From the NCBI GenBank assembly GCA_026710625.1, contig JAPOQQ010000029.1, forward strand, positions 1 through 33,688: 33,688 nucleotides of DNA, in the 5' to 3' direction. Shown piece after piece: positions 1 to 33,688 of the stretch. Source of the DNA: Candidatus Dadabacteria bacterium (GTDB lineage Bacteria; Desulfobacterota_D; UBA1144; Nemesobacterales; Nemesobacteraceae). The notes under the pieces were generated by a model. The model made no database searches. It saw nothing but the letters and a program-made list of their open reading frames with translations, and was not told the origin of the DNA. Every line of letters begins with the position of its first letter. Positions within the stretch are counted from its first letter, which is position 1. The position numbers and the translations under genes were made by a program.

Positions 1-33
1 GACGAGTGGATGGACTTACTCGAGGAAATATAA
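1..33 (+). CDS. C-terminal tail of an upstream gene (partial)
   Basis: Frame 1 is open from the first base and ends in TAA at 31-33, giving the ten-residue tail DEWMDLLEEI. An acidic, hydrophobic tail like this is plausible for a real protein, but ten codons cannot identify it and a chance open frame is possible. The next gene starts 170 bp later. Confidence 0.3.
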   Translation, partial: DEWMDLLEEI

Positions 34-203
34 CCCGCATCCCCGCCGTCTGCGCAAAACCTGTCTCCATGGGTGCTCGGCCTGTTGATTTTCCGGTCTG
101 AAGCAGTTACCCTACGCCCGAGGATTTGGAGTTTCTGTGCTTTGGTCAAGCGCAGTTCTTTAAAAGACGGGGAAACTAATAATCAACGAGAGGTATAACC
201 GGT

Positions 204-887
204 ATGTCTGATACTATAATGAAGGCCCAGATCGGAGGGGATATAGCTCATCTCAGAAAACTGAACCCGGATCTTTACGACTCTTGGATGGCTTATCATG
301 ATTCGGTGTTTACCGACGGAGCCCTTAGCGCAAAGGAAAAACAGCTCATCGCGGTAGCAGTAGCGCATATTACGGCTTGTCCCTACTGCATAAGGTCGAG
401 GGTACGCGCCAGCAAAAAAGAAGGAGCTAGCGACCAGGAAATAGTCGAGTCGATATACGTGGGACTTAGGCTCAACATGGGGGCCCCTTTCGCGTTTTCA
501 AGCTTGGCTTTTGAAGCTTGGGACACCCTCGAAAGCGGCATCCCGCTTACCGAGGGGCATTTCTTCAAAAAGGACATAGCGAAGGAAATTGCCAGTTTCA
601 GGGAATGCAGCGGCGATATTTCTCCCCACTTCATGGAGCTTCACAAGAAAATCTTTGCCGACGGAGCTCTCAGCAAAAAAATGAAAAGAGGCATAATAGG
701 TTTTGCCTGCGCTCATGCGACTAAATGTCCTTATTGCATAAGGGGAACCGTGAAGGACGCGCATACCGACGGCGTAACTGCGGAGCAGATGGCTGAGGCC
801 ATAAACGTTGCCATGGTCATGACTGCCGGTTCCTGTTACGCTCACACCAGCATTGCCATGGACACGCTCAAGAGTCTCGAGAAGTAG
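204..887 (+). CDS. Tandem carboxymuconolactone decarboxylase (AhpD-like) protein
   Basis: A 227-residue protein made of two CMD/AhpD-like repeats (about residues 20-105 and 130-220). Each repeat carries a CPYC motif, in the contexts AHITACPYCIRSR and AHATKCPYCIRGT. AhpD-type proteins use a CxxC pair as a thiol peroxidase or disulfide reductase. The usual proton-relay residues are altered in both repeats: the His four residues after the second Cys is Arg in repeat 1 and Thr in repeat 2, and the Glu twelve residues before the first Cys is Gln and Gly. The redox cysteines are kept, so a thiol-redox role is possible, but classical AhpD chemistry is doubtful. A GAGAGG Shine-Dalgarno at 188-193 supports the ATG at 204. 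The gene stands alone and ends at a strong hairpin terminator. The family call is firm; the substrate is unknown. Confidence 0.85.
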   Translation: MSDTIMKAQIGGDIAHLRKLNPDLYDSWMAYHDSVFTDGALSAKEKQLIAVAVAHITACPYCIRSRVRASKKEGASDQEIVESIYVGLRLNMGAPFAFSSLAFEAWDTLESGIPLTEGHFFKKDIAKEIASFRECSGDISPHFMELHKKIFADGALSKKMKRGIIGFACAHATKCPYCIRGTVKDAHTDGVTAEQMAEAINVAMVMTAGSCYAHTSIAMDTLKSLEK

Positions 888-921
888 TTTTAACGGTTTT
901 TTTGGAAATCCTCCTCAATTT

Positions 922-961
922 GCCCTGAATGTTTCACGTGAAACATTCAGGGCTTTTTTTT
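922..961 (+). terminator. Perfect-palindrome terminator built around parS
   Basis: Positions 922-953 form a perfect 32-bp palindrome: GCCCTGAA, then the 16-bp parS core, then TTCAGGGC. Eight Ts follow at 954-961. This is the layout of an intrinsic terminator for the CMD gene, with the parS sequence as the inner stem. Confidence 0.8.
930..945. promoter_or_regulatory. parS: parS centromere site 1 (ParB-binding)
   Basis: The sequence is TGTTTCACGTGAAACA, an exact match to the widely conserved bacterial parS palindrome bound by ParB/Spo0J. The shared palindrome extends two more bases on each side in both copies in this window. Such sites cluster near the replication origin, nucleate ParB sliding clamps and recruit SMC. 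No parB gene lies in the window. Confidence 0.9.
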
Positions 962-1010
962 AGCTCTTTTTCTCTGACCGAATACAGCTTTATATGGTAG
1001 ATTCTCTTTC

Positions 1011-2405
1011 ATGTCGTCACTTGTGCCCGAGCGCGAAAGCACCATAGCCGCCATTTCCACCCCGACTGGAGAGGGAGGAGTGGCCGTAATCCGCATAAGT
1101 GGCGGTGAATCTCACTCGATTGCGAGGAAAATTTTCGTTCCCGCGGGAAAATCGGGTTTTTCCGAAAGAAAACTCTGTTTCGGGAAGATAATCGACCCCG
1201 AAACAGGCGGAACGGTGGATGAAGTCCTGTGCGTTGTTATGAGTTCCCCCGATACTTATACGGGGGAGGACATAGCCGAGATACACTCTCACGGGGGACA
1301 TATGGTTCCCCGGAAGATCCTTGAGATTCTGATCGGTTTCGGGGCGACCCTCGCTGCTCCAGGCGAGTTTACCCAGAGGGCGTTTCTTAACGGGAAAATG
1401 GACTTGGCGCAGGCCGAGGCGGTTTCCGACATTATAAGCGCCCAGACCGAACAGAGCCTCCGTTACGCCGAGGCCCAGCTTGAAGGGACCCTTTCGGGCA
1501 AGGTTAACGAACTTAAGGATCAAATTCTTGACGTTCTGGCGGAAATAGAGGCGAATCTCGATTTTCCCGAGGAAGATATAGACCCCATTGCGAAAAACCG
1601 CCTCAAGGAAACGTCTGGATCCGTGGAAAAAGAACTTTCGGCGCTCATCGATAGCTACGACACGGGCAGAATGTTCAGAGACGGGGTGACGATGGTAATA
1701 CTAGGCAAGCCTAACGTCGGGAAATCGAGCATACTTAACTGCCTGCTTGAGACTCAGAGGGCTATAGTGAGCCCGATAGCCGGAACCACGAGGGATTTTA
1801 TCGAAGAGAAAATAAATGTCGGGGGAATTCCCCTCGTTATAACGGATACGGCCGGCATAAGGGACACGGAGGACCGCATAGAAAGGCTCGGGGTGGATCT
1901 TTCCCTGAAAAAAGCCGAGGAATCCGAGTTCGTGCTCGTCATTTTGGACCAGAGCACGGAATTTGATGCCCTGGACAGAAAAATCCTCAAGACCGCCGCC
2001 AAAAAGAAGCATCTTGTCGTAATCAACAAGATGGATCTTGAGGAAAAGCTAGAAAGATCAAAGCTTCAACGGATTCTCGGGCAAAAAAAGCCGGTTGAAA
2101 CCTCGGCGCTTGCAAAAGAGGGGATAGGGCGGCTCAGGCAGGCCATGTTCGAGACCCTTGCGGGCTCGCCTCATGCCTCAGATGCCTCGGAGCTAGTGCT
2201 TACAAACCTTCGCCACAAAAAATCCATGGAGAAGGCCCGCGACCAGTTGCGCATGTTCCTCGAGCTTCTTGAGCGGAACGAGTATCCGGAGATCCTCTCG
2301 ATAGAATTGCGAAACTCAATGAATTCCCTCGGGGAGATTACGGGAGAAGTGACCACGGAAGATCTTCTGGGCAGAATTTTCTCCAGATTCTGCATTGGAA
2401 AGTAA
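1011..2405 (+). CDS. mnmE: tRNA uridine-5-carboxymethylaminomethyl(34) GTPase MnmE
   Basis: MnmE (TrmE), with MnmG, installs the 5-carboxymethylaminomethyl group on wobble uridine 34 of certain tRNAs. The 464-residue length is normal. The N-terminal folate-binding domain begins TIAAISTPTGEGGVAVIRIS. The embedded G domain has GKPNVGKS at 232-239 (P-loop), DTAG at 279-282 and NKMD at 339-342. The protein ends in CIGK, the invariant C-terminal Cys motif needed for modification. The ATG at 1011 fits the family start, but no Shine-Dalgarno is visible. A TATATGGT stretch at 991-998 could be a -10 element giving a very short leader. The gene is flanked on both sides by perfect parS sites; mnmE is commonly close to oriC. 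mnmG, rsmG, parA and parB are not adjacent here. Confidence 0.97.
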   Translation: MSSLVPERESTIAAISTPTGEGGVAVIRISGGESHSIARKIFVPAGKSGFSERKLCFGKIIDPETGGTVDEVLCVVMSSPDTYTGEDIAEIHSHGGHMVPRKILEILIGFGATLAAPGEFTQRAFLNGKMDLAQAEAVSDIISAQTEQSLRYAEAQLEGTLSGKVNELKDQILDVLAEIEANLDFPEEDIDPIAKNRLKETSGSVEKELSALIDSYDTGRMFRDGVTMVILGKPNVGKSSILNCLLETQRAIVSPIAGTTRDFIEEKINVGGIPLVITDTAGIRDTEDRIERLGVDLSLKKAEESEFVLVILDQSTEFDALDRKILKTAAKKKHLVVINKMDLEEKLERSKLQRILGQKKPVETSALAKEGIGRLRQAMFETLAGSPHASDASELVLTNLRHKKSMEKARDQLRMFLELLERNEYPEILSIELRNSMNSLGEITGEVTTEDLLGRIFSRFCIGK

Positions 2406-2418
2406 AAGCGGGACGGAA

Positions 2419-2434
2419 TGTTTCACGTGAAACA
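2419..2434. promoter_or_regulatory. parS: parS centromere site 2 (ParB-binding)
   Basis: A second exact TGTTTCACGTGAAACA lies 13 bp after the mnmE stop. The perfect palindrome extends to AATGTTTCACGTGAAACATT (2417-2436), identical to the core of site 1. Here there is no GC clamp and no T-run, so this copy is not a terminator. Confidence 0.9.
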
Positions 2435-2866
2435 TTTCACAGAGGGCTTGGAGGAGCAAGAAGAAGAAAACGGATCGTTTTTAAAATTATTCAGTGATTT
2501 AAGGTGATTAGAATACAGTCTGCGGAGTTCGGAAAATTCCATTCACAATCTATCGACAAGAAAAAAGTGTTTCATATCAGTGAATTAAGGAATTTCAAAC
2601 GAATTCTTAATGATTTGTTAACAGTTAGAAAGCTCTCCTGGGAATTTTACGTGCGGACGTGCTTCTTTACCTGCCTCGGAACTCGTGTTTTCTCTCTTCG
2701 GCCGGTTAAAATGCCCGCCCGTTCGCGGGGCCGGTTCCGTGGCGGCCCGGATTTGGTCATGGTTGTTTGGGGATTATTTTTAATTTCTTAAATAATCTTT
2801 TGTTTTCAGCGGGTTAACTGTTGACCAGTTTTTTATACCGTGTAACCTAACTCGCCGGGTGAACTT
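2435..2866. other. 432-bp intergenic region between parS 2 and pheT
   Basis: No convincing gene. The first 200 bp are AT-rich (for example 2479-2515 and 2581-2632), then a GC-rich stretch (2700-2755), then AT-rich again (2765-2835). An open frame at 2504-2791 has no Shine-Dalgarno and an unlikely composition. A possible promoter for pheT is TTGACC at 2821-2826 with TAACCT at 2843-2848 (16-bp spacer). I looked for DnaA boxes (TTATNCACA) on both strands; the best candidates (2539-2547, 2487-2495) each have two mismatches, so an origin is not supported here. Confidence 0.5.
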
Positions 2867-5281
2867 ATGATTTTTCCTCTTGGATGGCTTACCGACTACC
2901 TCAAAATCGACGTTTCTCCAGAAGAACTGGGGGAAATGCTCACCATGGCGGGCCTGGAGCTTGAAGCCCTTGAAGACAAGGGCAAGGCTCTTGCTGATGT
3001 CTGTGTTGCCCAGATAAGCAGCATCGAAAAGCATCCGAACGCCGACAGGCTGAGCATCTGCGAGATTACGGACGGAGAAACCCCCTACATGGTTGTCTGC
3101 GGTGCGGACAACATGAAAAAGGGGGACAAGGTCGCTTTCGCCAAGGCTGGAACCGTTCTTCCCGCTACATTGAAGTTTCCGGAAGGCCTCAGGATAAAAC
3201 GCTCCAAGATCCGTGGAGAGAATTCCGAGGGAATGCTGTGTTCTGCGGATGAAATGGGCCTCTCGGGCGACGAAGACGGGATAATGATTCTTTCCCCCAA
3301 GGCCGAGCTTGGAACCAGCATGAACGAGCAGATCGGCTACGATGGTGTTATCTTCGAGGTAGGAATTACCCCTAACCGTCCTGACTGCATGAGTATTTTC
3401 GGGATCGCGAGAGAAGTCTCGGCAATACTGGGCGAGAACCTTCAGAAACCGGTTTTTTCCTTAAAAGAGCAGGGGGAAACCATTTCGGAAAAGGCTGCTG
3501 TAGATGTCGAGGACACAGAGTCATGCCCCAGATACTGCTGCCGGCTCATCGAAGGAGTCAGAATCGGCCCTTCTCCCGCATGGCTTCAGGAGAGGCTCGA
3601 GTACTGCGGAATCCGCTCAGTTAACAATGTCGTTGACGTTACGAACTTCGTTTTGCTTGAGCAGGGACAGCCGCTTCACGCTTTTGATTACGACAAGCTT
3701 GATCAGGGCCGGATTTCCGTCAGAAAAGCCAGGGACGGAGAGATGATAGAAACCCTTGACGAGGTCGAAAGAAAACTACTTGCCGAGGATCTGGTTATCT
3801 GCAGCGGGGATCGACCCGTCGCACTTGCCGGAGTCATGGGCGGATCCGGCACCGAAATAGAGGACGCAACGAGCAATGTTCTGCTTGAGGCCGCTTACTT
3901 TTCTCCAATTGGAATAAGGAAAACGTCCAAGCGAACCGGCCTCAAGAGCGAATCTTCAAGCAGGTTTGAAAAAGGCATCGACATAAACAACGTTTCGTTC
4001 GCGCTTGACCGTGCCACCGAGCTTATAAGCCGCTTATCCGGAGGAACAGTCGCCAAGGGTCTTATCGACGTGTATCCCGACCCGGTGATCCCAAAGGAAA
4101 TATCCCTTTCAGTCGACAAGGTCTGCAACCTGGTCGGCATATCCACCGATTCCCAGGAGATAGCGGAACTTCTCGAGAGTCTTGGGTTTGAGGTTCTAAG
4201 CATCTCGGCCGGGGAGCTTTTGCTTCGGGCTCCGACTTTCAGGGTGGACATAGAGCGCGAGGTGGATATAGTCGAAGAAGTCGCCCGTCTTCTGGGTTAC
4301 GACAACATTCCCTCAGTCCTGCCGGAGGTTCCCATGGTGGCCAGAAAAACCAACGTGATAACCGTCATGGAGAAAAGGCTCAGGGACATTTTCGTCTCCT
4401 ACGGTTTTCTTGAGGCTATAAACTACAGTTTTGAGTCTCCCGAACTTCTCAGGACGTTCGGTTTTGAGGAGTCGATCCGCATTATGAACCCGATATCGAG
4501 GGAGCTTTCGGAAATGAGGATGAGCATTCTTCCCTCCTTGGTGAAAAACGTGAGATTCAACCTCTCAAGGCAGAACCAGGACGTAAGACTTTTCGAGTCC
4601 GCAAAGGTTTTTTACCCCAAGGACATGGACCAGTTGCCAAACGAAGTGAAGAAGTTCGCCGCGATTGCGACCGGAAAAAGGGCGCCTGAGATATGGGACG
4701 GGGAGAAATTCGACTTCTTCGACATAAAAAGCGTGCTTGAAAGAAGCCTGGAGGTTCTTTCGGTGGATTCAAGGATAGATTTTGAGTCCGTTTCCCCCGA
4801 TCATGGATTCCTTTGGCCCGGAAAATCTTCCGCTGTCCTGGTTGACGGAAACGTTCTGGGGATGGTAGGGGAGCTTCATCCCCATCTTCTGGAAAAACTC
4901 GAGATAAGCGAAAGCGTGTACGTACTTGAACTTGACCTATCACTTCTCTCGGTCGTCTACACGAGTTTCGAGAGGAAGTTCTCCCCCCTTCCCAAATTCC
5001 CTTCTCTGCGTCGCGACATAGCGCTTGTGGTCGATGATGCGGTTCCGGTACGGGAAATTCTTTCGGTTATAAAAAAGGCGGATTCCGGTATAATAGAAAA
5101 CGCTTGGGTGTTTGACGTTTATAAGGGAGATTCCCTCGAGGAAGGAAAAAAGAGCGTTGCGCTTTCCCTTATTCTTCGAAACAGGGAAAAAACCCTTACC
5201 GACGAGGATGCGAACAGGGTTCAGCAGGATGTTCTTAAGAATTTGGAAAAAACAATAGGGGCCGAATTGCGTTCGATTTAA
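2867..5281 (+). CDS. pheT: Phenylalanine--tRNA ligase beta subunit
   Basis: The beta subunit of the alpha2-beta2 PheRS, which carries the tRNA-binding and editing domains. It has 804 residues, the usual size. The start MIFPLGWLTDYLKID is typical. An EMAP-like tRNA-binding OB domain follows (about 40-150, with HPNADRLSIC), then B3/B4 editing (about 210-385), B5 (about 405-470), a catalytic-like core, and the C-terminal ferredoxin-fold anticodon-binding domain (about 705-800, with KFPSLRRDIALVVDD). No pheS sits upstream, where it is found in most bacteria; a 432-bp non-coding region with a parS site is there instead. ihfA follows 15 bp after the stop, the same pheT-ihfA order known from proteobacteria. 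Confidence 0.97.
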   Translation: MIFPLGWLTDYLKIDVSPEELGEMLTMAGLELEALEDKGKALADVCVAQISSIEKHPNADRLSICEITDGETPYMVVCGADNMKKGDKVAFAKAGTVLPATLKFPEGLRIKRSKIRGENSEGMLCSADEMGLSGDEDGIMILSPKAELGTSMNEQIGYDGVIFEVGITPNRPDCMSIFGIAREVSAILGENLQKPVFSLKEQGETISEKAAVDVEDTESCPRYCCRLIEGVRIGPSPAWLQERLEYCGIRSVNNVVDVTNFVLLEQGQPLHAFDYDKLDQGRISVRKARDGEMIETLDEVERKLLAEDLVICSGDRPVALAGVMGGSGTEIEDATSNVLLEAAYFSPIGIRKTSKRTGLKSESSSRFEKGIDINNVSFALDRATELISRLSGGTVAKGLIDVYPDPVIPKEISLSVDKVCNLVGISTDSQEIAELLESLGFEVLSISAGELLLRAPTFRVDIEREVDIVEEVARLLGYDNIPSVLPEVPMVARKTNVITVMEKRLRDIFVSYGFLEAINYSFESPELLRTFGFEESIRIMNPISRELSEMRMSILPSLVKNVRFNLSRQNQDVRLFESAKVFYPKDMDQLPNEVKKFAAIATGKRAPEIWDGEKFDFFDIKSVLERSLEVLSVDSRIDFESVSPDHGFLWPGKSSAVLVDGNVLGMVGELHPHLLEKLEISESVYVLELDLSLLSVVYTSFERKFSPLPKFPSLRRDIALVVDDAVPVREILSVIKKADSGIIENAWVFDVYKGDSLEEGKKSVALSLILRNREKTLTDEDANRVQQDVLKNLEKTIGAELRSI

Positions 5282-5296
5282 AAAGGGGGGCTTTTC

Positions 5297-5584
5297 ATGA
5301 CAAAGAAGGATCTGGCAGGCGTTTTATACGAGGAAATAGGGTTTTCGAGAAGGGAATCCGCCGAGATAGTAAACTTTTTTTTCGACTTGATGAGAGAGAA
5401 TCTTATAGCCGGTGAAGAGGTGAAACTCCCGGGGTTCGGAACCTTCAGGGTCACGAGAAGGAAGTCCCGGATAGGAAGAAACCCTTCCACCGGAGAGGAA
5501 GTAGACATACCTTCCCGCCTCACAGTCGTTTTCAAGCCGAGCAGGTTCCTCAGGAAAAAGATTGACCAGAAACGGGGGGATTAA
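5297..5584 (+). CDS. ihfA: Integration host factor alpha-type HU/IHF protein
   Basis: A 95-residue small basic DNA-bending protein of the HU/IHF family. The beta-arm region carries GFGTFRVTRRKSRIGRNPSTGEE split around the tip, with the Arg-Asn-Pro intercalation motif at the turn. The N-terminal MTKKDLAGVLYEEIGFS and the position directly after pheT match IHF alpha rather than HU. IHF alpha normally pairs with IHF beta, which is not in the window. A G-rich Shine-Dalgarno (5285-5290) precedes the ATG by six bases. The end overlaps the start of the next gene, so pheT, ihfA, DUF502 and tilS are probably co-transcribed. As a nucleoid protein it also fits the nearby parS sites and smc, though that link is only positional. 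Confidence 0.93.
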   Translation: MTKKDLAGVLYEEIGFSRRESAEIVNFFFDLMRENLIAGEEVKLPGFGTFRVTRRKSRIGRNPSTGEEVDIPSRLTVVFKPSRFLRKKIDQKRGD

Positions 5585-6263
5585 AATACCAGACTCAAAA
5601 CCTCCCCAATCTTCCTTTTTCAAGCAGAGCTTCATTGCCGGCATCCTGATTATCGTCCCTTTCGGGGTGACCATTTTCGTCCTCTACAAGCTGATAAAGT
5701 GGATGCTTTTCTTTTTCAGCACCGGTCCCGCCGGGATACTCCGCCACTTCATAGATGTTCCGCCTTACGTGTTTCAGGGGCTCTCTTTCGTCATAGGGAT
5801 CGTAGCCACACTGCTGCTGATCATTTTCCTAGGGGCAGTTACCAGGAACTTTGTTGGCAGAAGGATGCTTCTGTTCGGCGAGTCTCTTATCTCGAAGATT
5901 CCGCTTGCGAGGACTTTCTACGTGAGCGTGAAGCAGGTAGTCCAGACGCTTTTTTTCACTTCCCAGATGCAGAGCATGAGTAGGGTCGTGCTGCTTGAAT
6001 ACCCGAGAAAAGGGATTCATGCCATAGCTTTCGTAACGGGAGTTACGGAGGCCGGGAGGGGCCATAACGCGATGAGCCATAAGCTTGTCAACTTGTTTGT
6101 CCCCACGACGCCGAATCCGACAAGCGGCATTTACATTATGGTTCCGGAAGAAGATCTGCAGGAACTGGATATTTCCGTAGAAGATGCGTTTCGGCTTATA
6201 GTTTCCGCCGGGATTTCTCAAAGCGACTCCGATGTTTCTGGGCAAGATAAGAAAAACGGTTGA
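5562..6263 (+). CDS. DUF502 family membrane protein
   Basis: A 233-residue DUF502 protein. Two transmembrane segments are visible: about residues 25-47 (FIAGILIIVPFGVTIFVLYKL) and about 66-90 (FVIGIVATLLLIIFLGAV). A soluble C-terminal part (about 95-225) follows, with conserved stretches such as IPLARTFYVSVKQV and FVPTTPNPTSG, typical of the family. The molecular function is not established. The start is a TTG at 5562, preceded by AGGA at 5552-5555 and overlapping ihfA by 23 bp; no ATG or GTG lies early enough to keep the first membrane segment. The gene end overlaps the start of tilS by 32 bp, consistent with translational coupling. Confidence 0.9.
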   Translation: MTRNGGIKIPDSKPPQSSFFKQSFIAGILIIVPFGVTIFVLYKLIKWMLFFFSTGPAGILRHFIDVPPYVFQGLSFVIGIVATLLLIIFLGAVTRNFVGRRMLLFGESLISKIPLARTFYVSVKQVVQTLFFTSQMQSMSRVVLLEYPRKGIHAIAFVTGVTEAGRGHNAMSHKLVNLFVPTTPNPTSGIYIMVPEEDLQELDISVEDAFRLIVSAGISQSDSDVSGQDKKNG

Positions 6264-7644
6264 TTCCTTCGGGATGATCGCTCCCGGGGACGTGATCGTC
6301 GCGGGAGTATCCGGGGGATCAGACTCCATGGCGCTTCTCTTTGCTCTTTGGGACCTGCGGGAGTTCTATCCAGACACAGATGTGATCGTTTCCCACGTCA
6401 ATCACGGGTTAAGGGGCACCGAGTCGGATGAAGACGCCGAGTTCGTCGGGGAAGCGGCCCAGCGGCTCGGCTTTCCGTTTGAGTGTGTGCGGGTAGACAC
6501 AGAGGGATTCAGAAAAAAACACGGACTTTCACTCGAGGACGCCGCAAGGGAGCTTCGCTACGGCTTTTTCAACGATATTCTGACGAAACATTCTGCCCGG
6601 AGGATCGCCACGGCGCACACGCTTAACGATCAGGCGGAGACGGTCATAATGAGGCTCATAAGAGGAAGCGGTTCCCAAGGACTTGCCGGGATAAGACCCT
6701 CGACCGGCAACATAATACGTCCGCTCATAAACGTCACAAAGCATGAAGCCGTCGAGTACCTTCGGTCAAAAGGAGTGTCCTGGAGGGAAGATTCGACCAA
6801 CAGTTCAGACGAATTTCTAAGAAACAGGGTAAGAAACGAACTTATCCCCCTGCTTGAGAGCTATAACCCGTCCGTCGAGCAGGTTCTCTCCCGAGTGGCG
6901 GCGGTCTGCGCCGCGGAGGCAGATTTCATTTCGGCCGAAGCCGAGAAAAGATTTCGGAAAATCGCCCGCGTTGTGGCAGAAGGCGTACTCGGAGACACAG
7001 AAAAACTTCTTCGTGAGCCCCCGGCAATCAGGTTCTCCGTAATGAGAAAATCGATTCTGACCGTAAAAGGAGACCTGAACTCGGTTTCCGCCAAGCATCT
7101 TTTCTCGATTGACGAGGTGCTGCGCTCCGGGGAGCCCTCTGCGGAGGTAAACCTTCCCGGCGGAGTCGTTTTTCACGCGGGCCACGGGGTCTTCTTTTTC
7201 ACGCGCGAGGAGAAGTTCCGCGAGTTCCCGCCAACAGAGATAAACACCCACGGGACCCACAGGATTTCTCGGGATCTTGAGGTCACGGTCGAGCTTACGG
7301 GCGATGCCTCCCTCTGGGGCGAGGCCGACGTCGGGTACTTCGCGCCCGAGAAAGTCGGTTTTCCCTTAACGCTCAGGAGTTTTTCCGAGGGAGACAGGTT
7401 CGTTCCGCTCGGAATGAGGGGGGCCAAGAAGCTTAAGGATTTTTTCATTGACGAGAAAATACCGAGATTTCTTAGAAAAAAAGTGCCGGTTTTCGAAACC
7501 CGCGATGAAATAATCTGGGTGGGCGGTTTAAGAATGGATAACAGGTTCAAAGCGGATGAAAAGAAGGGTCCGTGGCTCAGGATAAAGATTTGCGGTTCTT
7601 CGCAGAAGCTGCTTGACCTTGCAAAAAGCCCCCAGGCTTCCTAG
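6232..7644 (+). CDS. tilS: tRNA(Ile)-lysidine synthase TilS
   Basis: TilS uses ATP to attach lysine to C34 of the tRNA-Ile (CAU anticodon), changing its reading to AUA. This activity matters here because the host genes use ATA often. The 470-residue protein has the PP-loop SGGSDS at 27-32 and the typical SHVNHGLRG and HTLNDQAET motifs. A linker domain (about 220-320) and the C-terminal TilS substrate-binding domain (about 380-450, GDRFVPLGMRGAKKLKDFF) follow. The ATG at 6232 lies inside the DUF502 gene, with no strong Shine-Dalgarno, suggesting coupling. The stop codon overlaps that of the convergent ROK gene. Confidence 0.95.
   Translation: MFLGKIRKTVDSFGMIAPGDVIVAGVSGGSDSMALLFALWDLREFYPDTDVIVSHVNHGLRGTESDEDAEFVGEAAQRLGFPFECVRVDTEGFRKKHGLSLEDAARELRYGFFNDILTKHSARRIATAHTLNDQAETVIMRLIRGSGSQGLAGIRPSTGNIIRPLINVTKHEAVEYLRSKGVSWREDSTNSSDEFLRNRVRNELIPLLESYNPSVEQVLSRVAAVCAAEADFISAEAEKRFRKIARVVAEGVLGDTEKLLREPPAIRFSVMRKSILTVKGDLNSVSAKHLFSIDEVLRSGEPSAEVNLPGGVVFHAGHGVFFFTREEKFREFPPTEINTHGTHRISRDLEVTVELTGDASLWGEADVGYFAPEKVGFPLTLRSFSEGDRFVPLGMRGAKKLKDFFIDEKIPRFLRKKVPVFETRDEIIWVGGLRMDNRFKADEKKGPWLRIKICGSSQKLLDLAKSPQAS
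7641..7644. other. CTAG palindrome shared as stop codon by convergent genes
   Basis: The four bases CTAG supply TAG for tilS on the + strand (7642-7644) and TAG for the ROK gene on the - strand (7643-7641). The genes therefore overlap by four bases with no room for a terminator between them. Confidence 0.85.
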
Positions 7645-8585
7645 GATCTTTCCCCGAGTCCGCTTTCGGCCACATAACACGCTCCCAGCACCCCCGCATC
7701 GTCTCCCAGGTCGGCTCTTTTTATCTGAAGCCCCCTTTGCGCTCCCCCAAGGCACCTTCTTTCGGCTTCCTCAAGGGCTTTTCCGATAAAAAGTTCCCAG
7801 GCCCCCGAAAGTCCCCCGCCTACCACCACCGTCTTTACGTCGAGAACGTTTACAAGAATGGATATTCCCACCCCCAGGCTTGCCCCGAAGTCGTTCCATA
7901 CCGAGATGGCTGCCCGGTCTTTTTCCCGCGCAAGCTCTGCCAGGCGCTCAGGGAGGGCCGATTCTTCGGTACCGGCGAGCTTTTCACGGAGCTGCGGGTG
8001 CTCGCGGACGATTCTCTTTATCGCTACCTGCGAAACGTAGGTTTCAATGCAGCCTCTCCCACCGCAGGCACAAGGAGGTCCCGACGGGTTAATCGTCATG
8101 TGCCCCACTTCTCCGGCGAAGCCGTCTTCCCCCGTCCAGAGCTCGCCGTTGAGGATTATTCCGCCCCCGAATCCGGTCCCCAGGGTTATCATTACCATCG
8201 AGTCCGAGCCTCTGCCCGCCCCCGCACGGTATTCTCCGAGGGCCGCGCAGGAAGCGTCGTTTTCTATAAAAACAGGCGTTGCAGCTTCAATTTTCTCCGA
8301 AATGACTTCTGCAAACGGGAAATCTCTGGTGTTGGCTATGTTGGGGGCCTGGACGAGAATGCCGCTTGCGCGGTCAACGGTTCCCGGTATTCCTATGCCG
8401 ATTGCAGATACCCCCTCCCCGGCGAATCCTTTTATGAAGCCGACGAGGTTCTCCATGAGCCGGGAGATGCCCATGCGGGCGTCCGAGCGCGTTTTTCTCT
8501 CCCCGAGCATTTCTCCCTCCTCGGAGAGGATTTTTCCCCTGATGTTGGTTCCCCCTATGTCTATGCCAAGGAATTTCCGCTTCAT
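7641..8585 (-). CDS. ROK family sugar kinase (glucokinase-like)
   Basis: A 314-residue ROK kinase. The N-terminal LGIDIGGTNIRG is the ATP phosphate-binding motif. ENDASCAALGEY carries the catalytic Asp, GTGFGGGI is the second ATP motif, and CACGGRGCIETY is the ROK zinc-binding cysteine cluster. Members phosphorylate glucose, N-acetylmannosamine or related sugars; the substrate cannot be fixed from sequence, but glucokinase is most likely. The ATG at 8585 is chosen because it starts directly before KRKFLGIDIGG and has AGACGG upstream. A TTG seven codons earlier (8606) is possible but has no Shine-Dalgarno. The gene is convergent with tilS and stands alone on this strand. Confidence 0.93.
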   Translation of the reverse strand: MKRKFLGIDIGGTNIRGKILSEEGEMLGERKTRSDARMGISRLMENLVGFIKGFAGEGVSAIGIGIPGTVDRASGILVQAPNIANTRDFPFAEVISEKIEAATPVFIENDASCAALGEYRAGAGRGSDSMVMITLGTGFGGGIILNGELWTGEDGFAGEVGHMTINPSGPPCACGGRGCIETYVSQVAIKRIVREHPQLREKLAGTEESALPERLAELAREKDRAAISVWNDFGASLGVGISILVNVLDVKTVVVGGGLSGAWELFIGKALEEAERRCLGGAQRGLQIKRADLGDDAGVLGACYVAESGLGERS

Positions 8586-8728
8586 TTTTCCGTCTCTTGA
8601 CTGCAAAAAACCGCGGGTCGCTACGGCCGAGCCGCCCCGGAATTTCTATTTTACCCTGTCTTTTCGGAAAAATATCCGTCCCGGCGGAGACCGGGGACAC
8701 AGGATTTTTGCCCGCCGCTTCGGGTTTT

Positions 8729-8758
8729 TTGTGCAAGCCGCGTGTTACAGGGTATAAA
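8729..8758 (+). promoter_or_regulatory. Candidate promoter for the mltA-Suc_Fer pair
   Basis: TTGTGC at 8729-8734 and TATAAA at 8753-8758 with an 18-bp spacer, about 60 bases upstream of the mltA start. The surrounding 200-bp intergenic stretch holds nothing else recognised. Confidence 0.4.
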
Positions 8759-8821
8759 TTATCCTAATTAGCGGGCGTTTCGCGTCGTATATTTTTCCTT
8801 TTGAGAACCAATCAGGTTTAT

Positions 8822-10120
8822 ATGAACCAAAGAACCGCAGCTGTCCTGTCAGCCGTTTTCCTGCTCTTTCTCTACCTTTCCTGCGAGAGACCCCCGGAGG
8901 TTCCGGGCCCCGAGTCCATGCGGGCGGTTCCCGCATTCCCCGAGATGGATGATGACCTTTTCCCCGAGGGGCTAAAGGAATCTATCGGCGCAAGCGTCGA
9001 GAAACTTTCACAGAAAAAAGATTCCCAGCTCGTTTTCGGACAGAAAACCGTCTCCGCGGGGGACTACGCCCTGGCGCTAGGCTATCTTCTCGCCAAGCTT
9101 GAAGCGGGCGTTACCAAGGATGATTTCATAAAGGACGTAAGGGAGAATTTCGATTTCTACGGCTTTCCGGGAAAACCCTGGGGCAAGGTTTTTATAACCT
9201 CTTACTTTTCCCCAGTGCTTTCCGCCTCCCGGGCCAGGACGCCGCGGCACACCCAGCCGCTCTACGGGGTTCCCGGCGATCTGGTGCGCCTGGGGATAGA
9301 CAGGTTCGTCGAGCGGTTCGAGAGATTTTCGTTTCTTGAGGACGACAAGATCGCCCGGGGAAAGTTCCAGTCCCTTCACGGCAGGGTCGCCCCCGGAGGC
9401 CTTGGCAGAACATCCGAACTGGTTCCCTATTACTCACGAAGCGAGATAGACTCCGGGGGAAGGCTCCGGGGGAAAAGGCTCGAGATCGCGTGGGTAGACC
9501 CTATCGACGGGTTTTTTCTTCAGATCCAGGGCTCGGGTAAAATAAGGTTCGCGGACGGAGAGGAGCGGGTTGTGGGCTACGCCGCCCAGAACGGACACGA
9601 TTATGTGGCAATAGGGAAATTTCTCTTCGAGTGGATTCCGAAGGAAAAAATGAGCCTTTGGGCCATAGAAAGCCACTTAAGATCCCTCTCCTACGCGGAG
9701 AGGATGAATATCCTTTACAAAAACCCGAGTTATATTTTCTTCCGCGGACTTCCGGGCAAACCACAGACCTCTTTCGGAACGGAAGTAGTTGATGGCAGGA
9801 CCATAGCGACCGACAAGGCTTTTTTCCCCAGGGGGGCCTTGGCGTTCATGGAATTTGAGAGACCGGTTTTCGAAACTCCCTCTTCGGTCGAGCCGTCGCA
9901 ATGGAAGCCGGTTTCCCGCTTTGTCGTTAACCACGACAGCGGGGGAGCTATAAAAGGGGCCCGGCGCGTCGACCTTTTCTGGGGGGAGGGAAAGGAAGCC
10001 TCCCAGCACGCGGGTGTAATGAAAAACTGGGGGAAATTCTTCTACCTGGTGCCGAAGGGGGAATTCCTCACGGTGCTTAGGGAAAAAAAACAGCAAGCGG
10101 GACACTGGAGGATGAGATGA
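8822..10120 (+). CDS. mltA: MltA-type membrane-bound lytic murein transglycosylase
   Basis: MltA cleaves the MurNAc-GlcNAc bond of peptidoglycan, forming 1,6-anhydro ends, and works on the inner face of the outer membrane. This 432-residue form starts with a hydrophobic export signal ending LYLSC; the Cys would be lipidated, although the -3 Tyr makes the lipobox imperfect. The MltA domain carries the hallmark LQIQGSGKIRF. The C-terminal 3D domain has the expected Asp-bearing stretches (TIATDKAFFPRGALA, NHDSGGAIKGARRVDLFWG). The ATG at 8822 has CAGGT upstream; an in-frame TTG at 8801 is the alternative start. The stop overlaps the next start (ATGA), indicating a two-gene operon. Confidence 0.93.
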   Translation: MNQRTAAVLSAVFLLFLYLSCERPPEVPGPESMRAVPAFPEMDDDLFPEGLKESIGASVEKLSQKKDSQLVFGQKTVSAGDYALALGYLLAKLEAGVTKDDFIKDVRENFDFYGFPGKPWGKVFITSYFSPVLSASRARTPRHTQPLYGVPGDLVRLGIDRFVERFERFSFLEDDKIARGKFQSLHGRVAPGGLGRTSELVPYYSRSEIDSGGRLRGKRLEIAWVDPIDGFFLQIQGSGKIRFADGEERVVGYAAQNGHDYVAIGKFLFEWIPKEKMSLWAIESHLRSLSYAERMNILYKNPSYIFFRGLPGKPQTSFGTEVVDGRTIATDKAFFPRGALAFMEFERPVFETPSSVEPSQWKPVSRFVVNHDSGGAIKGARRVDLFWGEGKEASQHAGVMKNWGKFFYLVPKGEFLTVLREKKQQAGHWRMR

Positions 10121-11052
10121 CCGACGAAAAAACGCTTACCTGTTCCCAGATGTCTTCCCAAGGCGGAGAACATCTCTACGGAACCGCTCTTGAGGTGAAG
10201 AACTGGTTTCTGCTCGAGTACTCCAGAGCATGGAAAAGGGATGCTTTTCCGGAAAGTGCGCTGCCGGCAGAGGTAAAAGAGCATCTTGGAGGCTTTCTTT
10301 CGTCTTTTGAAGAATCCAGGATTCAGCTGATAGGAGGGCCGGGCCCAAGCAAGGGAAACCTCGCTTTTTACTACGCGCATTCTTCTGAGTTTTCCCCGAA
10401 ACTCTACAGATTCGAAATAGAACGCTACGAGGATCTTCTCTCGATAGATCTTGCGGAACTTGTCCGCACCGAGGAGATAGAGAAATTCTCCTGCGAAGAA
10501 AAGCTCGCTCTGGTCTGTACCCACGGGGCCCGCGACGGATGCTGTGCGGCCGCGGGATCGGGGGTTTACAAGGAGCTTTTAAAAAAAGAGGGGATTTCCG
10601 CGTGGAGAACCACCCATGTGGGGGCCCACCGCTTCGCCGCCAACATCGTCATGCTTCCAGAGGGAATATATTACGGAAGGGTAAACGGAGAAAATCTCAA
10701 TGATGTCGTTTCCTCTCACCTTCGCGGCGAGATATTTCTTGACTGCTACAGGGGGAGGTCGTGTTATTCCCAGACTTCACAGGTCTCTGACTATTTCTTG
10801 AGAAAAGAGATAGAAAAACTTGGCATTTACGATATAAGGTGGGAATTCGAAAAAGACCGGGAGGACTATACCGCGGTTGAGTTCGGAGTGGAGGGGGGAA
10901 CCACGGTTTACAGCATAAACACAGTGGTCATGAACAGTGGCGTAAAGCTCCAGACTAGCTGTGATTCACCGGAGGTAAAGGGGATCCCCCAGTTTTTCTT
11001 CTACAGCATAATTCCCTATGAGCCGCAGAGAAAAGAAAAAGAGGATTCCTGA
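10117..11052 (+). CDS. Sucrase/ferredoxin-like family protein
   Basis: A 311-residue member of the Suc_Fer-like family of thioredoxin-fold ferredoxin-type proteins. Recognisable features are the N-terminal GTALEVKNWFLLEYSRAW, the cysteine cluster CTHGARDGCC (Cys134, Cys142, Cys143) and HVGAHRFAANIVMLPEG (His167, His171), which are expected to hold an iron-sulfur cluster. The family's reaction is poorly known, and the name sucrase is historical. It overlaps mltA by four bases (ATGA) and so is probably translated with it, although no functional link with a murein transglycosylase is obvious. It converges on cofD, the two stops being about ten bases apart. Confidence 0.9.
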   Translation: MTDEKTLTCSQMSSQGGEHLYGTALEVKNWFLLEYSRAWKRDAFPESALPAEVKEHLGGFLSSFEESRIQLIGGPGPSKGNLAFYYAHSSEFSPKLYRFEIERYEDLLSIDLAELVRTEEIEKFSCEEKLALVCTHGARDGCCAAAGSGVYKELLKKEGISAWRTTHVGAHRFAANIVMLPEGIYYGRVNGENLNDVVSSHLRGEIFLDCYRGRSCYSQTSQVSDYFLRKEIEKLGIYDIRWEFEKDREDYTAVEFGVEGGTTVYSINTVVMNSGVKLQTSCDSPEVKGIPQFFFYSIIPYEPQRKEKEDS

Positions 11053-11061
11053 TCACCCTGG

Positions 11062-12015
11062 CTAGGGCGAAGCGCGCCTCCGTTCCAGAGATTCCACAAA
11101 ATCGAGGATGTCCCGCGAAAGACGCATTGAGCTTTGCTCATCGGGGATTACGGTGTCTGTGACTAAAACACCTATCTCCAGAGCCTCTATGGCGGCAGCC
11201 TCTCCCGCATCCGAGCGGTCGATTACAAGCACGTCCAGAAAATCGGCGTAAAGCCTGGCCACCTGAGTCGAAGAGGCCTCCATCCCAAGTCCCCTCATGA
11301 GCTTGTCCGCCGGACCCTTAAGGGGTTTTCCGCGCATAAGGGGGCTCACGGCGACCTTTACTCCCGGCGCGCCGACGAGTCTCTCCCTTATTTCCTTTAT
11401 CTCGAGTATGGGCCCTATGCTGATTATGGGGTTGCTAGGGCATATGATCACCAGATCGGCGCCGTCTATCGAGTCAAGAACCATCGGGGCCGGAGAAGCC
11501 TCGCGCGCGCCCTTTATCTTGACTCCTCGCACCTCGGGGCGCATCGCGTGCTTTATGTAGTATTCCTGGAAATGTATCTCGCCCGCGTCCGTCTCTATCC
11601 ATGTCTCGACCCTGTCGTCGCTCATTGGCAGTATGCGCATTTCCCCGAGGCCGAAGCGCTGCGCTATCTTCGAAGTGGATTCGCTGAGAGTCCCGCCCGC
11701 GTCGGTGACGGCTTTTCTGAACAAGTGAGTGGCGAGATCCCTGTCCCCGAGCCCGAACCACGTCGGAAAACCGAATCTGGCGGCGGCGCCCAGAAATTCG
11801 AACGTATCGCCGCGAAGCCCCCACCCTTTTTTTTCGTCTATGCTTCCCGAGAGTCTGTAGATTATGGTGTCTATGTCCGGAGAGACCCTCATTCCGTAAA
11901 GATCCATGTCATCCGCAGTGTTCACTATTACGGTGAGTTCCGACGGGGGAATTATCCCCGTGAGTCCCTTAAGGAATTTTGCGGCTCCGCTTCCGCCGCC
12001 AAGCGCCGTTATCAT
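11062..12015 (-). CDS. cofD: 2-phospho-L-lactate transferase CofD (coenzyme F420 biosynthesis)
   Basis: CofD joins the lactyl (or phosphoenolpyruvyl) phosphate unit to the deazaflavin FO, making F420-0. The 317-residue protein begins MITALGGGSGAAKFLKGL, the nucleotide-binding signature of the family. It continues with VNTADDMDLYGMRVSPDIDT, FGLGDRDLATH, and ICPSNPIISIGPIL, all typical of CofD rather than of the related YvcK proteins. No other F420 gene (cofC, cofE, cofG/H) is in the window, so this lone gene only suggests that the host makes F420. It is transcribed away from the ppiD-like gene, with 150 bp between the starts. Confidence 0.93.
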   Translation of the reverse strand: MITALGGGSGAAKFLKGLTGIIPPSELTVIVNTADDMDLYGMRVSPDIDTIIYRLSGSIDEKKGWGLRGDTFEFLGAAARFGFPTWFGLGDRDLATHLFRKAVTDAGGTLSESTSKIAQRFGLGEMRILPMSDDRVETWIETDAGEIHFQEYYIKHAMRPEVRGVKIKGAREASPAPMVLDSIDGADLVIICPSNPIISIGPILEIKEIRERLVGAPGVKVAVSPLMRGKPLKGPADKLMRGLGMEASSTQVARLYADFLDVLVIDRSDAGEAAAIEALEIGVLVTDTVIPDEQSSMRLSRDILDFVESLERRRASP

Positions 12016-12165
12016 CTGAATTTCTCTGTGCCTCCGGATATTTCACCTGTAAGCTATTTGAGCCCCTTATCCGTGTCAAGCCGGGAACCGCCCGCCTCCT
12101 CCGGCTGCTTGAAAGTTGATACCAGCTCATATAGAGTTTAATTCGTCTTTTCAAGGAAAACCCCG

Positions 12166-13755
12166 TTGGCGCTTGATATCATAAAAAACAGGCAGGGCCT
12201 TCTCACGAAAGCTCTACTTCTGCTGCTCGCCCTCACCTTCGTTATCGGCTTCGGATACGTGGGGGGAATAAGCATAGGAGGTAGAGGCCCCAGCGGCGGA
12301 GCTGCGGTTGAGGTAAACGGGGACAAGGTTTCCCTCGCGGAGTTCTATAACCTTAGGGACTCGATGCTTGACCGCTTGCGCCGCAGCGACCAGCAGATCT
12401 CGGACGAGCTTTTCGAATACGTGAATTTTTCCGTGATCGACTCGCTGGTTAACAAGAAGCTGCTCGCCCAGAAGGCCGAAGAACTGGGGATCAGGGTAAG
12501 CCAGGAAGAGCTTTCAGACGCAATAAGAAACGATCCGGGCTTCCAGGTGGACGGCGCTTTCGTGGGATTTGAGCGCTACCAGGACTTTATCTCAAGGGGA
12601 CTTAACCGCACCGTGAAGGATTTCGAGGATTCCTACAGGGAGGATCTCCTCGTGGCAAAGCTCGTTTCGGTTCTTGACAGTTCCGTAACGGCAAGCGACG
12701 AGGAACTTTTAAGCATCTACAGGACGCGCGAGGAGAAAATCGATCTTCACTACGTCTCGTTTGCGACCCGGGATTACCTTGAAGGCCAAAAACCGAGCGA
12801 AGAGGAAATCGCCCGGTATTACAGGGGAAACACCGACCTTTTCTGGGAACCTGAGAAACGCGCGGTGCGCTACGTAAAACTCGCTCCCGGGGATTTCACC
12901 GAGGATGCCGCGGTTTCCGACGAGGAAATCGAGGCCTACTACACGACTTACCCGGAGGAATTTGCTTCCGAAGGGACCCCGAAACCATTTGACGATGTAG
13001 AGGAAGAGATAAAAAAGCAGCTTGTAGAGGGCAAATCCAAGCTTCTCTACGACCGGTTCCTTGAAGAGTTCCTCCGGAAACGCTCTTTATCAGACCTTCT
13101 TTCCGAAAAAAGCTCGCTTGAGGTGCGGGAAACCGCAGAGTTTACCCTCGGAGGCGTGAGCGGAGACGTTCCCGGCGCCATAAGGAGAGAGGCCTTTTCG
13201 GTAAAGAAAAACAGGCTCGCAAGCGTGGTGCTTCAGGATTTCACCTGGTTTTTCGAGGTAACCGGGGTTCAATCCTCAAAACGGTCGGGAATTGAATCCG
13301 TGCGCGGGGAAATTATAGAGGCTTTAAAAAGGGAAAAAGCCGTCGAGCGGGCCAGGGAATCCGCCGGGGAAAATCTCGCAAAAATAACTGCCTCGGGCAA
13401 AGGTTTCGCGGCGATAGCCAAGTCCATGGGTCTTTCGGCGCAGCGCACCGGTTTTTTCTCAAGGTCCGAGGATCCCCTGGACGTCGAATCAGGGGATTTC
13501 ATTTCAGATGTCTTTGGGCTGAGAAGCAACCGTCCTACCCCCAATCGTGTTTACAAGTCCGGGGAGACTTTCTACATAGTGTCGCTTGCGAAGACAAAGC
13601 CCGCCGACAGCGGGTACTTCGGAGTCGAGAAGGATTCTCTTAAGCGGCAAGAGATTTCGTTGCGAAAGGTGCTTGTGATCGAACGCCTGCTTGAGAACCT
13701 TAGAGAAAGCTCCAAGATCTCGCCCAACAAGAACCTTCTTTCCCAAGGAGGATGA
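12166..13755 (+). CDS. PpiD/SurA-like membrane-anchored periplasmic chaperone
   Basis: A 529-residue protein with an N-terminal membrane anchor (about residues 14-36, ALLLLLALTFVIGFGYVGGI), then a SurA N-terminal-like domain that includes VNGDKVSLAEFYNLRDSML and the helical RVSQEELSDAIRNDPGFQVDG. PpiD-type repeats (DLHYVSFATRDYLEG, RAVRYVKLAPGDF) and a C-terminal tail follow. PpiD and SurA help fold outer-membrane and secreted proteins after Sec export. I do not see an intact parvulin active-site core, so it is better described as a chaperone than as a working prolyl isomerase. The start is a TTG with AAGGA at 12153-12157; no ATG precedes the anchor. A GGAGGATGA end is followed at once by the smc promoter. 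Confidence 0.85.
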   Translation: MALDIIKNRQGLLTKALLLLLALTFVIGFGYVGGISIGGRGPSGGAAVEVNGDKVSLAEFYNLRDSMLDRLRRSDQQISDELFEYVNFSVIDSLVNKKLLAQKAEELGIRVSQEELSDAIRNDPGFQVDGAFVGFERYQDFISRGLNRTVKDFEDSYREDLLVAKLVSVLDSSVTASDEELLSIYRTREEKIDLHYVSFATRDYLEGQKPSEEEIARYYRGNTDLFWEPEKRAVRYVKLAPGDFTEDAAVSDEEIEAYYTTYPEEFASEGTPKPFDDVEEEIKKQLVEGKSKLLYDRFLEEFLRKRSLSDLLSEKSSLEVRETAEFTLGGVSGDVPGAIRREAFSVKKNRLASVVLQDFTWFFEVTGVQSSKRSGIESVRGEIIEALKREKAVERARESAGENLAKITASGKGFAAIAKSMGLSAQRTGFFSRSEDPLDVESGDFISDVFGLRSNRPTPNRVYKSGETFYIVSLAKTKPADSGYFGVEKDSLKRQEISLRKVLVIERLLENLRESSKISPNKNLLSQGG

Positions 13756-13770
13756 TTCCCGACCGGGAAG

Positions 13771-13800
13771 TTGGAAATCCTCCAGATATTGTGGTATAAT
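13771..13800 (+). promoter_or_regulatory. Extended -10 promoter upstream of smc
   Basis: TTGGAA at 13771-13776, an 18-bp spacer, and TGG-TATAAT with a perfect -10 (13795-13800) and the TGn extension. A small inverted repeat TTCCCG-AC-CGGGAA (13756-13769) sits just before it. Transcription from about 13807 would leave a leader of roughly 200 bases before the smc ATG. Confidence 0.6.
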
Positions 13801-14010
13801 TCACATTGACCGGAAGACCTTGAGTGATAAGGAATCTTTTTCACCTACTGCCGGAAGTATCATTCTGGCAACTTTCTTCAGGATTCTGGCCCCTTCAGGG
13901 CTTCTATATATGCATACGGGAGCTTTAACTTTCCCGGTTACGGCGAGGGGTTTTGCGTAAAACGGGCGGCGGCGCACGTGAACGCGACGGTGCCGGGCCG
14001 TGGTTCTCCC

Positions 14011-17000
14011 ATGAGAATTAAAGCACTTGAAATAGCAGGTTTTAAATCTTTTTACCTGAAGACGAGGATAGACTTGTCCGAGGGTATAACCGCCATAGTC
14101 GGTCCCAACGGCTGCGGAAAATCCAATATTCTCGACGCCATCAGGTGGGTAATCGGCGAACGTAATCCGAGACACCTGCGCGCGGGGGGCATGGAAGACG
14201 TTATCTCCAACGGAAGCGCCGAACTCAAGCCCCTGGGCATGGCCGACGTGTCCCTGGTTCTCGAGGAGGTCGAGGGTTTCGGTTTCGAGGAAGTCAGAAT
14301 CCGGAGAAAACTTTACCGCTCGGGGGAGAGCGAATACAGCATAAACGGGGTCAAGTGCCGCCTCAAGGACATAACCGAGATGCTTCTTGACACCGGAGTG
14401 GGCGCGAGGGCCTATTCAATCGTCGAGCAGGGCCAGGTCGAGTCCTTCATAATGTCGAAACCCGAAGAGAAAAGAAAGTTCATAGAGGAAGTCGCGGGGA
14501 TCGAGAAATACAAGCTCAGAAGAAAGGAAACACGAAGCAGAATAGAGTCGACCAGGGAGAACCTCTCCCGCGTTCTTGACATGAAACGCGAGGTTTCGGA
14601 CCGCATTGAGGCCGTGGCGCTTCAGGCAAAGCGCGCCAGGCAGTACGAGGAGCTTACCGGGCGGGCCCGCTCGCTTGAATTTGATATTCTCACTGCCAAG
14701 CTCGCAAGTTCACAGCAGCGCAAAGAAGCACTTCTTGAAAAAAAGCTCGGGGCCGAGCAGTTCGTTCGCTCAGCCGACGCCGAGGCGGAGCAAAAGCGCG
14801 GGTTGCTTCAAGAGGCGAGAGAGAAAAACTCCGTTTCAGGCCAGGATCTGGGGTCCCTTGAGAAGGAGATCTACGAGCTTCGGGCGCAGAAAAGGGAAAA
14901 CGAGTACCGCAGGACCTCGATCGAACGGGAGACTGCCGGGATTTCAAGCTACGTAAGGGACATTGAAGCCGAGATAGAGAGCCTCGGGCGCGAAGTTCTG
15001 GAGATGGATGAGAAAAGCAGCCGCGCCGGGCGCCAGTCAGAGGAGCTTAAAAACACCCGCCTTTCGGCTTCCGAGGAGATTTCGCGCGAGGAACAGAACC
15101 TCGTGACACTGAAAAGCGAATGGGAGCAGAGCAGAAAAGAACTTGAGGAAACGGCGGACCTAGTCTCTGACGTGATGACCAGAAGAAGCTCGCTTGGAAG
15201 CACGATAGGTGCTTTCTCAAAGGAGCTTGAGGAGCTTGAGGAGAAAAAAGAGGCGCTTGACGGGGAGATCTCCGTCTTGAGCCTTGAGAAACTCGAGTGC
15301 GAGAGGAAGCTTGCTTCGCTTCGCCGCCGGGAAGGGGAGATAAAAGACGAATTCACTTCGGCCGCCAAAGAAAAAGAAGAGATCGATTCGCGTCTTTACG
15401 ACCTTAGGGTCGAGCACGAAAAGAAACTCGGCGAACTGAGGGGTCTTGAAGGCAAGAAGAAGGACTGCGTCTCCAGGGTGGAGGCCCTTAACAGAATACA
15501 GAGCAACTACGAATGGCTTCCTGACGCCACGCGCAAGTTCGTGCTTGAGCGCAAGCAAAGGGGCGTGCTGGGGGTAGTTTCCGATTTCGTTTCCGTCCCG
15601 AGAAACTACGAAAGAGCGGTCGAGGCGGCCTTCGGAGAAAAACTCAACTGGATAGTGGTCGAAGGGAGCACGGAGGCGGTCGCCGCGGTTGAGCTTCTAA
15701 GGGAGTTTGACGCGGGAAGGGGAACTTTCATACCGGCAACCGACCGGTTCGCGGCAAACGGTTCGGGCAATGGAAACGGCGGGGCCAACGGACACGGCAA
15801 GCCGGATGCCACTTCCCTTAACAGCCTCCTTGATGTGAAAGTGATAGAGAAGAGCCTTGTTGAGTCGATGCTGCAGGAAGTTTACGTCACTTCCGATCTG
15901 AGGGAAGCCATCAGGCTTAAGAACCGGACGGGAAACGGCGCGTGCTTCGCCACCCTAGAGGGAGACTACGTCGATTCCCAAGGAGCCGTGACGGGCGGAA
16001 AATCCTTGGCAGGGGTGTTTGAGAGAAAAAGGGAAATCGAGGAGCTTGAGGAACAGACAAAGACCCTTTTGGCCAACATAGAGAAACTGGAGGTCGCCTG
16101 CAGGACGCTCAGAGAGGAAGTGGATGCGCTTGAGGGCCGCCGGGTGCAGGTCGAGGAACTTCTTCGGCGCTGCGAGATAAGCTCGGTTGAAACCGCAAAG
16201 GACCGCTCGAACGCGGAGACCAGGATAGAAGAGCTGGGGACGAGAATCGGGAACCTCGATGCGCAGCGCGACGAGCTTGAGCGAAAGTTCGGAAGCAAAA
16301 ACCGCACTGTCGAGGAGATGGAGTCGCTTATAGAGCAGCTTGACGGCCAGAGAAGCGCGCTTGAGTCAAAATACGGGGAAATCGAAAAGCGGGCCCTTGG
16401 GTTTGCGGAGGAGGAAAAAGCGCTTCAGGAGAAAATAACGAAACTCAGGATAGAGAATGCCGGGGTTCTTGAAAGGGAGAGGGCCCTTGAGCACGAGATA
16501 TCGGAAGCCGAGAGAATAAAGGCGATTATAAACGAGAAGCTTTCGCTTAGAACAAAGGATGGGGAGCTTAAAAAACAGGAGGGCGAAGCGCTTGCCCTGT
16601 CGAGGCGCCAGGCGGAAGAGGAGTTTGAGAAGATCTGCCGTGATCTTGGCTTAAGAGAGGAGTCCTTCGGGGAACTCAGGGAAAAGGTGTCGCGCTACGC
16701 TGAGGAACTCCGCAGAAGCGAAGAGGAATTCGAGGCCGCGTCACGAGAACTTTCCTCGCGAAGAGAGCAGCTTGCCTCGGCCCAGGCGCAGCTTGAGCGT
16801 GCGGGGGACGAGTTTGAGTATCTGAGCGAGCGGTACGCAGAGACATTCGGCGATGCTACCCCCGATACCTCGCAAAGCCCGAATCTCTCCCATGTTTCGA
16901 TACCCGATGGGGAGAAGGAGCTTAAGACGCTTCGGCGGCGCATAGAGAATTTCGGTCCCGTTAACCTGCTTGCGCCCGAGGAATACGAGCAGCTTGAGGA

Positions 17001-17547
17001 AAGAAACGGGTTTCTCAAGCGCCAGACCGATGACCTCGCCCGGGCGCTTGATTACCTTGAGGGCGCTATACGGAAACTCGACAGGGAGTCGATCTCAAGG
17101 TTCCGGGAGGCGTTTGAGACCGTAAACGGGAAATTCAGCGAAACCTTCTGCAAGCTTTTTGAAAACGGGGAGGCCCGCCTTGAGCTTACAGACCCCAGAA
17201 ATCTGCTTGAAACCGGAGTGGAGGTCATGATCAGGCCCGGAGGAAAGAGGTTCCAGCCGATAAACCTGCTCTCGGGAGGGGAAAAGGCGCTTTCGGCCAT
17301 AGCGGTCATAATCTCTGCATGCCTGGTAAAGCCCGTTCCCTTTGTCTTTCTGGATGAAATAGACGCCGCGCTTGACGAGGTGAACACGGTGAGATTCAAC
17401 AAGATCCTGAGCGAGATAGCGGTCCACTCCCAGGTGGCCGTCATCACGCATAACAGAAAAACCATGCATGAGGCCAATGCGCTTATAGGAATAACCACAG
17501 ACGGCACCGCCGCTTCGAGGGTTGTAAGCGTGAAGCTTGACGCCTGA
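14011..17547 (+). CDS. smc: Chromosome segregation protein SMC
   Basis: SMC is the long coiled-coil ATPase that, with ScpA and ScpB, loads at ParB-parS and extrudes and aligns the chromosome arms. The 1178-residue protein starts MRIKALEIAGFKSF and has Walker A GPNGCGKSN (residues 31-39). Two coiled-coil arms surround a hinge (about 510-665, ending in EGDYVDSQGAVTGG). The C-terminal head has the signature LSGGEKALSAIAV and Walker B FVFLDEIDAALDEVN. The hinge contains an unusual Gly/Asn-rich loop (GSGNGNGGANGHG) at 15763-15801. The ATG at 14011 is chosen from the family start; a GTG at 13978 would add 11 residues. scpA and scpB are absent, but two parS sites lie about 12-13 kb upstream in this window. 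Confidence 0.97.
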   Translation: MRIKALEIAGFKSFYLKTRIDLSEGITAIVGPNGCGKSNILDAIRWVIGERNPRHLRAGGMEDVISNGSAELKPLGMADVSLVLEEVEGFGFEEVRIRRKLYRSGESEYSINGVKCRLKDITEMLLDTGVGARAYSIVEQGQVESFIMSKPEEKRKFIEEVAGIEKYKLRRKETRSRIESTRENLSRVLDMKREVSDRIEAVALQAKRARQYEELTGRARSLEFDILTAKLASSQQRKEALLEKKLGAEQFVRSADAEAEQKRGLLQEAREKNSVSGQDLGSLEKEIYELRAQKRENEYRRTSIERETAGISSYVRDIEAEIESLGREVLEMDEKSSRAGRQSEELKNTRLSASEEISREEQNLVTLKSEWEQSRKELEETADLVSDVMTRRSSLGSTIGAFSKELEELEEKKEALDGEISVLSLEKLECERKLASLRRREGEIKDEFTSAAKEKEEIDSRLYDLRVEHEKKLGELRGLEGKKKDCVSRVEALNRIQSNYEWLPDATRKFVLERKQRGVLGVVSDFVSVPRNYERAVEAAFGEKLNWIVVEGSTEAVAAVELLREFDAGRGTFIPATDRFAANGSGNGNGGANGHGKPDATSLNSLLDVKVIEKSLVESMLQEVYVTSDLREAIRLKNRTGNGACFATLEGDYVDSQGAVTGGKSLAGVFERKREIEELEEQTKTLLANIEKLEVACRTLREEVDALEGRRVQVEELLRRCEISSVETAKDRSNAETRIEELGTRIGNLDAQRDELERKFGSKNRTVEEMESLIEQLDGQRSALESKYGEIEKRALGFAEEEKALQEKITKLRIENAGVLERERALEHEISEAERIKAIINEKLSLRTKDGELKKQEGEALALSRRQAEEEFEKICRDLGLREESFGELREKVSRYAEELRRSEEEFEAASRELSSRREQLASAQAQLERAGDEFEYLSERYAETFGDATPDTSQSPNLSHVSIPDGEKELKTLRRRIENFGPVNLLAPEEYEQLEERNGFLKRQTDDLARALDYLEGAIRKLDRESISRFREAFETVNGKFSETFCKLFENGEARLELTDPRNLLETGVEVMIRPGGKRFQPINLLSGGEKALSAIAVIISACLVKPVPFVFLDEIDAALDEVNTVRFNKILSEIAVHSQVAVITHNRKTMHEANALIGITTDGTAASRVVSVKLDA

Positions 17548-17603
17548 AGCCAGAAATTTCCTTGTCTATTTCCCACGGATTATTAGACTGTTTTAGGAGA
17601 GTT

Positions 17604-17624
17604 GTTCCCGGGCGTTTCGGGAAC
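17604..17624 (+). repeat. Hairpin in the secA leader
   Basis: GTTCCCG (17604-17610) and CGGGAAC (17618-17624) form a perfect 7-bp stem with a 7-base loop. It ends eight bases before the secA Shine-Dalgarno AAGGAG (17633-17638). It is not followed by Ts, so it is not an obvious terminator; a leader structure affecting secA translation or mRNA stability is possible. Confidence 0.5.
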
Positions 17625-17651
17625 CGCTAGCAAAGGAGACCGCTTCGGCGC

Positions 17652-20507
17652 ATGATTTCTTACGTCCTGAAAAAAATAGTCGGCTCGCAGAACGAAAGGG
17701 AGGTAAAAAAGCTCGGCGTTCTGGCAGAGCAGGTAAACGCCCTTGAAGAAACACTGGTTAAGGTTCCTACCACGGAGCTTCGCGCAAAGACCGCGCAATT
17801 CCGGGAACTGATACACTCCCGCCTCGGCACAAACGGAAACCCGTCCGACGAGAAGTATTTCGCTGAGATGGAGCGGGTTATTGAGGAGATACTGCCCGAG
17901 GCGTTCGCCGCCGTAAGGGAAGCGTCGAGAAGAACGATAGCCATGAGGCATTTCGACGTCCAGATGATAGGTGGGATAGTTCTTCACAAGGGCAGAATAG
18001 CCGAGATGAGAACCGGGGAAGGAAAGACGCTGGTCGCTGTTCTGCCTCTTTACCTAAACGCCCTCACGGGGCTCGGTTCCCACCTTATCACCGTAAACGA
18101 TTACCTAGCTGCCAGGGATGCCACCTGGATGTCGCCGATTTTTATGGTCCTAGACATGAAAGTGGGGGTTATAAATCACGACGCCTCCTACGTGCTTGCC
18201 TGGGAGGACCCAAAGCGGGCCGAAGAATCCGTAGAGAAAAACCTGACCGCGTGGCCGAACGAGTACCTGGCAAGCGACATTCTTCCCGAGAAAAACCTAG
18301 ATATCATAAATTCCTTCAGGACATGCCTTGAGCCTTCGTCCAGGCAGGAATCCTACCAGGCGGATATTACCTACGGCACCAACAACGAGTTCGGTTTCGA
18401 CTACCTGCGCGACAACATGAAGTTCTCTCTTGAGAGCTACGTTCAGCACGGCCACAATTTTGCCATAGTGGACGAGGTCGACAGCATTCTCATAGACGAG
18501 GCGAGAACCCCGCTTATAATCTCGGGGCCTTCTGAGGACTCGACCGATCTTTACTACGAGGTGGACAGGGTGGTGAAGACGCTCTCCGGGGAGACCGATT
18601 TCACGGTGGACGAGAAAACAAGGAAGGTGGATCTTACCGAAGACGGGGTTTCCAAGGTGGAGAGAGCCCTCGATGTTCCGAACCTCTACGACCCCGCCAA
18701 CTTAAAGACTCTCCACCACGTTAATCAGTCGCTTCACGCCAACGCTCTTTTCAGCCGCGATGTCGACTACATGATGCAGGACGGGAAGGTGGTGATAGTC
18801 GACGAGTTCACGGGAAGGCTCATGCCGGGGCGCAGATGGGGCGACGGGCTTCACCAGGCAGTCGAGGCCAAGGAAGGGGTGGAAATCGAAAGCGAGAACC
18901 AGACGATGGCCACCATAACCATCCAGAACTACTTCAGGATGTACAGAAAGCTTGCCGGGATGACAGGTACCGCCGACACGGAAGCGTTCGAGTTCAAGCA
19001 CATATACGATCTCGATGTCACCGTGATACCGACCCACAAGCCGCTTATAAGGAAGGATTACGATGATGCTGTCTACAGGACCGAACCCGAGAAATTCAAC
19101 GCCGCGTGCGCGGAGATAAAGGAAATGAATTCTGCCGGCCGGCCGGTGCTTGTCGGCACCTCCTCAATCGAGCAGTCGGAAAAACTGAGCGACTACCTTG
19201 AGAAGATGGGTCTTCACCACAACATACTTAACGCCAAACAGCACGGAAAGGAAGCCGAGATCGTAGCCCAGGCGGGCAGGACGGGGGCCATAACCATAGC
19301 GACCAACATGGCGGGGAGGGGGACAGACATACTGCTCGGCGGAAACCCTGAGTTCCTTGCGAGGGATATTCTGAGGAAGGAATTCAGGATCCAGCCCGAG
19401 GAAGCGGAACCCAAGCAGTATGAGGAAGCGCTTTTTGAGGCGAAATCGATCTGCGATTTGGAAAAGGAGAAAGTTAAGGAACTCGGAGGCCTTCATATTC
19501 TCTCTGTGGAAAGACACGAGGCGAGAAGGATAGACAACCAGTTTAGGGGAAGAGCGGGAAGACAGGGAGATGACGGGTCTTCAAGGTTCTATGTCTCCCT
19601 TGAAGACGACCTGATGCGTATTTTCGCCTCGGAGAGGATAACGGGCGTTATGGATAAGCTCGGGTGGCAGGAAGGAGAGCCGATTGAGCACTCGATGATA
19701 AGCAAGTCGATTGAGAATGCCCAGAAAAAGGTCGAGGGAAGGAATTTCGACATACGCAAGCATCTCCTAAGATACGATGATGTTCTCAACACGCAAAGGG
19801 ACGTCGTCTACAGACAGCGTCGCGAAATCCTCGAGGGCGGCGAGAGCCTGAGAGAAATGCTCCTTTCGTTTTCAGAAGACATCGTTCAGGAAGTCGTGGG
19901 CAGTTATCTGGCGGGACGGGAAGACCGTTCGGAATCTGATTTTTCCGAGCTCCGCGAAGTTGTTGGGAGGATTTTCGGAACGGAGATCGACATAGAGGCC
20001 CCCGCCAAGGCGGACGGCGAAGTCATAACGGAAGAGGTCACAGGAAAGCTAATCGCCGCATACCGGGAAAAAGAGGAGAGGATAGGCTCTGAGAACCTCT
20101 CGCAGGTTGAGCGTTACGTCATGCTTCAGCACATCGACTACCTCTGGAAGGATCATCTTCTTAACATGGATCACCTGAGGGAAGGGGTGGGACTCAGAGG
20201 GTATGCGCAGAAAGACCCCCTTCGGGAATACACCAAAGAGGGCTTCGACATGTTCGCTCTCATGATGGACAAGTTCAGAATGGACGTCTGCTCGAATCTT
20301 TTCAGAATACAGCCCGCGAGCGAAGAGCAGATCGAGGAACTTGAGAGAAAAAGGGAGCTTGAGGAAAAGAAAATGGTGCTCGGGCGGGGAGAAGGGTCGG
20401 AAGAGAAAGCCAAGACCCCGGTCAGGAGAACGCAGAAGAAAGTCGGTCGAAACAGCCCGTGCCCCTGTGGTAGCGGCAAGAAATACAAAAAGTGCTGCGG
20501 TCGGTGA
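17652..20507 (+). CDS. secA: Preprotein translocase ATPase SecA
   Basis: SecA drives protein export through SecYEG by ATP hydrolysis. This 951-residue protein is longer than the usual 850-900. Walker A MRTGEGKT lies at 119-126, DEVDSILIDEARTPLI starts at 274, and TNMAGRGTDI and GGLHILSVERHEARRIDNQ mark the second nucleotide domain. The C-terminal SEC-C zinc motif CPCGSGKKYKKCCGR binds Zn and helps bind SecB or the ribosome. Most of the extra length is an insert of about 45 residues (about 176-228, AWEDPKRAEESVEKNLTAWP) just before ADITYGTNNEFGFDYLRDNM. AAGGAG lies 13 bases upstream of the ATG, a rather long spacing. A small membrane protein gene follows 22 bp downstream. Confidence 0.97.
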   Translation: MISYVLKKIVGSQNEREVKKLGVLAEQVNALEETLVKVPTTELRAKTAQFRELIHSRLGTNGNPSDEKYFAEMERVIEEILPEAFAAVREASRRTIAMRHFDVQMIGGIVLHKGRIAEMRTGEGKTLVAVLPLYLNALTGLGSHLITVNDYLAARDATWMSPIFMVLDMKVGVINHDASYVLAWEDPKRAEESVEKNLTAWPNEYLASDILPEKNLDIINSFRTCLEPSSRQESYQADITYGTNNEFGFDYLRDNMKFSLESYVQHGHNFAIVDEVDSILIDEARTPLIISGPSEDSTDLYYEVDRVVKTLSGETDFTVDEKTRKVDLTEDGVSKVERALDVPNLYDPANLKTLHHVNQSLHANALFSRDVDYMMQDGKVVIVDEFTGRLMPGRRWGDGLHQAVEAKEGVEIESENQTMATITIQNYFRMYRKLAGMTGTADTEAFEFKHIYDLDVTVIPTHKPLIRKDYDDAVYRTEPEKFNAACAEIKEMNSAGRPVLVGTSSIEQSEKLSDYLEKMGLHHNILNAKQHGKEAEIVAQAGRTGAITIATNMAGRGTDILLGGNPEFLARDILRKEFRIQPEEAEPKQYEEALFEAKSICDLEKEKVKELGGLHILSVERHEARRIDNQFRGRAGRQGDDGSSRFYVSLEDDLMRIFASERITGVMDKLGWQEGEPIEHSMISKSIENAQKKVEGRNFDIRKHLLRYDDVLNTQRDVVYRQRREILEGGESLREMLLSFSEDIVQEVVGSYLAGREDRSESDFSELREVVGRIFGTEIDIEAPAKADGEVITEEVTGKLIAAYREKEERIGSENLSQVERYVMLQHIDYLWKDHLLNMDHLREGVGLRGYAQKDPLREYTKEGFDMFALMMDKFRMDVCSNLFRIQPASEEQIEELERKRELEEKKMVLGRGEGSEEKAKTPVRRTQKKVGRNSPCPCGSGKKYKKCCGR

Positions 20508-20529
20508 TAATATTGGATAAGGTGTCTTA

Positions 20530-20796
20530 ATGGCTGGAAAAATCTACATTCGCAGGGGGAGGGTTCCTTTTTTCTCTCTTCCCTTCATTGCGCTTTTCGT
20601 AGTTGTGGCCGTCTGTCTTTTCGCGTTTTTCGGCGTTCTGGCTCTGGTTGCGCTAGGCGTGCTCGGAGCAGGAGCCTCGGTTTTGAGGAAATTGTTTCCG
20701 CACAAGGATAGAAAACCCGGTCCCCGCGTAGGTGGACCCGGAGGGGATACTATCACCCTTGGAGAGGATGAGTACGAAATAAGGGATGTAGACTAG
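20530..20796 (+). CDS. Small membrane protein of unknown function
   Basis: An 88-residue protein not recognised as a named family. A short basic N-terminus (MAGKIYIRRGR) is followed by a long hydrophobic stretch (about 14-50), enough for one long or two short membrane spans. A basic, Pro/Gly-rich linker (about 53-72) and an acidic tail (LGEDEYEIRDVD) follow. AAGGTG lies eight bases before the ATG. It begins 22 bp after secA on the same strand and may share its transcript. Basic residues before the hydrophobic part suggest an inside N-terminus. Real coding is likely from the Shine-Dalgarno and operon position, but the function is unknown. Confidence 0.7.
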   Translation: MAGKIYIRRGRVPFFSLPFIALFVVVAVCLFAFFGVLALVALGVLGAGASVLRKLFPHKDRKPGPRVGGPGGDTITLGEDEYEIRDVD

Positions 20797-20825
20797 TTTT
20801 CCCCGGACAGTGCGCGGAACCTGCT

Positions 20826-21104
20826 TCAGAGCGCATTTTCTATTTCCCCTGCCAGACTCAGGTCCTTTTCCGTGATTCCGCCCTCGCTGTGGGTTGAAAG
20901 GGTGATGGAAACCTTGTTCCACCTTATGAGAATGTCGGGGTGGTGGTCTGCCCTTTCGGAAAGAAGCGCGACCTTGTTCACAAAACCCATGGAATCGACG
21001 AAATTTCTAAGAACAAACGTCTTTTCTATCTCTTCTCCCTCCCTCTGCCAACCGTCGAGGCCCTCGAGCGCGGAAGAAATTTCTTTTTCGGTTAAAAGTG
21101 CCAT
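20826..21104 (-). CDS. phhB: Pterin-4a-carbinolamine dehydratase
   Basis: A 92-residue PCD/DCoH protein that dehydrates 4a-hydroxytetrahydrobiopterin to regenerate the quinonoid cofactor. In bacteria without a pterin hydroxylase it may serve molybdopterin or folate-related steps. The family core is complete: ADHHPDILIRWNKVSITLSTHS split over the active site, with the His-His-Pro-Asp motif and Trp-Asn-Lys-Val. The start is placed at 21104 (MALLTEKEI), matching the family; an ATG at 21116 adds four residues. A TATAAT on this strand at 21120-21115 would start transcription just before 21104, favouring the shorter form. It diverges from folK, with starts less than 45 bp apart. No phenylalanine hydroxylase gene is nearby. 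Confidence 0.9.
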   Translation of the reverse strand: MALLTEKEISSALEGLDGWQREGEEIEKTFVLRNFVDSMGFVNKVALLSERADHHPDILIRWNKVSITLSTHSEGGITEKDLSLAGEIENAL

Positions 21105-21114
21105 ATATTTTCTC

Positions 21115-21124
21115 ATTATATATT
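21115..21124. promoter_or_regulatory. Overlapping divergent -10 elements between phhB and folK
   Basis: ATTATATATT contains TATAAT on the - strand (21120-21115) and TATATT on the + strand (21119-21124). The two genes start only 28-40 bp apart, so both transcripts would have very short leaders. No good -35 was found for either. Confidence 0.4.
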
Positions 21125-21143
21125 AATCGGGGTGAGTATTCCA

Positions 21144-21662
21144 TTGAGCGAGCCCGAAGTTTCGCTGAATATCGTTTTCATAGGTGTCGGAGCCAACCTC
21201 GGCCCCGTGCACGAGAATTTCACTCGCGCGCTAAGGAGCATGGAAAAGTGCGCGCGCGTGTTGGCAGTGTCCTCCCTTTACGAATCGGATCCCGTGGGAC
21301 CGCAGGACCAGCCGAAATTCACAAACGCCGTTATTAAGGTAGAAACGGAACTTTCCCCTTTTGAGCTTCTTGATCACCTCAAGACGATCGAAAAGGAGAT
21401 CGGGAGGAAAAAAACGAAGAGGTGGGGACCCAGAGTGATAGATCTTGACATAATCTTCTACGGGGACCTCGTAATAAGCACGGATTCCTTGGTGATTCCT
21501 CACCCGAGGGCGCACGAAAGAAGATTTGTCCTAGAGCCCCTGCTCGAGATAGAACCGGCCGCTTGGCATCCCGTTAAGAACATGGCGGTGAGGGATATAT
21601 GTTCCGGGCTTGGGAATTCGCAGGCGATTTCGAAAACCGACGGCCCCGAGGTGCTTCTCTGA
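21144..21662 (+). CDS. folK: 6-hydroxymethyl-7,8-dihydropterin pyrophosphokinase
   Basis: FolK (HPPK) transfers pyrophosphate from ATP to 6-hydroxymethyl-dihydropterin in folate synthesis. Motifs are all present: FIGVGANLGP near the N-terminus, SSLYESDPVGPQDQPKFTNAV, and the signature RWGPRVIDLDIIFYGD with the two Mg-binding Asp residues, then IPHPRAHERRFVLEPL. The TTG at 21144 is preferred because GGTGAG (21131-21136) lies seven bases upstream; the in-frame GTG at 21132 would add four residues but lacks a Shine-Dalgarno and could only work as a near-leaderless start. It ends 13 bp before the convergent folD stop. With phhB and folD it forms a small pterin/folate neighbourhood. Confidence 0.93.
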   Translation: MSEPEVSLNIVFIGVGANLGPVHENFTRALRSMEKCARVLAVSSLYESDPVGPQDQPKFTNAVIKVETELSPFELLDHLKTIEKEIGRKKTKRWGPRVIDLDIIFYGDLVISTDSLVIPHPRAHERRFVLEPLLEIEPAAWHPVKNMAVRDICSGLGNSQAISKTDGPEVLL

Positions 21663-21675
21663 CCCCGGTTTGAAG

Positions 21676-22533
21676 CTACTTGCCCAGCGCGAATGTCTCT
21701 GCTGCCTCAAGCGTGTTCCAAAGAAGCATGGTTATGGTCATCGGTCCCACCCCGCCGGGAACGGGGGTTATGTAAGAGGCCTTTTCCTTTACGTCCTCAA
21801 AGTCAACGTCGCCGACGATCTTTCCGTTTTCGTTCCTGTTGATTCCAACGTCGACTACAACAGCTCCGTCCTTTATCATCTCCTTTTTTATGAACTTCGG
21901 GTCCCCTATTGCGATTATCAGTATGTCCGCCATGGTGGTTATGTCCGGCAGGTTTTGAGTTTCGATATGGGCTATGGTGACGGTGGCGTCCCTGTTGAGC
22001 ATCAAGGCCGCCGTGGGTTTTCCAACTATGTTGCTTTTTCCCACGACCACTACGTGCTTGCCAAATATCTCTATGTCGTAGTAATCGAGAAGTTTTTCTA
22101 TTCCGTACGGGGTGCAGGAGATGGCGCTAGGGTTTTCCTGGAACAGGTTTCCGGTGTTCTCGGGATGAAATCCGTCGACATCTTTGTCAGGGGACACTTT
22201 TCGTATCACTTTTACCGGGTTCATGTGGAACGGAAGGGGGAGCTGTACCAGTATGCCGTGAATCTTTTCATCTAGGTTGAGGCGCTCGATCAGCGAAAGA
22301 AGCTCCTCTTCTGAGGTTTCCTCTGGAAGATTGTATTCTTCTGAAAGCATTCCACATCTTCCGCACGCCCTTCTCTTGTTCCTCACGTATATTTCAGACG
22401 CGGGATCGTTGCCGACCAGAATGGAAGCAAGACCGGGCACCACTCCCGTGCGGTCTTTAAGTTCCTTGGTCCTTTGGATGATCCATTTTTTAATGTCTTG
22501 AGAGACTTTTTTGCCATCCATGATTTTAGACAT
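21676..22533 (-). CDS. folD: Methylenetetrahydrofolate dehydrogenase/cyclohydrolase FolD
   Basis: The bifunctional enzyme that interconverts methylene-, methenyl- and 10-formyl-tetrahydrofolate with NADP. Its 285 residues are standard. The substrate site YVRNKRRACGRCGM holds the catalytic Lys. QLPLPFHMN and DGFHPENTGNL follow, then the nucleotide-binding GKSNIVGKPTAALML and the C-terminal signature TPVPGGVGPMTITML. The start ATG at 22533 has AAGGGAA seven bases upstream on this strand. A possible -10 (TATACT, 22583-22578) lies about 45 bases before it, without a clear -35. Confidence 0.97.
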   Translation of the reverse strand: MSKIMDGKKVSQDIKKWIIQRTKELKDRTGVVPGLASILVGNDPASEIYVRNKRRACGRCGMLSEEYNLPEETSEEELLSLIERLNLDEKIHGILVQLPLPFHMNPVKVIRKVSPDKDVDGFHPENTGNLFQENPSAISCTPYGIEKLLDYYDIEIFGKHVVVVGKSNIVGKPTAALMLNRDATVTIAHIETQNLPDITTMADILIIAIGDPKFIKKEMIKDGAVVVDVGINRNENGKIVGDVDFEDVKEKASYITPVPGGVGPMTITMLLWNTLEAAETFALGK

Positions 22534-22776
22534 GTTCAGTTCCCTTTTTTAGAAAGATGGCTGGTTGGAAAATTGTTAGTATAATCGACTCCGGCGGGTT
22601 AATCCATAATGAGAAGAGAAAGTTGGATCCATTGAGATTTATTACAAGGGAAATAAAGAAAACGAAAACCGGAACAGGATTAAGGAATACTTAAAATCAG
22701 TTGCCGGGTCTGATTAAACATAATCTGTCGTTTTTTAGAGCTGGCGGTTATCAGCGCCGGATCCCGGGAACCGTTA

Positions 22777-23511
22777 TCAATAACCCAGAACGCTGTAATC
22801 GCCGTTCACGATCAGGCGAATGGAGACGTAGAGTCCCAGTAGCGCGAAAAGCACCCATGGAGAATTCATCCCCCAGATGTAGATGTGCATATCCCCTCGG
22901 CTGATCCGGGTTTGCCGATTGGCCGAGAAGAAACTGACCCAATAAACTGAGGTTATGTACGCAAGCTGCCAGAACAGTATCACTCCGACGATGCCCGCAA
23001 CGGGGGCGGACAAAATATCGAAGGTGAAGGCGGCGTAGAGAATTAACGTCGGGGCCGGGGTCACGAAGCCGTTGGCAATATCCACATTGTAACCGTATGT
23101 GCGCCGGTCTGCGTAGGAACCGTCGAATTGGGAATACGTCGCCCAGACATCCGCCCATACAGTCGGCGACAACACCCTCGTCAACGGAATCTTTGTAGTA
23201 AGGAATTCGGTGGACGGTTTTCGGCCCGTTTCCCGCCAGCGCTTGCGCCAATATTCGGTGCGTCGCTCGATATAGTCGCGTTTGAGGAACAGGCATACCT
23301 CCCAATAGCAGATCACCAGATTAATCGAAAGGAACAGAGTCAACAGGGCATGAATAATATTGAAATCCCCGCGGGTCCAGTAGCGCGTGCCAATGCCCGC
23401 CAATGCCAGAATCGCGATAACCAGCACTGTGAACAGCGCCACCGGAATTACCAGCCGGATCTGGTGTGCCTCGGGTTCGGAATTTGCTCGCTCGGTTCGG
23501 TTTTCGGGCAT
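22777..23511 (-). CDS. Multi-spanning membrane protein of unknown function
   Basis: A 244-residue protein with four to five hydrophobic segments (about residues 20-40, 52-72, 145-165, 170-190, 215-235). There is a basic loop rich in Arg and Trp (RRTEYWRKRWRETGR), and an N-terminal hydrophilic tail. I do not recognise the family. The ATG at 23511 is chosen for the GAGGA Shine-Dalgarno nine bases upstream; the open frame continues 42 codons further up but without such a site. Arginine is mostly CGC/CGG and isoleucine ATC/ATT, unlike the AGG- and ATA-rich genes around it, which suggests transfer. It diverges from the HExxH gene with about 180 bp between the starts. Confidence 0.75.
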   Translation of the reverse strand: MPENRTERANSEPEAHQIRLVIPVALFTVLVIAILALAGIGTRYWTRGDFNIIHALLTLFLSINLVICYWEVCLFLKRDYIERRTEYWRKRWRETGRKPSTEFLTTKIPLTRVLSPTVWADVWATYSQFDGSYADRRTYGYNVDIANGFVTPAPTLILYAAFTFDILSAPVAGIVGVILFWQLAYITSVYWVSFFSANRQTRISRGDMHIYIWGMNSPWVLFALLGLYVSIRLIVNGDYSVLGY

Positions 23512-23691
23512 GTGTTCTGATCCTCGTAAAAAGTCCGGTGTTACGGCTTGCTGCATTGTACCCTTCGGAGCGTCCCACGTCCCGGACAAACATGCCGCGC
23601 TCCGGACGGATACTTTCGATAGGGAAATTATATACAATAGTCAAAAGAAACCAGACTTCCCCGCTGAAATTGTTCATCCAGTGAGGTTCAT

Positions 23692-24252
23692 ATGCTGAAA
23701 TATTTTCTGCTAATTTGCCTGTTTTGCATTCCTGCGGCTGTATGGATGCTCTACAAACCAGTGCGGGTTATTGTCCCTGAATTAAATGGAGTTTCATGTA
23801 CCGGTGAGGATATTTGCACTGACAATATGTTGCGCTACGAGGAAGCAATTGCATTATATGAGGAAGCTTATGAATTTGTAAATTCGTCGGTTGGAATCAT
23901 CGAAAAGAAACCCCGCGTCATTTTCTTTGCTTCGCAGGCTTGTTTTCAATCTTTTGGATTTAGCAAAGCGGCTGCAAGCACCGTAGGCACGTCCGGCATT
24001 GTTGTAGGTCCGCGCGGGTGGAAAAACTACTACATTCGTCATGAGATGATCCATCATTTACAGGCCGAGCGGCTGGGTGTTTTAAAGCAGCGGGGCAGCC
24101 CCCCTTGGTTCAAGGAGGGAATGGCTTACTCGTTTAGCCAGGATCCCCGGTCAGATCTTTCTGAGGTTTTCAAGGAGTACCGTCTGGAATTTGAGAAATG
24201 GTATCGATCAGTGGGCAAAAAAAATCTGTGGCAAGAGGCGCGAAAGCTGTAA
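23692..24252 (+). CDS. Small membrane-anchored HExxH protein (putative zinc metallopeptidase)
   Basis: A 186-residue protein with an N-terminal hydrophobic anchor or signal (about 3-21) and an extracytoplasmic domain. The motif RHEMIHHLQAE places His117-Glu118-x-x-His121, and PPWFKEGMAYSF puts a second Glu at 142, 20 residues later. This is the gluzincin-like arrangement (HExxH...E with EGxA) of the peptidase MA-like group. Two Cys pairs (SCTGEDIC, SQAC) may form disulfides outside the cytoplasm. GTGAGG precedes the ATG by six bases. The gene is AT-richer than the core genes. Peptidase activity is inferred from the motif only; no substrate or partner is known. Confidence 0.75.
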   Translation: MLKYFLLICLFCIPAAVWMLYKPVRVIVPELNGVSCTGEDICTDNMLRYEEAIALYEEAYEFVNSSVGIIEKKPRVIFFASQACFQSFGFSKAAASTVGTSGIVVGPRGWKNYYIRHEMIHHLQAERLGVLKQRGSPPWFKEGMAYSFSQDPRSDLSEVFKEYRLEFEKWYRSVGKKNLWQEARKL

Positions 24253-24287
24253 CGACACGCAACAGGTAAAATCGTCAACCTTGTGGT

Positions 24288-25082
24288 TCAGGTTTTTCCG
24301 AGGTGATTAAGAGGCCCGTGACCCTTTCCTATCTCCAGAGAGTTTCTTATCGCCTCCGTGACAAAGGCTTTCGAATTCTCAAGGGAAACCGGGAGAGACA
24401 TCCCCTTCGCCAGAAAAGCGCACACGGCTGCCGAAAAAGTGCAGCCGGTCCCGTGGGTATTCTTCGTTTCGATTCTCTCGCTAACCAGTTCTTCAAATGT
24501 CTCTCCGTCGAAAAAAAGATCGACCGCCGGGTGATCTTTTGCTAGATGGCCGCCTTTTACAAGAACCGTCTTCGCTCCAAACGAGTGAATCTTTTCGGCT
24601 GCGGTCTTCATGTCGCTTATGTCGCTTATGCTAACAGAGCTCAGTATTTCTGCCTCGGGTATGTTCGGAGTCACTATGAGCGCCCTGGGGAGAATCTCTT
24701 TTTTTAGAAGTTCCGTTGAGTTCCTTAAAAGAGTGGTTCCGCCTTTTGAACGCATCACGGGGTCGACAACGAGTTTTTCAATTCCATACCGGTCTATTTT
24801 TTCCGCTACGGTCTCAATGATTTTTTCGTTGGAAAGCATTCCCAGTTTCGCCGCGTCGCAGCCTATGTCGCTCATCACGGCGTCAAACTGCAACCCCACG
24901 AATTGCTCGGGAAGGTCATGAATCGCGCTTACCTCCAAGGTGTTCTGGGCGGTAACGGAGGTGAGCACGGAAAGCCCGTACACTCCCAAGGCGGTAAAAG
25001 TCTTAAGGTCAGCCTGGATTCCTGCCCCTCCTCCTGAATCGGACCCGGCAACGGTAAGCGCTCTTGGGATTTTTTCCGCCAC
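24288..25082 (-). CDS. thiD: Hydroxymethylpyrimidine/phosphomethylpyrimidine kinase
   Basis: ThiD phosphorylates HMP and then HMP-P for thiamine synthesis. The 264-residue protein begins with the ribokinase-fold signature [22 protein letters not shown]. It continues with VTAQNTLEV and [13 protein letters not shown]. The C-terminal [18 protein letters not shown] motif carries the catalytic Asp/Cys region of the family. The start is GTG at 25082. No other thiamine gene is in the window. Confidence 0.95.
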
Positions 25083-25157
25083 GTAAGGATTCTACAAATT
25101 TGCCTGTTTTTTTACAAACCGGGATAAGGGCTTCTCCTCCGCGGGGTTTTGGGAGAA

Positions 25158-25185
25158 TTGAAAACTGTTTTCAGTTGTATATAAT
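25158..25185 (+). promoter_or_regulatory. Strong promoter for the OB-fold gene
   Basis: TTGAAA (25158-25163), a 16-bp spacer and a perfect TATAAT (25180-25185). The spacer contains the inverted repeat AACTG-TTTT-CAGTT (25163-25176), an operator-like element. Start of transcription is expected near 25192. Confidence 0.6.
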
Positions 25186-25198
25186 TTCCCTTCACGCT

Positions 25199-25210
25199 AA
25201 ACGATCGTTT
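25199..25210. repeat. 12-bp perfect palindrome downstream of the promoter
   Basis: AAACGATCGTTT lies just after the expected transcription start and directly before the AAGGAG Shine-Dalgarno (25212-25217). Its place fits an operator for a repressor or a short leader structure. Confidence 0.5.
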
Positions 25211-25225
25211 TAAGGAGAGAGTGTC

Positions 25226-25633
25226 ATGAGCGAAGATATTTTCAGACAGGATTTGTTTTCAACCGACGATGAGGGCAGAGTGAGGCTGATTGCGGGTTAC
25301 TGCAAGGAATCCGACAACTGGACTTTCCCGAGGTACCTTGCGGACCCTGTGAGTTTTACAGACGATGTGGAAGAGAGGTTTCTCAGCCCCACCGGAATTC
25401 TGCATTCCTTTACGGTTGTGAGAAGAAGCATGCCGGAATTCAAGGTGCCCTATGTTCTCGCTCTTGTCGATTTCCCAGAAGGCGTAAGGGTCATGGCGCA
25501 GGTTGAAACTGAGGATCCCGATTCTCTTGAGTTTGGTGAGGAGATGGCTGTTACGATCGGGGTGATAAAGATGGCGCCTGACGGGACGGATGTAAAGTCC
25601 TACAAGTTTATCCCGGCAAGGGAATGTTCCTGA
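25226..25633 (+). CDS. DUF35/ChsH2-like OB-fold protein lacking the zinc cysteines
   Basis: A 135-residue protein matching the DUF35 OB-fold group, small partners of thiolases and acyl-CoA enzymes. The OB-fold half has GILHSFTVVRRSMPEFKVPYVLALVDFPEGVRVMAQV, split over its strands, and ends in a typical YKFIPA. The N-terminal rubredoxin-like zinc ribbon is degenerate: where family members carry two Cys pairs around a Phe-Pro, this protein has one Cys (GYCKESDNWTFPRYLADP). A strong AAGGAGAG Shine-Dalgarno and a near-consensus promoter suggest good expression as a single gene. No thiolase or acyl-CoA gene is next to it. The family call is from the second half; the role is unknown. Confidence 0.8.
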   Translation: MSEDIFRQDLFSTDDEGRVRLIAGYCKESDNWTFPRYLADPVSFTDDVEERFLSPTGILHSFTVVRRSMPEFKVPYVLALVDFPEGVRVMAQVETEDPDSLEFGEEMAVTIGVIKMAPDGTDVKSYKFIPARECS

Positions 25634-26995
25634 TCAGCCGATCTCACTGATCGTTTCTTTAAGTGTTTTCTCCACGGTTTCCCGTATTTCCGCGAGCCTT
25701 GATTCCGTCTGAGCTTCAAAACGAAGCACTAGGGCCGGCTGGGTGTTGGACGCCCGGAGAAGGCCCCATCCGTCCGGGTATTCGACCCTGACTCCGTCTA
25801 TGTCAATCACTTCGTTCTGCTCCCCGAGCTTTTTCTTTACCGCTTCTGTTACCTGAAACTTGATTTCATCGGGACAATCTATTCTTATCTCCGGGGTTGC
25901 GAAGGTCTTAGGTAACCCTGTAAGCAGTTCCGAGGCCTTTTTCCCCGTTTTCGAGAGGATTTCAAGAAACCGAAGCCCCGCGTAAAGAGCGTCGTCATAT
26001 CCGAAAAACCTGTTTTTAAAGAAGATGTGGCCGCTCATCTCTCCACCGAGCTCGGCGCCCTCCTTTTTCATCTTGTCCTTGATTACCGAGTGGCCGGTTT
26101 TCCACATGATGGGATTCCCGCCGGCTTCCCGTATCTTGGAGAAAAGATTCCCCGAACACTTAACGTCCCCTATTATGGTCGCTCCCGGATTCGTTTCGAG
26201 AAGATCGAGCGAATAAATGAGGAGCAGCATATCTCCGCTCATTGAGTTTCCCTGCTCATCGACAATTCCTATCCTGTCCGCGTCCCCGTCAAACGCCAAG
26301 CCCACGTCGAGGCCGGCTTCCACGATCTTTTTCTTTATGTCAGAGAGATTCTCCTCGACCGTGGGATCCGGGTGGTGGTTGGGAAAATCCCCGTCAGGGT
26401 CCATGTAAAGCTCATGAACTTCACAACCGAACCTTCTGAGTATTTCCGGACAGGCTATTCCAGCGGTTCCGTTGCCGCCGTCAGTTGCGACTTTTATCCC
26501 CGGTTCTATATGAAGATTTCGCTCGAAAAACTCAAGGTAGCTCTCAATTATGTCCAACTGTCTCTTTCTCCCTCTTCCCGTTTTAAACTTGCCCTCTTCG
26601 ACCGATTTTCTTATTTTCTGGATGCCTTCGCCGAAAAGCGAGTTCTGGCCGACGCACATTTTAAGCCCGTTGTACTCCGAGGGATTGTGGCTGGCGGTCA
26701 CCATTACCCCTCCGTCAACGCCCGCGGTGAAGGTGGAGAAATAAACCATGGGAGTCGTTGCCATCCCTATGTCGACCACGTTAACGCCGGTTGAGGTTAT
26801 TCCCTCGCAAAGCGCGTCTCGAAAAGCCGGTGAGGATTTCCTGCAGTCGTATCCAACGGAGACCTCTGCTCCACCTCCCTCGGCTATCATGGTTCCGTAG
26901 GCTTTTCCGATTCTCTCGACGACTTCTTCCGTGATGCTCTCCCCCGCTATGCCCCTTATGTCGTACTCTCTGAATATCGCTTTATCGGGAATCAA
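25634..26995 (-). CDS. Phosphomannomutase/phosphoglucomutase
   Basis: A 453-residue alpha-D-phosphohexomutase that interconverts hexose 6- and 1-phosphates for polysaccharide or nucleotide-sugar synthesis. The start IFREYDIRG is typical of the PMM/PGM (AlgC-like) group. The phospho-serine loop is TASHNPSEYNG (Ser102), the metal loop is DGDADR at 236-241, the sugar loop includes GGEMSGHIFF, and the C-terminal phosphate loop is RASNTQPALVLRFEA. The specific sugar cannot be decided. The start is TTG at 26995, with AGGAG ten bases upstream on this strand. It diverges from trpE, sharing a symmetric -10 region. Confidence 0.93.
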   Translation of the reverse strand: MIPDKAIFREYDIRGIAGESITEEVVERIGKAYGTMIAEGGGAEVSVGYDCRKSSPAFRDALCEGITSTGVNVVDIGMATTPMVYFSTFTAGVDGGVMVTASHNPSEYNGLKMCVGQNSLFGEGIQKIRKSVEEGKFKTGRGRKRQLDIIESYLEFFERNLHIEPGIKVATDGGNGTAGIACPEILRRFGCEVHELYMDPDGDFPNHHPDPTVEENLSDIKKKIVEAGLDVGLAFDGDADRIGIVDEQGNSMSGDMLLLIYSLDLLETNPGATIIGDVKCSGNLFSKIREAGGNPIMWKTGHSVIKDKMKKEGAELGGEMSGHIFFKNRFFGYDDALYAGLRFLEILSKTGKKASELLTGLPKTFATPEIRIDCPDEIKFQVTEAVKKKLGEQNEVIDIDGVRVEYPDGWGLLRASNTQPALVLRFEAQTESRLAEIRETVEKTLKETISEIG

Positions 26996-27028
26996 AGTTA
27001 ACTTGCTCCTTATAGTTTTAAGCCCTTA

Positions 27029-27036
27029 ATTATAAT
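27029..27036. promoter_or_regulatory. Symmetric -10 shared by the divergent phosphohexomutase and trpE genes
   Basis: ATTATAAT is its own reverse complement and gives a perfect TATAAT on both strands (27031-27036 on +, 27034-27029 on -). The two genes start 71 bp apart with TTG codons, or 107 bp if trpE starts at 27103. No good -35 is visible for either direction. Confidence 0.5.
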
Positions 27037-27102
27037 ATCCCCGGGGATTTATAAAAGGCGTTCTTCTTGACTTTAGTTTTTCGAGTCTTATCATTTCCTC
27101 CC

Positions 27103-28590
27103 ATGGTTTCTCCCTCCTACGAACAGTTTCTCGAGAACCTCAAACACGGGAATCTCGTGCCCGTTTGGGAGGAGATTCTGGCCGATTATGACACCCCTGT
27201 TTCGGTTTTCAGGAAAATAGACTCGCCTGATTACTCCTTTCTGTTCGAAAGCGTGGAGGGTGGAGACAAGTGGGCGCGGTACAGCTTTCTGGGCACGGAG
27301 CCCTCGGTGGTGTTCCGCTCGAAAGGCAGAAATATCGAGATAATGCACTCGGGCGGGGAAACCGAAACACTAACAGGCGACCCGATTCTGGCACTAAGGG
27401 ACCTGCTTTCACGCTACAGGCCGGTTTCTTCGGAGGAGCTTCCGAGATTTCACGGCGGAGCGGTCGGTTATTTCGGTTACGACATGGTCAGGTTTATAGA
27501 GGATATTCCCGACACCTCTCCTGATGAGCTTAAGCTCTGGGACTCCATTTACATGGTAATGGATACAGTTTTGGCTTTCGATAACGTTACGAGCAAGATA
27601 AAAATTATTTCAAACGCCTATGTTCCCGATGTTAAAAATGCGAGGGAGGAGTACGAAAAGTCCCTTGCGAAAATAGCCGAACTTAAAAACAGGCTCAAAA
27701 GTTCGCTCGACGAAAGGTTTGCCAACGGTATTTCCCAGGATGTCGGTGAAGAAGAATTCTCGCTAGAGTCCAATTTCGAACCCGCACACTTCAAGGACGC
27801 TGTTCTCAGGACCAAGGAATACATAAAATCGGGAGACATAATACAGGCGGTTATATCCCAGAGATGGAAAACGGACCTCAGGGTCGATCCTTTCGATCTC
27901 TACAGGGCGCTCAGGATACTAAACCCTTCCCCGTACATGTTTTTCCTGAGGATGGGTGATGAGATACTCACCGGATCTTCCCCCGAGGTAATGGTGAGGG
28001 TCGAGGGGAAAAGAATCGCGAGCCGCCCGATAGCCGGAACGAGGCCCAGAGGGAAAACCGTTTCCGAGGACGAGGGACTTGCGGCCGAACTCATAGCTGA
28101 TCCCAAGGAGAGGGCCGAGCACATAATGCTGGTTGATCTCGCGAGAAACGATCTGGGAAGGGTTTCCGACATGGGTTCGGTCAGGGTCGACGAGTTCATG
28201 ATAGTGGAGAGGTATTCCCACGTGATGCACATAGTTTCAAACGTTACCGCCCTGCTTGCCGAAGGGTCGGACGCTTTTGACGTTATAAAGGCGACTTTCC
28301 CAGCGGGCACCCTTTCCGGAGCGCCGAAGGTAAGGGCGATGGAGATAATCGAGGAGACAGAGCCAGCAACAAGAGGGGCATATGGAGGCTGCGTCTGCTA
28401 CTTCAGCTTTTCGGGGAACATGGACAGTTGCATAACCATAAGAACGTTCGTGATAAAAGACGGTAAAATCTATATACAGGCGGGAGCTGGCATAGTGGCA
28501 GATTCCAACCCGGAAACTGAGTATCAGGAAACGGTTAACAAGGTAAAAGCCTTGGTGAAATCGGTTGAGCTTGCGGAGGAAGGACTCTGA
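27103..28590 (+). CDS. trpE: Anthranilate synthase component I
   Basis: TrpE makes anthranilate from chorismate, using ammonia from TrpG, the first step to tryptophan. A 495-residue protein with the N-terminal regulatory domain (FLFESVEGGDKWARYSF, the Trp feedback site region). The C-terminal chorismate-binding domain follows: GSSPEVMVRVEGKRIASRP, IAGTRPRG, LVDLARNDLGRV, GTLSGAPKVRAMEII and ETEYQETVNK. The ATG at 27103 gives the usual MVSPSYEQFL start; a TTG at 27067 with AAAGG upstream would add 12 residues and cannot be excluded. The stop overlaps the trpG start by one base (TGATG). No other trp gene is present, so the rest of the pathway lies elsewhere. Confidence 0.96.
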   Translation: MVSPSYEQFLENLKHGNLVPVWEEILADYDTPVSVFRKIDSPDYSFLFESVEGGDKWARYSFLGTEPSVVFRSKGRNIEIMHSGGETETLTGDPILALRDLLSRYRPVSSEELPRFHGGAVGYFGYDMVRFIEDIPDTSPDELKLWDSIYMVMDTVLAFDNVTSKIKIISNAYVPDVKNAREEYEKSLAKIAELKNRLKSSLDERFANGISQDVGEEEFSLESNFEPAHFKDAVLRTKEYIKSGDIIQAVISQRWKTDLRVDPFDLYRALRILNPSPYMFFLRMGDEILTGSSPEVMVRVEGKRIASRPIAGTRPRGKTVSEDEGLAAELIADPKERAEHIMLVDLARNDLGRVSDMGSVRVDEFMIVERYSHVMHIVSNVTALLAEGSDAFDVIKATFPAGTLSGAPKVRAMEIIEETEPATRGAYGGCVCYFSFSGNMDSCITIRTFVIKDGKIYIQAGAGIVADSNPETEYQETVNKVKALVKSVELAEEGL

Positions 28591-29180
28591 TGACCGGGAG
28601 CAAAAGGAAAATGATTCTGATGATTGATAATTACGATTCCTTTACCTATAACCTGGTTCACTACCTGGGGGAGATTGGCCAGCAGATCGAGGTGAGGAGA
28701 AACGACTGCCTTGATTTCGATTTCGTGGATGATCTTGACCCCGACATAATCGTAATCTCTCCCGGGCCCTGCACGCCCAAGGAGGCGGGGCTTTCGGTCG
28801 ACATAATAAAAAGGTACATCGGGAAAAAGCCTATTCTAGGAGTTTGCCTGGGTCACCAGGCTGTGGGCTATGCGTACGGGGCGAACATAGTCCGGGCTGA
28901 GAGGCTTCTGCACGGAAAAACCTCCCCGATTATCCACGACGGAAAAACCATTTATAAAGATCTTCCAAATCCCTTCGAGGCTACGAGATACCATTCGCTT
29001 TTGGTGGAAGAAGCGTCCCTTCCGTCCGACTTCGAGATTTCCGCCTGGACCGAGGAGGGTGAAATCATGGGGATAAGGCACAAAGAACTTCCCGTTGAGG
29101 GCGTTCAGTTCCATCCCGAGTCCATCCTTACAGAGTGCGGGAAGGATCTTCTCAGAAACTTTATCGACTACTACGGGTAA
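28590..29180 (+). CDS. trpG: Anthranilate synthase component II (glutamine amidotransferase)
   Basis: The glutaminase subunit that feeds ammonia to TrpE; the same subunit often serves PabB as PabA. The 196-residue class I amidotransferase has the nucleophile in GVCLGHQAVG (Cys86) and the His175-x-Glu177 pair in FHPESI, with VISPGPCTPKEAG as the oxyanion region. GGAGGAAGG upstream supports the ATG at 28590; a second ATG at 28611 (MILMIDNYDSF) is closer to the family start. Translation is coupled to trpE by the TGATG overlap. Confidence 0.95.
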   Translation: MTGSKRKMILMIDNYDSFTYNLVHYLGEIGQQIEVRRNDCLDFDFVDDLDPDIIVISPGPCTPKEAGLSVDIIKRYIGKKPILGVCLGHQAVGYAYGANIVRAERLLHGKTSPIIHDGKTIYKDLPNPFEATRYHSLLVEEASLPSDFEISAWTEEGEIMGIRHKELPVEGVQFHPESILTECGKDLLRNFIDYYG

Positions 29181-29534
29181 AACCGATACGGCTTTCCCGT
29201 TTTTTCCTCATAACTCCGTATCCCCGAAAATCACCAAATTCTGAATCTTTCATCCCATTTTGCAAAGCACAGAGGAACCGTTTCTTTTTTCCTGTTTGAG
29301 AAACCCTTCCGAGCTTATTAACATATTTAGAGCATAGGACTGCGTTTTAACCAGTTTTTCCCGCAAATGCCGTCCTGAACCCGAAAAGCGGTTTACGGTC
29401 TGTTTTTACTTGCCCACATTTTAGTGTGGGCCCAAGGTTCCGAAGGAGTTGCGTCTGTTAAGCAATGTCTGAGTTAGTTAAACAAAGAGAGGTTTTAAGG
29501 GAGCAGGATTCGAATCTGTTTCGAAGGAGGTCAG
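29181..29534. other. 354-bp intergenic region between trpG and the antiporter gene
   Basis: No gene seen. A weak terminator for trpG may be ACGG-CTTTC-CCGT followed by Ts (29188-29206). A hairpin GCCCACA-TTTTAG-TGTGGGC (29412-29431) and the palindrome GATTCGAATC (29507-29516) lie upstream of the antiporter, and AAGGAGG (29524-29530) is its Shine-Dalgarno. No consensus promoter was found. The region marks the change from core to accessory genes. Confidence 0.5.
29412..29431. repeat. Hairpin upstream of the antiporter gene
   Basis: A perfect 7-bp stem GCCCACA/TGTGGGC with a 6-base loop, about 100 bases before the antiporter start. There is no T-run, so it may be an operator or leader structure rather than a terminator. 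Confidence 0.45.
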
Positions 29535-31310
29535 ATGGGCCTTCTGGTTGAAGCTTTCATTTTTCTGCTGGCGACGATTGTCGTTGTTCCTGTATGCCGT
29601 AAGTTCGGATTGAGCAGCGTGCTTGGTTACCTGCTGGTTGGATTGCTGATCGGTCCGAGCGTGTTCGGGCTTGTAGGCAATGCAACGGAAGTCCTGCACT
29701 TTGCTGAGTTCGGAATTGTTTTGCTGCTGTTTCTCATAGGGCTTGAGCTTCGTCCGCATCGTCTGTGGACCATGCGGAGATTTCTCTTCGGGCTTGGCAT
29801 AACCCAGATACTCATAACTTCAGTCGTCATTGCGGTGTTCTGCTTCATGTTACTGGGGATGGGCTCGCCCGCGTCAATGCTGATCGGATTTTCGCTTGCT
29901 CTTTCAAGCACGGCATTTGTCGTGCAGTGGCTCGGGGAGCACAGGGCATTAAACAGACCCCATGGACGTGCGGCTTTCGGCACGTTGCTCATGCAGGATG
30001 TCGCCGTTATTCCGGCAATAGTCTTAGTAGGCATCTTGTCTTCTAAGCCCGGGGATTCGGTGTCGTTGAATTTGCTGCTTTTTGTCGCTGTTGTGGCTGG
30101 ATTCGTGGTTGCTCGGTTTACGCTTCGCTCCGCCCTGCGTTTTGTTGCCTCCACGGGAATTCATGAACTTTTCACGGTCGCTGCGCTTACTCTCGTGACA
30201 GGTGCCGCTTTGGCGATGCACAGCATTGGCTTTTCAATGGGGCTTGGGGCTTTCGTAGCGGGTGTGATGGTTGCCGATTCTGAGTATCGCCACCAGCTTG
30301 AAGCGGACGTGATGCCCTTTAAGGGGCTGCTCGTGGGTCTTTTCTTCATTGCGGTCGGCATGTCGGCCAACCTGGGTTTACTGATCAGCAAGCCGCTTTT
30401 GATAGTCGGACTGACCGTGGTTCTCATGGTCGTAAAATCGCTCATTATATACCCGCTTGCCAGATTGCAGGGTCTTGAGCATGATGAAGCGGTGCGGACA
30501 GGGCTTGTGCTTTCCCAAGGCGGGGAGTTTGCCTTTATTCTGTTTACCGTCGGCGTTTCAGCGCAGCTTGTAGATCAATTCGTTGTCGATATTGCCGTTT
30601 TGGTGATAACGTTGTCAATGGCGGCAACGCCTTTTCTCGTTGCGTTCGTTGCCCGGCTAGGTGCTGACAAGGACAGCGCACCTGCGCCGGTAGAGGAAAC
30701 CCATGGATCGCAAAACTCCGTTATCATCGTAGGTTTTGGTCCGTTCGGCCAGACCATAGCCCGAATACTGACCATACTTGAAATTCCATTTACGGTGATT
30801 GAACTTGATGCCAAGAGAGTTGAGTTTGTTCGTCAGTTTGCAAGTGAAACGTACTATGGCAACGCATCGAACCTGCGGGTTTTGCTGTCCGCTCATATTG
30901 ACCGGGCTCCTGCGATCGTCGTGGCAATTGACGATGTCGAAGCGTCTCTGAAAATAGTCAGCCAGGTATCTAGCACCTTTCCGAACCTTAAAATCATGGC
31001 CCGCGCGAGGGACCGTTTTCACGAAATAAAGCTCCGGGAGCTGGGAGTGACCTCCGTGATTCGCGAGACTCTGCTTTCAAGCCTTGCTCTTTCAACCCAA
31101 CTGCTAGAACATCTGGGGTTACCACGGGCCGACGCGACGGGGATAATTCAGGCGTTTCGGGAACATGATGCCCAAACTCTGGATAACCAGGTGGCGGTTT
31201 ACCACGATAAAACCGGTTTTCCTGAAGATGTATTTGATACGACGCAGGAGCTAAAGGAATTGTTCAAGGAAGACAAAAAAACCAGTCTCCGCACCGAAAA
31301 GGAAACTTGA
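29535..31310 (+). CDS. KefB/KefC-type monovalent cation:proton antiporter (CPA2) with RCK domain
   Basis: A 591-residue membrane transporter that exchanges K+ or Na+ for H+. The first 375 residues hold about 12 membrane segments, with LLFLIGLELRP, LMQDVAVIPAIV (Asp155, the ion-binding pair region) and LVLSQGGEFAFILFTVGV, all typical of KefB/C and YbaL. A C-terminal TrkA-N/RCK domain starts at about 395 with the NAD(H)-binding GFGPFGQ at 400-406 and continues to about 515. A separate TrkA-C domain is not evident. AAGGAGG supports the ATG. Codons are less AGG/ATA-biased than in the core genes, and the gene sits at the edge of an accessory segment, so acquisition is likely. Whether it is glutathione-gated like Kef is unknown. 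Confidence 0.92.
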   Translation: MGLLVEAFIFLLATIVVVPVCRKFGLSSVLGYLLVGLLIGPSVFGLVGNATEVLHFAEFGIVLLLFLIGLELRPHRLWTMRRFLFGLGITQILITSVVIAVFCFMLLGMGSPASMLIGFSLALSSTAFVVQWLGEHRALNRPHGRAAFGTLLMQDVAVIPAIVLVGILSSKPGDSVSLNLLLFVAVVAGFVVARFTLRSALRFVASTGIHELFTVAALTLVTGAALAMHSIGFSMGLGAFVAGVMVADSEYRHQLEADVMPFKGLLVGLFFIAVGMSANLGLLISKPLLIVGLTVVLMVVKSLIIYPLARLQGLEHDEAVRTGLVLSQGGEFAFILFTVGVSAQLVDQFVVDIAVLVITLSMAATPFLVAFVARLGADKDSAPAPVEETHGSQNSVIIVGFGPFGQTIARILTILEIPFTVIELDAKRVEFVRQFASETYYGNASNLRVLLSAHIDRAPAIVVAIDDVEASLKIVSQVSSTFPNLKIMARARDRFHEIKLRELGVTSVIRETLLSSLALSTQLLEHLGLPRADATGIIQAFREHDAQTLDNQVAVYHDKTGFPEDVFDTTQELKELFKEDKKTSLRTEKET

Positions 31311-31386
31311 TAAGTCTTTTCCCAAACCTGTTCACAGGAAACAGCCTCCCTTTTTAAACAATGGCAGCAATAACTCTTTAAGTTCT

Positions 31387-32268
31387 TTATTTTCTTAAAC
31401 CTAGGACACGTAGCCAGGCATCTACCTGTCCGAAAGCGTCCTGCTGCCATTGGTCTGGAGTTCGATCTTCCAAAATTGGGCTATCTTTGACAAAATTGCG
31501 CACTGAGGTTGGACCAAGACTGTCTACAGTCTCGAATTTCTCATTGATATACTTGTAACCGATGATGCTGTCTTCATGCTCAAGCATCGGGCGACAGGCT
31601 TTAGCTAGTGCTTCAGGGCCACCCGGAAAATTGCGGACACAGTAATAAATGTCGTAGGCATCTTTTTGCTTGAGCCGTCTATCAATAGCGAAGCCCTTCA
31701 TTGCAAGCAATGCGGGAATTGACGCAACGGCAATCCTGACTCTATTGATCCCGCCTTCGGGCATCGGACCATCAATCTGGATTATTTCGTAGGATTGCAG
31801 GGCGAGTTCGGCTCCATCGGCGCGAATGACGGCAAATTTATCAATAATCGGCGGACGGTTTTTTGCGATTTTGGCTCGCCGTGGCATAAGGAAATCAACC
31901 ACTACATCAATTGGTGGACCGCCGTCCGTTGCTGGTACTGAGCGCACAAGCTGAAAGTTTTCCCGGTTTCTTGCTTGGTAGTAGCCATGCTCCATTAACG
32001 TGATGACGAGATTTGCGTATTCGCCATCGCCGAGTGCTTCAGGATCGAGATCGAGGTCAATATCAATTGTCCCCACATGTTGCATGTCGTCATTATCGAG
32101 TAGCAGCCAAGGAACGGCACCGCCTACGACGGCGAACTTGCCTCTGAAGCTGCCGAGAATTTGACCAATTTCAATGAGAACAGACTTTACCGCTTCCGTT
32201 GAACGATTATCATAATCCGCTGCCGATTGCGGTTCACTCCTGTTGTTTCTATTGTCCATTAGTGCCAT
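31387..32268 (-). CDS. AbiEii-like nucleotidyltransferase toxin (type IV toxin-antitoxin)
   Basis: A 293-residue protein of the AbiEii/AbiGii group. The nucleotidyltransferase core is visible: AVVGGAVPWLLL (Gly49-Gly50), then TIDIDLDLD with Asp69 and Asp71 as metal ligands, then IDVVVDFL (120-127) with a third carboxylate. The helix motif RRLKQKDAYDIYY (Lys202, Asp203, Asp206) is typical of the toxin family. In described systems these enzymes arrest growth, in some cases by modifying tRNA, and can abort phage infection. The ATG at 32268 overlaps the antitoxin stop by ten bases, and AAGGAG lies 12 bases upstream; a second ATG at 32259 would give a TAATG junction. It follows the antitoxin gene in one operon. 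Confidence 0.82.
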   Translation of the reverse strand: MALMDNRNNRSEPQSAADYDNRSTEAVKSVLIEIGQILGSFRGKFAVVGGAVPWLLLDNDDMQHVGTIDIDLDLDPEALGDGEYANLVITLMEHGYYQARNRENFQLVRSVPATDGGPPIDVVVDFLMPRRAKIAKNRPPIIDKFAVIRADGAELALQSYEIIQIDGPMPEGGINRVRIAVASIPALLAMKGFAIDRRLKQKDAYDIYYCVRNFPGGPEALAKACRPMLEHEDSIIGYKYINEKFETVDSLGPTSVRNFVKDSPILEDRTPDQWQQDAFGQVDAWLRVLGLRK

Positions 32269-33338
32269 ACCAACATTTTTCTCCTTAAATAGTCAGCTGA
32301 TTCCGCTCCTCGTTCCCCTGCGATCGAAAGGTCGAGATAAGTCTGGACCGGACTCGTGCAGATCACGCCGGGTACCGGTTCAACGGTGTCCTCAAGTATG
32401 TTTTGGTCCTTAAGAATAAGGATTTCGACATTGTTGCCCCTGTTGACGTTTGATGCTTTCAATGCGTTGGCGATTTTCTCCGCACCCTCTTTGTTGGCGT
32501 AGAAATAGTCGATACCTGTTCTACCATAAGGCGCGATCCAGCGTGCAGCTGAAAATGATGCGAAGGTTGCCAGATTCTGGAAAGAGTGTGAAGACAAAAT
32601 ATCTTTAACGGCTTCTTCAAGAGCCTGTCCATAAAGGCTGGTGTAAATTCTGATCAAATTACCGTCTGGGCGGCGGTATGCGCTGCGCCAGGCATCAAGC
32701 AACCCATCTGGATCGGTGAGAGTGACACCGTCACTTATATCCTTTGCCCATTCCCGATTCAGTAAGGCTTTGCGGACATTGCTGACATGGCCAAAGCTTG
32801 CATTGGCCGCATTGGCTAGTTCCGTGACGCGCCAGGCTCGCTTCGGATTGCGTAGCATGATACGCAGGATATGTGCTGCTTTCGGGCGAAACAGCGATTT
32901 CAAATTTCTTTTTTCCGCGACAGGTCTGTCTGCCACGCTCACATCGATCAAAATGCCGGGTGCTTGAAAAAGAGCATTACCATATAGATCAAGATAGTTA
33001 ACATTATAGTCGACGCAGATTGCTCGAGATTTTTCCGACAGAAAAGGAGCAATGAGTACCGGCACCGCACTGAAGTTCATGCGCCCTACAGAATCGCGAA
33101 GTTGCAGTACTGCATTGCGAACGTGACGAGGTTGTCCATTGTGCTTAACTTCACAAACCAGCGTGTGACGGTGGCCGAATGCGTTGATTGATACAAGTAT
33201 GTCAGCCCTGCGGCCATCTGCTACATGTGGTTCAAACTCAATCTTTTCGACTTCGATTTGAAGCTTGCTGTCAAACAGTCTCCGCAGGGCTTCTCCAGCG
33301 CGCATTTCCAGTTCTTTTCCTGATTGGTGTAATTTCAT
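32259..33338 (-). CDS. AbiEi-like antitoxin/regulator with a PD-(D/E)XK-like N-terminal domain
   Basis: A 359-residue protein of the AbiEi antitoxin group. Residues 1-145 resemble a restriction-endonuclease fold, with Asp46 (RRADILVSI) and Glu63-Val-Lys65 (LVCEVKHNG) in PD-(D/E)XK spacing, then VNYLDLYGNALFQAPG. A winged-helix DNA-binding part follows (about 150-215, WRVTELANAANASFGHVSNVRKAL). The C-terminal antitoxin domain ends with PVQTYLDLSIAGERGAESADYL, which is characteristic of AbiEi proteins. It lies directly upstream of the toxin with overlapping ends. A promoter inside a large inverted repeat precedes the gene, and AbiEi proteins are known to repress their own operon. An ATG at 33305 with GGAAAAG upstream is an alternative start. 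Confidence 0.82.
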   Translation of the reverse strand: MKLHQSGKELEMRAGEALRRLFDSKLQIEVEKIEFEPHVADGRRADILVSINAFGHRHTLVCEVKHNGQPRHVRNAVLQLRDSVGRMNFSAVPVLIAPFLSEKSRAICVDYNVNYLDLYGNALFQAPGILIDVSVADRPVAEKRNLKSLFRPKAAHILRIMLRNPKRAWRVTELANAANASFGHVSNVRKALLNREWAKDISDGVTLTDPDGLLDAWRSAYRRPDGNLIRIYTSLYGQALEEAVKDILSSHSFQNLATFASFSAARWIAPYGRTGIDYFYANKEGAEKIANALKASNVNRGNNVEILILKDQNILEDTVEPVPGVICTSPVQTYLDLSIAGERGAESADYLRRKMLVWH

Positions 33339-33340
33339 CG

Positions 33341-33396
33341 TATGGTGATAATACCTGTTTTGGTGAAAATGTCAAGAATTTTCACCAAAAACCATA
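33341..33396. promoter_or_regulatory. Nested inverted-repeat operator of the AbiE-like operon
   Basis: TTTTGGTGAAAAT (33358-33370) and ATTTTCACCAAAA (33378-33390) form a perfect 13-bp inverted repeat with a 7-base spacer. An outer pair TATGGT (33341-33346) and ACCATA (33391-33396) is nested around it. It covers the promoter of the antitoxin gene, as expected for an autorepressor site. Confidence 0.65.
33348..33375 (-). promoter_or_regulatory. Promoter of the AbiE-like operon
   Basis: On the - strand a perfect -35 TTGACA (33375-33370), a 16-bp spacer and TATTAT (33353-33348). The -35 begins in the loop of the inverted repeat and one arm fills the spacer, so a bound repressor would block RNA polymerase. 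Transcription from about 33341 leaves almost no leader before the ATG at 33338. Confidence 0.65.
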
Positions 33397-33688
33397 TCTT
33401 CATCAGCCGTTGAAAAGAATCATATGCTGAAAACTTTGCGATTACCTGCATCAATAAAGCACTAGAGAAGATAATTTTTGAAATTCACAAAAGGTATTTC
33501 AGGGATATTCCAAACCTGTCACGTTGATGGTATTCACAAAAAACTACAATTTAAAATAGTCGATTCAGGGCATTTTGATTAATCGGTTCGTGTACAGTGT
33601 TGAGCTCTATTGAACTTGAGGGTTTATTTCCCTTAACTTGAGTCCTCGTTAGTTCAACATATTCGTAATGAATAGGATCTTTTGCACA
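33397..33688. other. AT-rich end of window, no gene seen
   Basis: No open frame of useful length. ATTCACAAAA occurs twice (33483-33492 and 33532-33541) and AACTTGAG twice near 33614 and 33637. No tRNA end, integrase or attachment site is recognised. The low GC matches the foreign character of the AbiE-like pair. Confidence 0.4.

Follow-up and report, generated by a model that had tools for sequence, protein, structure and literature searches.

A parS pair around mnmE in Candidatus Dadabacteria: a probable chromosomal centromere, with one site also a likely intrinsic terminator and the other beside candidate DnaA boxes

Introduction

Replication initiators are described as binding at a centromere in Caulobacter and on Vibrio chromosome II (PMC6399470), and in Caulobacter crescentus the centromere contains DnaA boxes and DnaA acts there (Mera et al. 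2014, as related in PMC6399470). In Escherichia coli, datA and DARS2 are loci outside the origin that combine DnaA boxes with an IHF site, according to PMC10950094 and PMC4245941. The literature searched contained no earlier account of a Dadabacteria centromere or of a parS site doubling as a terminator, which is weak evidence of novelty.

Here we explore a 33,688-nt stretch of DNA (hereafter the window) from a draft genome of this group. An earlier note, made from the window, described two perfect parS sites around mnmE and took the window to lie probably in an origin-proximal centromere region. Our main reading, to which we give a probability of about 0.78, is that the pair is a chromosomal parS centromere whose first site doubles as the intrinsic terminator of an AhpD-like gene. 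Coupling to DnaA at the element that begins with the second site is proposed more cautiously, at just short of an even chance.

Sequences and searches

The draft genome of the window amounts to 1.83 Mb in 174 contigs and is 93% complete. Matches to the parS 16-mer were sought in the window, where shuffled sequence gave a mean of 0.12 matches at three mismatches or fewer, and in the genome as a whole. Of the relatives, the same-genus Candidatus Dadabacteria genome G006 (OX638332.1) is a single closed chromosome of 1,590,246 bp. Families are designated by f numbers. Coordinates of the features discussed are given in Table 1.

Table 1. Features of the mnmE region in window coordinates
Feature	Position	Strand	Basis or remark
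AhpD-like gene	204..887	+	ends 34 bases ahead of the terminator stem
Predicted intrinsic terminator: 32-bp palindrome (922-953) around the parS core, T tract after	922..961	+	stem, with compensatory changes, and T tract present across 13 genomes of the genus
parS site 1, TGTTTCACGTGAAACA	930..945	.	exact match
mnmE (tRNA modification GTPase)	1011..2405	+	NF003661, 407.7 bits, cutoff 380
parS site 2, TGTTTCACGTGAAACA	2419..2434	.	exact match
DnaA-box-like CATTTCACA	2433..2441	+	predicted; overlaps parS arm; TCCACA-type box there in other families
Conserved block ATTCAGTGATTTAAGGTGATTAG, IHF-like	2489..2511	+	predicted
Tandem DnaA-box-like pair CCATTCACAATCTATCGACA	2539..2558	+	predicted; TTATCCACA-ATTCATCCACA at that place in other families
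IHF-like site TATCAGTGAATTA	2575..2587	+	predicted; matches WATCARNNNNTTR
pheT, next gene	2867..5281	+	about 2790-2866 before it is a separate conserved block

Results

The parS pair and its ParB

A scan of the window finds TGTTTCACGTGAAACA exactly twice, on either side of mnmE as the earlier note had it, and no third TGTTTCACGTGAAACA-like site at three mismatches or fewer in the 33,688 nt. By a simple count 8e-6 exact matches are expected in the window and 4e-4 in the genome, so the claim that the pair lies far beyond chance stands, as does the claim that both copies share two flanking bases on each side: these are AA...TT, and one G further left is common to both as well. Genome-wide the two copies are the only sites at one mismatch or fewer, with a single 2-mismatch site on a different contig; they are thus not scattered, and the closed relative likewise has two. 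A duplicated segment as the origin of the pair was considered and dropped, no repeat being seen outside parS and its short flank. By itself the parS pair is ordinary.

Neither parA nor parB lies in the window, as had been noted before, both being encoded on another contig, C12. Its ParB, the one above the family cutoff in the genome (E = 1.6e-55), has ParB_N, HTH_ParB and ParB_C domains and a GERRWRA motif, aligns strongly with solved Spo0J/ParB proteins over the N-terminal and HTH domains, and is preceded immediately by a ParA-type ATPase gene. A genome devoid of parB, which would speak against the sites being parS, is therefore not what was found, and binding of ParB at both sites is predicted from sequence. 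Of the 61 genomes searched, 56 contain a protein of this ParB family. In closed G006, parB lies at 618,608 (G006:C1) and parAB is 466 kb from parS on the 1.59-Mb chromosome.

Conservation at mnmE across the class

Searches matched parS at one mismatch or fewer in 42 of 61 genomes, part of these matches being inspected one by one, and in the class nearly every relative whose mnmE could be read carries parS, or a variant of it, at that gene. Within the genus the pair flanks mnmE in the 13 other genomes, save G011, which has lost one site to an insertion, and G008, where the contig ends within mnmE. Flanking pairs also occur in f4, f7 and genome G014, a single parS downstream of mnmE in f5, and a single one upstream in f2. 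Several f3 genomes have one parS downstream of mnmE and a 1-mismatch site 1.7 kb further on, inside a gene that we take, from its sequence, for PabB-like. In f6 a TGTTTCACGG variant is found inside mnmE and also downstream.

The 1-Mb genomes of f8 have a TGTTCCACGTGGAACA-type site inside mnmE (L178-L184). The seven f8 mnmE genes aligned all have an identical core, TTCCACGTGGAA, always written CCA CGT GGA and encoding an f8-specific Pro-Arg-Gly; since the codons are invariant and the tripeptide is confined to f8, this suggests selection on the DNA itself. Absence of parS from the small f8 genomes was accordingly rejected for those read, in view of this TTCCACGTGGAA-core variant, and true absence from G029 and G041 was discounted because no mnmE contig was recovered in either. 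Absences are in any case weak evidence, as the counts come from draft genomes. Outside the class, G060 (L065) has two perfect parS at 7992-8007 and 9889-9904, flanking an mnmG-like gene that stands before an rsmG-like one (gene names given by eye).

Position relative to oriC

Proximity to dnaA and to the GC-skew minimum had been suggested as a check on the centromere proposal, and in closed G006 the parS pair lies near both. The only sites of that chromosome at two mismatches or fewer, at 1,084,318 and 1,085,805, are 22-23 kb from the cumulative GC-skew minimum at 1,107,521, which itself falls 66 bases beyond the end of the dnaA match (1,106,184-1,107,455). The gap between dnaA and dnaN holds a TTTTTCACA box and then ACTACTGTTACTACTAC, in the DnaA-box plus DnaA-trio order of the oriC architecture described in PMC8287927; boxes and trios are present at oriC in G034 and G030 too, and on C68, the dnaA contig of the window's genome. 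In two f5 contigs the skew minimum is inside dnaA and parS is 17-18 kb off; a third f5 contig, without dnaA, is uninformative. Since dnaA of the window's genome is located on a different contig, C68, the distance from the window to oriC is taken from relatives: judged from the orientation of G006, the first base of the window would have oriC about 20 kb to its left, and cumulative GC skew in the window climbs rightward, away from that side, as expected. The origin-proximal placement is thus supported, directly in G006 and by extension for the window.

Site 1 as parS and predicted terminator

Site 1 is the core of a perfect 32-bp palindrome followed by eight T, with a hairpin energy of -24.2 kcal/mol. 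The AhpD-like gene ahead of it is also found upstream in same-genus loci where the contig covers the region; the protein encoded at window 204-887 has two repeated domains, and its best NCBIfam match is the arsenosugar-associated peroxidase-like family. Over 13 same-genus genomes 99.5% of the cells of the stem alignment are paired, and four outer pairs vary, each being changed on both sides. The covariation score was reached by 0 of 500 shuffles, a count that is not a probability because the compared sequences are related and not independent. G-U pairs occur in the stem, which indicates RNA, beyond DNA symmetry alone. Throughout these genomes the inner 16 bases are invariant and variation is restricted to the outer pairs, so that the core appears to have been conserved for its parS identity and the extension for its pairing. 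One sequence thus seems to serve as parS and as terminator, and site 1 is predicted to end transcription. The earlier reading of site 1 as a 16-bp parS was exact in sequence and too short in extent, the site being also the core of the longer terminator palindrome.

That site 1 makes a good terminator by sequence could also be taken to mean that the palindromes are terminators, or the site of another regulator, and not parS. This is very improbable: site 2 retains the same 16-mer but lacks both an extended stem and a T tract, the inner bases of site 1 do not take part in the variation of its outer pairs, and a cognate ParB is present in the genome.

The element at site 2

Site 2 opens an intergenic element of about 170 bp that is conserved across families; the earlier note gave this parS exactly and missed its membership of a conserved DnaA-box element. 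Downstream of mnmE the families have in common parS, a TCCACA..TGTGGATAA pair (f3, f5), the ATTCAATAATTTnAGGnnnTTAG and WTTCARNNNNTTR blocks and, between these, a tandem TTATCCACAATYCATCCACA. The element has perfect TTATCCACA boxes in most f3, f5 and f7 members read, and such boxes occur rarely in the rest of the contigs examined. Of four f3 and f5 contigs, three have 2-4 perfect copies in 79-100 kb, two of which in each case lie within the 200-bp element (both of those in the 79 kb of G016, two of four in the G018 and G030 contigs). In the fourth, G034, the element has near-match boxes and no perfect TTATCCACA. In the window's genus the boxes are drifted (CATTTCACA, CCATTCACA, CTATCGACA) and not canonical TTATCCACA, and the oriC boxes of this genus are also of TTTTCACA type (TTCACA type), these motifs being short and easily found. 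This fits, and does not prove, a joint drift of element and oriC boxes with the specificity of DnaA, whose binding to the element is a prediction from such motifs.

The conserved blocks match the IHF consensus in 18 of 24 sequences in relaxed form and in 8 of 24 in strict form, where about one is expected in shuffles, the consensus being degenerate. An IhfA-like protein is encoded 2.9 kb away, with a score slightly under the NCBIfam cutoff. The element was rejected as oriC, given that skew minimum and DnaA-trios sit at dnaA-dnaN; no DnaA-trio run was seen in the site-2 elements read.

With its candidate DnaA boxes and IHF-like motifs close to oriC though not in it, the element shares its ingredients with datA and DARS2, and might chiefly be a DnaA regulator of that kind, acting on nucleotide state or by titration, with only incidental contact to parS. 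We know of no parS in the datA or DARS2 loci of E. coli. This main rival to a role of DnaA at the centromere could draw on f8, where boxes TTATCAACA..TGTTGATAA adjoin mnmE and the parS-like site is about 420 bp off, inside the gene. We nevertheless regard it as unlikely, because parS directly abuts the first DnaA box in f1, f3, f5 and f7, and because parS and boxes both remain at mnmE class-wide.

Insertions at site 2 and the neighbouring blocks

Six of the 14 genomes of the genus (G001, G004, G008, G011, G012 and G013; loci L080, L218, L219, L222, L223 and L224) have an element with IS1595-like ends placed precisely at the downstream parS. Four insertions are flanked by AAACATTT, or by a sequence one base off, which is the outer parS arm; the flanks resemble an 8-bp duplication and parS is intact, while in G011 the downstream parS is destroyed. 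In G001 and G004 the cargo is an ISXO2-like transposase (PF12762); the other elements have different cargo. Elsewhere in G006, AT-rich sequence and not parS flanks two elements whose ends are related.

With an insertion between site 2 and the DnaA-box block in six genomes, tight coupling is not indispensable there. Such separation could also be expected if the sites were an ordinary parS pair near oriC and nothing more, the adjacent conserved blocks doing something unrelated, for instance in pheT or mnmE expression; the identity of parS requires nothing further, and the block next to pheT is conserved separately. Against this stands the persistence of the element blocks without pheT as neighbour, in G014 (pheT inverted and elsewhere) and in f2, f3 and f7 (another gene after mnmE), as well as the concentration in the f3, f5 and f7 blocks of perfect DnaA boxes that are otherwise rare, so that we consider this alternative rather unlikely, though less so than a datA/DARS-type regulator.

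Elsewhere in the window, an AbiEii-like nucleotidyltransferase gene (PF08843, weak match; 31387-32268, minus strand) overlaps a gene for 359 aa (32259-33338, minus strand), and the two are possibly a type IV toxin-antitoxin pair.

Discussion

If the pair is a chromosomal centromere, ParB from the distant parAB operon would load at both parS and slide over mnmE and its neighbours, as in the known parABS mechanism, and ParA would separate the origin regions by the known logic of these systems. Of the roles considered for the site-2 element we favour one in which DnaA, aided by DNA bending, would bind next to the centromere and so link the state of initiation to segregation, as in Caulobacter. 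The fullest form of this proposal is a composite centromere at mnmE in the Dadabacteria: a single non-oriC element of about 170 bp would be shared by ParB, DnaA and an IHF-like bender, and DnaA would gate the start of segregation, matching on the scale of a class what is described for Caulobacter and Vibrio II, with a further parS kept, in one genus, as centromere and terminator. We hold it tentatively, as somewhat less probable than the DnaA coupling taken alone. If true, a class-wide element of parS and DnaA boxes in uncultured bacteria would suggest either a wide distribution of such coupling or its repeated evolution, and the parS-terminator would show a way to keep a centromere site between expressed genes.

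The locus resembles chromosomal parABS systems (ParA/Soj, ParB/Spo0J, parS) in its perfect consensus parS, canonical ParA and ParB, small number of sites and, in relatives, origin-proximal position. It differs from them in the wide separation of parAB and parS seen in the closed relative, and in that the sites flank mnmE and not the par genes, one of them being also a terminator by sequence. To E. coli datA and DARS2, as described in PMC10950094 and PMC4245941, the site-2 element is likened by its ingredients alone. In rctA/parS2 of Vibrio cholerae chromosome II a centromere site lies inside an initiator-binding locus, as is predicted here, although the initiator there is RctB and not DnaA and the chromosome is a secondary one (PMC6399470). 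The Caulobacter crescentus centromere is likewise a parS region at some distance from the origin, and contains DnaA boxes where the present locus has candidate ones; it belongs to another phylum and, according to PMC6399470, lies 8 kb from the origin, against about 20 kb here, where DnaA binding is predicted and IHF-like motifs stand beside the boxes.
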